A stretch of DNA of 64,000 nt from Mesorhizobium sp. NZP2077. GTDB taxonomy: Bacteria > Pseudomonadota > Alphaproteobacteria > Rhizobiales > Rhizobiaceae. The notes below the pieces were generated by a model. That model saw only the letters and a list, made by a program, of their open reading frames with translations, ran no database searches and was not told the origin of the DNA. Position 1 is the stretch's first letter, and every line of letters starts with the position of its first letter. Below are positions 1 to 64,000 of this stretch, piece after piece. The DNA lies in contig NZ_CP051293.1 in assembly GCF_013170805.1 (NCBI RefSeq), forward strand, positions 3,912,001 through 3,976,000, written 5' to 3'. The translations under genes were made by a program, and so were the position numbers.

Positions 1-1
1 C

Positions 2-661
2 TCGATCCTGGCGCTGGTCGAGCAGTATTTGACCTTTGTCGAGACGGCGAGGGCGCTGCGGCTCGAACTCGCAGCCGACTATCTGGTCATGGCGGCGTGG
101 CTCGCCTTCCTCAAATCGAAGCTCCTGATCCCCAAGCAGCCGGGGGAAGAGGGCGAAAGCGGCGAGGAACTGGCGGCGGTGCTGCAATTCCGGCTGAAGC
201 GGCTGGAGGCCATGCGCGACGCGGCGGCGCGTCTGGTCAACCGCAACCGGCTCGGCCGCGACGTGTTCGCGCGCGGCATGCCGGAAATGGTCATCATCGA
301 GAAGCGCAATGCCTATTCGGCGTCGCTCTACGATCTCTTGACCGCCTATGCCCAGCAGCGGCAGAAGCATGCGATCAACAATGTGACCATCGCCAGGCGT
401 GGTGTCTGGTCGCTCAAGGACGCGCGCGACATCCTGACCCGCCTGGTCGGGGCTGTCAGCGACTGGACGACGCTGGAAAGTTTCCTGATCGTGTATATGA
501 CCAGTCCCGAGGAACGGCGCACGGCGATCGCCAGTTCGTTTGCGGCAACATTGGAACTGGTGCGCGACGGCACGATGGACTTGCGGCAGGATCAGACGTT
601 CGCGCCGATCTATCTGCGCGGCCGCGTGCAGGCAACCAAGGCAGTCGAGGTGGCATCATGA
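2..661 (+). CDS. scpA: Segregation and condensation protein A, 5'-truncated by the window edge
   Basis: ScpA is the kleisin subunit that bridges SMC heads and works with ScpB in chromosome condensation and segregation in the cytoplasm. The reading frame is open from base 2 (SILALVEQYL...), so the N-terminus lies outside the window. The visible part has the family hallmark AADYLVMAAWLAFLKSKLLI followed by a charged linker and a C-terminal winged-helix region. The TGA stop overlaps the ATG of scpB, which fits translational coupling in an scpAB operon. Confidence 0.9.
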   Translation, partial: SILALVEQYLTFVETARALRLELAADYLVMAAWLAFLKSKLLIPKQPGEEGESGEELAAVLQFRLKRLEAMRDAAARLVNRNRLGRDVFARGMPEMVIIEKRNAYSASLYDLLTAYAQQRQKHAINNVTIARRGVWSLKDARDILTRLVGAVSDWTTLESFLIVYMTSPEERRTAIASSFAATLELVRDGTMDLRQDQTFAPIYLRGRVQATKAVEVAS

Positions 662-1425
662 GCGAACGCGCCAACGCTTCGGTTATCCCCTTCAAGGTGG
701 ATAATGGGCCGGAAGCGGGGGATCTCGACGAGGCTTCCGTCCAGAATCCGGTACAGAACCCGGCCGAGCGCCTGCATATGGCCGAGGCCGTGCGCATGGC
801 CGAGGCGATTGTTTTCGCCAGCGCCGAGCCGGTCAGCGAAAAGCAGCTTGCCGCGCGCCTTCCAGACGGCATCAACATCGCCCTAGCGATGGCCGAGTTG
901 CAGCAGGTTTATGCGCGGCGCGGCGTCAATCTGGTGCGCGTCGGTGACGCCTGGGCTTTCCGCACCGCAGGCGACCTGGCCTTCCTGATGAGCCGCGACA
1001 CGGTGCAGCAGCGCAAGCTGTCGCGAGCCGCCCTCGAAGTGCTGGCGATCATCGCCTATCACCAGCCGGTGACGCGCGCCGAGATCGAGGATATCCGCGG
1101 TGTCGAGACGTCGAAGGGCACGCTCGACACGTTGCTCGAGACGGAATGGGTGCGCATGCGCGGCCGTCGCAAAACACCCGGCCGTCCCGTTACCTACGGC
1201 ACCACCGAAACCTTCCTCGACCATTTTGCGCTCGAGGAAATCCGCGATCTTCCGGGCATGGAGGAACTGAAGGGGGCGGGCTTGCTTTCGGGCCGCATGC
1301 CGTCGAACTTCTCCATTCCGCAGCCGCCGGCCGACCCGGACGCGCCGACCGAGGACGAGGATCCGCTGACCGACATCGACCTCGAGGAGCTTGGCCTTTT
1401 GACGCCACGCGTCACGGAAGATTGA
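658..1425 (+). CDS. scpB: Segregation and condensation protein B
   Basis: ScpB is the winged-helix (KITE) partner of ScpA in the SMC-ScpAB condensin. The 255-residue protein starts at the ATG that overlaps the scpA stop (ATGA). Family motifs are visible: AEAIVFASAEPVS near residue 45, RAALEVLAIIAYHQPVTRAE around residue 125 and the second winged helix ending GRPVTYGTTETFLDHF. The C-terminal tail is acidic and proline-rich, as is usual in rhizobia. An in-frame extension upstream to base 97 is a shadow of scpA and was dropped. Confidence 0.93.
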   Translation: MSERANASVIPFKVDNGPEAGDLDEASVQNPVQNPAERLHMAEAVRMAEAIVFASAEPVSEKQLAARLPDGINIALAMAELQQVYARRGVNLVRVGDAWAFRTAGDLAFLMSRDTVQQRKLSRAALEVLAIIAYHQPVTRAEIEDIRGVETSKGTLDTLLETEWVRMRGRRKTPGRPVTYGTTETFLDHFALEEIRDLPGMEELKGAGLLSGRMPSNFSIPQPPADPDAPTEDEDPLTDIDLEELGLLTPRVTED

Positions 1426-1604
1426 CCGCAAGCGTCTATCAAAAGCGGCTTTACGTCTTTACATGCGCCTTTTGGTAGCGGGCCGCGTTGCCGAAAATGC
1501 GTGACATCCGCCAGCCTTTCATAAACTCTGTCGCGGTTGTGTTTGAATCCCAACGCGAAAACGCATAGATCATCGCCAGGGAAAACATTCGAGAGAGATT
1601 TGCT

Positions 1605-1826
1605 ATGGGTTCATTTTCAATTTGGCACTGGATGATCGTGCTGGTCATCGTGCTTCTGGTGTTCGGTCGCGGCAAGATCCCCGAACTGATGGGCGACATG
1701 GCCAAGGGCATCAAGAGCTTCAAGAAGGGCATGGCCGACGACGACGTCGCCGAGGACAAGCGCACCGTCGAACACCGTGCCGATGAGACCGTTTCGGCCG
1801 TGAAGGAAAAGGCCAGCAAGAGCTGA
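1605..1826 (+). CDS. tatA: Sec-independent protein translocase subunit TatA
   Basis: TatA forms the size-variable pore of the twin-arginine translocation system in the inner membrane. The 73-residue protein has the usual layout: an N-terminal membrane helix ([20 protein letters not shown]) with the [12 protein letters not shown] hinge, an amphipathic helix and a short charged tail. A purine-rich ribosome site (gagagag) precedes the ATG. It is followed after 29 bp by tatB and then tatC. Confidence 0.95.
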
Positions 1827-1855
1827 GCCAAGAGTTCTAGTCGGAACAGATTGCC

Positions 1856-2617
1856 ATGTTTGAAGTCGGCTGGACCGAAATGCTGGTGATCGCGATCGTC
1901 ATGATCGTGGTCGTCGGGCCGAAGGATTTGCCCAACATGCTGCGCACCTTTGGGCGCACGACGGCGAAGCTGCGTGCCATGGCCGCCGACTTCCAGAAAC
2001 AGTTCAACGAGGCGCTGAAGGAGGCCGAGCTCGACGATGTCAAGAAGTCGGTCGACGAGCTCAGGGGCCTCAGCCCGGTTGCCGAAATCAAGAAGCAGCT
2101 TGATCCGTTCCAGCAGGCGGCGGCCGATGTCCGCGCCGGTGTCGATGCGGCGATGAAGCCGAAGCCGGCCGCCGATCCGGCAGCGCCCGCCGCTTCCACG
2201 CCACAGGCGGCCGAGCCGTTGAAGAATGGCGCAACGGAAATGCCCGGCGTCAGCGGGCCGGAGGCAGCGCCGCCAGCCCCGATCTTCCCGGCAATGACCG
2301 ATGAATCGGTGGTGGCGATATCGACAGTGCCTGCCGTGGCGCCGAAGGCAGCTTCGGCCAAGAAAGCCGCCAAGGTGGCACCCGCATCAAAGGCGCCGTC
2401 CAAGGCCGCGACTTCCGTGAGGCCCGCTACGGCGAAAGCCGCGCCCGCGCCCAAGACGTCGACAAAGGTCGCGACAGCCGCAAAGCCTGCCGCCACCGCT
2501 TCGACGAAGCCTGCCGCCGCCAACGCGACTGCTGCCAAAACCGTGGCGAAAGCCGAACCGAAGCCTGCTGCGGCGAAGAAGCCGGTGGCCAAAAAGACGG
2601 CTGGAGCCGCCAAGTGA
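1856..2617 (+). CDS. tatB: Sec-independent protein translocase subunit TatB
   Basis: TatB forms the signal-peptide receptor with TatC. The N-terminus (MFEVGWTEMLVIAIVMIVVVGPKDLP) is a single membrane helix with the VGPKDLP hinge that separates TatB from TatA, followed by an amphipathic helix. At 253 residues it is longer than the Escherichia coli protein (171). The extra length is a low-complexity Ala/Lys/Pro tail from about residue 150, a common feature of rhizobial TatB. Its TGA overlaps the GTG of tatC. Confidence 0.94.
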   Translation: MFEVGWTEMLVIAIVMIVVVGPKDLPNMLRTFGRTTAKLRAMAADFQKQFNEALKEAELDDVKKSVDELRGLSPVAEIKKQLDPFQQAAADVRAGVDAAMKPKPAADPAAPAASTPQAAEPLKNGATEMPGVSGPEAAPPAPIFPAMTDESVVAISTVPAVAPKAASAKKAAKVAPASKAPSKAATSVRPATAKAAPAPKTSTKVATAAKPAATASTKPAAANATAAKTVAKAEPKPAAAKKPVAKKTAGAAK

Positions 2618-3489
2618 GCGTTTCGGACAAGGAAAAGGACGAGATCGAAAAGTCGTCCGCTCCGCTGATGGAGCATCTGATCGAGCTGCGTCGGCGACTG
2701 ATCTGGTCGCTGGGTGGCTTCTTCGTCGCCTTCCTGGTTTGCTTCTTCTTCGCCAAGCGGCTGTTCAACCTTCTGGTCGTCCCCTTCAAATGGGCGACGA
2801 AATGGGCGGGTCTCGATCCGCACAAGGTCGAGCTGATCTACACCGCGCCGCAGGAATTCTTCTTCACGCAGGTCAAGCTCGCCATGTTCGGCGGCATGGT
2901 CATCGCCTTTCCGCTGATCGCCACGCAGATCTACAAATTCATCGCGCCCGGCCTCTACAAGAACGAGCGCAACGCGTTCCTGCCGTTCCTGATCGCGTCG
3001 CCCATTCTGTTCCTGATGGGCGCCTCACTGGTCTATTTCTTCTTCACCCCGATGGTGATGTGGTTCTTCCTCGCCATGCAGCAGGTCGGCACGGACGACC
3101 AGGTGCAGATTTCGCTGCTGCCGAAAGTGTCGGAATATCTCAGCCTCATCATGACGCTGATCTTCTCCTTCGGCCTGGTGTTCCAGCTGCCGGTGGTGAC
3201 CAGCCTGATGACGCGTGTCGGCATGCTGTCGTCCAAGGCGCTGGCGGAAAAGCGCAAATGGGCGATCGTCATTGCGTTCATCGTTGCCGCCGTGCTGACG
3301 CCGCCCGATCCGATGAGCCAGATCGGTCTCGCCATTCCGACCATCCTTCTCTACGAGGTCTCGATCTGGGCCGCGCGGTGGATCGAGCGCGACCAGGAAA
3401 AGCAGCGGCTGGCACGTGAGAAGCAGGACGCCGGTGAGACCGTGGCGGACAAAACGCCGGACGAGCCTCCAGCGCCGGCTGCTTCGTAA
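2614..3489 (+). CDS. tatC: Sec-independent protein translocase subunit TatC
   Basis: TatC is the polytopic core of the Tat receptor complex. The 291-residue protein carries the N-terminal MEHLIELRRRL signature, six membrane helices, and the conserved loop ending TPPDPMSQ. The start is a GTG that overlaps the tatB stop by 4 bp, which points to coupled translation. A charged C-terminal tail (EKQRLAREKQDAGE) follows the last helix. At least one gene in this window, the paoA-type subunit at 51.1 kb, carries a likely Tat signal. Confidence 0.95.
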   Translation: MSVSDKEKDEIEKSSAPLMEHLIELRRRLIWSLGGFFVAFLVCFFFAKRLFNLLVVPFKWATKWAGLDPHKVELIYTAPQEFFFTQVKLAMFGGMVIAFPLIATQIYKFIAPGLYKNERNAFLPFLIASPILFLMGASLVYFFFTPMVMWFFLAMQQVGTDDQVQISLLPKVSEYLSLIMTLIFSFGLVFQLPVVTSLMTRVGMLSSKALAEKRKWAIVIAFIVAAVLTPPDPMSQIGLAIPTILLYEVSIWAARWIERDQEKQRLAREKQDAGETVADKTPDEPPAPAAS

Positions 3490-3590
3490 ACAACAGGCAG
3501 CGCCGGAAAGAGCCCGTCGCTGCCCGGTCTATCTTGCATCAATCGAGGATGCGGTTTACGCCCTCTCGCATAGCTGAGGACGGATAAACC

Positions 3591-4895
3591 ATGCTTGACA
3601 TCAAATGGATTCGCGACAACCCGAAGGCCCTTGTCGAGGCGCTAGTGAAGCGCTCGTGGTCGGCGGCTGAGGCGCAGTCCACGGTCGACGGGCTGATCGC
3701 CAGTGACGAGGCGCGGCGCGAACACGTCACCGAACTGCAGACCAAGCAGGAGCGCCGCAACGCCGCCTCGAAGGAGATCGGCAACGCCATGCGTTCGGGC
3801 GATGCCGCACTGGCCGAAAAACTCAAGGCCGAAGTCGGCGAGATAAAAACCTTCATCCAGAATGGCGAGGCGCGCGAGCGTGAGCTCGACAAGGCGCTGA
3901 ACGACGCGCTGGCGGTGCTGCCCAATGTGCCGCTCGACGATGTGCCTGTCGGCAAGGACGAGCAGGACAATGTCGTCAAACACATCGTCGGCAAGGTGCC
4001 GACGCGGCCGAACTGGGTGAAGGAGCATTTCGAGATCGGCGAAGCGCTCGGCATGATGGATTTCGAACGCGCGGCAAGGCTGTCGGGCTCGCGCTTCACC
4101 GTGCTGAAAAGCGGCCTGGCGAGGATGGAACGCGCCATCGGCCAGTTCATGCTCGACCTGCACACGACCGAGCATGGCTATGAGGAAGTGATCCCGCCGC
4201 TGATGGTGCGCGACGAGGTGCTTTTCGGCACCAACCAGTTGCCGAAGTTCGAGGAAGACCTGTTCTTTGTGAAGCACGGGGAGGGCAGGCTTGGCCTGAT
4301 CCCGACCGCCGAAGTGCCGCTGACCAACCTGGTGCGCGAGGAAATCACGGCGCACGAAAAGTTGCCGCTGCGCTATACCGCACTGACGCCGTGTTTCCGC
4401 TCGGAGGCAGGCTCGGCAGGCCGCGACACGCGCGGCATGTTGCGCCAGCACCAGTTCTACAAGGTCGAACTGGTGTCGATCACCGATCAGGAATCCTCGC
4501 TCGCCGAGCATGAGCGGATGACTGAGTGTGCCGAGGAAGTGCTGAAGCGGCTGGAATTGCCGTTCCGCACCATGGTGCTATGCACGGGCGACATGGGCTT
4601 TGGCGCGCGCAAGACCTATGACATCGAGGTCTGGCTGCCCGGCCAGAACGCCTATCGCGAAATTTCGTCCTGTTCGGTCTGCGGCGATTTCCAGGCGCGG
4701 CGCATGGACGCCCGCTACAAGGACAAGGACGGCAAGGGCAACCGCTTCGTCCACACGCTCAACGGTTCGGGCACCGCTGTCGGCCGCGCGCTCATAGCTG
4801 TCATCGAAAACTACCAGAATGAGGATGGCAGCGTAACCATTCCTGAAGTGCTGCGGCCTTACATGGGCGGTCTGGCAAAGATCGAAGCGAAATAA
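3591..4895 (+). CDS. serS: Seryl-tRNA synthetase
   Basis: SerRS charges tRNA-Ser (and tRNA-Sec where present) with serine. The 434-residue length is typical. The N-terminal coiled-coil arm spans roughly residues 30-105. Class II motifs are present in order: motif 1 around [11 protein letters not shown], motif 2 in [20 protein letters not shown], and motif 3 in [20 protein letters not shown]. Its stop codon shares one base with the surE start, so surE and pcm are probably co-transcribed with it. Confidence 0.97.
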
Positions 4896-5649
4896 TGCGC
4901 ATTCTTCTGACCAATGATGACGGCATTCATGCCGAGGGCCTGGCGTCGCTCGAGCGCGTCGCCCGCACGCTGTCCGATGATGTCTGGGTGGTGGCGCCGG
5001 AGCAGGATCAGTCCGGCTATGCGCATTCGCTGTCGATCTCGGAGCCACTGCGGCTGCGCAAGATCGGCGAGAAGCATTTCGCCGTGCGCGGCACGCCGAC
5101 CGATTGCGTCATCATGGGGGTGAAGAAGATCCTGCCCGGTGCGCCGGACCTGATCCTGTCCGGCATCAATTCCGGCGCCAACATCGCTGACGACGTGACG
5201 TATTCGGGAACCGTCGCTGGCGCCATGGAAGGCGCGCTGCTCGGCATCCGCTCGATTGCACTCAGCCAGGGATACTCCTATGTCGGCGAGGATCGCGTCG
5301 TTCCCTACGAGACTACCGAGGCGTTGGCGCCGGCACTGCTGAAGAAGCTCGTCGCGACGCCATTGCCGGACGGCGTGCTGCTCAACGTCAATTTTCCCAA
5401 CTGCCTTCCTGAAGAGGTCGCCGGCACGGTGGTCACCACGCAGGGCAAGCTCGTGCACAGCCTGTGGGTCGATGAGCGCCGTGACGGGCGCGGCCTGCCT
5501 TACTACTGGCTGCGCTTCGGCCGCGAGCCGGTCGAGGGCAAGCAAGGCACCGACCTCTACGCGCTGCGCAACCGCCTGGTGTCGGTGACGCCATTGCAGC
5601 TCGACCTCACCGCGCATGAGATCCGTGACCAGCTGAGCAAGGCGCTTGC

Positions 5650-5653
<4 letters not shown>
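4895..5653 (+). CDS. surE: 5'/3'-nucleotidase SurE
   Basis: SurE is a metal-dependent nucleoside monophosphatase linked to stationary-phase survival and often paired with pcm, as here. The protein (252 residues) begins with the metal-binding motif [14 protein letters not shown], followed by [11 protein letters not shown] and [20 protein letters not shown]. It overlaps serS by one base and pcm by four (ATGA). Length and motif order match the family throughout. Confidence 0.96.
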
Positions 5654-6303
<650 letters not shown>

Positions 6304-6468
6304 TTTTCCAGCACAGCGCTGGCTCACGGTCGAACATCTAATTCGACCTTGTGATCCACACCGCCAACCGTCCTCAAATGTTTTAAGAAAATTTTCGTCG
6401 GATTCTAATGGGTTAACCGCCCAGTAACATTAACGCGCTTTAATCCTGTCTCAGTTGGTGAGAGTTTT

Positions 6469-8010
6469 GTGCGGGTTAGTGCGATGCAACTCAGTGTTTT
6501 GAAGGCAAACAGTCGCAATCTGGCGCGGGGCTGCGCTGTTCTCATGATTGCGGGCGCGGCCGCCGGGTGCAGTTCCCAGGCTTCGCGGTTCAACAGCGTC
6601 GACGATGTCTTCACTTCCTCGACCAACAATCAGCGCGCCATCATCAACAAGCAGGATGCGGCGCAGCCCTTTCCGGGCGATGTCTCCGCCGCTCCGCTTG
6701 ACGGCAGCCACACCCAGTCGGTCAGCCGCTCCAGCCTCGAACCGGTTTCGAGCCGGCCGTTGCCGCCGCCCGTTTCAGCCCAGGCCGCGCCGGCACTCGC
6801 GCCTGCCGCCAATCCGGTGCGTGTCGCATCGGCGCCAGCGATGGTTCGTCCGGCTCCGCATGTCGACAGGACCACAACCGGCACTATCGATCCGGCTGCG
6901 AAACCGTTCAAGAATGCCCAGCCCGACGCGCCGAAGATGGCAGAAGCGGGCAGGCCGCACGCGACTGAGATCGTCGTTCGCGACGGCGAAACGATCAATG
7001 GCATCGCGCAGCACTACAAGGTGCCGGCCGACGTCATCATGAAGGTGAACGGTTTAAGCGCAACCAAAGGGCTGAAGACCGGCCAGAAGTTGGTCATCCC
7101 TGCCTATGCGTATTCGAGCAAGGCCGAACCGAAGGTCGCCGACGCAAAGCCGGCGAAGGATGGCAAGCATGATTTGCCGGCCACCGCGCCGGACAAGGTC
7201 GCCGTCCTGCCGCAGCAGCCGAAACTCAAGGAGGGCAAGTCCGCCGCGCAAGTCGATGCGTCGGCCGCCGCGAGCCAGCCCAAGGAGCCCAAGCCCGCGC
7301 AGGTGGCCAAGGCGACCGGTGCCGCCGGAACCTATACCGTCCAGTCGGGTGACACGATGTCCTCGATCGCCAGGAAGACCGGCGTCGGCGTCGTTGCGCT
7401 GAAGCAGGCCAACGGCATGAAGGACGGCTTGCTCAAGATCGGCCAGGCCCTGAAGGTGCCTGCCGGCGGAACCGCGACGGTCGCCAGCGCCAAGCCGGCG
7501 AAGGTCGATCCGGTTACCACGGCAACCACGCAGCCGCCCGCAAAAGCCACGCCGTCGGAAACGCTGGCATCCTACACGCCGCCGAAGAAGGACGCGAAGG
7601 TCATTCAGCAGGCCGAGGACGACGACGCGGTGGCGCCGGATGCCACGGGTATCGGCAAGATGCGCTGGCCGGTGCGCGGCCGGGTGATCTCCGGTTTCGG
7701 ATCCGGCAAGGACGGCGTCGACATCGCCGTGCCCACGGGCACGCCGATCAAGGCAGCCGAGAACGGCGTCGTCATCTATGCCGGCGACGGGCTCAAGGAA
7801 TTCGGCAACACGGTGCTGGTGCGCCACGAGAACGGCCTGGTCACCGTCTACGGCCATGCCAGTTCGATCGAGGTTCAGCGCGGCCAGAAGGTCAAGCGCG
7901 GCCAGGAAATCGCGCTCTCGGGCATGAGCGGCACGACGGACTCGCCGAAGCTGCACTTCGAAGTGCGCAAGAACTCGGCCCCGGTCGATCCGTCGGGTTA
8001 TCTCGAATAG
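6469..8010 (+). CDS. LysM and degenerate M23 (LytM) lipoprotein, NlpD-like amidase activator
   Basis: This envelope protein has a lipobox-like signal (GAAAGC, residues about 29-34), two LysM peptidoglycan-binding modules (around residues 165-210 and 285-330) and a C-terminal LytM domain (about 405-510). The LytM domain keeps the Asp of GVDIAV and the His of VYGHAS but has Lys where M23 peptidases carry the first zinc His (GKDGVD) and KLH instead of HLH. By analogy with NlpD and EnvC, it probably activates a cell-division amidase rather than cutting peptidoglycan. The GTG start at 6469 sits 4 nt after GGTGAGAG; an in-frame ATG at 6484 is an alternative. Confidence 0.82.
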   Translation: MRVSAMQLSVLKANSRNLARGCAVLMIAGAAAGCSSQASRFNSVDDVFTSSTNNQRAIINKQDAAQPFPGDVSAAPLDGSHTQSVSRSSLEPVSSRPLPPPVSAQAAPALAPAANPVRVASAPAMVRPAPHVDRTTTGTIDPAAKPFKNAQPDAPKMAEAGRPHATEIVVRDGETINGIAQHYKVPADVIMKVNGLSATKGLKTGQKLVIPAYAYSSKAEPKVADAKPAKDGKHDLPATAPDKVAVLPQQPKLKEGKSAAQVDASAAASQPKEPKPAQVAKATGAAGTYTVQSGDTMSSIARKTGVGVVALKQANGMKDGLLKIGQALKVPAGGTATVASAKPAKVDPVTTATTQPPAKATPSETLASYTPPKKDAKVIQQAEDDDAVAPDATGIGKMRWPVRGRVISGFGSGKDGVDIAVPTGTPIKAAENGVVIYAGDGLKEFGNTVLVRHENGLVTVYGHASSIEVQRGQKVKRGQEIALSGMSGTTDSPKLHFEVRKNSAPVDPSGYLE

Positions 8011-8063
8011 AATAAAAAAGGCGATTTGCGGGCCGTCTGACCTCCAGTCCGGCCCGCCGGCTC

Positions 8064-8091
8064 AGCCCGTTCCGCAAGGAGCGGGCTTTTT
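8064..8091 (+). terminator. Rho-independent terminator after the LytM gene
   Basis: A 10-bp stem (AGCCCGTTCC / GGAGCGGGCT, one G-T pair) closes a GCAA loop and is followed by five T residues. It lies 54 bp after the stop of the LysM/M23 gene and ends the serS-side operon run. Confidence 0.8.
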
Positions 8092-8108
8092 CAGTGACTT
8101 TTCCTGAC

Positions 8109-8151
8109 CATGGTCTTGCCCCAAAACCGGCCTCCACTTTTCGGGATCATG
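8109..8151. repeat. Palindromic intergenic repeat, copy 1
   Basis: CATGGTCTTGCCCCAAAACC and the following bases form an imperfect palindrome (CATGGTC...GATCATG) around a CCAAAACCGG core and a CTTTTCGGGAT arm. A related copy lies at 9121-9163, so the pair flanks the DUF815 gene. Elements of this pattern are common between genes in rhizobia. Confidence 0.6.
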
Positions 8152-8153
8152 GT

Positions 8154-9029
8154 CTAATCCTTGAGCGGTTTGCCAAGCCGGCCGGCCAGATCCTGCGTGA
8201 ACTGCCAGGCGACGCGGCCCGAGCGGCTGCCGCGCGTCGTCGCCCATTCCAGCGCCTCTGCACGCAGCTGCTCGGGGTCGATGTCGAGGCCGTGATGGCT
8301 GGCATAGCCGTTGATCATCTCGAGATATTCGTCCTGCGAACATTTGTGGAAGCCGAGCCAAAGTCCGAAACGATCGGATAGCGAGACCTTTTCCTCGACC
8401 GCTTCGGAGGGGTTGATAGCGGTCGAGCGCTCATTGTCGATCATGTCGCGCGGCAACAGATGGCGGCGGTTCGAGGTGGCGTAGAAGATGACGTTGGCCG
8501 GGCGGCCTTCGACGCCGCCTTCCAGTGCCGCCTTCAGCGACTTGTAGGAGGTGTCGTCATGATCGAACGACAGATCGTCGCAAAACAGGATGACGCGGAA
8601 GGGGGCCGCCTTCAGCAAACCCATCAGCTTCGGCAGCGTGTCGATGTCCTCGCGGTGGATCTCGATCAGCTTGAGCGGCAGGTCGGATTTGGCCCTGACA
8701 TTGATCTCGGCATGCACGGCCTTGACCAGCGACGATTTGCCCATTCCGCGCGCGCCCCACAACAGCACGTTGTTGGCTGCAAAGCCGGCGGCGAAGCGCT
8801 CGGTGTTGTCGACGAGGATGTCGCGGACACGGTCGACTCCGCGGATCAGGCCGATGTCGACACGGTTGACCTTGCGCACCGGCTCCAGATAGCCGGGATC
8901 GGCCTGCCAGACGAAGCAGTCGGCCTCGCCGAGGTCGGTTTCAGGCACCGGCGGCGGGGCGAGGCGGCCGACGGCCTCGATCAGGCGGTCGAGTTTCTTG
9001 TTGAGGGTGTCGATGCTGCTGTCGGTCAT
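8154..9029 (-). CDS. DUF815-family AAA-type ATPase
   Basis: This is a cytoplasmic P-loop ATPase of the DUF815 family; its cellular role is not established. It has a Walker A motif LLWGARGMGKSSLVKAVHAE around residue 85, a Walker B region ILFCDDLSFDHDDTSYKSLK and a sensor-like segment YATSNRRHLLPRDMIDNE. I chose the ATG at 9029; the longer frame would begin at a TTG and adds a low-complexity Pro/Thr stretch. It is transcribed alone, on the strand opposite to both neighbours, between two palindromic repeats. Confidence 0.85.
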   Translation of the reverse strand: MTDSSIDTLNKKLDRLIEAVGRLAPPPVPETDLGEADCFVWQADPGYLEPVRKVNRVDIGLIRGVDRVRDILVDNTERFAAGFAANNVLLWGARGMGKSSLVKAVHAEINVRAKSDLPLKLIEIHREDIDTLPKLMGLLKAAPFRVILFCDDLSFDHDDTSYKSLKAALEGGVEGRPANVIFYATSNRRHLLPRDMIDNERSTAINPSEAVEEKVSLSDRFGLWLGFHKCSQDEYLEMINGYASHHGLDIDPEQLRAEALEWATTRGSRSGRVAWQFTQDLAGRLGKPLKD

Positions 9030-9120
9030 TTCAGGTCTTTTTTGGTTCGTTTCCTGGGGCGGGGAGGTGGGGGCGTTCGATTCCGTCGGGTTCGAAACCG
9101 GTTCCAACCGTTTGTTCGAA

Positions 9121-9163
9121 CGTGATCTTTTCGGAAAACCGGCTCGCGCTTTTCGCGGTCATG
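9121..9163. repeat. Palindromic intergenic repeat, copy 2
   Basis: CGTGATCTTTTCGGAAAACC, then GGCTCGCGCTTTTCGCGGTCATG, is an imperfect palindrome of the same type as the copy at 8109-8151 (shared AAAACCGGC core and terminal TCATG). It lies between the DUF815 gene and yajC. Confidence 0.6.
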
Positions 9164-9319
9164 CTCTAACACGGCCCGACAAGCCCGAAAAGCAGCCGAT
9201 TTGGCTCGCCGCGCAGTTGCATTGACAACTTTACCGACTATATTCCGGCCAAATTTCAAGGGGCCGCCAAACTCCGCAGGACGGTTGGCTGCTGTTTTCA
9301 AAATTCAGGAGTACTTTCG

Positions 9320-9661
9320 ATGTTCGTGACACCGGCATACGCCCAAGGCATCGGCGGCGCCTCTCCCGATATGCTCATCAGCATTTTGCCGTTTGTCCTG
9401 ATTTTCGTGATCATGTATTTTCTGATCATCCGCCCGCAGCGCACGCAGCTGAAGAAGCGCGGCGAGATGCTGGCGGCGGTCCGTCGCGGCGACACGGTCG
9501 TCACCGGCGGCGGTTTCGTCGGCAAGGTGACGAAGGTGATCGACGACAACGAGCTCGAGATCGACCTTGGCGGTGGCACCAAGGTCACGGCGCTGCGCTC
9601 GACGATCGCCGATGTGCGCGTCAAGGGCGAACCGGTGGCCAACCAGAACGCCAAGAAGTAA
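9320..9661 (+). CDS. yajC: Preprotein translocase subunit YajC
   Basis: YajC is a small single-span membrane protein of the SecDF-YajC holo-translocon. The 113-residue protein has one membrane helix (ILPFVLIFVIMYFLIIRPQR) followed by the family motif KKRGEMLAAVRRGDTVVTGG. A good ribosome site (AGGAG) precedes the ATG. It lies 51 bp upstream of secDF, the standard arrangement. Confidence 0.95.
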   Translation: MFVTPAYAQGIGGASPDMLISILPFVLIFVIMYFLIIRPQRTQLKKRGEMLAAVRRGDTVVTGGGFVGKVTKVIDDNELEIDLGGGTKVTALRSTIADVRVKGEPVANQNAKK

Positions 9662-9712
9662 TCCAATTCCAGGCGGAGCGATCCGCGGACACGCTCTGAC
9701 GGACGACGCCAT

Positions 9713-12262
9713 ATGCTGTATTTTTCGCGCTTCAAGATGATCCTGATCTGGGTGGCAGTCGCCATCACAGTGATCCTCGCCGCGCCCAATCTGTTCCCCG
9801 CCAGCACGCTGGCCCAGCTGCCGAGCTGGGTGCCGAAGCGGCAGATGACGCTCGGCCTCGATTTGCAGGGCGGTTCGCACATCCTGCTGGAGATGAACCA
9901 GAACGATCTTATCAAGGATCGGCTGGAGACGACGCGTGACGAAATCCGCACGCTGCTGCGCGACGCCAAGATCGGCTATACCGGCCTTGCCGGCACCGGG
10001 CGGACCTTGCAGGTCCGCATCACGGATCCAGCCCAACTCGACGCCGCAAAGATGGCCTTGAAGACCTTGACCGACCCTGTCGCCGCCGGCCTGTTCACTG
10101 GCGGCTCCATCCAGGAAATGTCGCTGGACGAGTCCGAGCCGGGCCTGCTCAAGTTCACCGTCACCGACGCCGGCATCAAATACCGTACGTCCACCGCATT
10201 GGCGCAGTCAATCGAGGTGGTCGAGCGCCGCGTCAACGAACTTGGCACCACCGAGCCCATCGTGCAGCGGCAAGGCGACGACCGCATCCTTGTCCAGGTG
10301 CCCGGCCTGCAGGATCCGCAGCGGCTGAAGGAAATCCTTGGCCAGACCGCGAAGCTGACCTTCCAGATGGTCGACCAGTCGATGCCGGTGCAGGACGCGA
10401 TGAAGGGGCGCCCGCCCGCCGGCTCGTCGGTGCTCTACTCCCAGGACGATCCGCCGGTTCCATATCTGATTGAAAACCGCGTCATCGTTTCGGGCGAGAA
10501 CCTCGTCGACGCGCAAGCGACGTTCAATTCGCAGAACAACGAGCCGGTGGTTTCATTCCGCTTCGATTCGAAGGGCGCCGCGCGCTTTGGCCAGGCGACC
10601 TCGCAGAATGTCGGCAAGCTGTTCGCCATCATCCTCGACAACCAAGTGATTTCGGCGCCGCAGATACGGGAACCAATCCTCGGCGGCACCGGGCAGATAT
10701 CAGGCAATTTCACTGCCCAGAGCGCCAACGATCTCGCCGTGCTCCTGCGCGCCGGCGCGCTGCCGGCAACATTGACGGTGATCGAGGAACGCACTGTCGG
10801 TCCGGGCCTCGGCCAGGATTCGATCCATGCCGGCAAGGTCGCCGGCATCATCGGCTCGATCCTCGTCGTCGCCTTCATGTTCGTCGCCTACGGCTTCCTC
10901 GGTTTCCTCGCCAACATCGCGCTGGCGGTGCACGTGGCGATGATCGTCGGTGTGCTGTCGCTGCTCGGCGCGACGCTGACCTTGCCCGGCATCGCCGGTA
11001 TCGTGCTGACCATCGGCATGGCGGTCGATTCCAACGTGCTGATCTACGAACGCATCCGCGAGGAACGACGTGCCGGCCGCTCCGTGATCCAGGCGATCGA
11101 CACCGGTTTCACCAAGGCGCTGGCGACCATCGTCGATTCCAACGTCACATCGCTGATCGCCACCGTGGTGCTGTTCTATCTCGGCACCGGACCGGTGAAG
11201 GGCTTCGCCATCACCTACGCCATCGGCATCTTGACCACGGTCTTCACCGCTTTCACCTTCACCCGCCTGCTGGTCTCGATCTGGCTGCGTCGGGCTCGCC
11301 CGAAGGAGTTGCCGAAGGCGCCGGTGACTTTCATTCCGCCAGGCACCAAAATTCCCTTCATGGGTATCCGCCGGTGGACGTTCGCGCTGTCGAGCACATT
11401 ATCGATTCTGTCGGTCGTGCTGTTCATGACCGTCGGCATCAATTACGGCATCGATTTCAAGGGTGGTTCGCTGATCGAGGTGCAGTCCAAGAGCGGTGAT
11501 GCCAATCTTGGTGACATCCGCAACCGATTGACGGAACTCAACATCGGCGAAGTGCAGGTGCAGCAGTTCGGCGCGCCGAATGACGTGTTGATCCGCGTCG
11601 GTACGCAAGATGCCGGTGAAAATGCCGAGCAGACCGTGATCGACAAGGTGCGCGGTGAGTTGCAGGACCAGTATGATTTCCGCCGCGTCGAAGTGGTGGG
11701 TCCGACCGTTTCGGGCGAACTGGCCAAGCAAGGCACCATCGCGATGATCGTCGCGCTGGTCGGCATCCTGGTCTATGTCTGGTTCCGTTTCGAATGGCAG
11801 TTCGCTGTCGGTGCTATCATCGCGACGGTGCACGATGTGGTCATGACGCTCGGCTTCTTCGTCATCAGCGGGCTTGAATTCAATCAGTCATCGCTGGCGG
11901 CAATCCTGACCATCATCGGCTATTCGCTGAACGACACGATCGTCGTCTATGACCGTGTTCGAGAGGATCTGCGAAAATACAAGCGAATGCCGCTGCCGCA
12001 GCTTCTTAACAACGCCATTAACGAGACGCTGTCGAGAACGACGCTGACGTCCGTGACGACCAGCTTGGCGCTGTTGGCGCTGGTGCTGTTCGGCGGTGAG
12101 GTGATCCGCTCGTTCACGCTGGCGATGCTGTTCGGCGTTGTCTTCGGCACCTATTCGTCGATCTTCATCGCCGCACCATTGCTGATCCTGTTCAAGCTGC
12201 GGCCGCAGGCTTCAGCCGACGAGGAGAAGCCGGTCAGCGGCGGCAAGGCGGTCGCGACCTGA
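9713..12262 (+). CDS. secDF: Protein translocase fusion SecDF
   Basis: SecD and SecF use the proton gradient to pull exported chains through SecYEG. Here both are fused into one 849-residue polypeptide. The SecD half includes the LGLDLQGGSHILLEM motif, the P1 periplasmic domain and a six-helix RND block with AVDSNVLIYERIREE. The SecF half starts near residue 545 with GINYGIDFKGGSLIEV and ends with a second six-helix block containing YSLNDTIVVYDRVREDLRKY. The fusion is seen in a number of alphaproteobacteria. Confidence 0.96.
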   Translation: MLYFSRFKMILIWVAVAITVILAAPNLFPASTLAQLPSWVPKRQMTLGLDLQGGSHILLEMNQNDLIKDRLETTRDEIRTLLRDAKIGYTGLAGTGRTLQVRITDPAQLDAAKMALKTLTDPVAAGLFTGGSIQEMSLDESEPGLLKFTVTDAGIKYRTSTALAQSIEVVERRVNELGTTEPIVQRQGDDRILVQVPGLQDPQRLKEILGQTAKLTFQMVDQSMPVQDAMKGRPPAGSSVLYSQDDPPVPYLIENRVIVSGENLVDAQATFNSQNNEPVVSFRFDSKGAARFGQATSQNVGKLFAIILDNQVISAPQIREPILGGTGQISGNFTAQSANDLAVLLRAGALPATLTVIEERTVGPGLGQDSIHAGKVAGIIGSILVVAFMFVAYGFLGFLANIALAVHVAMIVGVLSLLGATLTLPGIAGIVLTIGMAVDSNVLIYERIREERRAGRSVIQAIDTGFTKALATIVDSNVTSLIATVVLFYLGTGPVKGFAITYAIGILTTVFTAFTFTRLLVSIWLRRARPKELPKAPVTFIPPGTKIPFMGIRRWTFALSSTLSILSVVLFMTVGINYGIDFKGGSLIEVQSKSGDANLGDIRNRLTELNIGEVQVQQFGAPNDVLIRVGTQDAGENAEQTVIDKVRGELQDQYDFRRVEVVGPTVSGELAKQGTIAMIVALVGILVYVWFRFEWQFAVGAIIATVHDVVMTLGFFVISGLEFNQSSLAAILTIIGYSLNDTIVVYDRVREDLRKYKRMPLPQLLNNAINETLSRTTLTSVTTSLALLALVLFGGEVIRSFTLAMLFGVVFGTYSSIFIAAPLLILFKLRPQASADEEKPVSGGKAVAT

Positions 12263-12287
12263 CGCGCGGCCCCGAAGGGGTGACAGA

Positions 12288-12683
12288 GTGGTGACCGGCA
12301 AAGGCATTGTCATCCGCGAGGCGCATTTCCCTGGCCGCGCGCCAATCGAGGCCTACGGCAATGGCGGGTTCCGCTTTGCCGACATGTCGCATCGCGGCTC
12401 GCTGCTATGCCTGCCCACAGGCATCCATGGCTGGGAGCCGGCAGATCCCCTGGCGCTTACCGTCGCGGATTTCGATAGGCTGCTGGCAGAGGCCGGCAAG
12501 GTTGAGATCCTGCTGGTCGGCATGGGCAGGGATTTGAGGCCATTGCCGGCGGCGCTGCGAGCGGCGCTGAAGGAAGCGGGCATTGCGTCCGATCCGATGT
12601 CGACGGGTGCGGCGGTGCGGACCTACAATGTCCTGCTGGCGGAAGACCGCGCCGTGGCTGCCGCGCTCATCGCCGTCGATTGA
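12288..12683 (+). CDS. Mth938-like domain protein (NDUFAF3/AAMDC family)
   Basis: This 131-residue protein is a single Mth938-type domain, recognisable from the EAYGNGGFRFADMSHRGSLL opening and the LLVGMGRDLRPLPAAL core. The family includes the mitochondrial complex I assembly factor NDUFAF3. It lies 25 bp after secDF and one base before the next gene, so all three are probably co-transcribed. The bacterial function is not established; a role in membrane-complex assembly is inferred from the human homologue and the Sec neighbours. Confidence 0.85.
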   Translation: MVTGKGIVIREAHFPGRAPIEAYGNGGFRFADMSHRGSLLCLPTGIHGWEPADPLALTVADFDRLLAEAGKVEILLVGMGRDLRPLPAALRAALKEAGIASDPMSTGAAVRTYNVLLAEDRAVAAALIAVD

Positions 12684-12684
12684 T

Positions 12685-13530
12685 ATGTCGCAGAATGCCA
12701 AAATTGTCATGGACGCGGTGCGCGCCGCCGACCACGACCGCTACCTCACAGCGCTCTATGCGCCGGCCGAAAAGCGCGATGCGCTGTTTTCGCTTTACGC
12801 TTTCAATGCCGAAATCGCCGGCATCCGCGACCGCATCCACGAGTCGTTGCCGGGCGAGGTACGGCTGCAATGGTGGCGTGACCTCATCGCCGCCGACAAT
12901 GATGGCGCAGGCATTGGCCATCCCGTCGCCGATACGCTGAAAGCGACAATTTCCGCCCATCGCCTGCCAAAGCTGGCGTTCGACAACATGCTCGAAGCGC
13001 GCATCTTCGATCTCTACGACGATCCGATGCCGTCGCGCACGGATCTGGAAGGCTATTGCGGCGAGACGGCGGCCGCGCTCATCCAGCTTGCGGCGATGGT
13101 GCTCGATCCCGTCGAGGCGCCTCGCTTTGCCGAACTGGCGGGCAGGGCGGGCTGTGCGCAGGCGATGACCGGCCTCTTGCTTCTGTTGCCGCGGCACCGC
13201 AAGCGCGGGCAGTGTTTTATCCCGGCCGACATTCTGGCGGCGGCGGGGTCTTCGTCGGAAGAGTTCGTTGCCGGCGATGGCGGGCCTGGCGCGGAGCGCG
13301 CCTTGGCGGCTTTGGCCGCGCTGGCGCGCGAACACCTTTCCGCTTTCGAGCGGGGCGCTGCCGCGCTGCCGGTGTCGTTGCGTCCGGCATTCCTGCCACT
13401 GGCCCTTTCGCGTGCCTATCTCGACAAAATGGAAGGCTCTCGCCCGCTCGAGGGCGTCGTGCGGCTATCCGCCTTGCGCCGGCATTGGCTGCTGTTGCGG
13501 CGGGCGAGCAAGGGCTGGCCCGCACTTTGA
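12685..13530 (+). CDS. Squalene/phytoene synthase family protein (NDUFAF6-like)
   Basis: The 281-residue protein has the trans-isoprenyl synthase fold signature: YLTALYAPAEKRDALFSLYA near the N-terminus, then RLQWWRDLI and YCGETAAALIQL. There is no carotenoid or hopanoid gene nearby, and pairing with an Mth938 gene recalls the mitochondrial complex I factors NDUFAF6 and NDUFAF3. I therefore leave the enzymatic activity open. The start is the ATG one base after the Mth938 stop; an extension to 12583 is a shadow of that gene. Confidence 0.8.
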   Translation: MSQNAKIVMDAVRAADHDRYLTALYAPAEKRDALFSLYAFNAEIAGIRDRIHESLPGEVRLQWWRDLIAADNDGAGIGHPVADTLKATISAHRLPKLAFDNMLEARIFDLYDDPMPSRTDLEGYCGETAAALIQLAAMVLDPVEAPRFAELAGRAGCAQAMTGLLLLLPRHRKRGQCFIPADILAAAGSSSEEFVAGDGGPGAERALAALAALAREHLSAFERGAAALPVSLRPAFLPLALSRAYLDKMEGSRPLEGVVRLSALRRHWLLLRRASKGWPAL

Positions 13531-13609
13531 CGTAAACGTCATTCGTGTTAAGGATTCGGCCGCGCCGAGAACTGTCGCCAAAGACGACAGGCCGGCCCGG
13601 AGGAAATCC

Positions 13610-14044
13610 ATGAGCCTGCCCGTTCTGGTCGCGATCGTCGTCCTTGGCATTGCGCTGTCGGTTGCCGCGGTGCATTTTACCGGCGGTAGCAAGACGGCCA
13701 CGCTGGCCAATGCGGATCAGGCGTTGAGCCGTTTCGCCGAGGATTACCCTGACGAGATGGCTGCGATAGTCCGCCTGACGGCGGATGCCAAAACAGCATT
13801 TCTGGACCTTGGACGAGGGCGCGTCGGCATCGTTCACAGCATCGGCGACTGCTTTTTGACCCGTATGGTCACGGCTGACGACGCAAAGGTGTCCAGCGCT
13901 AACGAGGCCAACACAATTCAGATGCGTCTGACGGACTTCACCTGGAATGGCGGCCGCTTCCGCTTCGCCAATGCCGGCGATGCACAGGCCTTGCTGAACG
14001 TTCTCGGGCCGCACGATGCAAATTCGGCCAGGGAGGCCGCGTGA
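13610..14044 (+). CDS. Conserved hypothetical membrane-anchored protein
   Basis: This 144-residue protein of unknown function has one N-terminal membrane helix (LPVLVAIVVLGIALSVAAV) and a soluble domain with a LGRGRVGIVHSIGDCF segment. A clear ribosome site (GGAGG) precedes the ATG. Its TGA overlaps the start of the sterol-desaturase-like gene, which suggests a two-gene operon. Confidence 0.7.
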   Translation: MSLPVLVAIVVLGIALSVAAVHFTGGSKTATLANADQALSRFAEDYPDEMAAIVRLTADAKTAFLDLGRGRVGIVHSIGDCFLTRMVTADDAKVSSANEANTIQMRLTDFTWNGGRFRFANAGDAQALLNVLGPHDANSAREAA

Positions 14045-14994
14045 TGGACAGTTATGATTTTCCGCAGGTCACCCAGCTGGCCATTCCGTTCTTCGTCGCC
14101 GCCATCCTGATCGAGCTCTGGCTGGTGCGCACAGGCCGCGCGAAAGGCTCGTTCGAGACGCGCGACACGCTGACCAGCCTGATGATGGGCACCGGCAATG
14201 TCGTCGCCGGGCTGCTGCTTGGCGTTGTGTCCTACTGGGCGCTGCTGTGGCTGTGGCAGTTCCGCGTCTTCAATCTCGGCCTGTCGGTCTGGGTGTTCCT
14301 GGCCGCCTTCCTGCTCGATGATCTGCGCTACTACGTCTACCACCGCATCGCGCACCGGGTGCGCTGGGTGTGGGCTGAGCACGTCAACCATCATTCCAGC
14401 CAGCACTACAATCTGTCGACGGCGCTGCGGCAAAGCTGGACCGGCCTGTTCACCTTCATGTTCGTGCTGCAGGCGCCGCTGGTGCTGCTCGGCTTCCATC
14501 CGGCGGTGATTGCCTTCACCTTCGGCTTCAACCTGGTCTGGCAGTTCTGGATCCACACCGAGACGATCGGCAAGATGTGGGGCTGGTTCGAACTCATCTT
14601 CAACACGCCCTCGCATCACCGCGTCCACCACGCCACCAATCCGCGCTATCTCGATGCCAATTATGCCGGCACGCTGATCATCTGGGACCGCATGTTCGGC
14701 ACCTTCGTCGATGAGCTGGAGGAGGACCGGCCGCGCTACGGCATCGTCAAGAATCTCGGCACCTTCAACGCGCTGAAAGTCGCCTTTCACGAGTGGATCG
14801 GCATGTTCAGGGATGCCTTCGCGCCGGGGCTGACCTTGAGTGATCGCCTGAATTACCTGATCAAGCCACCGGGCTGGAGCCATGATGGTTCGCGCGACAC
14901 ATCGGAAAGCCTGAAGGCCGCCTATGTCAGGCGAAATCCGGGTGAGGCTGGCAAGCCGGGGTTGCCGATGGCAGGTGCCGAGCCAGCCAAATAA
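14044..14994 (+). CDS. Sterol desaturase / fatty acid hydroxylase family membrane protein
   Basis: This is a di-iron membrane oxygenase of the fatty acid hydroxylase superfamily. Its histidine boxes are complete: HRIAH, HVNHH and HHRVHH with a later H-rich stretch near NPRYLDANYAGTLIIWDRMF. About five membrane helices surround them. The substrate cannot be told from the sequence; lipids such as ornithine lipids or hopanoids are possible. The ATG at 14044 follows GGGAGG at a good distance; a GTG three bases upstream is also in frame. It converges with trmFO, only 6 bp apart. Confidence 0.82.
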   Translation: MDSYDFPQVTQLAIPFFVAAILIELWLVRTGRAKGSFETRDTLTSLMMGTGNVVAGLLLGVVSYWALLWLWQFRVFNLGLSVWVFLAAFLLDDLRYYVYHRIAHRVRWVWAEHVNHHSSQHYNLSTALRQSWTGLFTFMFVLQAPLVLLGFHPAVIAFTFGFNLVWQFWIHTETIGKMWGWFELIFNTPSHHRVHHATNPRYLDANYAGTLIIWDRMFGTFVDELEEDRPRYGIVKNLGTFNALKVAFHEWIGMFRDAFAPGLTLSDRLNYLIKPPGWSHDGSRDTSESLKAAYVRRNPGEAGKPGLPMAGAEPAK

Positions 14995-15000
14995 GGGTTC

Positions 15001-16419
15001 TCATTCTGCGGCCTCGGCAGTTTCTGGCTGCGCCGGCAATCCCAACCATTGCCGACAGTCGGTGCGCGCACGCGACGTGATCGCATGTCTTTTAGCAACC
15101 GTCTTGTCCTTGCCGCGCAGACGCTTGCGTTCGACCTTCACCGCTTCCACTGGCGGGAACAGGCCGAAATTGACATTCATCGGTTGGAAGGAGCGCTTTC
15201 CCGGTTCGTCCTCGGAAACGATATGGCCCCCGGTGATGTGGTTGAGCAGGGCGCCGAAGGCCGTGGTCAGCGGCGGCAGCGAGGGTGCCTGGCCGACCCT
15301 CTCGGCGGCGGCGAAGCGGCCGGCGAGCAGGCCAATGGCAGCGCTTTCGACATAGCCCTCGCACCCGGTGATCTGGCCGGCAAAGCGCAAGCCCGGGCGC
15401 GATTTCAACTGCAGCGAAGCGTCGAGCAAGGTCGGCGAATTGATGTAGGTGTTGCGGTGCAGTCCGCCGAGGCGAGCGAAGTCGGCGTTTTCCAGGCCCG
15501 GAATGGTGCGGAACACGCGGACCTGTTCTGCGTGCTTGAGCTTGGTCTGGAAGCCGACCATGTTGTAGAGCGTGCCCAGCGCATTGTCCTGCCGCAGCTG
15601 GACGACGGCATAGGCCTTTACCGTCGGGTTGTGCGCATTGGTCAGCCCCATCGGCTTCATCGGCCCGTAGCGCAGCGTCTCGACGCCGCGTTCGGCCATG
15701 ATCTCGATCGGCAGGCAGCCGTCGAAATAGGGCGTGCCTTCCCATTGCTTGAACTCGGTCTTCTGGCCGTCGACCAGCGCCTGAACGAAGGCAAAGTACT
15801 GGTCCTTGTCCATCGGACAGTTGATGTAGTCCTTGCCGGTGCCGCCCGGTCCGACCTTGTCGTAGCGTGACTGGAACCAGCAAATGTCCATGTCGATCGT
15901 GTCGAAATGGATGATCGGGGCGATGGCGTCGAAGAAGGCCAGCGCATCGGCGCCGGTTGCTTCGGCGATCGACTGTGCAAGCGAAGGCGCGGTCAGCGGG
16001 CCTGTGGCGATGATCGCCTGGTCCCAGTCGGCCGGCGGCAGGCCGGGCACTTCCTCGCGCTGGATGGTGATCAGCGGGTGCGCTTCGAGCTTTTTCGTCA
16101 CCGCTTCGGAGAAACCGTCGCGGTCGACGGCGAGCGCGCCGCCGGCCGGCACCTGGTTGGCGTCGCCGGCGCTCATAATCAACGAGCCGGCCAACCGCAT
16201 CTCGGCATGCAGCAGGCCGACGGCGTTGTTTTCGGCATCGTCGGAGCGGAAGGAATTGGAACAGACGAGTTCGGCCAGGCCATCGGTTTTGTGCGCGTCC
16301 GTACCGCGAACCGGGCGCATTTCATGCAGCACGACGGGGACGCCGGCTTGCGCTGCCTGCCATGCGGCTTCTGAACCAGCGAGACCGCCGCCAATGACGT
16401 GGATAGGGTTTTTGCTCAT
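15001..16419 (-). CDS. trmFO: Methylenetetrahydrofolate-tRNA-(uracil-5-)-methyltransferase TrmFO
   Basis: TrmFO makes m5U54 in the T-loop of tRNAs with methylenetetrahydrofolate and FAD. The 472-residue protein begins with the FAD-binding dinucleotide motif [18 protein letters not shown], followed by [15 protein letters not shown] and [12 protein letters not shown]. The later catalytic-region segments [20 protein letters not shown] and GGHIVSEDE are present. I chose ATG 16419; a longer frame adds 12 unconserved residues. Downstream of the sRNA array on the same strand. Confidence 0.95.
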
Positions 16420-16499
16420 GAGCGCCGGAATAATCGCTTGCCGCCGCGATTGCAATTGTCGTGCTGCGGTAACGGGAAACGCTTGATCCGGAAAGCCTG

Positions 16500-16620
16500 C
16501 CCTGAAAACAACAACACCCGCCGGGGGAGGAGGTCCGGCGGGTGTCGTTTTTGGGGTCGACCCTCGGGAGGAGGTGAAGATCGACCGTATTCGTCATCGC
16601 CGGGGAGGAGGTCGGCTTTG
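16500..16620 (-). ncRNA. Cuckoo-type anti-Shine-Dalgarno sRNA, unit C
   Basis: On the minus strand this unit has three stem-loops whose loops all read ACCTCCTCCC, at plus-strand positions 16603-16612, 16566-16575 and 16525-16534. The last has an 11-bp stem (ACACCCGCCGG / CCGGCGGGTGT at 16514-16545) followed by TGTTGTTTTC and could act as the terminator. The loop mimics the 3' end of 16S rRNA. Such loops, downstream of DUF1127 genes, define the Cuckoo RNA family of Rhizobiales and Rhodobacterales. Strand and ends are inferred. Confidence 0.75.
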
Positions 16621-16678
16621 ACGAAATCTCTTTCGCGTTTTGAAAAGGGGCGAAACCCCTTGGAGCAAGATACATTTT

Positions 16679-16799
16679 GCTCCGGAGAGACAGCGCCCGC
16701 CGCGGGAGGAGGTGCGGCGGGCGCCGTTTGGTTGGCCAACCCTCGGGAGGAGGTGAAGGTCCGGCCTATTCGTCATCGCCGGGGAGGAGGTCGGCTCTG
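16679..16799 (-). ncRNA. Cuckoo-type anti-Shine-Dalgarno sRNA, unit B
   Basis: This is the middle unit, exactly 179 bp from unit C. Its three ACCTCCTCCC loops lie at 16782-16791, 16745-16754 and 16704-16713, with the same 37- and 41-bp spacing. The third stem is GCGCCCGCCGC / GCGGCGGGCGC. It is separated from unit C by a GGAGCAAAATGTATCTTGCTCC hairpin and an AAGGGGTTTCGCCCCTT hairpin followed by TT, which may end the transcript or be processing sites. Confidence 0.75.
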
Positions 16800-16857
16800 A
16801 CGAAATCTCTTTCGCATTTCGAAAAGGGGCGAAACCCTTTGGAGCAAAATTCATTTT

Positions 16858-16978
16858 GCTCCGGGGAAACAGCGCCCGCCGCGGGAGGAGGTGCGGCGGG
16901 CGCCGTTTTGGTGGTCAACCCTCGGGAGGAGGATAAGGGCTGACCGTTCGCTGGAGGTCGGGGAGGAGGTCGACCCCA
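16858..16978 (-). ncRNA. Cuckoo-type anti-Shine-Dalgarno sRNA, unit A
   Basis: This is the unit nearest the DUF1127 genes. The loops lie at 16961-16970, 16924-16933 (here TCCTCCTCCC, one base different) and 16883-16892. It starts only about 12 bp after the stop of the nearer DUF1127 gene, so the sRNAs are probably cut from a DUF1127 read-through transcript. In Rhodobacter sphaeroides the comparable CcsR RNAs are co-transcribed with a DUF1127 gene from a heat-shock sigma promoter. Confidence 0.75.
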
Positions 16979-16989
16979 GCGAAATTCCG

Positions 16990-17130
16990 TTAGATCGCCC
17001 GGCGGGCGATGATCTTGATTTCGTCGCGGACGATACCGAGATCATGCAGCTGACGGTTCGAAAGGCGACCCAGCTCGGTAACCGTCTCGCGATAAACGCG
17101 CCAGTTACGATAGTTGCGGATCAGGTTCAT
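16990..17130 (-). CDS. DUF1127 small protein, copy 1
   Basis: A 46-residue, Arg-rich protein (MNLIRNYRNWRVYRETVTEL, then GRLSNRQLHDLGIVRDEI) with the DUF1127 core LSxRxLxDLGIxRxxI. Short DUF1127 proteins in rhizobia are linked to RNA turnover and phosphate/stress traits; in Rhodobacter the protein encoded beside the CcsR sRNAs affects RNA maturation. It lies directly upstream of the sRNA array on the same strand, 49 bp after copy 2. Confidence 0.9.
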   Translation of the reverse strand: MNLIRNYRNWRVYRETVTELGRLSNRQLHDLGIVRDEIKIIARRAI

Positions 17131-17179
17131 TGTCGTTCTCTTTTCAGAAACTTGTTCGGACCATTCGCGGTCCGAAGAA

Positions 17180-17320
17180 TTAGACCGCCTTGCGAGCGAC
17201 GTAAGGAATGTCGCTGCGGCTGATGCCGAGGTCGGTCAGTTCACGGTTGCTCAGGCGGCTCAGCTCGGACACGGTGTCCCGGTAGCGGCGCCAGTTGCGG
17301 TAGTTGCGGATCAGGTTCAT
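17180..17320 (-). CDS. DUF1127 small protein, copy 2
   Basis: A second 46-residue DUF1127 protein (MNLIRNYRNWRRYRDTVSEL, then SRLSNRELTDLGISRSDI), about two-thirds identical to copy 1 with an identical first ten residues, so the two are tandem duplicates. It is the first gene of the probable DUF1127-DUF1127-sRNA transcript. A GAGAACTACC leader precedes the ATG. No convincing sigma-32 promoter could be placed by eye upstream. Confidence 0.9.
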   Translation of the reverse strand: MNLIRNYRNWRRYRDTVSELSRLSNRELTDLGISRSDIPYVARKAV

Positions 17321-17556
17321 GGTAGTTCTCGTTTCGTCTTTCTTGCGGATCATTCCGTTTGTGTACGAACCATAAATAGGCGGGCCTATATCGATTTAAA
17401 AGCGCTATGGCTGCATGGCAGCAATGCAAATTGTGCAATGCAACATTAACGCGCCTTCACGGACCTGACACAAAGAAGCCAGAATCAGAAAGTGCCGTGG
17501 CGTCAACGGTTTGGCTGGTTCGGCTGAAAAAAACGACCTAGCGGGGGAGGCAGGGG

Positions 17557-18675
17557 ATGGCAGGGTACTCGACACGAGTCAGGTCCGATATTGCGCGATG
17601 GCTTCAGGCAGGCCTGATCGACGCCGCGACAGCCGATTCCCTGACGCGCGACGTCGAGGCCAACGCGCGCACATCACTGAGCTTCGGTTCGATCCTGGCG
17701 ATGATGGCGGCGCTGCTGTTTGGCGCGGCCATCCTGATCTTCGTCGCCGCCAACTGGGACGCCATCCCGCGGCTGGCGCGCGTGGCAGCGTTGTTTGCCA
17801 TCATCTTTGGCGGCTATGTCGGCGGCGCGGTGCTGAAGACGCGCGACCATGCGGCGATCGGCGAAGCCCTGTGGATCGTGGCGGCAGCAGCCTTCGGCGG
17901 TTCGATCGCGCTGATTGGCCAGATGTATCATTTGTCCGGTGACGAGGCGTCCGCGCTGATCACCTGGGGCGCCGGCACGGCGCTGGCGGCTGTCGCGCTG
18001 CGGTCGAACCCGCTGACCGTCGCTTCGGTCGGCATCGCCGATGCCTGGCTGTTCCTCAAAGGATTCGATTATTACAACCGCAGCGACTTTCCGCATGCCT
18101 TCGTCGTCATGGCGGTCGTGCTGTTTGCCATCTCGTTCTGGACCCGCAGCCAGCCGGCGCGGCATCTGATCATCCTGTCGCTGCTCCTCTATCTCGTGCT
18201 GTTGGCCGGCAATCACGCGACGCTGCCGGTGGCGATCCCCCTGGTCATCGTCTCCGTCGTGCTTTTCGCGGCTGCCGTCTTCGCACCGGAGCCGGTCGAG
18301 AGGATCGTTCGGCTCGGCGGCCGCTTGCCCCTGCACGCGCTGCTCGGCTTCCTCACCGGCCTCGCCATCATCCAGTTCGAACTGGCCGACGAGAGCACTT
18401 ACAACAGCGGTTTCACCATTGCTTCGGTTGTTGCGCTGGCGGGCATTGTCGCTGCCATCGTGCTGGCAGGACGGGAGAGCCGCGGATTGCGCTGGCTTGC
18501 CTATCTAGGCTTCGCTTTCGAACTCGCCATGATCTATGTCGTGACCTTGCAATCCATGCTCGATACGGCCGGCTTCTTCCTTGCCGCAGCGGTGCTGCTC
18601 GGCATCCTGGCGATCGTCATCATCCGCGTCGAAAAACGCATGAAGGGTCCGGCCACCGGGGGAGTCGCGGCATGA
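17557..18675 (+). CDS. DUF2157 multi-span membrane protein
   Basis: This 372-residue inner-membrane protein has a soluble N-terminal segment (about 45 residues) followed by roughly ten hydrophobic helices, the DUF2157 layout. Characteristic pieces are FVAANWDAIPRLARV and GQMYHLSGDEASALITWGAG. Its stop overlaps the start of a GDYXXLXY gene (ATGA). The pair recurs in many bacteria but has no known function. Confidence 0.85.
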   Translation: MAGYSTRVRSDIARWLQAGLIDAATADSLTRDVEANARTSLSFGSILAMMAALLFGAAILIFVAANWDAIPRLARVAALFAIIFGGYVGGAVLKTRDHAAIGEALWIVAAAAFGGSIALIGQMYHLSGDEASALITWGAGTALAAVALRSNPLTVASVGIADAWLFLKGFDYYNRSDFPHAFVVMAVVLFAISFWTRSQPARHLIILSLLLYLVLLAGNHATLPVAIPLVIVSVVLFAAAVFAPEPVERIVRLGGRLPLHALLGFLTGLAIIQFELADESTYNSGFTIASVVALAGIVAAIVLAGRESRGLRWLAYLGFAFELAMIYVVTLQSMLDTAGFFLAAAVLLGILAIVIIRVEKRMKGPATGGVAA

Positions 18676-19256
18676 TGACCGGAAAGCGGCTTGTTATCTC
18701 GGCGCTGGTGCTGGCGCTCGTCCAGATAGGCTTCCTGAGCTGGATCATCGCCGGCCGGGCGGCGATCCTGCGCCACGGCAAGGAGGTGCTGTTGAAGATC
18801 GAACCCGTCGATCCGCGCGACCTGCTGCGCGGCGACTACATTATCCTGAGCTACGACATCTCGCGCATACCGGTGAAAATGATCGCCAACATTCCCGCCG
18901 GCAAACTCTCCAGCGACGACACCTCGATTGCCGTCCGCTTGAAGAAAGGCGTCGACGGCTATTGGACACCGACCACCGCCTGGTTCGGCAAGGCACCAAC
19001 GCAGGCCGCCGCGGATGAGGCTGATATATCAGGCCATGTTGCAGCGGGTTGGGATCTTCGCGAGGAAGGAGCGTCGATCGCACCGGATTACGGTATAGAA
19101 CGCTTTTACCTGCCGGAAGGCGAGGGCATGGCGATCCAGAACGACATGCGGGTGCGCCCGTTCGGGATAAAGCTTGTCCTTGCCAGCGACGGCACCGCGC
19201 AGATCAAGGCACTGGTCGACGGCGACAAGACACTGTTCGAGGAGCCGCTGTATTAG
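18672..19256 (+). CDS. GDYXXLXY domain membrane-anchored protein
   Basis: The 194-residue protein has an N-terminal membrane helix (LVISALVLALVQIGFLSWII) and then the name-giving motif DLLRGDYIILSYDIS near residue 57. A second conserved block, YGIERFYLPEGEG, follows. The domain faces the periplasm by prediction. It is translationally coupled to the DUF2157 gene, so both products probably work together. Confidence 0.87.
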   Translation: MMTGKRLVISALVLALVQIGFLSWIIAGRAAILRHGKEVLLKIEPVDPRDLLRGDYIILSYDISRIPVKMIANIPAGKLSSDDTSIAVRLKKGVDGYWTPTTAWFGKAPTQAAADEADISGHVAAGWDLREEGASIAPDYGIERFYLPEGEGMAIQNDMRVRPFGIKLVLASDGTAQIKALVDGDKTLFEEPLY

Positions 19257-19394
19257 GCTGCGGTGTTGGTTCCAATAGTGGTTTGGAATGGCACACGTGA
19301 CAGCGCCGGTCCTCCTTCGCCAAGGCTTCGGAGGACACTCCTTCGTCTAACGAGCTTCAGGTGGCCTGCCACCCGAAGGTCGAAGAGCGAAGGG

Positions 19395-19477
19395 TGGTGC
19401 GGGTAGAGGGACTCGAACCCCCACGATCTCTCGCCAGAACCTAAATCTGGTGCGTCTACCAGTTCCGCCATACCCGC
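19395..19477 (-). tRNA. tRNA-Leu (TAG)
   Basis: Read on the minus strand the gene begins GCGGGTATGGCGGAACTGGT and ends in TACCCGC-A-CCA. The acceptor stem GCGGGTA/TACCCGC pairs fully, the anticodon arm CCAGA-TTTAGGT-TCTGG gives a TAG anticodon, there is a class II extra arm, and the T-arm reads GGGGGTTCGAGTCCCTC. The CCA end is encoded. No duplicated 3' end was found nearby, so there is no sign of an integrated element at this tRNA. Confidence 0.95.
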
Positions 19478-19517
19478 GTTGCCCGGCAATCCCATGTAGC
19501 CATCATTCTGTCAATCT

Positions 19518-19593
19518 CAGGTTCAAGATGTTGGGTCAGGTCCAAAATGTCGGGTGAGGGCCAAAATGTCGGTTCAGGGCCGAAATGTTGGTT
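19518..19593. repeat. Four tandem 19-bp repeats
   Basis: Four directly repeated 19-bp units start at 19518, 19537, 19556 and 19575. The shared core is CAAAATGTCGG, with small variations (CAAGATGTTGG, CGAAATGTTGG). They lie between tRNA-Leu and trigger factor. Regular phasing without spacers suggests an iteron-like protein-binding array or simple slippage; function is unknown. Confidence 0.8.
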
Positions 19594-19873
19594 ATTCGCC
19601 TAAACGCGAAGACTGTTGAAAATTAGCCTCGCCTGTGACAAAAGGCGTGTCAAATGTGACGGGACGCGACGATCCGCTTCTACAGAATGTGATAAGAAGT
19701 AGGAAAAACAAGAACTTATTCACATTTTGGAACGCAGTTTGGGAGAGTTTGAGCCGTAATTTCGGTCAAATCGCCAGGTTCCGTACCAAAAGCCATTCCC
19801 GGCAAGATTATACCGGCAGGCTGTAAACGGCAGAGGCCGTGGCAGTCTCATTGGTGAAAACAAAGGTTTTACG

Positions 19874-21352
19874 ATGCAGGTCACCGAAACGCTCAACTCC
19901 GGTCTCAAGCGCGAGATCAAGATCACCGTGCCGGCGGGTGACATGGAAGCCAAGCTGATGGCGCGGCTGTCGGACGCCCGCAACAAGGTTCGCATCAACG
20001 GCTTCCGGCCGGGCAAGGTGCCGGTGCAGCACCTGCGCAAGGTCTACGGCAAGTCGTTCATGGCCGAAGTGGTCAACGAGATCCTCAACGATTCGACCCG
20101 TTCGATCATCACGGGTCGTGGCGAAAAAGCCGCCATGCAGCCCGAAGTCATCATGACCGAGGACGAGAAGGAAGCCGAGAAGATCCTGGCCGGCGGTACC
20201 GACTTCGAGTTCCGCCTCAACTACGAGATCATTCCGGCGATCGAGATCAAGGATTTTTCCGACATCAAAGTGACGCGTCAGGTGTTCGACGTGCCGGACA
20301 CCGAGATCGACGACCAGGTCAAGCGGGTCGCCGAATCGGCGCGCAGCTATGAGCCGAAGACCGGCAAGGCCGCTGAAGGCGACCGCGTCAGCATCGACTA
20401 TGTCGGCAAGATCGACGGCGAAGCCTTCGCCGGCGGCGCCGGCACCGACCAGCCGCTGGTGCTCGGCTCCAAGGAGTTCATTCCGGGCTTCGAGGACCAG
20501 TTGGTCGGCGCCAAGGCCGGCGACGAAAAGCAGGTCACCGTGACCTTCCCGGAAAACTACCAGGCGGCCCATCTGGCCGGCAAGGAAGCCACCTTCGACG
20601 TCACCGTCAAGGAAGTGTCGAAGCCGGGCGAACTGGAAATCAACGACGAGACCGCCAAGAACCTTGGCCTGGAATCGCTGGAGCGCCTGCGTGAGATCGT
20701 GCGCGGCCAGATCGAGAACCAGTTCGGCTCGATGACGCGCCAGAAGGTCAAGCGCCAGCTGCTCGACCAACTCGACGCGGCCTATTCGTTCGAGGCGCCG
20801 TCGAAGCTCATCGAGGCCGAGTTCAACAACATCTGGGCGCAGGTCAACCGCGATCTGGAAGCCGCTGGCCGCACCTTCGCCGACGAAGAGACGACCGAGG
20901 AAGAGGCCCGCGCCGAATATCTGCGTCTTGCCGAACGCCGCGTGCGTCTCGGCCTGGTGCTGGCCGAGATCGGCGAGAAGGCCGGTGTCACCGTTTCGGA
21001 CGAGGAATTGCAGCGCGGCCTGTTCGAGCAGGTTCGCCGCTTCCCGGCCAACCAGCAGCAGGAAGCTTTCGAGTTCTACCGCAACAATCCCGAGGCGCTG
21101 AATGCGCTGCGCGCACCGATGTTCGAGGAGAAGGTGGTCGACCACCTGCTCGGCCAGATCTCGGTCACCGACGTCAAGGTCAGCAAGGAAGAGCTGATGG
21201 CCGACGACGAGGACGCGGAAACCGCGACCAAGGCGAAGCCGGCGAAGAAGGCCGCGGCCAAGAAGGCTGAAGCCAAGGCGAACGAGGACGAGGCGGAAGA
21301 GCCGAAGAAGAAGGCTGCGCCGAAGAAAAAGGCTGCCAAGGACGCCGAATAA
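19874..21352 (+). CDS. tig: Trigger factor
   Basis: Trigger factor is the ribosome-bound chaperone and prolyl isomerase. The N-terminal ribosome-binding domain includes the signature GFRPGKVP around residue 47. The FKBP-type domain (about 150-245) carries [20 protein letters not shown] and [15 protein letters not shown]. The C-terminal chaperone arms follow. The 492-residue protein is longer than E. coli Tig (432) because of a Lys/Ala-rich tail from about residue 445, common in rhizobia. Confidence 0.96.
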
Positions 21353-21377
21353 GGTCCCGCACTTCATGGAATCGACG

Positions 21378-21403
21378 AAGGCCGCCCTCGGGGCGGCCTT
21401 TTT
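21378..21403 (+). terminator. Rho-independent terminator of tig
   Basis: AAGGCCGCC and GGCGGCCTT form a perfect 9-bp stem around CTCGG, followed by TTTTT. It lies 26 bp after the tig stop. Confidence 0.88.
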
Positions 21404-21516
21404 CGTTGCGAAACTGCAACAGCCGATTGACTTCGCAGGAGGCGGCACTTGGCTAAACCAAGCGCTAATCACTATCTGCACTGTTGCTGCAAATCGTGTG
21501 GTTCCTGGAGGGGGCG

Positions 21517-22041
21517 TTGAGCCTATTCTTCGAAACGGGGCGTGCCGTCGTCCTGGCGCTTGTTCTGGCCTTCGCCTGCGATCTTGCCCAAGCCGACGCG
21601 CTTGCCGGCGAGTGGCGCTTTTTCACGGAAGACGGTGGCCTTGTCACCGCTTCGCTTCATGGCACCAACAAACTGATCACGGGTGGCGGCGCCTTGAGCT
21701 ACAGCCCGGTCCTGACCATTGCCTGCCGGGCCGACGGCGAACCGCGCTGGACCGAATGGCTGCAATTGAATGACGGGGTTTCGGCCAGCCGCAAGATCAC
21801 CATGTCGGTCACCGTCGACGGCGGCGGCAAGTTCGACGAGAGTTGGTCGGTCGGGTCACGTGGCCGAATCCTGGTGCGCGACGGCGCTGACGGTATCAAG
21901 CGCCTTGTTCCCGCAAGCCGGCTGTCGCTTTCCTGGCGGTTCGGACTGTTGTCCGGCCGCGGCCAGGCGGATTTCGACCTCACCGGGCTTGAGACGGCGG
22001 TCGAGCAGATCGCCGGGACCTGCCGTACCAATCCGCCCTGA
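21517..22041 (+). CDS. Hypothetical secreted protein
   Basis: The protein has a likely signal peptide (VVLALVLAFACDLAQADA) and about 150 exported residues of unknown function, with one Cys near each end of the mature part. No ATG is available. I chose the TTG at 21517 because GGAGGGGG lies 2-8 bases upstream; a TTG at 21484 lacks a ribosome site. It follows the tig terminator and stands alone. Confidence 0.6.
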   Translation: MSLFFETGRAVVLALVLAFACDLAQADALAGEWRFFTEDGGLVTASLHGTNKLITGGGALSYSPVLTIACRADGEPRWTEWLQLNDGVSASRKITMSVTVDGGGKFDESWSVGSRGRILVRDGADGIKRLVPASRLSLSWRFGLLSGRGQADFDLTGLETAVEQIAGTCRTNPP

Positions 22042-22103
22042 TCAGACTCTGGCGCTTTGGTTGGTAAGCGGCCCCCGAAACCGCCTTCCCGAAAAGACCT
22101 CCA

Positions 22104-22289
22104 GTGCCTGCGCCCGACCATGCCTTCGCCAATGACAATGTGATTTTCGCGGCCCAGTTCGAAGAGCAGGAATTCATCGCGCTTGGCCGCGAGGACCGCA
22201 CGAGGCAGGATATCGAGCGCGCCCTGGATGACGCGGGGTTGCCGACTACCGTTTCGAAACGCCGTTCACTCCGGCTCGGCCTGACCTGA
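22104..22289 (+). CDS. Small hypothetical protein
   Basis: A 61-residue frame with a GTG start (MPAPDHAFANDNVIFAAQFE...). It contains the DHAFANDN segment, similar to short ANDN stretches in other rhizobial small proteins. It ends KRRSLRLGLT. The ribosome site is weak (CCTCCAGT), so its expression is uncertain. Confidence 0.35.
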   Translation: MPAPDHAFANDNVIFAAQFEEQEFIALGREDRTRQDIERALDDAGLPTTVSKRRSLRLGLT

Positions 22290-22490
22290 ATCTCAATTAA
22301 TTGGCCGACTTGTCAATCTGATTTCAGCAGTCGACGAGGACTCGCAGCGCTTTCCGGCAACTTAGCTCGCAGCTGCCGCTCCGGAATGGCCGTCGGGCGT
22401 TTCTGGCACGGCCAGAAACAGCAATGCCGCCGGGCCGACCCGACGGCATCGTCTTGGACAAATCAGGATACCGCGGTTGTGCTCGACGCT

Positions 22491-23309
22491 CTAAGGTGTC
22501 GCCTGTGCTTCGATCTTGGTAGCCATCTGGTCGATCTTGCCGGCGAGGACGCCCTGGGCCCAGGCCGTGACATCAGCATCGACGGGCTTGTTGGCCATGT
22601 CCGCCAGCGCCGCGTCGAGTGATGCCTGATCGGTGCCGACGGTCGCCGTGACCGCAGCTGCCTCGGCCTGGTCGGCCGCCGTGTTGTCGGCGGTGACCAC
22701 TGCCTGCTGAGCAGTGACCTCGGCCTGCAGAGCCGATATCTTCCCAGGCAGGGCCGCCTGGTCTGCGGGCGACATGGCGGCAATCTGAGCCGCCGTCAGT
22801 GACGTCAGCGCGCTCAGTTGCGTATTCAGGGCATCCAATTGGGCCTGGGCTGCGGCCGCTGTGGCGGCTGCCGCATCAGCGGCGGCCTGGGCGACCTTGG
22901 CTTTCGCGGACTGCGTCACAAACGCCTGAATGGCGGCGAACTTCTTGCTCTTCGAGTTCATATAGGCGTTGATGTTGCGCTGCAGCGAGTTCAGCCGACC
23001 AAGCTTGGCGTGGATGTTCTTCTCCTTGGGTACGGACGAGACCTCAGTCGTATCGACCGTCGTGTCCGTTTCCGACTTGGCCACCTGTCCCTTGGCTGAC
23101 GACGACTTGCCGTGCGAAGCGCCGCTGTTGCCATGCGAGGCGCCACCATTGCCCTTGCCGTTACCACCCCCGTTGCCGCCGCCATTGCCGTTGCCACCGC
23201 CATTGCCGTTGCCACCGCCGCCGCCGTTGCCACCGGCTCCGGCGAGCACCGGGGACGCCAGAAGCGCCAATGCGGCAAGCGCCGCGAACAGAGTTTTTCG
23301 GTTTGTCAT
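22491..23309 (-). CDS. Secreted Gly/Asn-rich protein with Ala-rich coiled-coil domain
   Basis: The 272-residue protein begins with a clear signal peptide (MTNRKTLFAALAALALLASP). Residues about 25-60 are almost only Gly and Asn (repeats of GGGNGNG), then a SHGNSGASHGKSS spacer. The rest (about 105-270) is Ala/Gln-rich helix, likely coiled coil. The function is unknown; an exported structural or surface protein is plausible. The ribosome site GAGGAGG precedes the ATG. Proline-rich frames on the other strand are shadows of the Gly repeat. Confidence 0.75.
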   Translation of the reverse strand: MTNRKTLFAALAALALLASPVLAGAGGNGGGGGNGNGGGNGNGGGNGGGNGKGNGGASHGNSGASHGKSSSAKGQVAKSETDTTVDTTEVSSVPKEKNIHAKLGRLNSLQRNINAYMNSKSKKFAAIQAFVTQSAKAKVAQAAADAAAATAAAAQAQLDALNTQLSALTSLTAAQIAAMSPADQAALPGKISALQAEVTAQQAVVTADNTAADQAEAAAVTATVGTDQASLDAALADMANKPVDADVTAWAQGVLAGKIDQMATKIEAQATP

Positions 23310-23608
23310 GGGTAACCTCCTCGGGGAATCGCCATCCGCCCGACAGCTAAGGAAGCGTCGTATGAGGAATTGCTAAATGTACAGAGTAAACTTTAGACAA
23401 ATGCGGTCTCAATACGCGATCTGGCAACCAGAGGGCACCGTAACCTTTTGATATTTCATAAGAATTCTTGCCATGAAACTGCTGCAGTACTGAAGTCCCA
23501 TGTCGGCCGGACTATGGTCCTAGTTGCCAATCCGCGTCACAGCAACAGCCACGCGGATCCGGCGAAGACGACTTCGGCGGCATAGGGGGTCGCTGCCTAG
23601 ATAGGCAA

Positions 23609-23767
23609 CTAACCCTTCATGCTGGAATGGCCTTTGCGCCCGATGATGATGTGGTCGTGCACGGAAATGCCCAACCGCTTGGCCGCGTCGATGATCTCTT
23701 TCGTCATCTCGATATCGGCGCGCGACGGCGTCGGGTCGCCCGACGGGTGATTGTGGATCACGATCAG
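23609..23767 (-). pseudogene. radC: radC fragment (C-terminal JAMM domain only)
   Basis: Translating 23767 down to 23609 gives [18 protein letters not shown] and then a normal RadC C-terminus ending in GHSSMKG and a stop. The [14 protein letters not shown] segment is the metal-binding JAMM motif of RadC. Everything N-terminal to it is missing: in this frame a stop comes directly before the fragment, inside a direct repeat shared with 30.8 kb. The gene was therefore cut by an insertion or rearrangement. Confidence 0.8.
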
Positions 23768-23777
23768 TCACGCTGGA
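23747..23777. repeat. Direct repeat, left copy
   Basis: GTGATTGTGGATCACGATCAGTCACGCTGGA recurs as GTGATTGTGATGACGATCAGTCACGCTGGA at 30791-30820. The last 18 bases are identical. The left part is radC sequence, the right part is where the truncated DUF4336 gene ends. Confidence 0.75.
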
Positions 23778-24379
23778 TCACGTTGGTACACGGTGGAGCA
23801 AGAAACCTTGGGCGGATTTAGCGCGCCAAAGCGGGGTATTGAGCTGGGGCAGGGGATTTCGACGATTTTCGAAAGCCTTGCGATTGGCCGCATCCACCAA
23901 GGCCAATGACGTTTCAAGAACGTCTCGCTGAGGGTCTGCGAGAGGTCGGCGATGATGGCGGTGCACGACGCCCGGTGAAAGAAGATCAATTCGTCCATGA
24001 AAGGCGAGTTGGTGAAATAGAATTGGTCGATCTGCCCGCTCCATTCGGCGGGCGGATCGTCGGCTAGTACCCCGGCAAAATGGAGTTCCCTGCACTTAGC
24101 GGTTGTCGCCGCCGTTGCCCACAAATTCGCGCCTGGGAATGCGGCCTGCCACTCTCCCAGAAACAGGTAGTGCAGTTTGTTGGGGCTGACGATATGCCGA
24201 ACAGGACCTAGCGCCCGAATCTCGCCCTCGATCGCTGCCGTCTTTTCTACTGGCGACCATAGCCATAGCCCACCATCGGCAAGTCGGACGACGACCATCC
24301 GCGTCGGATAGTCGACGCCTTTGAACGAAACGACTCCGCCATCCGCAAACCACAGGTCCGATCCCAGCGGCTCCAGCAT
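23768..24379 (-). CDS. DUF4336 protein, 3'-truncated
   Basis: The N-terminal three quarters match the DUF4336 family (metallo-beta-lactamase-like fold): LEPLGSDLWFADGGVVSFKG, PTRMVVVRLADGGLWLWSPV and VSPNKLHYLFLGEWQAAFPG. After about residue 175 the sequence no longer looks like the family and stops inside the direct repeat at 23768. The usual C-terminal segment with the HG motif is absent, so the product is probably inactive. The ATG at 24379 fits the family start. Confidence 0.6.
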   Translation of the reverse strand: MLEPLGSDLWFADGGVVSFKGVDYPTRMVVVRLADGGLWLWSPVEKTAAIEGEIRALGPVRHIVSPNKLHYLFLGEWQAAFPGANLWATAATTAKCRELHFAGVLADDPPAEWSGQIDQFYFTNSPFMDELIFFHRASCTAIIADLSQTLSETFLKRHWPWWMRPIARLSKIVEIPCPSSIPRFGALNPPKVSCSTVYQRDPA

Positions 24380-24516
24380 GATCGTGAAGTCTAACCTGCC
24401 AAGAGGACGCTTTCCACCCCATGAGGGCGGTCGCACCGATTGCGGCCATATCGACCACGGTCGTCCAAAATGTTGCTGGTGCGACGGTTGCGAATATCCT
24501 CATTCTCGCTGAGTTC

Positions 24517-25434
24517 TCATGGACGAACGCGGATAACCGTCTTTCCCGCACGCCGCTCGGTTGAGTTGAAAGTGGCGACGGCATCATCCAGGCTTGAAAC
24601 TTTGCCGATGTTCGTCCGCAGTCTTCCGTCTCGAACCCGCTGGACTACCTCGGATAGGTGCGCGCGATTGGCCTCGACGACGAAGTCGCTCGTCCGGCCG
24701 TCGGCGGGGCGAACATCCGTCGGTGCGACTACGGTTACCAGCGTGCCGCCTGCACGGATCAGCGCTGCCGACCGCTTCTGAATGTCACCGCCGATGACGT
24801 CGAATACCAAATCAACGCCGCCGACATCTTCCAGTGTGTCGTTCCCAAGGTCGACAAATTCATTCGCGCCGAAGTCGAGCGCCTTCTGGCGGTCCGCGGC
24901 GCGTCCGGTGCCGATGACATAGGCGCCGGCCTCCCGCGCGAGTTGCGTCACCATCGAACCGACGGCGCCGGCAGCCCCATGCGCAAGCACGCTCTGCCCC
25001 GCCTGAAGGCGGCCATGCTGAAACAGGCCCTGCCACGCAGTCAGGCCCGAGATCGGCAAGCTCGCGCCCACCGTGAAGTCGACGTCGCCCGGCAGCGGCG
25101 CGAGGTTGCGTGCCTCCATGGCGACATGTTCGGCGAGGGTGCCGTCGCGGTGCCAGTCCGACAGGCCGAACACCCGCTGACCGACTGAAAGCCCCGTAGT
25201 GCCGTAGCCAAGCGCGGTGACGACGCCGGCCAATTCGTGGCCGAGGATCGACGGCGTCCGGTCACGAAAGGCGCGGTCTGCCCAGGTCGAAGGCCACTCC
25301 AGTTCGGTGTTGACGAATCCTGCCGCATGAACCTGAACGACAACGTCGTTGATCGCCGCCTGCGGCTCAGGCCGATCTACCAGCTTCATTCCGGCCGTTC
25401 CCGCGTTCTGATCCGTTACAACGATTGCCTTCAT
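24517..25434 (-). CDS. NADP-dependent oxidoreductase, quinone oxidoreductase (MDR) family
   Basis: This 305-residue medium-chain dehydrogenase lacks structural zinc cysteines and so belongs to the quinone-reductase branch. Visible parts are the GroES-like start with GHELAGVVTALG, and the cofactor-binding motif AHGAAGAVGSMVTQLAREAG around residue 165. Divergently placed to it is a LysR-type regulator that is now broken, so its original regulation has probably been lost. The substrate is unknown. Confidence 0.85.
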   Translation of the reverse strand: MKAIVVTDQNAGTAGMKLVDRPEPQAAINDVVVQVHAAGFVNTELEWPSTWADRAFRDRTPSILGHELAGVVTALGYGTTGLSVGQRVFGLSDWHRDGTLAEHVAMEARNLAPLPGDVDFTVGASLPISGLTAWQGLFQHGRLQAGQSVLAHGAAGAVGSMVTQLAREAGAYVIGTGRAADRQKALDFGANEFVDLGNDTLEDVGGVDLVFDVIGGDIQKRSAALIRAGGTLVTVVAPTDVRPADGRTSDFVVEANRAHLSEVVQRVRDGRLRTNIGKVSSLDDAVATFNSTERRAGKTVIRVRP

Positions 25435-25648
25435 CGGTAGTGCCTCCTCTGCCGTTCGTTCGTGGAAATGCCGCTTGTATGGACAGACCGTTCGACGTCT
25501 CGCCCTGGACAGTCGGTCGCTGACTCAATCGTCGCAGCTTTGGGCAAAAATTGCCAATAGCCGGCATGTATAGTTTCCATGCCGGTGGTAATTGCCCAGG
25601 AAGGACTTGCTGGATCTGGAAACGGGCGGGACGAATGAGGGCAGACCT

Positions 25649-26167
25649 ATGGATCTCAACCCGATCAGATATTTCCTGAACCTGGCGGTATCCTCAACTT
25701 CACCGAAGCCGCCATGCGAAGCGGTGTGTCCCAGCCCACGCTTACCCGCGCGATCCAGCGGGGGGCGGAATGCTGGTCTATCGCGATGGAAAAGATAGTC
25801 GGCTGACTGACCTTGGCCGCGACCTCCGATCCGAATTCGCCGCGATCGTGGACAGGGAGCAGCGGATTCGGGCGATATCCCTCAACCGGGTTCGCGGCCG
25901 CCGCGAGACGTTGACGCTGGGCATCGTGAACACCATCGCGCCGGCGCTGATCACCGGCTTCGTTTCACACGCCCTTCGACAGATGCCGATGCTCGAACTG
26001 GTTCTCTAGCCGATCACACGCGATCGGGGAATGGAGATGCTCCTCAGTGGGCAGATCGATGGGTGCTTCTGTACGGATCCGCCGGCCGGAAACAACCAGT
26101 TCGCCACTGTCGAAATGTTCAGTGAGCGGCTGTTGCTGGCGTTAGCGCAAGGGCACATCTTGGCAAA
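25649..26167 (+). pseudogene. LysR-family regulator, multiply frameshifted
   Basis: The helix-turn-helix half reads MDLNPIRYFLNLA in one frame, then NFTEAAMRSGVSQPTLTRAI in another, then MLVYRDGKDSRLTDLGRDLR in a third. The effector domain continues (GIVNTIAPALITGFVSHALR) to a stop, and further in-frame pieces (MEMLLSGQIDGCFCTDPPAG) follow after it. At least three indels or stops are needed to rebuild the gene. It lies divergent to the oxidoreductase gene, which was presumably its target. Confidence 0.8.
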
Positions 26168-26169
26168 CC

Positions 26170-26480
26170 GGGACTAGGTTTCGCGGAATTCCGTAAGGGA
26201 TTCCGCTACGCCTATTTCATGGCGGGACGATACGAGGATGCACTGCACGTTCTGGAGCGCCTGCCGCTCGAAAACTATAACAGCTTCTCTTGGATCGTTC
26301 GCGCTGCCGTTTATGTTGAACTTGGCCGTGACGAGAGGCCAGGACCTGGGTGGCCAAGGCCCTTCCGAAATATCCAGAGCGACCATCGAAGGCTTCGTGA
26401 ATGGACCTGGGTGGAGCGATTCCGAGCGGAAGCGAATAATCGCGATGAGACACGCTCGTTTTCCGCCTTGCGCTCTGCTG
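26170..26480 (+). pseudogene. Relic of a class III cyclase/TPR protein 3' end
   Basis: The frame from 26170 gives GFRYAYFMAGRYEDALHVLE and LENYNSFSWIVRAAVYVELG. A second frame then continues with TIEGFVNGPGWSDSERKRII and RHARFPPCA. These are typical of the C-terminal TPR region of rhizobial adenylate/guanylate cyclase-type regulators. The catalytic domain is absent and at least one frameshift splits the fragment. Confidence 0.6.
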
Positions 26481-26792
26481 GATCAGCCCAACGGAGTCAC
26501 CAGCCCATTCGCATTGCGGAATGCGTGAACTCAAAAGACCGCAGGCCATCAGCTTTGTGACCGGAGTCGATAGCGTGATCGAAGTGGATAGCGGAACAGC
26601 ACTTTTTAATCGCAGAAACGCGCTCCGTGCCGGGCGGCCACCCACGCCGATGACCGCTTTGGCGCACCATCGAACTCCAGCGCAGTTTCCAGTGTCCGCT
26701 GTGAGGCGATCGCGCAACGAAATTTAACGGCCGACAGGCTAAGGGTTTTGAGTGCCGGCAGGCGCAAATATCCTATCCTGTCGCTACTGTTG
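26481..26792. other. Stretch without a recognisable gene
   Basis: The region between the cyclase relic and the hydrolase gene contains only short frames on both strands without family motifs or ribosome sites. It is probably more decayed sequence. Confidence 0.5.
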
Positions 26793-27653
26793 CTACGGCG
26801 CGGCGACGAAGGTTGCGATGGCTTCAGCTATGAATTGCGGATCCTCTTCCGGCACCCAATGCGCTGCCTTCGGGCTGGTCCGATGGTCGACCTGTGCGGC
26901 GATCTCCCGCGCCATCTGTGGCATCCATTTGGCCAGACCACCGGCTTCGCCGGCCAACGTAAGCAGGGGCATCTCCAGCTTGCCCTGCTTGCGCGCTCTT
27001 TCGATCGCGCAGCAGTCGTCGTCAAATGCGCGATACAATTCGAACGCTGCGCGCATGGCGCCGGGCGTTGAATACGCATCGACGTAGAGGTCAAAGTCAT
27101 CACCGCTGATAGCAGAAGGGTCGAAGATCCGCACACCGATGATGTGATGCAGATAGCCACGCTCACGGCCGTGGACGAGATGCTCGGCGATGTCACGTGC
27201 CTGGTGAAAGGCGACATGCCAGCCGCGCGGATCACCTCGCATCGCCGTCATGAACGACGTCCCTTGAAGAGGCGCGTCGATAAGGACGAGGTGCGAAACG
27301 AACTCGCGAAAGCGGAATGCGAAGGCGAGAGCCACCATTGCGCCGATATCGTGACCGACGAGCGCAATTGGCTGCTGGACAGCGAGATGTTCGCGAAGGA
27401 GAGCCTCTATGTCACCGGCCATCGTCCATTTGTCGTAACCGCCGGCCGGCTTCGACGAGCCGCCCGCACCGCGATAATCCGGGACGATGACGCGAAAACC
27501 CATTTCGACCAGAAGCGGAGAGACTTTGCGCCACTCGTGACCGGTCTGCGGGAAACCGTGAAGCAGAACGGCGGTGCGCGGACCTTCTCCATATGCGGCA
27601 AAATGCAATTTCACATCGTTCCCGATACTTACTACGGCATGTTGAGATGTCAT
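26793..27653 (-). CDS. Alpha/beta hydrolase (epoxide hydrolase / haloalkane dehalogenase type)
   Basis: The 286-residue protein has the oxyanion motif LLHGFPQTGHEW around residue 30, the nucleophile elbow VGHDIGAMVA with Asp as nucleophile around residue 100, and the late His in AAHWVPEEDP. An Asp nucleophile points to epoxide hydrolases, haloalkane dehalogenases or fluoroacetate dehalogenases rather than esterases. I started at ATG 27653, where the conserved part begins; the longer frame adds 14 residues. The physiological substrate is not evident. Confidence 0.85.
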   Translation of the reverse strand: MTSQHAVVSIGNDVKLHFAAYGEGPRTAVLLHGFPQTGHEWRKVSPLLVEMGFRVIVPDYRGAGGSSKPAGGYDKWTMAGDIEALLREHLAVQQPIALVGHDIGAMVALAFAFRFREFVSHLVLIDAPLQGTSFMTAMRGDPRGWHVAFHQARDIAEHLVHGRERGYLHHIIGVRIFDPSAISGDDFDLYVDAYSTPGAMRAAFELYRAFDDDCCAIERARKQGKLEMPLLTLAGEAGGLAKWMPQMAREIAAQVDHRTSPKAAHWVPEEDPQFIAEAIATFVAAP

Positions 27654-27850
27654 GGTAATCAGGCCCTCAATGCGTTCGTCCCTCGATACGTCCAAGGCTT
27701 GTTGGTCTAGCTCTTAAGCTTAGAGCGTGTGCGCCGATCAGCCAGTCCTCGACGTCGTAGCGGATATTGCGGAAAACGCGGGTGGTCGCCGAGCCCGCAA
27801 GATAGCCTGCCTGAGTTTCTCCGCCCGCCGAACAGAATGGCTCACACTGG

Positions 27851-28507
27851 TCAACTCTTTTCGCTCGACGACTTCTGTTTCTTGGTCCGTTCGTAGTGCC
27901 GCCGGGCCTTTGCCCGGTTGCCGCAATCTCCCATCGAGCACCAGCGACGATTCTGTGCTCGGCTTTCATCGATAAAAAGCCAGCCACACCCCCTGTCGTC
28001 CTGACACTGACGAATCCTATCTGCCCTGACGCCGGTCAGAAGTTCGGCTGCCGAAAGAGCAATGGGGATCAACAGGGTTATGTCAGCGGCTTGGACGCTC
28101 GGCACCTCCCACCTGTACACGCCCGCACGCCAGGCGATGCCAGGACTCTGAACATGGCGGGACAGGAAGTTGTTGAAGGCGGCGACGTCTGTCTCAGCAG
28201 GGGCCTTGCGGTCGATGCGCGAGCTGAGAAGATTGTAGATCAGTTCACGCAAGGCAATTGCGCTTTCATAGAGCGTTTTTGCTAGGTCTTCATCCTGTTT
28301 CCCAACAAGTTGCAGACGCGTGTGCTGGTCCTTGCTCAGCAGCCCATTGGATTGCAGCCACAACAGCAACTCAGCGGCTGAGCGTAACCGCTCTTCGACC
28401 TCGGAGCGCAATCTCCATGCCGCCGTGTTCACGAAGCGGATCGCCAAATCATCGACAGGCGGATCCGCGTTTGTCGACTTGGGACCGTGAGAACTTGCGC
28501 CTGTCAT
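27851..28507 (-). CDS. CGNR zinc-finger / ABATE domain protein
   Basis: The 218-residue protein has an N-terminal ABATE-type region (ALRELIYNLLSSRIDRKAPA) and a C-terminal CGNR zinc finger: CQDDRGCGWLFIDES followed by RRWCSMGDCGNRAKARRHYE. All zinc cysteines are present. This family is thought to act as a stress-linked transcriptional regulator. It is divergent from the EamA transporter gene, which may be its target. Confidence 0.85.
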   Translation of the reverse strand: MTGASSHGPKSTNADPPVDDLAIRFVNTAAWRLRSEVEERLRSAAELLLWLQSNGLLSKDQHTRLQLVGKQDEDLAKTLYESAIALRELIYNLLSSRIDRKAPAETDVAAFNNFLSRHVQSPGIAWRAGVYRWEVPSVQAADITLLIPIALSAAELLTGVRADRIRQCQDDRGCGWLFIDESRAQNRRWCSMGDCGNRAKARRHYERTKKQKSSSEKS

Positions 28508-28568
28508 GGAACCAATGCCGCTATTAGGTTTTATTCCAATGCCTAACCCTTTAGAAGGTTATAAATTG

Positions 28569-29531
28569 ATGGCGCCCAATTCAAGAGCAAATACGCCAAT
28601 CCTGTTCGGGTTTGCTGCAATCTATCTCATTTGGGGCTCCACGTATCTCGCATTGGCTCTCGCCCTGCAAACCATGCCTCCTTTTGCGCTGATGGGTACG
28701 AGGTCGATTGTCGGCGGCCTGCTTTTGTTGGCCTTTGCAGGCATCACCGGCGGGGGGAAAGGTTCGGCGAAATCATGGCTGCGGGCCGGCGTCTGTGGCA
28801 TCCTGTTTTTCGTCGGCTGCCACGGCGTACTGGCTTACGCGGAGCAGCGAGTGCCGTCGGGGCTCGCCGCCCTCCTGCTGGCAACAATTCCATTCTGGAT
28901 CATTGGTGGCAGAAGCGTCCTTGGCAGATCTGATCAACCTTTGGCCAGAACGATGCTGTTGCTTTTGCCGGGTCTGGGCGGTGTTGTGCTGGTCGCCTGG
29001 CGCAGCATCGAAGGTCCGGCAGCGCTCCAATTTTCTGACATTCTGCTGCTGCTTGCCGCATCAGTATCGTGGGCTCTCGGCACGATCATTGCCGAAGGTC
29101 ACAAGGACTCGGCGTCATCGGTCGTTCTTTCCGGCAGGGAATTGGTCGCCGGCGGGATGGTGCTGTTGCTGTTGAGCGCGTGGCGGGGCGAACCTGCCAA
29201 CATCGACCTGTCGGCTATATCACTGACGTCCCTGGCGGGCTGGTGCTATCTCACCCTCGCCGGCACGGTCGTAGCGTTTGGATCATACATCTGGCTGCTC
29301 AAGAGGGTCCCGCCGACGCTGGTCGCGACATACACCTTCGTCAATCCGGCCATCGCTGTACTGCTGGGGTGGGCGTTCCTGGGCGAAGAACTCACGGTCA
29401 TCACGGTAGTCGGCGGTCTGCTGGTCATCGCATCGGTGGCCGGCTTGCTGCTCGCAAATCACAGGTCGAAACGAGAGGAGACGAATTCATGGTCGACGGA
29501 GCAAACAATCCCAGCGGTCGCAAAACGGTGA
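28569..29531 (+). CDS. EamA/DMT family transporter
   Basis: A ten-helix drug/metabolite transporter with two EamA repeats; the first starts AAIYLIWGSTYLALALALQT, the second ends LGWAFLGEELTVITVVGGLL. About 320 residues, typical length. Starts at 28506 and 28539 are in frame, but 28506 would overlap the divergent CGNR start, and the family begins close to MAPNSRANTP at 28569, preceded by AGAAGG. Its 3' end overlaps the next gene by 43 bp in another frame. Confidence 0.82.
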   Translation: MAPNSRANTPILFGFAAIYLIWGSTYLALALALQTMPPFALMGTRSIVGGLLLLAFAGITGGGKGSAKSWLRAGVCGILFFVGCHGVLAYAEQRVPSGLAALLLATIPFWIIGGRSVLGRSDQPLARTMLLLLPGLGGVVLVAWRSIEGPAALQFSDILLLLAASVSWALGTIIAEGHKDSASSVVLSGRELVAGGMVLLLLSAWRGEPANIDLSAISLTSLAGWCYLTLAGTVVAFGSYIWLLKRVPPTLVATYTFVNPAIAVLLGWAFLGEELTVITVVGGLLVIASVAGLLLANHRSKREETNSWSTEQTIPAVAKR

Positions 29532-30655
29532 AAATCGGTGTCGTCGCACCGCTGTCCGGCAAGGGCGCAAAACTCGGTCTTGAGATGGCTCAGGCAGTCG
29601 AACTGGCTATCGAGGACGCGAATGCCAGTCGGGACGGCCCGGACATCGTTTTTGAACTGGTTCGTTGTGACGACAAGGGTGATGAATCCGAAGGCAATCG
29701 AGTCGCTACGGCATTGATAGAAGACAATGACGTCCTAGGCGTTGTTGGGCACTACAACAGCAATGTCACCTTGGCGGTGGCTCAGACCTACTGCGATGCG
29801 TCGATGCCCCTTGTCTCGCCCATCGTCTCAAATCCGAGACTGACGGAACAGGGCTGGTCAAATGTGTTTCGGTTCACCAATCGTGACGATGAAACCGCTT
29901 CGGCAATAGCCGACCACCTGTCCGGCCAACTGAAAAAGCGGCGAGCTGTCGTGGTAAAAACCGATACGGTCTATGGCCAGAGTATGAGCGAGGAGTTTGT
30001 TCGCGCCTTCGAGAAAATTGGGGGAACGGCGGTTCGAGAATATGTCGTCGAGGAAGGAACGACCGAGTTTGGCTCCATTGTGGGGAGTTTTCCAGAAAAC
30101 ATTGATCTCGTTTTCTACGGCGGCACATTTGAAGGCGCACCACTTTTGAAAGCGATGCGAGCGGCGGGCCTGCAGCACCTTTTGGCGACCGGCGACGGCT
30201 GCTGGGACGTTTGGAATTTTCTTGAGCCGACCGGAGAGGTCGCTGAGCGCGGGGAGGGCGTGCTCGTTCTCTCGGCTTGTCCAGAAATTGGAATGGTCGC
30301 AGGCTCGAGCGAGTTTGCTTCACGCTATGCTGACCGCTTCGGGCCTGTTGGGAACTACGCCGTCAACTGCTACGACGCGGCGACCGTTCTGATCGAAGCA
30401 ATAGTCGCGGCTGTGGCTTCCGAGAATGCGCCCACCCGTCGAAGTGTGCTGTCAGCGCTCCAGAAAACGCAGCATCAAGGGATTGCCTACCCAGCGCCCG
30501 TAAAATGGGACGGAAAGCAAGACAATGTTGCGGCTTTGACTGCTTTGCATGTGGCCGACGCAGGGCAATTTAGGCAAGTTGCAATGGCGGCACGGCCAAC
30601 GCGTTTGCCCGGGCTAGAAGATATTCACAACGCGAACGGCCCCTTTGCACCTTAG
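29489..30655 (+). CDS. Branched-chain amino-acid-type substrate-binding protein without signal peptide
   Basis: The 388-residue protein is a Peripla_BP_6/LivJ-type domain: VKIGVVAPLSGKGAKLGLEM at the start, then LGVVGHYNSNVTLAVAQTYC and VVKTDTVYGQSMSEEFVRAF. There is no signal peptide: the domain starts at residue 15 directly after a hydrophilic MVDGANNPSGRK. A strong ribosome site (GAGAGGAG) inside the eamA 3' end supports this ATG. No ABC permease or ATPase is nearby, so it may be a cytoplasmic ligand sensor coupled to the EamA permease. Confidence 0.8.
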   Translation: MVDGANNPSGRKTVKIGVVAPLSGKGAKLGLEMAQAVELAIEDANASRDGPDIVFELVRCDDKGDESEGNRVATALIEDNDVLGVVGHYNSNVTLAVAQTYCDASMPLVSPIVSNPRLTEQGWSNVFRFTNRDDETASAIADHLSGQLKKRRAVVVKTDTVYGQSMSEEFVRAFEKIGGTAVREYVVEEGTTEFGSIVGSFPENIDLVFYGGTFEGAPLLKAMRAAGLQHLLATGDGCWDVWNFLEPTGEVAERGEGVLVLSACPEIGMVAGSSEFASRYADRFGPVGNYAVNCYDAATVLIEAIVAAVASENAPTRRSVLSALQKTQHQGIAYPAPVKWDGKQDNVAALTALHVADAGQFRQVAMAARPTRLPGLEDIHNANGPFAP

Positions 30656-30790
30656 TTTGGTCGTTTGAGCGATGGTTGCCACTGCCCGACCCCGGAACCG
30701 CTTAAGCGTAAGAGAGGTGAGGTCGCCGCGCCGGCATTACCTTCGTTGCAGTGGCAGAGGCAGAGGATGGTGAGAAGGCTATCCCGATGC

Positions 30791-30820
30791 GTGATTGTGA
30801 TGACGATCAGTCACGCTGGA
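30791..30820. repeat. Direct repeat, right copy
   Basis: GTGATTGTGATGACGATCAGTCACGCTGGA, sharing 18 identical terminal bases with 23760-23777 plus the GTGATTGTG arm. Read on the minus strand, CTGATCGTCATCACAATCAC also resembles the radC segment coding LIVIHNH, so this end too carries a piece of radC. The rest of 30656-30955 holds no gene I can support. Confidence 0.7.
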
Positions 30821-30876
30821 AACCGAGGCCCCAGTGACGTCATCCTTCTGTTATGTCGTATCGGGTTGGCGGTTCA

Positions 30877-30890
30877 GTACGGAACCGTAC
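30877..30890. promoter_or_regulatory. Operator-like palindrome, variant of the TGTACG motif
   Basis: GTACGGAACCGTAC is a perfect inverted repeat (GTACG-N4-CGTAC), 66 bp upstream of the small gene at 30956. It shares the left half with the KGTACG-N5-TACCAAG sites elsewhere in this window. Confidence 0.4.
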
Positions 30891-30955
30891 AATCGATTGA
30901 TCTGCGTCGTGGACAGGATCAAAATGACGCCGAGATGACCATGGGGAGGAGCCGC

Positions 30956-31183
30956 ATGAGCATCGCCAGATGGGCAATAAGACCTGTCGGTACCGCTAGG
31001 GATTTTCTGGCATCAGAGCTTCGAAATGCCCGATATGGCGATATCGTCTCGGTCAAGGCGGCTATCGAGGCCGTGCGCAGGGAAGCGCCTTTTTTGCAGG
31101 ATACGGACGATGAGTTGACGGAGAAGATCGTCGATCTGGCAAGGGAACGGCGGCTCGCCGTCCTTTTTGACTCTCGCGGTTGA
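30956..31183 (+). CDS. Small hypothetical protein, family A
   Basis: A 75-residue cytoplasmic protein with a good ribosome site (GGGGAGGA). The core VSVKAAIEAVRREAPF, followed by DDELTEKIVDLARERRLAVL and FDSRG, matches the product at 39362 (LSMQAAIAMLREQTG... FFDEG) and the broken copy at 32409. The family is unknown to me; the pattern of a short helix bundle recalls small rhizobial stress proteins. Confidence 0.6.
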   Translation: MSIARWAIRPVGTARDFLASELRNARYGDIVSVKAAIEAVRREAPFLQDTDDELTEKIVDLARERRLAVLFDSRG

Positions 31184-31254
31184 TCGATGGCCGAACGACG
31201 TGACGCCGATCGATGCCGCTTGGTATGAAACCGACAATTGGTTCATGGCAGGAA

Positions 31255-31485
31255 ATGCGCGATCCTTGGAAAATGGAACGCCGGTTGGACGACAAACTCG
31301 ATTGCAAGGCTTGCGGGACGATCCAGATGGACATTCCCGACGATGCCACGGAGTCGACGCCAATTCATTGCAGCAAGTGCGGTGCCTTTCTGGGCGAATG
31401 GGGCGAGCTGCAGGATGATTTCTACCGCCAGGCTCGCGATACCGAAGCCTTCGACCTGCGCAACGGAAACATCATCAAGAAGTAG
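31255..31485 (+). CDS. Small zinc-ribbon-like protein
   Basis: A 76-residue protein with two CxxC knuckles, CKAC (about residue 17) and CSKC (about residue 40), which probably bind zinc. The rest is acidic, ending NGNIIKK. I chose the ATG at 31255, preceded by GGCAGGA; an upstream ATG at 31213 adds 14 residues. Function unknown. Confidence 0.6.
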   Translation: MRDPWKMERRLDDKLDCKACGTIQMDIPDDATESTPIHCSKCGAFLGEWGELQDDFYRQARDTEAFDLRNGNIIKK

Positions 31486-31697
31486 CTGCGGCCGCAGGAT
31501 GCAACAGCCTCGGTCCTGGATCGATAGCCGGTGTCGCCGCCCCTCTCCATGAATGCGCTGTGGACATTCACGATCCCGGCCGCTTCGCTCTCCGGCCCTT
31601 GTCGAGGCATCACCGTGCGATAATTCTCCTGAAGGCGTGGGCGCTTCTCACTCTCGACAGGAGCCTGCCATGAAACATCAGACACTCGACCAACTGC

Positions 31698-32075
31698 ATG
31701 CCGTCGCCAGAATCCACGGCGGCATATACGGGAGCGACGCGGACCCAGCGTATCGAGCGTTGGGCCGAACTTCTCGATCAACATCCAGAGCGACACCTCG
31801 CAGCGTTTACAGGTACGGAATATTTGCACTCGGAGGAACGTGGCAGGGTGCGTGGCGAAGGATCGGCGATTGCGGTTGCCTTCGAAGACCCCGTGCTTCG
31901 CGCATCGGGCCTGAAAGACGACACCTACGGCGAAGCAAAGCGCTTCTTCGAGTTGAGCGACTGGCAACTGCACGACATCGTCTGTGACTGTCATATCGGC
32001 GCTACAATGAAAGCGCGTTTGGCCGCTGCTCGGTTCGCGCAACGATTGGTTGGAATAGACTCTTTGCGTGGTTGA
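31698..32075 (+). CDS. Conserved hypothetical protein, possibly frameshifted at its start
   Basis: The frame contains TRTQRIERWAELLDQHPERH, then FEDPVLRASGLKDDTYGEAK and FFELSDWQLHDIVCDCHIGA, a coherent soluble protein of about 105 residues of unknown function. The ATG at 31698 has no ribosome site. A better initiation signal (GACAGGAGCCTGCC before ATG 31670) opens a different frame (MKHQTLDQLHAVARIHGG) that would join this one by a single frameshift near 31735. The gene may be intact with an unusual start or lightly damaged. Confidence 0.5.
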   Translation: MPSPESTAAYTGATRTQRIERWAELLDQHPERHLAAFTGTEYLHSEERGRVRGEGSAIAVAFEDPVLRASGLKDDTYGEAKRFFELSDWQLHDIVCDCHIGATMKARLAAARFAQRLVGIDSLRG

Positions 32076-32220
32076 GGCAAAGGATGGTGCGCTCACAGCA
32101 AAGGGGTCGCAGTCTACTCCCTACTCCGGCGACCCTTCGAAGCGCGGATGCCCAAGCGGCAACTCACATCTTCACCGCGGACAGTCAGGGTCTGGCCGGG
32201 TCGTAGCACGTGGAATCCTT

Positions 32221-32238
32221 TGTACGAAACTTACCAAG
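32221..32238 (+). promoter_or_regulatory. Operator-like motif TGTACG-N5-TACCAAG
   Basis: TGTACGAAACTTACCAAG, one of four copies in this window. It lies in the otherwise gene-free stretch 32076-32408, 171 bp upstream of the broken family A gene at 32409. Confidence 0.5.
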
Positions 32239-32408
32239 CGGGCGGGCCGGGGAACCAAATTGCCATCGAAATATTGTGCGAGCAATCCGGCTAACCCCCG
32301 GCATCGTCGGCACGGACGGCCGACAGCCTTACTTCAGGCATTGGCTGAGGAGCCCATGTTTACAGACGACGTGCGGGTGAGGCGCCTGAAAAACCCTGGT
32401 CGAGCAAT

Positions 32409-32617
32409 ATGTCGAAACACGCAAGAAACGCCACGATGTGGTTTCCAATGGCCAAGGCCGGGGCTGCAATTCGAGAGGTGGATGCCAAGTTGCCCGCGGC
32501 CGGGGGAAAGCTTTCGATGATCTGATCGTGGCCTGCGCCATCGAGCACGGCCTTGGTGTGCTCTTTGACAATCGGGCACGGCAGCCACCGAAGCCTGAGG
32601 CTGCGAGTCGGGCTTGA
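32409..32617 (+). pseudogene. Family A small protein, frameshifted
   Basis: From ATG 32409 the frame reads MSKHARNATMWFPMAKAGAA, IREVDAKLPAAGG and then stops early. Shifting one frame near 32510 continues as DDLIVACAIEHGLGVLFDNR and stops at 32617. Joined, the two parts match the family A pattern of the genes at 30956 and 39362 (AI..V...P ... LxVLFDxR). A one-base indel is the simplest explanation. Confidence 0.55.
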
Positions 32618-32689
32618 TTGCTACGCTTTGGCATGGTGCGGACGCCGGCACTGCGCCGGCTGTACGATGACCAGCAGGAGTCGAGTCAA

Positions 32690-32944
32690 ATGTCTAGGTA
32701 CTTTTTCTATCTTCGAGATGAGAATGGAAGCCTTCGGGAGGATCCCGAGGGCCAGGAATTTTCTGACCTCGCTGGCGCCGAGGCGAACGCGATGGCCTCG
32801 GCGAAAGAAATTCTCGCCGAAGAGCTTCTGCGAGGCAAGCCGGTGCGTACCGGATTGGCCTTCGAGATTTTTGACGAAAACCACAAGCTGGTGCTGCGCT
32901 TCCCATTTGCCTTCGCGGCAGAACGGACCGGGACCGCTCCTTAA
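32690..32944 (+). CDS. DUF6894-type small protein, copy 1
   Basis: An 84-residue protein of the type MSRYFFYLRDENGSLREDPE followed by SDLAGAEANAMASAKEILAE, which is the pattern of the small rhizobial DUF6894 family (RYYF.. D..G...D..G..f.. A..eA...). A paralogue sits at 40498. Function unknown. The chosen ATG is the one that begins the family pattern; the longer frame adds 24 residues. Confidence 0.75.
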   Translation: MSRYFFYLRDENGSLREDPEGQEFSDLAGAEANAMASAKEILAEELLRGKPVRTGLAFEIFDENHKLVLRFPFAFAAERTGTAP

Positions 32945-32970
32945 TTTCGAACGGGCACGAGCTTTCAATG

Positions 32971-33135
32971 CTACCCTTCGGCCTTGAAGTTCCTGGCTTC
33001 TTTCTCGACCTTGGGGCTGTCCTTGCCATGTTTTTTCATGAGTTCCTTGGCCTGCTTGGGTGAGACGTCGGTAGTCTCTGCCAAGCGCACTGCCTTCTTG
33101 TCCTTGCTGTCGGTTTGCTGCTTCTTGGCCGTCAT
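32971..33135 (-). CDS. Small Lys-rich hypothetical protein
   Basis: A 54-residue, very basic protein (MTAKKQQTDSKDKKAVRLAE, then VSPKQAKELMKKHGKDSPKV). The central SPKQAKELMKKHG helix resembles short DNA- or stress-associated rhizobial proteins, but I cannot place it in a family. GGGAG precedes the ATG at a short distance. Confidence 0.6.
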   Translation of the reverse strand: MTAKKQQTDSKDKKAVRLAETTDVSPKQAKELMKKHGKDSPKVEKEARNFKAEG

Positions 33136-33385
33136 GGCTTTTGAAACTCCCTTGAAGCCTGTTCCGATCAATCTTTGCCGACGCGACTACCCGAGCCTCG
33201 TTTGCATCGACATGCGTTCAACGAGGCGATGCAGGGCAAGTTCCGCTTGTCGATGATCGTGACTTGTGGAACGGCTTTAGCCGGTCATGCGATCGGCCTT
33301 CCCGATAGCCCCGCTAGAGACGGTCCCGTCACTCTAAGGATCCTCGGGGAGCGGCCAGGAGGGCCGCTCTCCGTCAAGGGTGAAG

Positions 33386-33685
33386 TCACGCGTCGTGGTG
33401 CTCGGGCATTTTCTTGAGTTCGTCCTTCGTCCAATTGGTCACCGCGTGCACATCGCCATCCTCGTCACGCATGAAGTCCAACTGACTCGCCGGAACGGCC
33501 ACCGGCTTGGCGCCGATGCCGAGAAAGCCGCCGACATCAATGACAACCTGACTGGCGGCCCCGGAACCGTGTACATGCGAAACACTGCCGACCTTGTTGT
33601 CGTCGGCGTCGTATATCGCTGCGCCTTCCAGAATATCCGGCGTCAGTTGGGTGCTCGTGAGACGTACATGATTGGTATGGTCCAT
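33386..33685 (-). CDS. PRC-barrel domain protein
   Basis: The 99-residue protein consists of one PRC-barrel: LEGAAIYDADDNKVGSVSHV followed by VVIDVGGFLGIGAKPVAVPA and a C-terminal TNWTKDELKKMPEH. Single-domain PRC-barrel proteins are frequent members of the general stress regulon in rhizobia. An EcfG-type promoter lies 32 bp upstream of the start, which supports that here. CAGGAG precedes the ATG. Confidence 0.88.
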   Translation of the reverse strand: MDHTNHVRLTSTQLTPDILEGAAIYDADDNKVGSVSHVHGSGAASQVVIDVGGFLGIGAKPVAVPASQLDFMRDEDGDVHAVTNWTKDELKKMPEHHDA

Positions 33686-33716
33686 TTTCGAAACTCCTGT
33701 TGGGTGGGGATATTTG

Positions 33717-33741
33717 AACCTCCCAGCGACGCAATCGTTCC
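33717..33741 (-). promoter_or_regulatory. EcfG-type promoter of the PRC-barrel gene
   Basis: On the minus strand GGAAC (33741-33737) and GTT (33719-33717) are 17 bp apart, matching the alphaproteobacterial general-stress sigma consensus (GGAAC-N18-19-TT in Sinorhizobium RpoE2 terms). Confidence 0.7.
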
Positions 33742-33815
33742 GAGCGGGGCGTCCGACTGATCACCGCATGCCCTGCTGAAATTCGACCTCGGCCCGAATT
33801 GACTCGCAAGAGTCT

Positions 33816-33829
33816 GTACGAAAGCGTAC
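33816..33829. promoter_or_regulatory. Operator-like palindrome GTACG-N4-CGTAC
   Basis: GTACGAAAGCGTAC is a perfect inverted repeat like the one at 30877, 88 bp upstream of the small gene at 33917. Confidence 0.4.
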
Positions 33830-33916
33830 GTTAGAAAATCGCCGGCAGCGCAGTTTGGGCGCCGGCGCTTGGGAGCGACCATCGCACTCCTGCCCATCAC
33901 GAGGCATAGGGATGTC

Positions 33917-34081
33917 ATGGCGAAGGAACCCGAGCGACCCGGTTTGGCACCGGAGACAGTGCGTACAATTGCGCGGGAATCCGGCGCTACGGAACAGCAG
34001 ATTCGCGAAATAATATCGCTGGTCGGGTTTGATCGTGCGTCCATCCTGCGGGAAGCTCGTCTTCTGGCGAAGGATGGATAG
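33917..34081 (+). CDS. Small hypothetical protein, family B
   Basis: A 54-residue protein (MAKEPERPGLAPETVRTIAR ... FDRASILREARLLAKDG). It has a clear paralogue on the other strand at 35506-35673, with the same ISxxGxxxASxxREARLLxK ending. Both start with a short helix-turn-helix-like stretch (SGATEQQIREIISLVG / TGITEAQAGELISFLG). Family and function unknown. Confidence 0.6.
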   Translation: MAKEPERPGLAPETVRTIARESGATEQQIREIISLVGFDRASILREARLLAKDG

Positions 34082-34250
34082 TCACCGAAGCGCACGATTT
34101 TTCCACAGCAGTCAATGTCGGTTTTATACCAACACGCTGGCCCGCCTAGTGCTGCGCCGGCCAAAGTTTATGGTTCGGCACCGTCCGCTCGTTCGACGGG
34201 CGCGGCCGGCTAAGAGATCCCAGTGCTCTTGCCCAAGGGGAGAGCGTCTC

Positions 34251-35000
34251 GTGGATCATCAGATCCTGCAAGCCAGGAGCGAATTGTTGCGCCGCATGAG
34301 CGCGGATGATTTCGAGCGGCTGAAGCCGCATCTGGAGAGCGTCTTCCTGGAGCTGCGCGCGCCGCTGGAGACTGCGGGGCAAAAGATCGAAGCTGTCTAT
34401 TTTCTTGAAAGCGGGCTTGCATCGGTGGTGGCCAAGACCTCGGCAGCGACCGAATCGGAAGTCGGAATCATCGGGTTCGAAGGCATGACCGGGTCGGCCC
34501 TGGTGATGGGCGACAACCAGGCGAACTTCGATTGCTACGTGCAGTCGACGTGCGAAGCGCTGAGGATAGCCGCCGCCCCCTTCGTCGAGGCGTTGGAAGG
34601 CAGCTCTACCTTGCGGTCGTTCCTACTGCGCTACGTCCATTATTTTCACGTTCAGACCAGCTACACCGCATCGATCAATGCGCGGCAAAGCCTCGAAGTC
34701 CGGCTGGCGAGGTGGCTTCTCATGTGCAGCGACCGAACTGTCGGTGACAGGCTTCTGATAACCCACGAGTTTCTCTCCATCATGCTCGGCGTCAGGCGCC
34801 CCGGTGTGACCGTGGGGCTGCAGTTGATCGAGAGCTATGGCTATATCCGTGCCCGTCGCGGAGAGATCACAATCCGCGATCGCAATGGCCTGCTGAAATT
34901 GGCGCGAGACGCCTACGGATCACCCGAAGCGCAGTACCGTCGGCTAGTCGGAGACCTCGGTTCAAAGACCCCTGCAAGGCAGGAACGGCCCATCACCTGA
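34251..35000 (+). CDS. Crp/Fnr-type transcriptional regulator 1
   Basis: The 249-residue protein has a cNMP-binding-like domain (VYFLESGLASVVAKTS, then GFEGMTGSALVMGDN) and a C-terminal winged helix with HEFLSIMLGVRRPGVTVGLQ, the Crp-type recognition helix. Start is a GTG preceded by AAGGGGAG; no ATG fits. There are no FNR cysteines. This type is frequent in Mesorhizobium and Bradyrhizobium and its ligands are unknown. A second member lies at 39587-40306. Confidence 0.85.
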   Translation: MDHQILQARSELLRRMSADDFERLKPHLESVFLELRAPLETAGQKIEAVYFLESGLASVVAKTSAATESEVGIIGFEGMTGSALVMGDNQANFDCYVQSTCEALRIAAAPFVEALEGSSTLRSFLLRYVHYFHVQTSYTASINARQSLEVRLARWLLMCSDRTVGDRLLITHEFLSIMLGVRRPGVTVGLQLIESYGYIRARRGEITIRDRNGLLKLARDAYGSPEAQYRRLVGDLGSKTPARQERPIT

Positions 35001-35172
35001 GCGTTGGAGGAACGGGATGGGCGCGTCCGCGGCCGGGAGTCCGTTTAGGTGCAAGTGGCCGACGCGATGATGCCGGTGAGACATCATTGCCTAAGCCCGC
35101 GCCGGCCACTGCGGCAACTTTGAGGGGATTGCCGCCTGCCGGAGGTAGAGCGCGTCAATTGGCCGGCAATTG

Positions 35173-35190
35173 CTTGGTAAAAAACGTACA
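35173..35190 (-). promoter_or_regulatory. Operator-like motif TGTACG-N5-TACCAAG
   Basis: The minus strand reads TGTACGTTTTTTACCAAG. The site lies in the 313-bp gene-free stretch 35001-35313, 124 bp upstream of the small gene at 35314. Confidence 0.5.
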
Positions 35191-35313
35191 AACATTTGAT
35201 ATTCAGCACCGGTGTCCGCAGTCGTATGATCGGGCGTCACCGGCTAGGGGTTAACGGCGCACCGGTGGTTGAGAGTAACGCTAAGCTCCCGCCCTTATCA
35301 TGGGAGGTTGGCC

Positions 35314-35502
35314 ATGCCCCAACCCAGTATTCCAATATCGGCTTTTGACAGCGATATTTTACGCAACGCCTTCATCAAATCCGTCATCGAAGACCATGTG
35401 CCCGAACATAGATGGCGCGAATTGGCTTCGGACTTTATCCGCGACCTCACCGGTAGCGAGGACGTTGATGCCGATTTGCTGGAATGGATCGTGCGGAAGT
35501 AG
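35314..35502 (+). CDS. Small hypothetical protein
   Basis: A 62-residue acidic protein (MPQPSIPISAFDSDILRNAF ... VDADLLEWIVRK) with a good ribosome site (GGGAGG). It has helical content and no recognisable domain. It is convergent with the family B gene, 3 bp away. Confidence 0.5.
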   Translation: MPQPSIPISAFDSDILRNAFIKSVIEDHVPEHRWRELASDFIRDLTGSEDVDADLLEWIVRK

Positions 35503-35505
35503 CGG

Positions 35506-35673
35506 CTAAGGCTTCTTCAAGAGCCGCGCCTCGCGAACCAAGGACGCCCAATTCAGTCCAAGGAAGCTGATAAGCTCGCCGGCTTGCGCTTCCGTGATGC
35601 CAGTTTCATCGACCAGACGGCGTGCCATGGTGCCTCTACCATCGGTCTGCGGCTTGCCCTGCTCATCAACCAT
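35506..35673 (-). CDS. Small hypothetical protein, family B, copy 2
   Basis: A 55-residue protein (MVDEQGKPQTDGRGTMARRL ... ASLVREARLLKKP), paralogue of the gene at 33917. I chose the ATG at 35673 because the conserved part begins shortly after it. A match to the EcfG promoter consensus lies 21 bp upstream, which supports expression under general stress. Confidence 0.6.
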   Translation of the reverse strand: MVDEQGKPQTDGRGTMARRLVDETGITEAQAGELISFLGLNWASLVREARLLKKP

Positions 35674-35693
35674 CGATTGTTCCCACTCGTCCG

Positions 35694-35718
35694 AACGGCC
35701 TCGACAGGGAATTGTTCC
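35694..35718 (-). promoter_or_regulatory. EcfG-type promoter of the family B gene
   Basis: GGAAC (35718-35714) and GTT (35696-35694) on the minus strand, 17 bp apart. Confidence 0.65.
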
Positions 35719-35767
35719 GCGCCCGGCAGTAGTGGACCGACGACCACGCAAGGCGCATAATTCGCCT

Positions 35768-35899
35768 ATGAAGCCTCGCGCGCCAGACCTCGCCAATGAC
35801 AATGGCAATCCGGAAGATCACCTAGCAGCCGCTACAGCGGCCTTGCACATGCAAGGGCTGACGCGCCAGTTGAGTGTCTGGTGGAGGCTTTGGCCGTAA
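35768..35899 (+). CDS. Very small hypothetical protein
   Basis: A 43-residue frame (MKPRAPDLANDNGNPEDHLA ...) with the LANDNGNP segment seen in short rhizobial proteins. No strong ribosome site is visible. It overlaps no other gene. Expression is uncertain. Confidence 0.3.
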   Translation: MKPRAPDLANDNGNPEDHLAAATAALHMQGLTRQLSVWWRLWP

Positions 35900-35997
35900 A
35901 GCCGCCTGCAGGCGCTACCAAGCCCTAGGAACCATACCGACCGTCCAAATTGTCACTTACGGCGGTCGCTACCGGCCGTTGGGGAATGGCTAGCACC

Positions 35998-36468
35998 TTA
36001 TAGTCGCTCGAACGCCTGCCGACCTTTCAAAACATTGGTGAGGACGTCGAACATGCCTTGCCATATCCGCTCGGCGTTTTCTGGAGCAGCCTCGGTCTGC
36101 GTCAGCGTAAGGCGGCATCCGTTCGCAGCCCGCTCGATATCGACCGCAATCCGGCTCTCCCCTTGGAAATGCTTCGGTACATTCAGGGTGAGTGCCAGTC
36201 GGTGCGGTGGGTCGACCCGCGTGAAATGTCCCCAATGTTTGATCATCTCTTCATTGTTCGATTCTTCGACGGAGAACAATCCGCCCAAATGCGGTTCGAT
36301 CTGAACCGAAATTATCTTGTTGCTCGGGCTGACGAAAAGCCAGCGACGGACGATTTCCGGGGTGACCCAGGCAGCATACACTGCCTCCCGTGAATGATCG
36401 AAAGAACGACGTGTCCGCACCAAAAAAGAATTGCTAGCTTGTGATCTAAGATTGTCGGAAACTGCCAT
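35998..36468 (-). CDS. SRPBCC (AHSA1-type) domain protein 1
   Basis: The 156-residue protein is a START-like lipid/ligand-binding fold: RRSFDHSREAVYAAWVTPEI at the start and GCRLTLTQTEAAPENAERIW near the end, typical of Aha1-like stress proteins. It lies 6 bp after a second SRPBCC gene and is probably co-transcribed with it under the promoter at 36971-36996. Confidence 0.85.
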   Translation of the reverse strand: MAVSDNLRSQASNSFLVRTRRSFDHSREAVYAAWVTPEIVRRWLFVSPSNKIISVQIEPHLGGLFSVEESNNEEMIKHWGHFTRVDPPHRLALTLNVPKHFQGESRIAVDIERAANGCRLTLTQTEAAPENAERIWQGMFDVLTNVLKGRQAFERL

Positions 36469-36474
36469 CTGGAG

Positions 36475-36936
36475 CTATCTCCGCAACTCGATCAATCGTG
36501 CCTTGTCGCGCACGATGTTGCTGGCTTTGCCAGATTCCAGCATATCTTTCAGGGCAGCAAGAACGAACGCGAAGCCCTCGGTCGCGGTCAAGGCGTGCTC
36601 GACCACCTCGTCCCTGCTGCCGCGAAATCCCGAGCTGACTATGGTCACCGCGGTTCCGCCGTCGACTTCCTCCAGATCGATATCGACGTCGGTTCCATCC
36701 GACCATTGCCAGTCGATCTTCCGACCAGGGATCAGCCGCGTTGCGGTCGTATCGACTTCCGCACCTGGGACCATGAACTTCCAATGGACCTTGGCTCCAG
36801 CGGCGAGGGGGGCGCTGCTCGAAGCCAGCCAGAACTGTGTCAGGCGGTCAGGCTCGATCAATGCTTTGGTGATGTCCTTAGGCGCTATCCGAATGATAAT
36901 GCTCGCCCGGGCGCGAGGCGACTCTGTCGTTGCCAT
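36475..36936 (-). CDS. SRPBCC (AHSA1-type) domain protein 2
   Basis: A 153-residue SRPBCC protein (ASIIIRIAPKDITKALIEPD, KVHWKFMVPGAEVDTTATRL, GTAVTIVSSGFRGSRDEVVE). It is only distantly similar to its neighbour, so this is not a recent duplication. I chose ATG 36936; the longer frame adds 8 residues. An EcfG-type promoter precedes it. Confidence 0.85.
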   Translation of the reverse strand: MATTESPRARASIIIRIAPKDITKALIEPDRLTQFWLASSSAPLAAGAKVHWKFMVPGAEVDTTATRLIPGRKIDWQWSDGTDVDIDLEEVDGGTAVTIVSSGFRGSRDEVVEHALTATEGFAFVLAALKDMLESGKASNIVRDKARLIELRR

Positions 36937-36970
36937 CGGAAGATCCCTTGTCTCCGGCATTCGCCGATAA

Positions 36971-36996
36971 AACTCTGGATCGGATGGCTTTGTTCC
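36971..36996 (-). promoter_or_regulatory. EcfG-type promoter of the SRPBCC pair
   Basis: GGAAC (36996-36992) and GTT (36973-36971) on the minus strand, 18 bp apart, 35 bp before the start codon. Confidence 0.62.
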
Positions 36997-37096
36997 GGCG
37001 CAGTGCGGTTATGCCGGCAAGGGTCAGACCGGTGAGTTTTTAAACTCTCCGGCGTTGTTGGCCGCCATCACGAATTCTTGAACTCAAGCCGCTCCG

Positions 37097-37121
37097 GGAA
37101 CCTCCCAACCGCAAGTTGGTT
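37097..37121 (+). promoter_or_regulatory. EcfG-type promoter of the DUF2231 operon
   Basis: GGAAC (37097-37101) and GTT (37119-37121) 17 bp apart, 38 bp before the chosen start. Confidence 0.65.
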
Positions 37122-37158
37122 TGGAACAAAGGCCCAGCTTTCAGGATGGAGGATGTCC

Positions 37159-37599
37159 ATGGACAGCGCGCAATCCATGGTGGTGTTCACCAGGCGTCCG
37201 CACCATCGAACACCAATGGCGATCGCCAATGCGTGTTTTATCGGCACGTTGCTGACCGATGTGACGTATTGGCGAAGCGCTGAGATGATGTGGGCCGATT
37301 TTTCCGCCTGGCTGCTTTTTGCCGGCCTGGTCGTAGGCGTACTTGCGGTCTTGGCAGCGATTGTCGATTTGTTAACCGGCCGACTTTCGGGTGGGAGCGG
37401 ACCCGTATGGCCATATCTCCTCGGCAGCTTGGTCGTGCTCGTCATATCGTTTTTCAATGCCCTTGTGCACAGCCGTGATGCCTGGACCTCGGTCGTACCG
37501 ACAGGGCTCTCTCTGTCGGCCGCAGCCGTAATCGTCCTACTCCTCGTCGGACTGCTGGGATGGCGTTCCGGCGGTGCTCAAGTGGAGGTGGTCGAATGA
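37159..37599 (+). CDS. DUF2231 membrane protein
   Basis: The 146-residue protein has four membrane helices and the DUF2231 layout: MAIANACFIGTLLTDVTYWR, EMMWADFSAWLLFAGLVVGV, then an LGSLVVLVISFFNALVHSRD helix. ATG 37159 was chosen because GGAGG lies 6 bases upstream. The TGA overlaps the ATG of the sugar dehydrogenase gene; DUF2231 proteins often serve as membrane partners of such soluble dehydrogenases. Confidence 0.85.
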   Translation: MDSAQSMVVFTRRPHHRTPMAIANACFIGTLLTDVTYWRSAEMMWADFSAWLLFAGLVVGVLAVLAAIVDLLTGRLSGGSGPVWPYLLGSLVVLVISFFNALVHSRDAWTSVVPTGLSLSAAAVIVLLLVGLLGWRSGGAQVEVVE

Positions 37600-38945
37600 A
37601 TTCCGTGTTGTCGTCCAGCAGATATATCCGACGGGTAGCAGGTCTCGGTTTGCTGTGCGGATCGCTTTTCGCACTGCCCGCATGCAGCGACAACGAGCCG
37701 GACCCCGGCGATCAGGTCGGAGCCAATCCGACGCTGCCCGAGCCGGCCCAGTATCTGGTCCCGCCGATGCATGTTGCGTCAATCATCGGCTGGAAAGAGG
37801 ATGAGAAGCCGACGGTCGCCAAGGGTCTGCAGATCAAGGCCTTCGCCAAAGGCCTGAAGCATCCGCGTTCGCTCTACACATTGCCCAACGGCGACGTTCT
37901 GGTCGTCGAGTCCGTGGCGCCGCCCGGCGCCGCGATCAAGCGGCCGAAAGACCTGATCATGGGGTGGATCGAGTCCATGGCGACCTCGGGCGGCGGCACC
38001 GAAGGGAGTAACCGCATCACGCTGCTGCGCGATACGAACGGCGATGGCGTGCCTGACGTGCAGGACGTGTTCCTCGACCATCTCAGTTCGCCGTTCGGTG
38101 TGGCTCTGGTCGGCAACGATCTCTATGTCGCCAACACCGACGCCATTGTGCGTTATCCCTATAAGTCTGGCGACACCAAGATCACGGCGCCGGGTACCGT
38201 TCTGACGCCGCTGCCCGGCGGGCCTATCGACCATCATTGGACCAAATCCCTAGTCGCCAGTCCCGACGGATCGTTGCTCTATGTCGGCATCGGCTCCAAT
38301 AGCAACATCACCGAGAACGGCATCCAGGCCGAAAAAGACCGGGCCGCCATCTGGGAGGTCGACAGGACAACCGGGCGCTATCGTATTTTCGCAAGTGGTT
38401 TGCGCAATCCCAACGGGCTGAGTTGGGAGCCTCAGAGCGGCGCGCTGTGGGCGGTCATCAACGAGCGCGATGAGCTCGGTCCCAATCTGGTTCCCGACTA
38501 TATGACATCGGTCAAGGACGGGGCGTTCTATGGCTGGCCCTACAGCTACTATGGCCAGCATGTCGACCCGCGCGTGATGCCGCAGCGGCCGGATCTGGTC
38601 GCCAAGGCCATCGCTCCGGACTATGCCTTGAGTTCCCATGTCGCCCCCCTCGGCATGGCGTTTTACACCGGAACTAGGCTGCCGGAATCCTATCGCAACG
38701 GCGCGTTTGTCGGTGAGCATGGCAGCTGGAACCGCAAGAAGTTCAACGGTTACAAGGTCGTGTTCGTTGCCTTCAAGGACGGCCATCCTGACGGCAAGCC
38801 ACAGGATGTCGTCACCGGTTTCCTCGACAATGACAATCAGGCGCATGGACGGCCGGTGGGCGTTGACGTCGACAAAGCGGGTGCATTGTTGATAGCCGAC
38901 GATGTCGGCAACACCGTCTGGCGTGTGACATCGGCAAGCCAGTAG
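37596..38945 (+). CDS. PQQ-dependent sorbosone/glucose dehydrogenase-like lipoprotein
   Basis: The 449-residue protein starts with a lipoprotein signal (LLCGSLFALPACSD) and folds as a six-bladed beta-propeller of the soluble glucose/sorbosone dehydrogenase family. Conserved parts are AKGLKHPRSLYTLPNGDVLV, SGLRNPNGLSWEPQSGALWA and HVAPLGMAFYTG. By family it would oxidise sugars with PQQ in the periplasm. It is coupled to the DUF2231 gene, which may pass electrons on, and shares its EcfG-type promoter. Confidence 0.87.
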   Translation: MNSVLSSSRYIRRVAGLGLLCGSLFALPACSDNEPDPGDQVGANPTLPEPAQYLVPPMHVASIIGWKEDEKPTVAKGLQIKAFAKGLKHPRSLYTLPNGDVLVVESVAPPGAAIKRPKDLIMGWIESMATSGGGTEGSNRITLLRDTNGDGVPDVQDVFLDHLSSPFGVALVGNDLYVANTDAIVRYPYKSGDTKITAPGTVLTPLPGGPIDHHWTKSLVASPDGSLLYVGIGSNSNITENGIQAEKDRAAIWEVDRTTGRYRIFASGLRNPNGLSWEPQSGALWAVINERDELGPNLVPDYMTSVKDGAFYGWPYSYYGQHVDPRVMPQRPDLVAKAIAPDYALSSHVAPLGMAFYTGTRLPESYRNGAFVGEHGSWNRKKFNGYKVVFVAFKDGHPDGKPQDVVTGFLDNDNQAHGRPVGVDVDKAGALLIADDVGNTVWRVTSASQ

Positions 38946-39030
38946 CCATGCATCCGAAATCGAGCGCTCAGGCCTGTGTATCCTCTTATCGAGAGTTCCA
39001 AGCTTCACGAAACTTCGGCGAAAAAAACCG

Positions 39031-39048
39031 CTTGGTAAGATTCGTACA
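39031..39048 (-). promoter_or_regulatory. Operator-like motif TGTACG-N5-TACCAAG
   Basis: The minus strand reads TGTACGAATCTTACCAAG. It lies 80 bp upstream of the small gene at 39128. Confidence 0.5.
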
Positions 39049-39127
39049 GTGAAAACTCATCAAATTTGAATGACGGTCCCGCGGTTGGCGGGATAATTCC
39101 GCTTTCGCCAGCCATGGGAGGATACCG

Positions 39128-39319
39128 GTGGATAACCCCCAAAACGGAAGCAATGTCGCAGCACAGATTGAGGTGGTTGAGGCGTGCGGGGAGTGGTTCG
39201 TGCGGGTGATAAACGATGGCCGGGAAACCACCAGCCAGTTCGATCTTGAATCCTTCGCGCTTGCCTACGCCGAAGGTCAACGGCTTCGCTTGAAGCTCGC
39301 GGAAATCAGGCGCCTTTAG
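39128..39319 (+). CDS. Small hypothetical protein
   Basis: A 63-residue protein with a GTG start after GGGAGGATACCG (MDNPQNGSNVAAQIEVVEAC, then FALAYAEGQRLRLKLAEIRR). A compact alpha/beta pattern is likely. It stands next to a family A small gene and the second Crp/Fnr gene. Function unknown. Confidence 0.6.
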   Translation: MDNPQNGSNVAAQIEVVEACGEWFVRVINDGRETTSQFDLESFALAYAEGQRLRLKLAEIRRL

Positions 39320-39361
39320 ACGCCGTCGAGTTCGGCGGGCGGGTCAGATGGACCAGTAGCG

Positions 39362-39583
39362 ATGGCGATAAATCCCGAACCGATCGATATTGCTGAGTCC
39401 GTGGACACCATACTCGACGCGGTGTTGGAAAATCCCTTTCTGTCGATGCAGGCAGCCATAGCCATGTTGCGCGAGCAGACCGGAACAAGCCGATCGGACG
39501 CTGATCTGAAAGGCTTGATCACCAAGAAGGCGGCGGTGCGGGGCATTCAGTTCTTCGATGAGGGTAGCAGCGCGGCAACTTAA
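39362..39583 (+). CDS. Small hypothetical protein, family A, copy 3
   Basis: A 73-residue protein whose core LSMQAAIAMLREQTG, then DADLKGLITKKAAVRGIQFF, aligns with family A at 30956 and 32409. It is convergent with the Crp/Fnr gene, 3 bp away. Function unknown. Confidence 0.6.
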   Translation: MAINPEPIDIAESVDTILDAVLENPFLSMQAAIAMLREQTGTSRSDADLKGLITKKAAVRGIQFFDEGSSAAT

Positions 39584-39586
39584 GCC

Positions 39587-40306
39587 CTACCTGGGTTCGT
39601 TGTTCATGCTCAGATACGTTGGATCGAACTCAGCGAGCTCTGCAAGCTGATCCCAATCCAGAATGGTGACTGTGTGGTTCGTCCAGGTGATCACCCTGAT
39701 TTTTTTCAGGGATCCGATCACCCGGTTCATATGAACTACCGACAGGCCCAGTACGTCGGCCATCTCGGCTTGCGAAAGAGGCAGGTTGAAACTCATGTCG
39801 TTGGTGCGCTTGACCACCTGCAGGCGCACGAAGAGCTCGCAAATGAGATGAGCCAAATGCGAGGTCTTGGAGCGCCGGCCCATTGCCACGATCCATTCGC
39901 GGTGAATGGCGCCGTCGACCAGTGTGTCGAGCCACAACAGGCGGGTCAGGTGCGGCGCCCGCTCGGTGATGGTCCTCAATTTGCTGTGGTCCGCGAACAT
40001 GACACGGCAAGGCGAGAGTGCAACGATGCCGTGGTCCATCGTCTTCAGCAGAAAGGCGTGAAGGTCGACGAAGTCGCCAGGCACCTGCAAGGACGTGAAC
40101 TGGCGGCCGCCATTCTCGAGCACCTTGTAGCGAGCCGCCAAGCCGTCGAGCAACATGGTGCTGTAGGCTGGCCGCGACCCTGTCGAGACGAGGTCCTGGC
40201 CTTTGTCAAAATCTCTTCCAAAGGCGATCGTATCGGCCAGCAGAGCCTTCTCTTCGTTCGACAGCTCGTCATGCTGACCGAGTTGCAGATAAAGGGGTTC
40301 CAACAT
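39587..40306 (-). CDS. Crp/Fnr-type transcriptional regulator 2
   Basis: The 239-residue regulator has a cNMP-binding-like domain (FDKGQDLVSTGSRPAYSTML, LQVPGDFVDLHAFLLKTMDH) and a C-terminal winged helix with LSQAEMADVLGLSVVHMNRV as the recognition region. No FNR-type cysteine cluster is seen. The ATG at 40306 begins the conserved part; a longer frame adds 27 residues. It is divergent from a DUF6894 gene. Confidence 0.87.
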   Translation of the reverse strand: MLEPLYLQLGQHDELSNEEKALLADTIAFGRDFDKGQDLVSTGSRPAYSTMLLDGLAARYKVLENGGRQFTSLQVPGDFVDLHAFLLKTMDHGIVALSPCRVMFADHSKLRTITERAPHLTRLLWLDTLVDGAIHREWIVAMGRRSKTSHLAHLICELFVRLQVVKRTNDMSFNLPLSQAEMADVLGLSVVHMNRVIGSLKKIRVITWTNHTVTILDWDQLAELAEFDPTYLSMNNEPR

Positions 40307-40497
40307 GGCAGCCTCGAAGCAGTCGGGTGTGAGACGCCGATCGCCTATGTGTTGGGAGCGGAAACCTAGGCCTTCGGAAGATGACAAACGCTATCATTTG
40401 ACAGGCTGCGCCAGTTTTTGCGCAAACACCAGTACGGACAGGGAACCATACATATGGCAACGAATTTAGCACGCTAGAGCTTTGTCACGTGGCATGA

Positions 40498-40734
40498 ATG
40501 AAACGCTATTATTTCGATCTTTATAACAGCGACGGCCTGGTATCGGATGAGAATGGCCAGCTGTTCGAATCGAAGGATCACGCAAGGGCGGAAGCACTTC
40601 GCATCTTGCATGATGTTGCTCGCGACGAGATGCCGGATCGCGACCGCGTCAAAATAACTATCAAAATGCGTGATGATGCTGGGGTCGAGGTGTTCGAGGC
40701 ATCTCTCACTCTTAAGGCTGCGTGGAGCATGTGA
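40498..40734 (+). CDS. DUF6894-type small protein, copy 2
   Basis: A 78-residue protein (MKRYYFDLYNSDGLVSDENG, ESKDHARAEALRILHDVARD), paralogue of the gene at 32690. A near match to the general-stress consensus (GGAAC at 40442-40446, N18, TT) lies upstream. Function unknown. Confidence 0.78.
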   Translation: MKRYYFDLYNSDGLVSDENGQLFESKDHARAEALRILHDVARDEMPDRDRVKITIKMRDDAGVEVFEASLTLKAAWSM

Positions 40735-40986
40735 TCGCGCCGTCGATGTTCGGTTCGTGGGCAGGGCTGGTGCGACTTCGCAAGGCTTGTGCTGGCAAAT
40801 CCGCAATGAATCCGCAGCCGGCCTGCCGCGGTTGAGCAGCAGCCCAGCTAACGATCTACCCCGCTGGTTCCATCCGCGGAACAAGCATTTAACGCTGGCG
40901 TTGAATGGCGATCCCGCGGGAGTTGCATGAACGCGCTGCCGCGAAGTGGTCGCAGAAGTTTGTTGTTAGGACAAAAGGAGATTCAA

Positions 40987-41604
40987 ATGCCGCTTACGGC
41001 CTTCGCCCTCAACTGCTCGCTTAAGGCCGCTGACGACAAAGAAAGATCGTCCACCGATCGGTTACTTGCAGATGTCCTGGCGGCGCTGATGCAATACGAA
41101 GTGAAGGGTGAGATTGTGCGTGCGCTCTCCCTCGATATCAGACCCGGCGTGCTTTCCGACATGGGCAAGGGTGACGATTGGCCGAAACTCAGGAAGAAAA
41201 TCCTGGCGGCAGACATCTTCGTGCTCGGGCTGCCCATCTGGCTTGGCCAACCCTCAAGCGTGGCCAAGCGCATCCTGGAGCGCATGGATGCTTTTCTCGA
41301 GGAGACCGACGACAAAGGACGCATGCCGGCAGCAGGAAAGGTGGCGTTGGTGGCCATCGTCGGCAATGAGGATGGTGCCCATCACTGTCACGCTGAATGC
41401 TTTCAGGCGCTGAATGACGTTGGCTTCACCGTCCCCGCCAATGGCGGAGTCTACTGGGTTGGCGAGGCCATGGGGGACGTCAACTATGTCGACCTGCAAG
41501 CAACTCCGGAAAAGGTCACAGGTGCGATCGAAATGGCCGCCTCAAACGCTGCCCATCTGGCCGGATTGTTGAAAGGCCGGGGCTACTCGGGCGTCTCAGA
41601 GTGA
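40987..41604 (+). CDS. Flavodoxin-like NAD(P)H-dependent FMN reductase family protein
   Basis: The 205-residue protein has the NADPH-dependent FMN reductase/flavodoxin pattern: FALNCSLKAADDKERSSTDR for the phosphate loop, ILAADIFVLGLPIWLGQPSS for the isoalloxazine loop and VALVAIVGNEDGAHHCHAEC. Strong ribosome site AAAAGGAG. It would reduce quinones or FMN in the cytoplasm. The region 40735-40986 contains no further gene I can support. Confidence 0.85.
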   Translation: MPLTAFALNCSLKAADDKERSSTDRLLADVLAALMQYEVKGEIVRALSLDIRPGVLSDMGKGDDWPKLRKKILAADIFVLGLPIWLGQPSSVAKRILERMDAFLEETDDKGRMPAAGKVALVAIVGNEDGAHHCHAECFQALNDVGFTVPANGGVYWVGEAMGDVNYVDLQATPEKVTGAIEMAASNAAHLAGLLKGRGYSGVSE

Positions 41605-41706
41605 CCTGGTTCACGAAGACACCGGCGACTAGCTCGGAACTCATAGCTGTACGGCAAGGGTCAGTCCGCACCGTCATTTGATAGGGCGGACCAACGGCAC
41701 GACATG

Positions 41707-42298
41707 CTAGGTGAGGATCAAGACGATCTTGAGAGTATCCGGATCGACGATGACGATCCGCCCGTCGGCGAGCAGGAAATACTCGTAGGTTTCGTAAGCC
41801 GGGACGATCTTGACGATGCGCGCCGGCAAGCGATGCAGCCTGATCTTGTGCCGCGGAATTTCGACGCCGACGTTGATATCGAAATCCACACTGGCTACCG
41901 GCTCCACCTTCGTCTCCTTGATCACCTGGGTGATCTGGGTTTTCTGTGTCCGGCGTAGGGGTCTTGCCCTGCGCCTGATCGGTCTGAACCTTGACCTTGC
42001 CCTGCGCCTGTTGGTCCGTGGTGGCGCCAGCCTTGCCTTGAGCCTGCTGATCGGTCTGGACCTTGGCCTTGCCCCTGCGCCTGCTGGTCGGTAGTGCCGC
42101 CAGCCTCGCCCTGTGCCTTTTGGTCCGTCTGGCCTTTGGCCTTGCGCTGTTCCTGCTCGCCCATCTTTGAACCGCCTTTCCAGAGGCGCAATTGGTGTCC
42201 GCGCCTGATTGATTTTCGGCCGGCTGTTGTGTCTGCGCCATCGCCGTTCCACAGCCGAGCCCGATCGCCAGCATGCTGGTGATGAGAACTTGTTTCAT
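41707..42298 (-). pseudogene. DUF1236 exported protein, frameshifted in a Gln-rich repeat region
   Basis: It begins with a signal peptide (MKQVLITSMLAIGLGCGTAM) and ends with a DUF1236 domain (LPARIVKIVPAYETYEYFLL, DGRIVIVDPDTLKIVLIL). Between them lie repeats of TTDQQAQGK type. The signal peptide, the repeats and the C-terminus are in different frames: at least three frameshifts occur, near 42170, 42075 and 41955. Slippage in the repeats is a likely cause. A sequencing error cannot be excluded. Confidence 0.7.
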
Positions 42299-42495
42299 AG
42301 GAAATCTCCCTGAGAAAAGACGTTCCTTCAACGGATAAAACTTCACCAAAAAGTTTGTTCCGAGATGGGGATTCGTGAGCGTCAAAGAACGCAAACGGAT
42401 CGCATGATGGCCTGCCGATCGACACCGATACGCACTTCAAAGTAACCTTTCCAACCTCGTCGATTGCCCTAGCTCTATGTTGAGAGGAGACCTGG

Positions 42496-42948
42496 ATGGC
42501 AATTTACGGTCTGAGGGTTATCAGCTTCATCTTCGTCGCATTGGCCTTTGTCCCGGCCGGTGCGCACTTCTTCTCGATGTTCAACAAGATGAAGCTGGAT
42601 GGAACGGGCTACTTGGCCGCGCAACGCGCGTACGACGGCTGGAGCCTGTTCGGCATCGTGGTGCTAGGGGCATTGCTCTCCACAGCCGCCTTGGCAGTCC
42701 TGCTCTACAGGTCAGGTGGGTCATTCGGCCTTGTTGTCCTTGCCTTCATCAGCATCGGTGCCACCCAACTTGCCTTCTGGACGCTGACCTATCCGATCAA
42801 CCAGGCAACCCGGAACTGGACCGTTTTGCCTGAAAACTGGGAGTTGCTGCGGCGCCAGTGGGAATATTCGCACGCCGTCGCCGCCGGCCTCAATGCCTTG
42901 GCGTTGCTGGTGCTTTTCATATCAGCGCTTCGCGCTGCGGTGCGTTGA
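42496..42948 (+). CDS. DUF1772-like four-helix membrane protein
   Basis: A 150-residue protein with four membrane helices and the ending WEYSHAVAAGLNALALLVLF, which is characteristic of DUF1772/anthrone-oxygenase-like proteins. Middle helices carry LFGIVVLGALLSTAALAVLL. Function unknown. AGGAG precedes the ATG. Confidence 0.7.
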   Translation: MAIYGLRVISFIFVALAFVPAGAHFFSMFNKMKLDGTGYLAAQRAYDGWSLFGIVVLGALLSTAALAVLLYRSGGSFGLVVLAFISIGATQLAFWTLTYPINQATRNWTVLPENWELLRRQWEYSHAVAAGLNALALLVLFISALRAAVR

Positions 42949-43034
42949 ACGACCACGTCTTCACCGACGCGGCGATCGAGCGGGCTGTTGGAGGCGTCGC
43001 TTATCCAGATCTCCGGATGGAGCGTGTGACGAAG

Positions 43035-43735
43035 TCAATCAGTGCATAGGCTCGCGGACCAACTGGAACTTTGTGATTTCGCGTGCTGTTCGATCAATGC
43101 AAGCAACTCCGTTGGCGGGCTGCTACGATCCGGCCGGGTCCAGCCAGCTTCGAAGGAAAATAACGGATCGTCGCGATCCGTACGACGCTTAAGGCCGACC
43201 AACCGCACCCGGTAACCGAGCGCCTTGACGATTTCGGGCAGATCGTCCGCCTTTCCATCCTTCCACGTGACTTCCAGCTCAGCACGGTGGTCGCGTAGAA
43301 TGCGGAGGTCGATCCATTTCAGCACGAGAAGCGTCATCAAGGTTAGCAATGTCCCGGCCGCTCCCAAGCCATATTGACCACCGCCGAATGCCAAACCGAT
43401 CGCCGTCATCACCCACGAGGTCGCGGCCGTGGTGATCCCACTGACAAGATCGCCTCGGCGAAGGATGGCGCCGCCACCGATGAAGCCGACGCCTGTCAAC
43501 ACGCCAAGCGGAAAGCGCAACACATCCATCGAGGCAAATGAATCGGGATTCTTGCCGCCTACTTCCAGCAATATGTTTGCCTGGACCATTGAAGGCGGCG
43601 GCCAGTCCGACGAGGATAGTCGTTCTGAAGCCCGCCGAATGACCGCGCGCTTCGCGATTCAATCCGGTCAACGCACCGGCAAGCACAGTCAAACCAATCG
43701 CGCCGCGATATCTGCCAGTCTGGACTTAGAGGCAT
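43035..43735 (-). pseudogene. mgtC: MgtC/SapB family protein, frameshifted
   Basis: Membrane part 1 (LTVLAGALTGLNREARGHSA, GFRTTILVGLAAA) and part 2 (MVQANILLEVGGKNPDSFAS, LTGVGFIGGGAILRRGDLVS) are both normal MgtC sequence but lie in different frames, joined by an indel near 43585. A further shift is needed near 43695 to reach the ATG at 43735. The C-terminal ACT-like domain is intact to the stop. MgtC proteins affect magnesium homeostasis and ATP synthase. The breaks make this copy probably inactive. Confidence 0.72.
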
Positions 43736-43851
43736 GGCGGGACCCGAATTGGAAGGTCGATTGTCCTGCAATCCAATTCTCGGGCGCGCTTTAGGTTCCG
43801 CGCCGAGTCGGGCGGGCACGCAACAGCGGTAGCAAATTGAAATCCGCAGTA

Positions 43852-44112
43852 CTAGCGGCGCGGGCGACGCAGTGGGATGCGCACGACATTCTCCGGTCCA
43901 AGCAGGTCAAAGGCCATGGCCAATTGGCGCACAGAGGCCATCTCCACGATCAATTCTTCGATCGAACGATTTGGCAAACCAGTCTTCACCCGCTGCCTCA
44001 CCCTGGTCGCAAGCTCATGAACTCGCACCGGGACGAAAAGCGGGCTGTCATCCAACAGCTTGCTGATTTCAATGACGACATCGGCGTCAATGTCCTTCGG
44101 CAATTCCCGCAT
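43852..44112 (-). CDS. Small hypothetical protein
   Basis: An 86-residue protein (MRELPKDIDADVVIEISKLL, VHELATRVRQRVKTGLPNRS, LLGPENVVRIPLRRPRR) with a helical middle and a basic C-terminus. AAGGTGAC precedes the chosen ATG; the longer frame adds 50 residues without a ribosome site. Function unknown. Confidence 0.55.
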   Translation of the reverse strand: MRELPKDIDADVVIEISKLLDDSPLFVPVRVHELATRVRQRVKTGLPNRSIEELIVEMASVRQLAMAFDLLGPENVVRIPLRRPRR

Positions 44113-44270
44113 GGGCGTCACCTTGCTCTCGAAGCAACGGCCGTCACATCTTTCAATCCGACGGGGTTGAGGCACCGCGCGCCGGGCGTGGAACGGAAGA
44201 GGGTATGCAGGCACGCATCGATAGTCGGATTGATAAATCTGCCCGCCTCGGTGTGTCATCAAAAAATGTT

Positions 44271-44288
44271 GGTACGGAAATTACCAAG
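44271..44288 (+). promoter_or_regulatory. Operator-like motif GGTACG-N5-TACCAAG
   Basis: GGTACGGAAATTACCAAG; with the two preceding Ts the site is a perfect inverted repeat TTGGTA-N7-TACCAA. It lies 120 bp upstream of the DUF2934 gene. Confidence 0.55.
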
Positions 44289-44407
44289 CTGCTCCTTCAC
44301 GCAAGCCACCGGCGCCTTGCCCGGGATCGCGGCTCCGGCGGCAGCCACTGCCGAAGGGAACAAAAAATATCATCTGGAATTGAGACTGATGATCGGAGGA
44401 TCGAGTC

Positions 44408-44596
44408 ATGGACAGCAGGGAAGCGCGCATCAAACGGCGAGCCTACGAAATTTGGGAGCGGGAGGGTCGTCCTGCCGGACGAGAGCAGGAACACTGGGAC
44501 CAGGCCGTACAGGAAATAGAGGCGGAAGGCCCGGAGGCCGAACGCGTATCGGCCGCTCCAATGGTTGGAGTTGGCACGAAAAGCAGCAGCGGTTGA
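44408..44596 (+). CDS. DUF2934 small protein
   Basis: A 62-residue protein with the DUF2934 signature RIKRRAYEIWEREGRPAGRE near the start followed by HWDQAVQEIEAE. DUF2934 genes are common in rhizobial stress loci. GGAAC at 44358-44362 followed by N18 and TT is a weak general-stress promoter match. Ribosome site CGGAGGATCG is good. Confidence 0.85.
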   Translation: MDSREARIKRRAYEIWEREGRPAGREQEHWDQAVQEIEAEGPEAERVSAAPMVGVGTKSSSG

Positions 44597-44663
44597 AGAC
44601 CCACCCAAGCAACCAAGACGCCTGAGCTTCGTTGGTCGATATCAACCAGAGGAGGCCTCGACA

Positions 44664-44846
44664 ATGAAAACCTTGCCATTGCTAATCTTGGTCGCTGGTC
44701 TGGCGCTTGCTGCCTGCGACAATAGCACCGAGCCGACAAAAGCCAACACCGACACTGTCAACAAGAACCCGACGGTCGATCAGGATACCAGGCCCAAGTC
44801 TACGACTGGCGGTGACCAGCCAGCTACCGTGCCGCCGAGCAAATGA
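44664..44846 (+). CDS. Small lipoprotein
   Basis: A 60-residue protein with a type II signal (PLLILVAGLALAAC) and a short polar mature part rich in Thr, Asn and Asp (STEPTKANTDTVNKN). AGAGGAGG precedes the ATG. Short entericidin-like lipoproteins are often stress-induced; no closer function can be given. Confidence 0.7.
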   Translation: MKTLPLLILVAGLALAACDNSTEPTKANTDTVNKNPTVDQDTRPKSTTGGDQPATVPPSK

Positions 44847-44884
44847 CCTTCGATCTCATAACGCCTGTTGCAAGGAGAACTGAT

Positions 44885-45295
44885 ATGCAAGCTTCAATCG
44901 CAACTGCAACACACAACCCGCACCAACTGACCATAGAGCCGTTTGCCGGCACAGTGACGGTACGATTTTCTGACGCCATTGTTGCTGCGACGGACCGAGC
45001 TAAGGTGCTTAGGGAAGAGGGCTATGAGCCTGTTTTCTACATCCCTTTCGACGATATTTATTTCGACCTTTTTGAAAAGACCAACACCACCACCAAAAGT
45101 CCATCGAAAGGCACCGCCAGCTATTGGCGTGTCCATGCCGTGGGAAGCGCGGCTGACGATTTCATGTGGGCCTATGAGACTCCTCAGGCCGGGGCGAGGG
45201 CAATAGCGCGTCACGGCGCGTTCGACCCCGACAAGGCGCGCATCGATGTCGATCCGTTGGAGGACAAGCGGCATACGCCCCACGTCTTGGAGTAG
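44885..45295 (+). CDS. DUF427 domain protein
   Basis: The 136-residue protein has a DUF427 beta-fold: ATDRAKVLREEGYEPVFYIP, then DIYFDLFEKTNTTTKSPSKG and ASYWRVHAVG. DUF427 proteins are small and cytoplasmic, of unknown activity. AAGGAGA precedes the ATG, so the longer frame from 44843 was dropped. Confidence 0.85.
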   Translation: MQASIATATHNPHQLTIEPFAGTVTVRFSDAIVAATDRAKVLREEGYEPVFYIPFDDIYFDLFEKTNTTTKSPSKGTASYWRVHAVGSAADDFMWAYETPQAGARAIARHGAFDPDKARIDVDPLEDKRHTPHVLE

Positions 45296-45337
45296 CTCGC
45301 TCGTGCGCACACCGAGCCGGGCTGAGCCTCGGGTATG

Positions 45338-45757
45338 TTAGCGGCGCGGAAACTCCTCATCAAGAATGCGTAGTGCCTCTTCGTATTTGACAGTAGATGC
45401 CCCAACTTGTCGCGCCTGCCAGATATTGTCTTCCAGATCCGCGCGCTTTACCGGCAGCGCCAGCGGGTTAGATGCAGCGCGTCGCACAAACGCGAAATAA
45501 TCCTCGCCGTCCCTGCGTGAAATGGCGTCAACAGCCGAAGCAATCGCCGGTCCGAAACCCGCATCTTCGATCTTGGTCCGGTTCCAGCCTTCGCCCTTTT
45601 CCAGCACGTCATGGAGATAGGCGACGACCTTCTGATCCATCGTTTCGACAACATCAACGACACGCCGACAATGCTCGATGTAAGGCTGGCCGGTCTTGTC
45701 GCGTTGCGATGCATGGACCTCTTCAGCGATCTTGGCGGCCCGGTAAAAGATGCTCAT
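45338..45757 (-). CDS. Small HD-domain phosphohydrolase (SpoT-like)
   Basis: A 139-residue single HD domain: AEEVHASQRDKTGQPYIEHC, VVAYLHDVLEKGEGW and the later Asp in LPVKRADLEDNIWQ. The pattern matches metal-dependent (p)ppGpp-hydrolase-like small proteins. There is no synthetase or ACT domain. Whether it hydrolyses alarmones is unknown. Confidence 0.8.
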   Translation of the reverse strand: MSIFYRAAKIAEEVHASQRDKTGQPYIEHCRRVVDVVETMDQKVVAYLHDVLEKGEGWNRTKIEDAGFGPAIASAVDAISRRDGEDYFAFVRRAASNPLALPVKRADLEDNIWQARQVGASTVKYEEALRILDEEFPRR

Positions 45758-45781
45758 CTGGCTTCCCCTTCAGGCATGGTT

Positions 45782-46177
45782 TCACCATCGCTCCTCGGTA
45801 TCGTGTTGCGGCAGCTCTATTCCACAGCAAACCCAGGCAAGTCGCTGCCCCGACCCATAGTTGTAGCGCGGCCCGAGGTGGGCCGGATCGTCGAACGTCC
45901 CAACATGCAGCGCGATCTCGTCGGGCGATGCGTCATAGGAAAGGCTGAGCGGCGATCCGCAGCTGAAGCAGAACCCCCTCTGGGCGATCGGCGAAGACCT
46001 GCGATAGGTTGGCGTCGCATAGATCCAGGCCACGCTTTGAGAAGGCACCCAGGCCAGGACCGCGAATGCGCTGCCGGTGGCTCGCCGGCACATGTCGCAA
46101 TGGCAGTAGTGCACTCTCGGCTTGCCTCCAACGCGAAAGCGGACGGTGCCGCAGAGACATCCTCCGCTCAGTTCCAT
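45782..46177 (-). CDS. GFA-family (glutathione-dependent formaldehyde-activating-like) protein
   Basis: A 131-residue zinc protein with the GFA cysteine pattern: GGCLCGTVRFRVGG, HYCHCDMCRRATGSAF and GFCFSCGSPLSLSY. All zinc-binding Cys are present. Most family members are of unknown substrate. It is the first gene of a short minus-strand pair with the HD-domain gene. Confidence 0.88.
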   Translation of the reverse strand: MELSGGCLCGTVRFRVGGKPRVHYCHCDMCRRATGSAFAVLAWVPSQSVAWIYATPTYRRSSPIAQRGFCFSCGSPLSLSYDASPDEIALHVGTFDDPAHLGPRYNYGSGQRLAWVCCGIELPQHDTEERW

Positions 46178-46285
46178 GGTGGTGTCCCGGCTGATCTACG
46201 GCCCCCGTCGCGTGGTTTCATGCGAGTAGCTCCATTCGCCTCGGCGGAAACGCCACTCATTCGCGTCGGTTCCTGTGCTATCTCA

Positions 46286-46310
46286 GGAACCAGTCCCGGC
46301 ACGTGGCGTT
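46286..46310 (+). promoter_or_regulatory. EcfG-type promoter of the cysteine hydrolase gene
   Basis: GGAAC (46286-46290) and GTT (46308-46310), 17 bp apart, 57 bp upstream of the start. Confidence 0.62.
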
Positions 46311-46366
46311 GCCTGTCTTTGCTAGGAAGCTGTTGTGGACACATACCGCCGATCGGAGACGCGCTG

Positions 46367-46975
46367 ATGTCGATGCCAGGCTTGGCCTATGGTCCCCTTG
46401 GCGATCGATGCATGCATGTCTGCGTGGATATGCAGAGGTTGTTTGCCGAGCCGTCTCAATGGGCAACACCCTGGATCACCCGTGTTCTGCCACAAGTCGA
46501 AAGACTGGTCGAAAGACGCGCGCCGCAGACGGTCTTTACGCGGTTCCTGCCCGCCCCAAAGGCGGGGCAGGGCGTCGGCACGTGGAAGCGCTACTACGAG
46601 CGTTGGGCTTCGATGACGATCGAGACGATCGGACCCGAAATGGCCGAACTGTTGCCGTCATTGGCCGCTTATTGCCCGCCAGCGGCAATCATCGACAAGC
46701 ACATTTACTCGCCCTGGTTCGAAGGGAGCCTCCGAGCTCTTCTGATGGCGCGCGATATTGATACACTGGTCATCACGGGTGGCGAAACAGATGTATGCGT
46801 TCTGGCCACGGTGCTCGGGGCCATCGATTTCGGCTATCGCGTGGTTCTGGTCACGGACGCGCTGTGCAGCTCTTCCGACGCAACCCACGACGCGCTGCTG
46901 ACCGTCTATCATCAGCGGTTTGCACAGCAGGTCGAGACAGTCGAGATGGAGACAGTTCTCTCGAACTGGACGTAA
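46367..46975 (+). CDS. Isochorismatase-family cysteine hydrolase
   Basis: The 202-residue enzyme has the family's catalytic triad: Asp in MHVCVDMQRLF, Lys in AAIIDKHIYSPW and Cys in ITGGETDVCVLATVLGAIDF. Members hydrolyse isochorismate, nicotinamide, ureas or similar amides; the substrate is not evident. ATG 46367 follows CGGAGACG. An open frame running back to 45611 is antisense to the GFA and HD genes and was not used. Confidence 0.87.
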   Translation: MSMPGLAYGPLGDRCMHVCVDMQRLFAEPSQWATPWITRVLPQVERLVERRAPQTVFTRFLPAPKAGQGVGTWKRYYERWASMTIETIGPEMAELLPSLAAYCPPAAIIDKHIYSPWFEGSLRALLMARDIDTLVITGGETDVCVLATVLGAIDFGYRVVLVTDALCSSSDATHDALLTVYHQRFAQQVETVEMETVLSNWT

Positions 46976-47002
46976 ACCGCCCTACCGATCGGTCCTTGAA
47001 GC

Positions 47003-47440
47003 TCAAGCGTCCAGATCGATAAGCGCAACACCGAGTTCCGGACGCTTGCTGCGGCGCAGATGGCCTGGGGCTTCTACCAGCGTGACTTCCAGCGTTGGCC
47101 GAACGATGCCTTCAAGCAGGTGCCCACCCCGGGTGTTGCCGTCGCTCAATCCGAGCACCGCATGGACGTGCAGGCTGGGCTTGCCATCGTCGCCCAGCGC
47201 AATATCGCCGATCGCGCTCAGCACTTCGCATTGTTCGTCGATCGGGATCTTGGTCTTAGCATTCAGGTCAAACCACCCGACGGTGGCTCGTTCGAACGCA
47301 CCGATGGCGGTCAACGAAGCGCTGCCGACCGTCTGCTCGACCGCGAAGGCGGTAAGCTTGGCGAATGCTTCTTCACCGGGGTCCAGCACCACGACGAATG
47401 TCCTTTGTCCGCTGTCCTCGTTGACGAGTTGTGATTTCAT
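47003..47440 (-). CDS. DUF296 (PPC/PCC domain) protein
   Basis: A 145-residue single PPC domain: RTFVVVLDPGEEAFAKLTAF, SASLTAIGAFERATVGWFDL and SLHVHAVLGLSDGNTRGGHL with the HxHxxLG...GGH metal site. In plants the domain sits next to AT-hooks; bacterial stand-alone versions have no known function. ATG 47440 was chosen as the conserved start. Confidence 0.86.
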   Translation of the reverse strand: MKSQLVNEDSGQRTFVVVLDPGEEAFAKLTAFAVEQTVGSASLTAIGAFERATVGWFDLNAKTKIPIDEQCEVLSAIGDIALGDDGKPSLHVHAVLGLSDGNTRGGHLLEGIVRPTLEVTLVEAPGHLRRSKRPELGVALIDLDA

Positions 47441-47463
47441 GTCTGCGCTCCGGGCATCGCCAG

Positions 47464-47781
47464 TCAATGCGCGCGGTGTTCGGCGTTCCGTTTGCGGGTG
47501 GCGGCGGCCTTCTTAGCCGATTCCGATCGGCTTGCGGATGAGCGCGACGCCGATGCCTTGCCGCCGATTCTACCGCCCTTGTGTGCCGCCGGATTGCCTG
47601 TGTGCTCGCCGCGTCCGGAGCCGCCTTCCTTCTTGCCGCCGCCATCATCCTTGTTGACGGTCGCCCATGCGCGACGCTCGGCTTCCTTGTCGGAAACCCC
47701 ACGCTTCTCGTAGCCCTCGGCAATGTGGTCGGCCTTGCGTTCCTGTTTGTCGGTGTATTTCGATTTGTCACCGCGTGGCAT
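47464..47781 (-). CDS. Basic Gly/Lys-rich stress-type protein
   Basis: The 105-residue protein starts MPRGDKSKYTDKQERKADHI and continues GVSDKEAERRAWATVNKDDG, then is Gly/Lys/Ser/Ala-rich (a KGGRIGGKASASRSSAS tail). It resembles proteins often labelled 'plasmid stabilization protein', without evidence for that role. An EcfG-type promoter lies upstream; the basic tail might bind nucleic acid. Confidence 0.75.
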   Translation of the reverse strand: MPRGDKSKYTDKQERKADHIAEGYEKRGVSDKEAERRAWATVNKDDGGGKKEGGSGRGEHTGNPAAHKGGRIGGKASASRSSASRSESAKKAAATRKRNAEHRAH

Positions 47782-47812
47782 GATTGTTTCTCCCTTTGTT
47801 GGATAGGGTCTG

Positions 47813-47837
47813 AACGGAAAGCCAGCGACGGAGTTCC
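47813..47837 (-). promoter_or_regulatory. EcfG-type promoter of the basic stress protein
   Basis: GGAAC (47837-47833) and GTT (47815-47813) on the minus strand, 17 bp apart, 32 bp before the start codon. Confidence 0.65.
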
Positions 47838-47856
47838 AGCGCCGACGATATTTCAA

Positions 47857-49452
47857 CTAGCGCTTGTCATGCTTTGGAGACCGCAGAAGCAAGGCGAGGG
47901 GAACAAACAACGCCGTCACGATTGCGCAGTAGCGAAAGACGTCGACATAAGCGAGCAGCGAAGCCTGGCGCGCGATCAACTGCCCAATCCAGCCCACGGC
48001 CTGTTGCTTGGCCTGGAGCATGGTCGATCCCTGCGCAACAAAATGCTCGGTCACTTGATGCAGCACCTTTTGGTAGGCGGGAGACGATTGTGCCGTGTGG
48101 CTGACAAGGTTCGCCTGGTGGAGCTGCGCATTTTGGGCGATCACCGTGTTGGACAGCGACACGCCGATGCTGCCGCCAATGTTGCGGGCTACATTGATCA
48201 GCGCCGACGCCTGGTTGGTCTTCTGCGGAGCGAGACCGACGTAAGCCGCCGTCGAAATGGGGATGAACAGGAACGGCAGGCCGATCATCAGGAAGACGCG
48301 CGCAAAGGCAAAGAAACGGAAGCTGGCGTCCGGGGCAAGCGACGTCATATGCCACAGGGCGACCACCACAACGGACATGCCCATCATGATCAGATATTTG
48401 GGCTGAACGATGCCGGCGGCAAATCCCGAAATCGGCATCAGCATCAGCATGGCGATGCCGCCGGGCATCATAGAGAGACCCGACAGGGTCGCCGTATAGT
48501 CGAAGGCGGTTTGTTGCAGCTGCGGCATCAACTGCGTGGTGCTGAACAGCACGGCGCCGACCGCCATCATCACCAGGAATGACGTGCCGAACTGACGACT
48601 GAACAGCAGGCGGATGTCGACGATCGGATCGCGGTGGCGGAATTCCCATGGGATCAGCAGCAGGAACGAGATCGCCGAGACCACAGCGAAAGCCGTGATG
48701 AAACTCGATGCGAACCAGTCGTTTCGCTGACCCTCATCAAGGAAGATTTCCAGGCAGCCAAGCGCCGTGGCGACCAGGATGAACCCGACCCAGTCTATTC
48801 TGAGGCCGCCCTTCAACCGTTCCTGCCGTTCGCGCTCTAGCACATCGGGCTCGACCAGCAGCCACTGCACCAGGGCAAGCGACATGATGCCGAACGGCAC
48901 GTTGATGAAGAAGATCCAGTGCCAAGAGAAATTGTCGGTCAGCCAGCCACCGATGGTCGGCCCGACGGTCGGCGCGACGATGACGGCGATGCCATAAAGC
49001 GCGAACGCCTGAGAGCGTTTTTCGGGGGGAAAGGTATCGGCAAGGATAGACTGTTCGCTTGGAGCCATGCCGCCGCCGCCGAGGCCTTGCAGGATCCTGA
49101 AGACGATGAGCATTTCCAGGTTGGGCGCTAGGCCGCAAAGCAGCGATGCGATGGTGAAGGTCGCTACACAAAGCATGTAATAGCGCTTGCGGCCGATCAC
49201 GCTGGCCAGCCAGCCGCTGACCGGAATGATCACCGAATTGGCGACCAGATAGGTGGTGATCACCCAGGTGCTTTCGTCCATTCCCGCCGCCAAGCTGCCG
49301 GCGATGTTGCGCAGGGCGACGTTGGCGATCGAGGTGTCGAGCACCAGCATGAAGGTGGCGATCGAGACGACGACCGCGATGAGCCAGGGATTGCGACCAC
49401 CAGCGGCGGACCGGCTTTCGCTCGCGCCACCGGCCATTTCGACGGCGCTCAT
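47857..49452 (-). CDS. emrB: EmrB/QacA-type (DHA2) MFS multidrug efflux permease
   Basis: The 531-residue protein has 14 membrane helices and the DHA2 motifs: LDTSIANVALRNIAGSLAAG (motif D1), WVITTYLVANSVIIPVSGWL and RILQGLGGGGMAPSEQSILA (motif C-like). It pairs with a membrane-fusion protein whose stop overlaps its start by 4 bp, which makes a two-component drug or organic-acid exporter of EmrAB type. An outer-membrane partner is not in the window. The symbol is by family. Confidence 0.88.
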   Translation of the reverse strand: MSAVEMAGGASESRSAAGGRNPWLIAVVVSIATFMLVLDTSIANVALRNIAGSLAAGMDESTWVITTYLVANSVIIPVSGWLASVIGRKRYYMLCVATFTIASLLCGLAPNLEMLIVFRILQGLGGGGMAPSEQSILADTFPPEKRSQAFALYGIAVIVAPTVGPTIGGWLTDNFSWHWIFFINVPFGIMSLALVQWLLVEPDVLERERQERLKGGLRIDWVGFILVATALGCLEIFLDEGQRNDWFASSFITAFAVVSAISFLLLIPWEFRHRDPIVDIRLLFSRQFGTSFLVMMAVGAVLFSTTQLMPQLQQTAFDYTATLSGLSMMPGGIAMLMLMPISGFAAGIVQPKYLIMMGMSVVVVALWHMTSLAPDASFRFFAFARVFLMIGLPFLFIPISTAAYVGLAPQKTNQASALINVARNIGGSIGVSLSNTVIAQNAQLHQANLVSHTAQSSPAYQKVLHQVTEHFVAQGSTMLQAKQQAVGWIGQLIARQASLLAYVDVFRYCAIVTALFVPLALLLRSPKHDKR

Positions 49453-50642
49453 CTCACCTTGACTGTCGGCACCACCGACAGCCCCGGACCGAGCAGCACG
49501 CCCGGCGGTTGGTCGAAGACGATCTTCACCGGCACGCGCTGCACCACCTTGACGAAGTTGCCGGTGGCGTTTTCGGCCGGCAGCAGGCTGAAAGCAGTGC
49601 CGCTGCCCGCTTGGATGCTGTCGACGCGGCCGTGGAAGGTTTTTTCGGGATAGGCGTCGATATCGATCTCTACCGGCTGTCCCGGCCGCATCAGGTCGAG
49701 TTGGGTTTCCTTGAAATTGGCCTTCACCCAGACCTCGTCTGGAACGAACATCATCAGCACCTGGCCGGGCTGGGCGTAGGTGCCCTTGGCGACCGTAACA
49801 CTGGTAGCGCGGCCGGCAACAGGCGCGCTTATGGTGGTGCGTGACAGCGTGGTGCGCGCCTGCTCCTGGCTCGCCTTGGCCTGATTGAGTTTGGCTTGAG
49901 CGCTCTTTTCCTGCGCCTGCAGAACAGTGACCTGGCTCTTCGCGGCAGTCACGTTTGCTCCAGCACTGTCGAGGGCGGCCTGGTCTTGGCGCAGCGTCGA
50001 AGCGGCCTGTTCCGCCTGCTGTTGAGTGGAGGTTCCCTTGGCCAGCAGTTCGCGGTTGCGCTGGTCCTCCGCCTTGGCGAAATCGAGCGCGGCCTGGGCT
50101 TGCGCCACCTGCTTCTGCGCCGCATCGATCTTGGCGTTTTGTGCTTCGATCTGTGCTTCGACATCGACAATGTCGGCCTGCGCGGAGGCCACGCCGGCAT
50201 TGGCCTCCGCCAGGCTCGCCTGATAGTCGCTGTCATCGATGCGCAGGAGCACATCGCCGGCCTTCACCGGCTGGTTGTCGGTGACAGCGACATCGGTGAT
50301 GCGGCCCGATATCTCGGCACCGATCGTCACGGTGCGGGCATCGATGAATGCATCGTCGGTCGATTCATACTGACGCGCGTTCAGCCACCACAGGACCAGC
50401 CCGATGGCAGCGAGCAGCAACACGATCAGGATCGCGATGGAGATGAAGGGGTGCCGTCGTGGGAAACTCAGCAGGCTGGGCCTTGGTTTTTCCGGCTGCC
50501 CGTCGGGCCTTTTGCGCTCTGAAGTGGCGGCCTCAGCCGCATCGTCCCTGCGTTTTGGCGAGGCGTCGGATTTGACTTTACGCGATGAGCCGCGCGCGTC
50601 GCTGGTTTCGTCGGGTTCTTTGGTTTCGGTTTTCGCGTCCAC
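49449..50642 (-). CDS. emrA: HlyD/EmrA-type membrane-fusion protein
   Basis: The 397-residue adaptor has a charged cytoplasmic N-terminus, one membrane helix (FISIAILIVLLLAAIGLVLW), a lipoyl half-motif (GRITDVAVTDNQPVKAGDVL), a long coiled-coil hairpin (residues about 150-275, with repeats of AQAQAAL type) and a beta-barrel (TISAPVAGRATSVTVAKGTY). It connects the EmrB permease with an outer-membrane channel. The symbol is by family. Confidence 0.88.
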   Translation of the reverse strand: MDAKTETKEPDETSDARGSSRKVKSDASPKRRDDAAEAATSERKRPDGQPEKPRPSLLSFPRRHPFISIAILIVLLLAAIGLVLWWLNARQYESTDDAFIDARTVTIGAEISGRITDVAVTDNQPVKAGDVLLRIDDSDYQASLAEANAGVASAQADIVDVEAQIEAQNAKIDAAQKQVAQAQAALDFAKAEDQRNRELLAKGTSTQQQAEQAASTLRQDQAALDSAGANVTAAKSQVTVLQAQEKSAQAKLNQAKASQEQARTTLSRTTISAPVAGRATSVTVAKGTYAQPGQVLMMFVPDEVWVKANFKETQLDLMRPGQPVEIDIDAYPEKTFHGRVDSIQAGSGTAFSLLPAENATGNFVKVVQRVPVKIVFDQPPGVLLGPGLSVVPTVKVR

Positions 50643-50753
50643 GGGAGAACTCTCAAGAAGATGCCAACCGTTTTCGACAGTGGCGAATCAACGACAGCCG
50701 CTCGCAAAAGGTTCCTGACGACCGATAATTGTTTCGCGCCTGGTGAAGTCGGT

Positions 50754-50924
50754 TCAGGCGATTGAGACCCTGACCACGATCGCCAGGATCACGCTGCCGA
50801 CCAACCCGGCTATGAAGGTGATCCGACGTGTGCGCGTTCGCAGGATGATCTCACCTTGTCGTGCCTGCTCCGCCGAGAATACAGGCCCATCGTCACTGTT
50901 CTTGTCATGCCGATCATCGCTCAT
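50754..50924 (-). CDS. Small single-span membrane protein
   Basis: A 56-residue protein (MSDDRHDKNSDDGPVFSAEQ, ARQGEIILRTRTRRITFIAG) with an N-terminal FSAEQARQGEIIL motif and one C-terminal membrane helix (FIAGLVGSVILAIVVRV). Short proteins of this build are widespread in rhizobia without a known role. An EcfG-type promoter precedes it. It is a separate transcription unit, 112 bp before emrA. Confidence 0.7.
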   Translation of the reverse strand: MSDDRHDKNSDDGPVFSAEQARQGEIILRTRTRRITFIAGLVGSVILAIVVRVSIA

Positions 50925-50953
50925 GATCGTTTGCCTTGGTGCTCACGAAAGAC

Positions 50954-50979
50954 AACTATCGGCCGGCAGTTGAAGTTCC
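50954..50979 (-). promoter_or_regulatory. EcfG-type promoter of the small membrane protein
   Basis: GGAAC (50979-50975) and GTT (50956-50954) on the minus strand, 18 bp apart, 30 bp before the start codon. Confidence 0.62.
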
Positions 50980-51030
50980 AGATGCGTCGATGCAGCCAAA
51001 CAAAAAAAGCGATCACAGGCACGTGAGGAC

Positions 51031-51055
51031 GGAACTTTGCTCTTTGCGGTTGGTT
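51031..51055 (+). promoter_or_regulatory. EcfG-type promoter of the paoABC operon
   Basis: GGAAC (51031-51035) and GTT (51053-51055), 17 bp apart, 37 bp before the paoA-type start. Confidence 0.62.
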
Positions 51056-51091
51056 GGGTCCGCTTAAGACCCAGCCAGCCCGGAGCCAGCC

Positions 51092-51709
51092 ATGTCCGAA
51101 GCCAAAATTGCCAGTGGCCTGAGCAGACGCATGTTCATGACGGCCTCTGTTTCGGCGGTAGCGGCAATGCCGCTTGTCCAATCCGCGAAGAGCGCTGACC
51201 AGCCAACGTCCGCCAAGCCGGCCCAACCGCGTGACTTGTCGGCGGTTTCAATGCGTATCAACAAACAGCCCTACAACCTGGCGCTCGACAACCGCACCAG
51301 CCTGCTAGACGCTCTGCGCGACCATGTTGGCCTGACCGGCACAAAGAAAGGTTGCGATCACGGGCAGTGCGGTGCGTGCACCGTTCTTGTCGACGGAAAA
51401 CGGGTGCTCTCGTGCCTGGGTTTCGCCGTCATGAACCAGGGCCGCGAGATCACCACGGTGGAAGGCCTGGTTTCGACCAACGGCGAACTGCATCCCGTCC
51501 AGCAGGCGTTTGTCGATCACGATGCCTTTCAATGCGGCTATTGCACACCGGGCCAGATCATGTCCGCCATCGGGTGCATCAACGAAGGCCACGCTGGCTC
51601 GGAAGATGATATTCGCGAATATATGAGTGGCAATCTGTGCCGCTGTGCGGCCTATCCCAACATCGTTGCGGCGATCGTCCAGGCCCGCGACGAGATCAGG
51701 AGGGCCTAG
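51092..51709 (+). CDS. paoA: Aldehyde oxidoreductase iron-sulfur subunit (PaoA-type)
   Basis: This is the small subunit of a periplasmic molybdenum aldehyde oxidoreductase. A Tat-type signal is visible (SRRMFMTASVSAVAAMP). Two [2Fe-2S] sites follow: CDHGQCGACTVLVDGKRVLSC (plant ferredoxin type) and QCGYCTPGQIM with NLCRCAAYPNI (alpha-helical type). The 205-residue length fits E. coli PaoA. It is followed directly by the FAD and molybdopterin subunits, so the trimer is complete. Confidence 0.9.
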   Translation: MSEAKIASGLSRRMFMTASVSAVAAMPLVQSAKSADQPTSAKPAQPRDLSAVSMRINKQPYNLALDNRTSLLDALRDHVGLTGTKKGCDHGQCGACTVLVDGKRVLSCLGFAVMNQGREITTVEGLVSTNGELHPVQQAFVDHDAFQCGYCTPGQIMSAIGCINEGHAGSEDDIREYMSGNLCRCAAYPNIVAAIVQARDEIRRA

Positions 51710-52732
51710 ATGCGCCCCTTCGTTTATGAAAGCCCAACCAGCGTCTCCGCAGCGGTCGCCATGGCGTCGCATGCCGGTGATGGGCAGAGCCCGCCGACTG
51801 CGGCCAACACGCAGTTTATCGCCGGTGGCACCAATCTGGCCGACTACATGAAGCTCGGTGTCGCGCAACCGGAACGATTGATCGATCTCAACACGCTCGC
51901 CGAACCCGCCTTGCGGCAGATCAGGATTGAGGATGATGCCATTCGCTTCGGGGCGTTGGTTCGCATGGGTGAAGCAGCCGACAACCGGGATGTCAGGCGC
52001 CGTTGTCCGCTCTTGGCCGACAGTCTGAAATTCGCCGCCAGCGGCCAGCTTCGCAACATGGCGAGCCTCGGCGGCAATGTGCTGCAGCGGACGCGCTGCG
52101 AGTACTTCCGTGAAACCTCCTGGCCATGCAACAAACGCGAGCCAGGCTCCGGCTGTGCTGCGATGGAAGGGTTCAACCGCCAGCACGCCATTCTCGGTAC
52201 CAGCGATGCCTGCATCGCCACCTATCATGGCGATTTCGCGCAAGCCCTGATTGCGCTCGGCGCAACCGTCGACATCGAAGGCCAGCAAGGAAGACGCACG
52301 CTTGCCTTCGCCAAGCTGCATCGGCGGCCGGGCGAGACGCCGAACATCGAAACGGATCTCGCGGCCGACGAGATCATCACTGCCATCGAAGTGCCGCTCG
52401 CGCCGTGGAGCAGCCGGTCGCGCTATTTGAGGATACGCGATCGCGAATCCTACGCGTTTGCGCTGGCGTCCGCGGCTGTCGCGCTCGACATGGACAGCGA
52501 GACGGTCAGGAGTGCGCGGATCGCTCTCGGCGGCGTAGCGACCGTGCCGTGGCGGGCGAGCGGGGCGGAAGACACGCTCAAGGGCAAGGTGCTTGATGAG
52601 TCCGCGGCCCAAGCAGCCGCCGATATCGCCTTTGCCGATGCCAAGCCACGCGAACACAACGCGTTCAAGATACCGCTCGGCAAACGCACGCTGGTGCGGG
52701 CGCTGCTCGAAACCCGTGACATGAAGGTCTGA
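51710..52732 (+). CDS. paoB: Aldehyde oxidoreductase FAD subunit (PaoB-type)
   Basis: The 340-residue FAD-binding subunit has IAGGTNLADYMKLGVAQPER for the FAD site and SLGGNVLQRTRCEYFRETSW with further Cys in PCNKREPGSGC, the pattern that holds the extra [4Fe-4S] cluster of PaoB-type proteins. It transfers electrons from the iron-sulfur subunit. The start abuts the paoA stop. Confidence 0.9.
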   Translation: MRPFVYESPTSVSAAVAMASHAGDGQSPPTAANTQFIAGGTNLADYMKLGVAQPERLIDLNTLAEPALRQIRIEDDAIRFGALVRMGEAADNRDVRRRCPLLADSLKFAASGQLRNMASLGGNVLQRTRCEYFRETSWPCNKREPGSGCAAMEGFNRQHAILGTSDACIATYHGDFAQALIALGATVDIEGQQGRRTLAFAKLHRRPGETPNIETDLAADEIITAIEVPLAPWSSRSRYLRIRDRESYAFALASAAVALDMDSETVRSARIALGGVATVPWRASGAEDTLKGKVLDESAAQAAADIAFADAKPREHNAFKIPLGKRTLVRALLETRDMKV

Positions 52733-52735
52733 GCC

Positions 52736-55015
52736 ATGAATCAAGCCGCGCCAGCTCCCCAAGACAATCAGGGCGATCCCGTTGTTCGGATCGACGCCCG
52801 GCTGAAGGTTACTGGACAGGCCAGTTATCCTGCCGACATCGCCACGGCCAACGTTGCCTATGGCGTCCTTGCCACCAGCAGCATCGCACGGGGCAAGGTG
52901 TCGAAACTCCAAACGGAAGATGCCAAGGCGGTGCCCGGTGTGCTGGACATCGTCACCTATGGCGACATGGACAACACCGACAAGCCGAAATTCGGCAACA
53001 CCGGCGCAAGTTCGATGGGGCCGTTGCATGACAAGACGATTTTCCACGATGGCCAGATCGTCGCTCTGGTGGTTGCCGAGACTTTTGAGGCGGCGGAAGA
53101 AGCGGCGGCGTTGATCCGCGCCGATTATGAGAACGAACCACCCAGCGCCACTTTCGATTCAAAAGGCGTGAAGGTTGAGCCGGCGGCCGGTAAAAGCCCG
53201 ATGCTGAAGGAAGATGCGAAGGCTGGTGACTTCGACGCCGCCTGGGCGGATGCGGCGGTGAAGATCGACGAAAAATACTCGACGCCGACCCAGCATCACA
53301 ACCCGATCGAACTGTTTTCGACCACGGCGATATGGCAGGGCGATCAACTGACGATACACGAGCCCTCGCAGAACGTGACCGGCTGGAAGATGGAACTGGC
53401 ACGCCAGCTGAAGCTTGACCCGGCCAACGTGCGGATCATCAGTCCCTATATTGGCGGCGCCTTCGGCTCGAAGGGACCGATGACGGCCCGCACGGCGATC
53501 GTCGCCATCGCCGCGCGGCGAATTGGTCGTCCAGTCCGCTGCGTCGTTAGCCGCATGCAGGCCTTCGGTACGCAGACATATCGCGCCGAGACGCGGCATC
53601 GGATCCGCATAGGCGCCGGCAAGGACGGCCGCATCACGGCGTTCGGACATGAGGGCTGGGAGGTGACGTCACGCCCTGACCCTTATGTCGTCGGCGGCAC
53701 GTCCGCCACCGCCCGCATGTACAATTACGGCTCTGTCCTGACTCATGTTTCGCTGGTCCATGCCGACCGCAACACGCCTGGATACATGCGCTCACCACCA
53801 GAAACGCCTTACGTCTATGCGCTTGAGAATGCCATGGATGAAATGGCGGTTGCGCTTGACATGGACCCTGTCGAGTTTCGGCTCATCAATGAGCCGGACA
53901 AGGAACCGATCGGCGGCAAGCCATTTTCCAGCCGCTCGCTCGTCAAGTGCTATGCTCAGGCCGCGGAGGCCTTTGGCTGGGCGAAACGCGGGCCCAAGGC
54001 CGGCTCGATGCGTGACGGCGACTGGCTGGTCGGCATGGGCTGCGCGACAGCAATCTACCCGACCGCCGTCGCACCTTGCGCGGCCAGGGTTCGTCTCACC
54101 GCCGACGGCGCGGTTCGGGTCCAATGTGGTTCGCATGAAATCGGCACCGGTGTTCGCACCATCGCAGCACAAATGGCAGCCGAAAGGCTGGGTGTTGGCA
54201 TGGAAAAGATCAGCGTCGAGATGGGCGACAGCGCCTTGCCGCCGGCACCGGTGTCGGGCGGCTCGATCTCGACGGCGAGCGTCTGCTCCGCGGTGATGAA
54301 GGCCTGCGATGCCGTACGCGAGAAGCTGTTCGCGGCTGCGGCGGGCAACGACGGTCCCCTTGCCGGTTCGGGCAACGCGAAACTGGATATGGCGGATGGG
54401 AAAGTCGTTACGGAGACTGGCAAATCGGTGAAGCTGGCCGATGTCTTCAAGGCCATGCAGGTCGGCGCCATCGAGGAATATGCCGAGTTTGCACCCAAGG
54501 GTTCTTCGCCGGAGGCACTAAGCAAGCTCTATGCCGGACAGCCGGAATTTCATGGCGGGGAAGACGACAAGGATTCGGTCAAATATGCCTTTGGCGCCGA
54601 GTTCGTCGAAGTGCGCGTCAACCGCTACACCCGTGAAGTCAGGGTGCCGCGCATCGTCGGTGCCTTTGCTGCCGGGCGCATCATGAACACGCGCACCGCG
54701 CGCAGCCAGTTGATGGGCGGTATGATCTGGGGCATCGGCCAGGCTTTGCACGAGGCAACGGAAATCGATCGGCGGCACGCGCGCTACGTCAACCGCGACC
54801 TCCAGGATTATCTCGTGCCGGTCAACGCCGACATCAAACAGGTCGACGTGATCCTCGTCCCGGAAGTCGATCACGAGGTCAATCCTGCCGGCGTCAAGGG
54901 GCTGGGCGAACTTGGCAACGTTGGAACAGCTGCTGCCGTGGCAAGTGCGGTCTATCACGCCACCGGGAAGCGCATCCGCGATCTGCCGATCCGGATCGAC
55001 GATTTGATAGACTGA
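52736..55015 (+). CDS. paoC: Aldehyde oxidoreductase molybdopterin subunit (PaoC-type)
   Basis: The 759-residue large subunit binds the molybdenum-cytosine dinucleotide cofactor. Features: IDARLKVTGQASYPADIATA at the start, PYIGGAFGSKGPMTARTAIV and the catalytic Glu region NPAGVKGLGELGNVGTAAAV near the C-terminus. E. coli PaoC oxidises aromatic aldehydes. No MocA/PaoD-type chaperone is visible directly downstream. Symbol by family. Confidence 0.9.
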   Translation: MNQAAPAPQDNQGDPVVRIDARLKVTGQASYPADIATANVAYGVLATSSIARGKVSKLQTEDAKAVPGVLDIVTYGDMDNTDKPKFGNTGASSMGPLHDKTIFHDGQIVALVVAETFEAAEEAAALIRADYENEPPSATFDSKGVKVEPAAGKSPMLKEDAKAGDFDAAWADAAVKIDEKYSTPTQHHNPIELFSTTAIWQGDQLTIHEPSQNVTGWKMELARQLKLDPANVRIISPYIGGAFGSKGPMTARTAIVAIAARRIGRPVRCVVSRMQAFGTQTYRAETRHRIRIGAGKDGRITAFGHEGWEVTSRPDPYVVGGTSATARMYNYGSVLTHVSLVHADRNTPGYMRSPPETPYVYALENAMDEMAVALDMDPVEFRLINEPDKEPIGGKPFSSRSLVKCYAQAAEAFGWAKRGPKAGSMRDGDWLVGMGCATAIYPTAVAPCAARVRLTADGAVRVQCGSHEIGTGVRTIAAQMAAERLGVGMEKISVEMGDSALPPAPVSGGSISTASVCSAVMKACDAVREKLFAAAAGNDGPLAGSGNAKLDMADGKVVTETGKSVKLADVFKAMQVGAIEEYAEFAPKGSSPEALSKLYAGQPEFHGGEDDKDSVKYAFGAEFVEVRVNRYTREVRVPRIVGAFAAGRIMNTRTARSQLMGGMIWGIGQALHEATEIDRRHARYVNRDLQDYLVPVNADIKQVDVILVPEVDHEVNPAGVKGLGELGNVGTAAAVASAVYHATGKRIRDLPIRIDDLID

Positions 55016-55037
55016 CGATTTGGGCTCTGGACGGAGC

Positions 55038-55499
55038 ATGGAACTCGTAACGCACAAGAAATTCAAAAACGGCAGGTTGATGCCGTGGGGAAAAGGCACG
55101 GTCGTTAGCGGAGCAAAGGGATTTGTCTACCTTTGCGGAAACACGGCAACCGCCGACGATTATGATCCAGCTGGAAAAAAGGGAGGCGGCTTCGCTGGCG
55201 ATGCAGCGGCATAGTGGCGGCCCATTCTGACGAACATCAAATCAGATCTGGAAGAACTCGGTAGCGCACTCGACTATCTCATCCGGCTGACCTTCTTCAT
55301 CAAGGGGCCATTTCCCGATGGCGGCGTCCTGAGTTCTCCCAATTTTCGCCTGGACGTGCTGGACGAGTTCTTTGCCGGGTATTGCCCGAAGCACTGCAGC
55401 TACAACAACCCGCCGCCCTCGGAGGTGATCGGGGTTGCAGCGCTTGCGCAAGCCGATATCGGTGTTGAAATTGTCGCGATGGCGGCGCTGCCTGATTGA
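55038..55499 (+). pseudogene. RidA-family gene with a single premature amber codon
   Basis: Reading one frame from ATG 55038 gives MELVTHKKFKNGRLMPWGKG, VVSGAKGFVYLCGNTATADD and, beyond a TAG at 55212, WRPILTNIKSDLEELGSALD, LIRLTFFIKGPFPDGGVLSS and a normal end at 55499. Both halves match the RidA (YjgF/YER057c/UK114) family. No frameshift is needed. The TAG sits where family members typically carry a Gln (AAQW), so a CAG-to-TAG change explains it. Full length would be 153 residues. Confidence 0.8.
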
Positions 55500-55552
55500 A
55501 TCGATTTTCCGCGTGCAACAGCGCTGGCTTAGTTACCCCTGGCTCTCGCGTA

Positions 55553-57262
55553 TCATTCCGGCGCTGTGGCTGGAGCCGTGTAACGGCGGCGAACGGCATC
55601 GAGCACGCGCTTGCGGCTCTCCTCGGCCGATAATGTTTTGTCCTCTTCCGCCTCGGCCGTTTCGCGTGCGAGGTCCTTGTCCCTGATCTGATGTCGGAAC
55701 CATTTGGAATAGTCGCCGGCATGCAAATGAAACGCCCAGGTCTTGTCGTCGATGCCCTCAGCGATCTGGGCAAAGATCATCAGATTGTGGGCTCTGAGAT
55801 TCATCGCATTGTCAGGGCCGTGGAAATAGAAGCTGCCTGCTTCATCTAGCTGGCCTTCGGCGTATTTGCGGCTGTGGCGCTTGAGTGACTGGCGCGGCTC
55901 GATCACCTTGACCGTTTTGACTTTCTTGCCTGCCTGCGGCCGCCAGAACAGCACGCGTGCGCCCTTGGGAGTTGGGATGGCCTTCGGTGCCTCAATGCCT
56001 GTCTCATGGCAGAAGACCTTCACCACGTCCTTCGCCTTGGGGCCAAGCGCAATGATAGCCGTCACCAGGCGCAACGCGTCGGTCGAGATCGCCTCGGGGT
56101 GAACAGTGATCAGGATTGTGCCCGGCAATTCCAGTGACAGGACAGCCCGCGTATCGTCGCGCCGCTTGGGCAGGAGATGATGCGCTTCGTCGATGACGAG
56201 CCAATGCGGCCTTGCGGTGCGGCGGCGAAAACTGCCGAGGCCGGGCAGCAGGTCCGCAAAGAAATCCGGCCTCTCACTGACGCGCAGCGCCAGTCCATTG
56301 ACAACGATATTGCTGTCGGCCTTGGCGATCAGATCGAGCACCTGCGCCTTTGTCGGCGCGCTTGATCCGTCACCAAGCCGCACGGCGCCCTCAAGGCCGT
56401 CATAGTCTCCCTCGGGATCGAAGACGCAGAACTGAAACTTGCTCTCGACGAAGCGCTCCGTCAGCGCGGTGGCCAAGGTGGATTTACCGATGCCGGAACT
56501 GCCGGCAATGAGGATCGTATCGGTCGGTGACAGATACATGTCATCGCCGCCGGCTGATCCTAGAACGATACCGTCGTGGCGCCTCGGTACGATCGCGTGA
56601 TCATGCTTGATCATCTTGTCGATCAGCTGCTCCACGCCTTTGCCCCGTGCGCCACGCATGACCAGATTGGCTGTATTTTTGACCGCAGGAATTGCATTAT
56701 CGACGGCGACGCTACAGCCACAGGCCTGCAGGAAGGCGTGGTCGTTTTCGGCATCGCCGACACCAACGACATTGTGTGGCGAGAGCCGAAGGTCCTGAAG
56801 GGCGGCAGCCAGTCCGGTAGCTTTGTTGACGCCGCTAGGCAGGACCATCACCGCGCCCTTGTTGAAGATGATTTCCAGTTCGAGGCCCATCTTCTTGATG
56901 ACCTCGAGCACCGTGGCCTGATGGGGTTCCCAGGTAGCGACGATCGATCGCCCGACTGAAAGCGGCTTGACGCCCTGCTTCTTCAGCCTGGCGACGAATT
57001 TAGGCTCGGGCGAAGGTGAAATCACTCGTTCTTCCTCGCTGGCCGGCGTGTAGATCAGTGCGCCATTCTCGGCGACGACCTTGTCGAAGAGACTAACCTC
57101 GGAAAAGACGCGCTTGAGATCGGGCAGTTCACGCCCGGTGACCAGAACGAGCTTGCGGCCGCTTTTCTTGAACCGCTCGAGAGCAGACAGCGTTTTCCTG
57201 GCGACGATGCCGTCATGAGCCAAAGTGCCATCATAGTCCGTCGCCAACGCGATAAAATACAT
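55553..57262 (-). CDS. HAD-IIB phosphatase fused to a P-loop ATPase
   Basis: The 569-residue protein has two parts. Residues 1-220 form a HAD-IIB hydrolase: catalytic ATDYDGTLAHDG, LVTGRELPDL and GVGDAENDHAFLQACG. From about residue 250 a P-loop ATPase follows, with Walker A LIAGSSGIGKSTLATALTER, then VFDPEGDYDGLEGAVRLGDG and Walker B WLVIDEAHHLLPKR, resembling HerA/DUF87-type ATPases. Both active sites look intact. The joined activity is unknown. It is a single-gene unit. Confidence 0.85.
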   Translation of the reverse strand: MYFIALATDYDGTLAHDGIVARKTLSALERFKKSGRKLVLVTGRELPDLKRVFSEVSLFDKVVAENGALIYTPASEEERVISPSPEPKFVARLKKQGVKPLSVGRSIVATWEPHQATVLEVIKKMGLELEIIFNKGAVMVLPSGVNKATGLAAALQDLRLSPHNVVGVGDAENDHAFLQACGCSVAVDNAIPAVKNTANLVMRGARGKGVEQLIDKMIKHDHAIVPRRHDGIVLGSAGGDDMYLSPTDTILIAGSSGIGKSTLATALTERFVESKFQFCVFDPEGDYDGLEGAVRLGDGSSAPTKAQVLDLIAKADSNIVVNGLALRVSERPDFFADLLPGLGSFRRRTARPHWLVIDEAHHLLPKRRDDTRAVLSLELPGTILITVHPEAISTDALRLVTAIIALGPKAKDVVKVFCHETGIEAPKAIPTPKGARVLFWRPQAGKKVKTVKVIEPRQSLKRHSRKYAEGQLDEAGSFYFHGPDNAMNLRAHNLMIFAQIAEGIDDKTWAFHLHAGDYSKWFRHQIRDKDLARETAEAEEDKTLSAEESRKRVLDAVRRRYTAPATAPE

Positions 57263-57382
57263 TCTGCCAACCCTTCACAGTCCCGGTTCGTGCTCCGGGT
57301 AGAACGTGTCATCGAGACAAAGGCTCCCCATCAGAGGAATTGCGGCTTTCGAAAAGGGGGTGACGGCTCCGCCCGGAAATCA

Positions 57383-57407
57383 GGAACCCATGCGGTATCG
57401 GCACGTT
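57383..57407 (+). promoter_or_regulatory. EcfG-type promoter of the DUF892 gene
   Basis: GGAAC (57383-57387) and GTT (57405-57407), 17 bp apart, about 90 bp before the start. Confidence 0.65.
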
Positions 57408-57499
57408 GACCGACAAGCCGGGACCATAGTCCCGGCCTTTGCGGGCGGCATGCAAACCCGCCGCCGAAATCCACACTGAGCGTAATGAAAGGCAAGGCC

Positions 57500-58006
57500 A
57501 TGGGTTTCTTTTCGAAGGACATCAAGACACTCGATGATCTCTTCGTGCACACGTTGCGCGACATCTACTACGCCGAAAAGCAGATCGAGAAAGCGCTGCC
57601 GAAGATGATCGACAAGGCAACCGACCGCCAATTGAAAGCCGGATTTGAAAAACATCTCGGCCAGACCAGGGGCCATATCGAACGCGTCGAAGAAGTGTTC
57701 GAGTTGCACGGCGTCAAGGCCAAGGAGGTCAACTGCCCGGCAATCGACGGCATTCTCGAGGAAGCCGATGATGTGAGCGGCGACGTCGACGATAAAGAAG
57801 TTCTGGACGCGGCGCTGATTGCATCAGCACAGGCCGTCGAGCACTATGAAATGACCCGCTATGGCACGCTGATTGCCTGGGCCAAGGAGCTTGGCCGCAC
57901 TGACTGCGCCAACGTGCTGGCCAAGAACCTCAGAGAAGAACAGGCGACCGATCGCAAGCTCACCGAAATGGCGGAAAGCAAGATCAACCTGCAGGCGGCC
58001 GAATAA
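57500..58006 (+). CDS. DUF892 (YciE/YciF-type) ferritin-like protein
   Basis: The 168-residue four-helix protein begins DIKTLDDLFVHTLRDIYYAE, with KQIEKALPKM, and later carries EHYEMTRYGTLIAWAKELGR, both typical of YciF. The family has a ferritin-like fold and is induced by general stress. ATG 57500 follows AAGGCC; an upstream ATG at 57485 adds five residues. The EcfG-type promoter upstream fits the family. Confidence 0.9.
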   Translation: MGFFSKDIKTLDDLFVHTLRDIYYAEKQIEKALPKMIDKATDRQLKAGFEKHLGQTRGHIERVEEVFELHGVKAKEVNCPAIDGILEEADDVSGDVDDKEVLDAALIASAQAVEHYEMTRYGTLIAWAKELGRTDCANVLAKNLREEQATDRKLTEMAESKINLQAAE

Positions 58007-58058
58007 GGCAACTCCATTGGCTGGCCGGCATACGCCCGCCCGCCCGCGCTGAGCAATC

Positions 58059-58205
58059 TCAGCGAGACGGGTCGACACCCAAAGCCGCTGATTGCTTACG
58101 CTCCACGCTGTCATCCTGCCGCACATGCCGGGAAGATCCTGCCGTTTCCCTGCAGATGCGATACGCTACATAAGCAAGCGTCATCGTGAAAAGCAGGCGG
58201 GCCAT
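58059..58205 (-). CDS. Very small membrane-associated protein
   Basis: A 48-residue frame (MARLLFTMTLAYVAYRICRE, then a polar tail ending GVDPSR) with one short hydrophobic helix. AAGGAG lies at a good distance from the ATG, inside the tail of the SDR gene's transcript, 28 bp after the SDR stop. It may be co-translated with the SDR gene. Not longer than chance frames, so uncertain. Confidence 0.4.
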   Translation of the reverse strand: MARLLFTMTLAYVAYRICRETAGSSRHVRQDDSVERKQSAALGVDPSR

Positions 58206-58233
58206 TCATCCTACTCCTTGGTTTCGGCCATCC

Positions 58234-59208
58234 TCAGTAACCGCCGACCACCGGCAAGATTTCGCCGGTGATGTAGCTGGAGCAATGCGGGGAAGCGAGG
58301 AAGACATAGGCCGGCGCGAGTTCTTCTGGTTGCGCAGGTCGTTTCATTGGCGTGTCCGCGCCGAATTTTGACACGTCGTCTGCTTCTTTGTCCGACGGAT
58401 TGAGCGGTGTCCACACCGGACCTGGCGCAACCGCGTTTACCCTTATTCCCTTGCCGATCAGATTGCCCGAGAGCGCGCGCGTGAAGGCGTGAATGCCCCC
58501 CTTGGTCATGGAATAGTCGACCAGTTGCTTCGAACCGTCGATGCCGGTTACCGAACCGGTGTTGATGATGGCAGAACCGGCTTTCATGTGCGGCACTGCT
58601 TCCTGTGCCATATGGAAATAGCCGTAGAGATTTGTCTTCAGCGTCGTATCGAAATGTTCCTCGGTCAGGTCGCTGAAATCGCTGGAATGGATCTGGAAGG
58701 CTGCATTGTTGACCAGCACGTCGATGCGGCCAAATTCCTTCACGGTCTCGGCCACCGCGTTGTGGCAGTGATCGCGATCGCTAACGTCGCCCTTGACCAG
58801 AATGCAGCGTCGTCCCTCTTTCTCCACTGCGGATTTGGTCTCTCCGGCATCCTTGTCTTCCGCGAGATAGATGATCGCGATGTCGGCGCCCTCACGGGCG
58901 AACAGAACCGCCACCGAACGGCCGATGCCGGAATCGCCGCCCGTGATGAGCGCTACTTTGTCTTCGAGTTTTTTCGACCCGAGATAGTACGGCGCATCGT
59001 ATAGAGGGGCCGGCTCAATCGCCCATTCATGTCCCGGTTTCGGCTGATGTTGCTCGGGGAAGGGGGGCTCGGGATACTCGCGGGCGCCGGCCTGCATGGC
59101 GCCTTGCTGCTTGCCATTGGCTTTTGATTTGTCCTTGGCATCGACACCACGTTGGATATGGCGCTGTTTGGCCGCTTCGCCGGCTATTTCCGATTTCATC
59201 TGCATCAT
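58234..59208 (-). CDS. SDR-family oxidoreductase with N-terminal extension (YghA-like)
   Basis: The 324-residue dehydrogenase has a basic, polar N-terminal extension of about 65 residues (GVDAKDKSKANGKQQGAMQA) and a complete SDR domain: ALITGGDSGIGRSVAVLFAR, VLVNNAAFQIH and the catalytic SVTGIDGSKQLVDYSMTKGG (Ser...Tyr-x-x-x-Lys). This layout is that of YghA and general-stress dehydrogenases. ATG 59208 follows AAGGAGA. A decayed duplicate of its 5' end lies at the end of the window. Confidence 0.88.
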   Translation of the reverse strand: MMQMKSEIAGEAAKQRHIQRGVDAKDKSKANGKQQGAMQAGAREYPEPPFPEQHQPKPGHEWAIEPAPLYDAPYYLGSKKLEDKVALITGGDSGIGRSVAVLFAREGADIAIIYLAEDKDAGETKSAVEKEGRRCILVKGDVSDRDHCHNAVAETVKEFGRIDVLVNNAAFQIHSSDFSDLTEEHFDTTLKTNLYGYFHMAQEAVPHMKAGSAIINTGSVTGIDGSKQLVDYSMTKGGIHAFTRALSGNLIGKGIRVNAVAPGPVWTPLNPSDKEADDVSKFGADTPMKRPAQPEELAPAYVFLASPHCSSYITGEILPVVGGY

Positions 59209-59235
59209 CGTCTCCTTGGCTTGGAGAGGGAACAA

Positions 59236-59869
59236 CGCACTTCAGACGAAAAGGTTTATGGCCGACGCTCCATTCCTTCAAATCGGCGACACGCTTGAGA
59301 AATGGCCGTTGCAGTGTGGGCAAGCGGCCGATCACCTGAAAAGCCGCATTCCTGAATGTCTGCAGGACAGGACTGTCCGATTGCGCCACCGACAAGACAC
59401 GCTCGCTGAGTTTGATCCAGTGCCGCCCTACCAGCCATCGCTCACCAGAGCAGCCGGCAAGCGTGCCTTCGACGAAACGCCTGGCAAAACATGCCGCATC
59501 TTCAATACCGAGACTCATGCCACCGGCGCCCAGCGGAAAATGTGCATGCGTGGCATCGCCACCCAGGAACGCAGTCTGGTAGCGCATCGCTTGCCGCACG
59601 GGAATGTGGAACCGGTGAGTCCGCAAAAGACGGACGAGCCTGTAAACGCCAGGGATGCGGGCAAGCGCACCATCAGTATTGGATACCGCGCGGTAGCGGT
59701 TTTGGCCAATCGGAATGACAAAGCCGACGTACGGCCTTTCGTCGATGTCGGCATCGGCGATGCTGTTCGCGGCTAAGTCAAATGGCAAATGTCGCTGCTG
59801 CCAGAACCATGGTGTGCTGACGTTTTCCACGAAAAGCTCGGGGCGGTTCACGAGCGATTTTCTCACCAC
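59236..59869 (-). pseudogene. FAD-dependent monooxygenase, N-terminally truncated
   Basis: The visible part is the C-terminal half of a PF01494-type monooxygenase: RPYVGFVIPIGQNRYRAVSN, FLGGDATHAHFPLGAGGMSL and GIEDAACFARRFVEGTLAGC. The N-terminal FAD-binding GxGxxG half is missing; the sequence upstream is the end of the methyltransferase gene. The open frame runs on into the SDR gene's start without a family-like end, so the natural stop is unclear. It is probably a fragment left by a deletion. Confidence 0.65.
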
Positions 59870-60540
59870 ATGCCGGGCAATAGCCGATAGCGCACATCGC
59901 GCGCGTACGCGTCGTAACCGTCCAATTCGTCACGCAGCATCGTTTCCTCGTCGAGGATGCGCAACACCAGGATCAGGAGGATGGGAATCACGAAAATCAT
60001 GCCCCACCAGGAGCCGAGCGCCAAAGGCGTTCCGAGCACCATGATCAGGACACCAAAGTACATCGGGTGTCGGACAATGGCGTAGGGGCCGGTCGTGATC
60101 ACCGTCTGCCCTTCCATCTTCTCGATGGTCGAGGCCCCATAGCTGTTTTCGCGAAAGACACGCAAATCGATCATCAGTCCAAACGCCACGAGTGCGTTCC
60201 CGAGGACCGAGAGCCAGGCAGGAACCTGCGACCAGCCGAAACGATGGTCGAGCACCGAGGCCACCAGCACCAGGCACAAGAGGATGAAAGCCATCGTGAT
60301 GATGATCTTCTGGGCGGGCCTGGCTTCCGCGACAGGTCCCGCCTTCATGCGGCGTTCAAGCAGGGCCGGGTCGGTCAAGGCGAGATAGAGGCCTATCGCA
60401 TTGGTCGAAAGAGTGAAGACGACGATGAACGCCCATCCTTGCCAATAGGCCAGAGTGCCGGCCGGTACGAAAATGAGAAGGCCCAAGACGATGAGGCCGA
60501 GGATCATCGCCTTGAGGGTGCGCATCAGTAATCGCATCAT
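59863..60540 (-). CDS. Isoprenylcysteine carboxylmethyltransferase-family protein
   Basis: The 225-residue membrane protein has about five helices and the family's C-terminal methyltransferase block: GPYAIVRHPMYFGVLIMVLG followed by ILRILDEETMLRDELDGYDA. Substrates in bacteria are unknown, since no prenylated proteins are expected. It lies 15 bp after the small membrane protein gene, in an operon with the AhpD-like gene. Confidence 0.85.
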   Translation of the reverse strand: MMRLLMRTLKAMILGLIVLGLLIFVPAGTLAYWQGWAFIVVFTLSTNAIGLYLALTDPALLERRMKAGPVAEARPAQKIIITMAFILLCLVLVASVLDHRFGWSQVPAWLSVLGNALVAFGLMIDLRVFRENSYGASTIEKMEGQTVITTGPYAIVRHPMYFGVLIMVLGTPLALGSWWGMIFVIPILLILVLRILDEETMLRDELDGYDAYARDVRYRLLPGMW

Positions 60541-60555
60541 GACCTCCGCTGGTTT

Positions 60556-60906
60556 CTACAGGCCCATCAGCGACAGCCCGACGACCAGGCCCATCAGGTA
60601 ACAGCCGACATGCCTGCCGCGGCTGGCGACAGCGTTGCCGATCGCTGCGTAACCGTAAGCGACGACAGCCGCCGCGATGATCCAGCGCCGGGCGCTTTCG
60701 GATCCCAGAGTAGGCGCCACGATCAGCAGTGCGCCGATGCAGATCCAATCGATCGTACTGGCCTGCCAAACCATGCGGAGCAGGCGCTGGCTTCGGCGCG
60801 ACTCGATGTGGACCTTCGGAAACACCTGCAATTCGGCCATGGCGCCATGCACCACGGCGACGAAGATCGCCAACGCGCCTGCGATCTGAAGTGCAAGATC
60901 CCTCAT
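60556..60906 (-). CDS. Hypothetical four-helix membrane protein
   Basis: A 116-residue protein with hydrophobic helices (LQIAGALAIFVAVVHGAMAE, IDWICIGALLIVAPTLG, WIIAAAVVAYGYAAIGNAVA, GCYLMGLVVGLSLMGL). No family was recognised. It lies 24 bp after the AhpD-like gene and 15 bp before the methyltransferase gene, clearly an operon member. Confidence 0.7.
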   Translation of the reverse strand: MRDLALQIAGALAIFVAVVHGAMAELQVFPKVHIESRRSQRLLRMVWQASTIDWICIGALLIVAPTLGSESARRWIIAAAVVAYGYAAIGNAVASRGRHVGCYLMGLVVGLSLMGL

Positions 60907-60930
60907 GGATCACCTCTTTCGTTTGCAGCC

Positions 60931-61515
60931 CTATGCGGCATAACCACGCTTGAGCAGCATGGTGGCGGCACGATCGAATTCCTCCGCCGAAGGCATAGCG
61001 AAATCGAGGGCATCGGCGTAGCGCGCGATGATGTTGAAGACCGTCGCCACGGCGATCGCGTCAAGTAGAGCGTCATCCGTCACCCCCGAACGAAGGGCCG
61101 CCGCTGCGTGTTCCGCCGACAACTCCATTGGGCGCAGCGTCATGGTCTCAAGGAAGACCAGCGCTGCCTTGAGCGCCGGGGAAATCGGCGCAGAGCGGAA
61201 ATCGGCGAGCACGGCATCGACCGATGGCCGTTTCATCGTCTTCGCCGCGACGGCGCCGTGGGCACCGATGCAAAAGGCGCTCGCATTCCATTTCGCGACG
61301 ATGGCGGCCATCAGCTCACGCTCCGCGACGCTCCATGGGCTCGGACCGCGCATGGCCGCGTGCGTCCATGCGCCCATTGGCGTGCTGAAGAATTCCTTGT
61401 GGTAGAACGCCACGCGAGCGGCATCCGGCAGCCGCATTCGCGAAACCATGGAAATGAAGCCGATGAGCAGGCGATGCGTGACCGTGTCACCGCGATCGAT
61501 TTCAGGCAGACGCAT
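60931..61515 (-). CDS. AhpD/carboxymuconolactone decarboxylase-like protein
   Basis: The 194-residue protein has the all-helical AhpD-like fold with the active-site region ELMAAIVAKWNASAFCIGAH. The usual CxxC is reduced to SxxC (SAFC), so the peroxidase thiol pair is incomplete; the His three residues after the Cys pair is kept. ATG 61515 was chosen; it overlaps the upstream gene by 14 bp. Confidence 0.78.
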   Translation of the reverse strand: MRLPEIDRGDTVTHRLLIGFISMVSRMRLPDAARVAFYHKEFFSTPMGAWTHAAMRGPSPWSVAERELMAAIVAKWNASAFCIGAHGAVAAKTMKRPSVDAVLADFRSAPISPALKAALVFLETMTLRPMELSAEHAAAALRSGVTDDALLDAIAVATVFNIIARYADALDFAMPSAEEFDRAATMLLKRGYAA

Positions 61516-61840
61516 GACGAGCCTCCTCAAGAGCTTTGATCGCACGCTCCCAGCGCAGCAGGGCCGCTCCGGTCGCCGCGGCCGCGATCAGCTCGAAGGC
61601 GGCCTTCTCGCTTCGGGCGGCAACCAGAACATCCGCGACCTGTGCGTCCGTCGTGCCGGATGCCGATTCGCCGATCTGGCGGGCGAGATCGTCGTATGGC
61701 GCTTCTATTGGCGGTCCACCTGCTGCGCGTGCTGCTGTCCTCTGCCGCACCGCCGGGTCGGTCTCGCCTGACCCTTCAAGAACCCTGAGCCTCAACGTTT
61801 CGGCAAGTGCATAATGATCGGGTCGACTGGACGTCATCAT
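61502..61840 (-). CDS. Small hypothetical protein preceding the AhpD-like gene
   Basis: A 112-residue, Ala-rich, mainly helical protein (VLEGSGETDPAVRQRTAARA, TTDAQVADVLVAARSEKAAF). It overlaps the AhpD-like gene by 14 bp, so both are translationally linked and probably work together, as small partner proteins of carboxymuconolactone-type proteins often do. Function unknown. Confidence 0.7.
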   Translation of the reverse strand: MMTSSRPDHYALAETLRLRVLEGSGETDPAVRQRTAARAAGGPPIEAPYDDLARQIGESASGTTDAQVADVLVAARSEKAAFELIAAAATGAALLRWERAIKALEEARHASA

Positions 61841-61916
61841 AAAGCGCTCCTGTGTCCTTGGAACCCCCTGAGGCTCCGTTCACGTCTCGGGATCGCTCGA
61901 TCTTTCTTGCGCACCG

Positions 61917-62513
61917 TCAGCGCGCTTGTCCTCGCAATCCCAGCCATGCGGCATCCAGGATGATGTCCGTGATTTCCTCGCGGCTTGGACCCGGATGATC
62001 GAGCCACCACACGGCCACCGCGTGGAGACCCTCTTTCAGAAATGCCGCCGTCGCCTGTCGATGCCACGGCATACGGCCGGGCATGAACTCCGCCAGCAGG
62101 GCGGCGATACCGGCGGACGCGCCCGCCTGGACCTCGCGCGAAACCTTCGCCGCGACCGGATTTCCGGCGGGAACCGTCAGCAGCACCCGTGCGGCATCCG
62201 GTGCCTGCTCTACGAATTCCAGAAAGGCGTCGACCGAGCGGCGGAATTTTTGCTCCGGGTCGCCGTCGTCTCGCACGATCGCCTTGCCTCTGGCGATCAG
62301 GCCGTCGCGGATCGACTCCAATACCGCCACGAACAGCGCCTGCTTCGACGGAAAATGGTCGTAGAGCACCGGCTTGGTGATCCCTGCGCCTGTCGCGATG
62401 CTGTCCATTTTCGTGGCGTCGTAGCCGTCGCGGGCAAAGGCGGAGGCAGCCGCTTCGACGATCCTGGCCCGACGCGCCTCGGCGCTCAGACGCTTTCTTA
62501 CCCTTGAATCCAT
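61917..62513 (-). CDS. TetR-family transcriptional regulator
   Basis: A 198-residue repressor with the TetR helix-turn-helix IVEAAASAFARDGYDATKMD, then GITKPVLYDHFPSKQALFVA. The ligand-binding part is helical. The ATG at 62513 begins the family pattern; the long open frame to 63500 is a shadow of the epimerase gene. It is divergent from the epimerase gene, with a palindrome in between that is probably its operator, and may also read into the AhpD-like operon 76 bp downstream. Confidence 0.9.
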   Translation of the reverse strand: MDSRVRKRLSAEARRARIVEAAASAFARDGYDATKMDSIATGAGITKPVLYDHFPSKQALFVAVLESIRDGLIARGKAIVRDDGDPEQKFRRSVDAFLEFVEQAPDAARVLLTVPAGNPVAAKVSREVQAGASAGIAALLAEFMPGRMPWHRQATAAFLKEGLHAVAVWWLDHPGPSREEITDIILDAAWLGLRGQAR

Positions 62514-62525
62514 CGGCAACAATAC

Positions 62526-62547
62526 TAACCTACTTTGAGGTAGGTTA
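62526..62547. promoter_or_regulatory. Palindromic operator between tetR-type gene and epimerase gene
   Basis: TAACCTAC-TTTGAG-GTAGGTTA is a perfect 8-bp inverted repeat in the 54-bp gap between the divergent start codons, the usual place for autoregulation by TetR proteins. Confidence 0.8.
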
Positions 62548-62567
62548 TCAAGCCAAGAGGTGATGCC

Positions 62568-63530
62568 ATGCGCATTTTCGTTGCAGGCGCGACCGGCGCC
62601 GTTGGACGCAGTCTGGTTCCACTCCTGATCGGCAAAGGTCACAGCGTCGTCGGATTGACGCGAACACCAGCTAAGACCGGCCTCCTGCGGGAGCTCGGCG
62701 CCAAGCCTGTCGTTGCCGACGCGCTCGATCAGAAAGCCGTTTATGCCGCGGTCATTGCCGCACGTCCGGATGTGATCGTGCACGAACTGACGGATTTGAA
62801 AGGCGCCTCGGACCTGCGCCACTTCGATCGCGCCTTCGCCGGCAGCAACCGGCTGCGCACCCTTGGAACCGACCATTTGCTTGCGGCCGCGCGTGACTGC
62901 GGCGTGAAACGGATGATCGCGCAAAGCTTCTGCGGCTGGCCTTATGCGCGTGTCGGCGGATATGTGAAAACCGAGGACGATCCGCTCGACGACAATCCGC
63001 CGCAAGAGCATCGCGGCACGTTCGATGCGATCCGCTATCTCGAGCACGCCGTTACGACAACGCCGAAGATAACTGGCGTCGTCTTGCGCTATGGCGGGTT
63101 CTATGGCCCTGACACCGGCGTTTTCGATCCCTCTACGATAGAACAGATCCGCAAGCGCCGCATGCCGCTGATCGGCGGCGGCACGGCGTGGTGGTCGTTT
63201 CTGCATATCGCCGATGCTGCGGAAGCGACGGCGCTCGCGGTCGAGCGTGGCGACGGCATCTACAATATCGTCGATGACGATCCCGCGCCGGTGCATGACT
63301 GGCTGCCTGATCTCGCCACAATGCTCGGCGCAAAACCACCGTTCCGTGTGCCGGCTTGGCTTGGCCGACTGGCGGCGGGAGAGCACATCGTTGTCATGAT
63401 GACGGAGTCGCGCGCGGGATCGAATGCCAAGGCCAAGCGGGAGCTTGGGTGGTCGCCGCGCTATCCGTCGTGGCGACAGGGATTTGCCGAAATTACCCAA
63501 AATGAAGGGCGGAAGGATCAGACAGCATGA
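62568..63530 (+). CDS. NAD-dependent epimerase/dehydratase-family protein
   Basis: A 320-residue extended SDR with the cofactor motif IFVAGATGAVGRSLVPLLIG at the start, then HLLAAARDCGVKRMIAQSFC. The active-site YxxxK is not at the usual place (ICGW-type region reads SFCGWPYARVGGYVKTED), so it is an atypical SDR. AAGAGGTG precedes the ATG. It is probably repressed by the TetR protein. A 34-residue frame starting at 63527 (ATGA overlap) is the likely remnant of a next gene. Confidence 0.85.
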   Translation: MRIFVAGATGAVGRSLVPLLIGKGHSVVGLTRTPAKTGLLRELGAKPVVADALDQKAVYAAVIAARPDVIVHELTDLKGASDLRHFDRAFAGSNRLRTLGTDHLLAAARDCGVKRMIAQSFCGWPYARVGGYVKTEDDPLDDNPPQEHRGTFDAIRYLEHAVTTTPKITGVVLRYGGFYGPDTGVFDPSTIEQIRKRRMPLIGGGTAWWSFLHIADAAEATALAVERGDGIYNIVDDDPAPVHDWLPDLATMLGAKPPFRVPAWLGRLAAGEHIVVMMTESRAGSNAKAKRELGWSPRYPSWRQGFAEITQNEGRKDQTA

Positions 63531-63652
63531 CGATCAAGATCATTCAGTTCCTCGCCAACGTTATCTATGCGGGCATACCAGCGACATGTTCGGCCTGCAG
63601 ACCACATCGGGCCAGCCCACCGAAGATCTGATGCGCTCGCGTCAGGCGCCGA

Positions 63653-63772
63653 GTGAAAAAGCCGCATCTGACTCTCGCAGAGCAAGAAGAACTCGCCAAG
63701 ATCGATAGTGAGCTTCGATCGATGGGATTCTCCACCGCGCGTTGGGACACCGATTGTCGTGCATTCCTCTAA
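63653..63772 (+). CDS. Very small hypothetical protein
   Basis: A 39-residue frame with a GTG start (VKKPHLTLAEQEELAKIDSE ... DCRAFL). It is polar and helical, without ribosome site of note. Listed because the amino-acid pattern looks protein-like in an otherwise gene-free stretch. Confidence 0.25.
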   Translation: MKKPHLTLAEQEELAKIDSELRSMGFSTARWDTDCRAFL

Positions 63773-63852
63773 GAGCGGAAGAAAGCGGCCAGGATACGGT
63801 CTCGCAGGCGGAGTAGCAGCGCAAGGTAGTAGCAGAAGGTCTCATCCGCGAA

Positions 63853-64000
63853 ATCTTGGGGAAGGGGAGTTCGGGATACTGACGCGCGCCCGCCTGCATG
63901 GCGCCTTGCTGCTTGCCATTCGCTTTCGATTTGTCCTTGGCATCGACACCACGTTGGATATGGCGTGCTTGGCCGCTTCGCCGGCTATTTCCGATTTCAT
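63853..64000 (-). pseudogene. 5' fragment of a second SDR gene, duplicate of 59041-59199
   Basis: The last 150 bases match 59041-59199 almost base for base (for example GCATGGCGCCTTGCTGCTTG and TTGGATATGGCG). On the minus strand it begins MKSEIAGEAAK, then shifts frame because one base of AAACAGCGCC is missing (AAGCACGCC). After the MQAGAR-YPE segment similarity ends. It is a decayed partial copy of the SDR gene's N-terminal extension; the rest, if any, is outside the similarity. Confidence 0.75.

What the first reader, a model, noticed from the sequence alone, without database searches (positions are those of the whole stretch)
16500..16985. Three tandem anti-Shine-Dalgarno sRNA units with exact 179-bp period, three loops each
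Nine ACCTCCTCCC (once TCCTCCTCCC) loops occur on the minus strand at spacing 37-41-101-37-41-101-37-41. Each sits in a stem. Loops copying the 16S rRNA 3' end should bind ribosome sites of many mRNAs. The Cuckoo family is known, but described members as I recall have two such loops per RNA; three per unit, including one in the terminator-like stem, and the conserved AAGGGG/GGAGCAAAA hairpins between units deserve study.
Basis: partly seen in the sequence, partly recalled or inferred. Interest (0 to 1): 0.8.

Follow-up and report, generated by a model that had tools for sequence, protein, structure and literature searches.

The report
Three-copy ribosome-site-mimic small RNA array
The repeat is a known type of bacterial small RNA (alpha-r14, the NfeR1 family) present three times in a row behind two tiny DUF1127 protein genes; the less expected part is a shared control sequence upstream that suggests one stress-sensing regulator may switch on the whole set in related bacteria.

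Summary
Nine CCTCCTCCC loops lie on the minus strand with the stated spacing and a 179-bp period. They are three tandem copies of Rfam family ar14 (RF02344, the NfeR1 family), 89-98 bits against a gathering score of 58.8. Unit 1 starts two bases after the stop codon of the second of two co-directional DUF1127 genes. This resembles the known ccaF1-CcsR (CIN1) locus, so the array is most likely the processed 3' UTR of a DUF1127 transcript. Beyond the finding, the predicted promoter carries an operator that fits published LsrB/VtlR motifs at their published positions. Its 15-mer occurs in 116 of 119 genomes of the genus, the reversed control in none; in 103 of 106 compared it lies 421-914 nt upstream of an ar14 copy. 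The published VtlR motif is enriched upstream of such arrays in Rhodobacterales too (32 of 49 loci; 0 of 373 background windows). Expression, processing, LsrB binding and targets are untested. Known kind of RNA; the order-spanning operator is worth following.

The parts
17415..17437 (-). Predicted LsrB/VtlR (LysR-type) operator: TGCA-N6-GCAT at 17424-17437 and GCAT-N3-TG-N3-T at 17415-17427, overlapping
   Evidence: the only exact CAWTGCWGCCATGCA in the 7.69-Mb genome; 15-mer in 116 of 119 genomes of the genus
17374..17402 (-). Predicted promoter: -35-like CTTTTA, 17-nt spacer, -10-like CTATTT
   Evidence: CTTTTAAA and CCTAT conserved in the alignment; no sigma-70 match by the E. coli-type scan; RpoD or RpoH not decided
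17180..17320 (-). First DUF1127 small protein gene (46 aa)
   Evidence: PF06568 E 1.9e-17
16990..17130 (-). Second DUF1127 small protein gene (46 aa)
   Evidence: PF06568 E 3.1e-15
16867..16987 (-). ar14 unit 1, three hairpins each with an anti-Shine-Dalgarno loop
   Evidence: RF02344, 98 bits, E 8.6e-17; fold
16841..16862 (-). Spacer 1 hairpin GGAGCAAAA-UGAA-UUUUGCUCC, lineage-specific
   Evidence: Fold; GGAGCA in 6 of 39 spacers of the genus
16821..16840 (-). Spacer 1 conserved hairpin-like AAAGGG-UUUCG-CCCCUUUUC, terminator- or processing-like
   Evidence: Pattern in 36 of 39 spacers of the genus; in the isolated spacer fold another pairing is preferred
16688..16808 (-). ar14 unit 2
   Evidence: RF02344, 90.4 bits, E 4.3e-15; fold
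16662..16683 (-). Spacer 2 GGAGCAA hairpin (stem reduced to 7 pairs)
   Evidence: Fold
16645..16661 (-). Spacer 2 conserved hairpin AAGGGG-UUUCG-CCCCUU
   Evidence: Fold
16509..16630 (-). ar14 unit 3
   Evidence: RF02344, 89.1 bits, E 8.1e-15; fold
16505..16548 (-). Last hairpin with a T-rich tail (TTGTTGTTTT): predicted terminator of the array
   Evidence: Sequence; units 1 and 2 have weaker tails TGTTTCC and TGTCTCTCC. The consensus scan did not list it on the minus strand; its loop is longer than the scan allows
15001..16419 (-). Downstream gene of the GidA/TrmFO family, same strand, not part of the array
   Evidence: PF01134 E 1.1e-99; the name trmFO is from recall of the subfamily

Best explanation
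Three tandem alpha-r14 (NfeR1-family) small RNAs lie in the 3' UTR of a two-gene DUF1127 transcript. A promoter near 17374-17402, switched on through an LsrB/VtlR-type operator at 17415-17437, makes one transcript (DUF1127, DUF1127, ar14 x3) that ends at the T-rich terminator near 16505. Ribonuclease cutting in the spacers releases three RNAs with nine interchangeable CCUCCUCCC loops in all. These pair with purine-rich ribosome-binding sites and block translation of many mRNAs under stress. Shown here: family identity, strand bias of the structure, gene order, conservation, operator sequence and its position relative to a predicted -10, an LsrB gene in the genome. Inferred from relatives: co-transcription, processing by RNase E with help of the DUF1127 protein, LsrB activation, translational silencing.
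For: Rfam hits above gathering score. Three exposed loops per unit. 189 G.U versus 6 A.C or C.A cells of 2046 on the minus-strand structure, and 16 of 33 pairs with two or more Watson-Crick types. DUF1127 upstream on the same strand in 90 of 118 named tandem loci, 84 of the 105 with at least 400 nt upstream. Operator: 116 of 119 genomes against 0 of 119 for the reversed control; co-located in 103 of 106 compared. Published positions: LsrB site -72 to -57 in nfeR1 (also given there as -72 to -60) and -61 to -49 in abcR1; here -70 to -57 and -60 to -48 from the predicted -10. The genome has a TrxB-like gene and a LysR gene next to one of three ar15 (AbcR) copies; the LysR protein matches PDB 9HH1, A. 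tumefaciens LsrB, at E 1.1e-144. CcaF1-CcsR precedent (passages of PMC10253847 and PMC8625941).
Against: No transcript data. The scan found no sigma-70-type promoter and did not list the final hairpin as a minus-strand terminator; compared by eye with the consensus sequences quoted the hexamers match RpoD at 8 of 12 and RpoH1 at 10 of 13 bases, so the sigma factor is open. In S. meliloti NfeR1 has its own promoter, and only one of its six ar14 copies is detected on northern blots (PMC7143759), so the copies here could be silent. The S. meliloti target ntrB has only GGAG before its start in this genome. CAWTGCWGCCATGCA at up to 2 mismatches occurs 119 times in the genome (reversed control 6), so loose motif matches are weak alone. 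The strong hairpin-3 stems between units could end transcription early.
Confidence: 0.75

Rival explanations
1. Each ar14 unit is an independent gene with its own promoter, as NfeR1 is in S. meliloti, and the DUF1127 genes are only neighbours.
For: NfeR1 has its own sigma-70 promoter and LsrB site. In many Rhizobium-group loci the best box match is at about -75 from the first loop, directly before the RNA.
Against: In the window unit 1 begins two bases after the DUF1127 stop codon, leaving no room for a promoter outside the coding region. The two spacers are 58 and 57 nt by Rfam boundaries and variable in the genus; the only exact operator in the genome is upstream of the DUF1127 pair.
Confidence: 0.15
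2. The array is a decayed or silent duplication kept by drift; the dispersed copies do the work.
For: Only one of six S. meliloti copies is detected. Copy number varies: hairpin-3 count 2 in 21 and 3 in 9 of 30 loci of the genus.
Against: Loops are nearly invariant while stems vary with pairing kept; ar14 and the operator are kept across the genus.
Confidence: 0.07
3. The feature acts on the plus strand, as a row of Shine-Dalgarno-like GGGAGGAGG sites or as a plus-strand terminator cluster.
For: The scan lists six terminator-like stems on the plus strand and one, outside the array, on the minus strand; the plus strand's own consensus fold pairs 98.9% of cells.
Against: That fold needs 417 G.U cells and has a weaker consensus energy (-40.4 against -48.9). 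The scan allows loops of at most 8, which excludes the 10-nt minus-strand loops. The Rfam hits, the DUF1127 genes and the downstream gene are all minus strand.
Confidence: 0.03

Closest known systems
Alpha-r14 / NfeR1 family (Rfam RF02344)
   Same: Length, three hairpins, CCUCCUCCC in the loops, variable stems; several copies per genome
   Different: Here three copies sit in tandem behind two DUF1127 genes, not one copy with its own promoter
CcaF1-CcsR1-4 operon of Rhodobacter sphaeroides (CIN1 locus)
   Same: DUF1127 gene followed by tandem anti-Shine-Dalgarno RNAs on one strand
   Different: The related R. sphaeroides RNA RS0680a has two loops, ar14 three; two DUF1127 genes here; the published promoter there is RpoHI/RpoHII
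SmelA075 / SmelA099 (Cuckoo RNAs of S. meliloti)
   Same: Three or four hairpins with the same loop
   Different: Tandem arrangement not stated in the section read; the Cuckoo paper itself is not held
AbcR1/AbcR2 (alpha-r15)
   Same: Anti-Shine-Dalgarno RNAs; AbcR1 is LsrB-controlled
   Different: Different family (RF02345), two motifs, Hfq-binding; three separate loci in this genome

Membership tests
Alpha-r14 (RF02344) | Covariance-model score over the gathering score | tested here: met
   98, 90.4 and 89.1 bits against 58.8
Alpha-r14 (RF02344) | Three hairpins with unpaired CCUCCUCCC in each | tested here: met
   for all three units; covariation on 62 units of the genus
Alpha-r14 (RF02344) | Own sigma-70 promoter with conserved upstream motif (a feature of NfeR1, not of the Rfam model) | tested here: not met
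   Not before single units; the motif lies upstream of the DUF1127 pair
Alpha-r14 (RF02344) | Silences mRNAs by pairing at ribosome-binding sites | not testable with these tools
   Only possible sites counted
CIN1 locus (DUF1127 plus CcsR/Cuckoo RNA) | DUF1127 gene directly upstream, same strand | tested here: met
   30 of 30 loci of the genus examined show two DUF1127-like frames
CIN1 locus (DUF1127 plus CcsR/Cuckoo RNA) | Co-transcription and RNase E processing | not testable with these tools
   Read for R. sphaeroides only, passages
CcsR-type RNAs of R. sphaeroides | Two loops per RNA (RS0680a) | tested here: not met
   Three loops per unit; so a CIN1-like locus, not a CcsR RNA
LsrB/VtlR regulon | Published binding consensus at the published distance | tested here: met
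   GCAT-N3-TG-N3-T at -60 to -48 and TGCA-N6-GCAT at -70 to -57 from a predicted -10
LsrB/VtlR regulon | LsrB binds and activates | not testable with these tools
   Only presence of an lsrB gene in the genome was tested: met

The most novel reading that the evidence does not exclude
An LsrB/VtlR-type operator is an ancestral switch of DUF1127-plus-anti-Shine-Dalgarno RNA operons in both Rhizobiales and Rhodobacterales. A redox-sensing LysR regulator, including an unrecognised LsrB-like relative in Rhodobacterales, would thereby drive one translation-silencing regulon made of DUF1127 proteins, ar14/CcsR arrays and AbcR RNAs. DUF1127 genes reported as VtlR targets would then often be the first genes of RNA operons whose RNA part has been overlooked.
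Probability: 0.45. Interest if true: 0.6.

Novelty: new member of a known kind. Interest (0 to 1): 0.4.

Why it matters
The RNA itself is known, so the finding corrects a mistaken claim of novelty. What may matter is the control. LsrB/VtlR targets are described as DUF1127 genes, AbcR and NfeR1 separately; the shared operator suggests that DUF1127 genes and anti-Shine-Dalgarno RNAs are often one unit under one regulator. It also offers a reason why giving back DUF1127 genes one by one did not restore a vtlR-mutant phenotype in B. melitensis (passages of PMC12595884); whether those genes precede ar14 copies in that species was not checked here.

Tried and rejected
Rejected: three loops as a new architecture. 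Rejected: the GGAGCAAAA hairpin as a conserved part (6 of 39 spacers). Considered: GGAGCAAAATG in the spacers as start of a translated small frame. It is open in the window, but most other spacers lack GGAGCA, so I did not pursue it. Weak result: ntrB as conserved target. My first DUF1127 search by a fixed pattern found 15 of 119 loci and was replaced by an HMM. The 16S 3' end was not found in the genome by exact pattern; it may be masked or differ, so the likeness of the loops to 16S rests on recall. My groups of named loci (on) were assigned by hand from record titles: what I did not assign elsewhere was called Rhodobacterales, and the Mesorhizobium group includes one Rhizobiaceae MAG and one Pseudaminobacter. 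In the upstream alignment the script took the second DUF1127 gene in 3 of 30 loci (L008, L014, L023), so 27 show the operator region.

Full report
WHAT IS THERE. Nine CCTCCTCCC motifs lie on the minus strand between 16525 and 16969, and no other match occurs in the 64-kb window; 0.59 are expected and none of 100 shuffles reaches nine. Spacing is 37-41-101-37-41-101-37-41, and the repeat period is 179 nt. Rfam assigns three tandem ar14 RNAs, 16867-16987, 16688-16808 and 16509-16630, all minus strand, all well above the gathering score. Each folds into three hairpins with the motif unpaired. The genome holds three further ar14 copies at separate loci.

STRAND. From 30 loci of the genus (the window's own and the 29 best hits, so a sample chosen by score) I took 64 units and kept 62 after dropping duplicates and units with N. 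The consensus structure on the minus strand has 33 pairs; 2016 of 2046 cells pair, 189 by G.U; of the 30 others only 6 are A.C or C.A; 16 pairs show two or more Watson-Crick types. The same helices on the plus strand would turn the 189 G.U cells into A.C. Against this, the plus strand folded on its own terms also pairs 98.9% of cells, but with 417 G.U and a weaker energy (-40.4 against -48.9). I read this as support for minus-strand transcription, not proof.

SURROUNDINGS. Upstream on the same strand are two DUF1127 genes, 17320-17180 and 17130-16990 (PF06568); unit 1 starts at 16987. Downstream is a GidA/TrmFO-family gene. All 30 loci examined show two DUF1127-like frames. Of 119 genomes of the genus, 119 have an ar14 match at E 0.001 and 118 one over the cut-off. 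Hairpin-3 counts give two units in 21 and three in 9 of the 30 loci; this pattern count may miss a variant third unit, as in L010 and L030, and L013 has Ns. Three are named outside Alphaproteobacteria (L097, L126, L131), have no DUF1127 upstream and look like chance or contamination. DUF1127 lies upstream on the same strand in 90 of 118, or 84 of the 105 with at least 400 nt upstream. Named Mesorhizobium loci share arrangement and operator, so the host is probably Mesorhizobium (inference).

SPACERS. A hairpin-like sequence of the form AAGGG-UUUCG-CCC(U) is found by pattern in 36 of 39 spacers of the genus (another pattern in the same script counted 32; spacers with N or with a further loop inside were dropped), with forms such as AAAGG/CCUUU and AGAGG/CCUCU that keep pairing. 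The last unit ends in TTGTTGTTTT, the inner ones in weaker tails; the consensus scan did not list the last hairpin as a minus-strand terminator, its loop being longer than the scan allows. This fits one transcript with a final terminator and cutting or partial termination in the spacers, which is inference.

OPERATOR. The region before the first DUF1127 gene holds a stretch nearly invariant in the 27 loci where it was aligned. It contains TGCA-N6-GCAT, reported as the LsrB site of nfeR1 at -72 to -57 (passages of PMC10746234, which also gives -72 to -60), and GCAT-N3-TG-N3-T, reported as the LsrB consensus at -61 to -49 in abcR1 (passages of PMC8844928). It differs at 2 of 15 bases from the reported Brucella VtlR motif CAATGCAGCCATGCA (passages of PMC12595884). 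Counting from the predicted -10, the two sites lie at -70 to -57 and -60 to -48. In the window TGCA-N6-GCAT occurs 7 times against 3.3 expected, so that motif too is weak alone. GCATTGCTGCCATGC occurs in 116 of 119 genomes of the genus (misses G024, G050, G111), reversed control 0 of 119; there are 132 sites, so some genomes have a second one elsewhere. For 106 genomes I compared positions, and in 103 the box lies 421-914 nt upstream of an ar14 copy on the same strand; G013, G020 and G051 do not show this, and 10 box-bearing genomes were not compared.

ACROSS ORDERS. In 57 hand-grouped Rhodobacterales loci the most frequent upstream 10-mers include CTGCCATGCA and GCTGCCATGC, each in 18 loci and 0 background regions; background regions have frequent words of their own, up to 21 loci, probably from a conserved neighbouring gene. 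I tested the published VtlR motif on 103 of the 118 loci; 15 were dropped for short upstream sequence. Matches within two mismatches: Rhodobacterales 32 of 49 (background 0 of 373 windows, permuted motifs 1 of 980), Rhizobium group 12 of 34 (1 of 255, 3 of 680), Mesorhizobium group 5 of 10 (1 of 75, 1 of 200; 10 of 10 within three), others 5 of 10 (0 of 76, 0 of 200). In the Rhizobium group 11 of 34 best matches have four or five mismatches. TGCA-N6-GCAT: 44 of 49 (13 of 373), 18 of 34 (7 of 255), 8 of 10 (2 of 75), 5 of 10 (0 of 76). The shorter LsrB consensus is noisier: Rhizobium 30 of 34 (22 of 255), Mesorhizobium 10 of 10 (12 of 75), Rhodobacterales 17 of 49 (21 of 373), others 4 of 10 (2 of 76); its reversed control hit 0 of 34, 2 of 10, 2 of 49 and 1 of 10. 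Loci are related, so these are not independent events.

THE REGULATOR. The genome has a 298-aa LysR protein behind a gene that I read as TrxB by eye, and before one of three ar15 (AbcR) copies; the LsrB consensus lies just upstream of that ar15 and was not seen in the other two loci. The protein matches PDB 9HH1 (E 1.1e-144), which PMC11975290 gives as its LsrB structure (passages). The same paper (section 31) calls LsrB unique to Rhizobiales. In 10 hand-picked Rhodobacterales genomes the best hit to it has 39-42% identity and E 2.2e-75 to 5.5e-72, while the second-best hit per genome has 28-30% and E 2.0e-38 to 1.5e-32; in 3 Rhizobiales genomes the best hit has 63-73%. No TrxB motif was found beside it in the 9 Rhodobacterales loci fetched, against 3 of 3 in Rhizobiales. 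It is a candidate reader of the box there, no more.

TARGETS. GGGAGGAGG 3-10 nt before ATG: 5 sites, control 1. GAGGAGG: 141 sites, control 14. Not all ATGs are gene starts. The ntrB leader (gene read by eye next to dusB) has only GGAG, so the S. meliloti loop to ntrB is not evident here.

WHAT IS KNOWN. Alpha-r14 RNAs with three redundant loops, LsrB activation of NfeR1 and six copies in S. meliloti are published (passages). CcsR1-4 come from the 3' UTR of ccaF1 with RNase E and CcaF1, and DUF1127 with CcsR-like RNAs is called CIN1 (passages). The Cuckoo, del Val 2012, CcaF1 2021 and CcsR 2015 papers are not held. In the search, none of the 14 papers listed holds both LsrB or VtlR and CcsR; one search listed only 10 of 71 papers. 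That does not show the link is unpublished.

VERDICT. A real but ordinary set of alpha-r14 RNAs in a CIN1-like operon; new member of a known kind. The conserved operator across two orders is the part that adds something, and it rests on sequence alone.

Noticed in passing
Rhodobacterales genomes behind L046, L057, L072, L094, L106, L114, L129, L140, L144, L150: One LsrB-like LysR protein per genome, clearly separated from the next LysR hit, although LsrB is described as unique to Rhizobiales. TGCA-N6-GCAT occurs in 5 of the 9 fetched loci around it, without a control.
   Followed up: partly
L004-L006 (own genome): Three dispersed ar14 copies with no DUF1127 gene near them; L005 and L006 are alike and their first loop reads ACTCCTCCC.
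   Followed up: partly
L004 and L194 (own genome): An ar14 copy and an ar15 copy each lie beside a phasin-like gene (identified by eye).
   Followed up: no
window 16990-17320: Six DUF1127 matches in the genome; only the two here lie beside ar14 RNAs.
   Followed up: yes
L097, L126, L131: The tandem pattern appears in records named Geodermatophilus, Lachnospiraceae and Acidobacteria, without DUF1127; probably chance or contaminated assemblies.
   Followed up: no
own genome: The expected 16S 3' end GGATCACCTCCTTTCT (recalled) was not found exactly; rRNA may be masked.
   Followed up: no
window 19398-19477: A tRNA gene on the minus strand.
   Followed up: no
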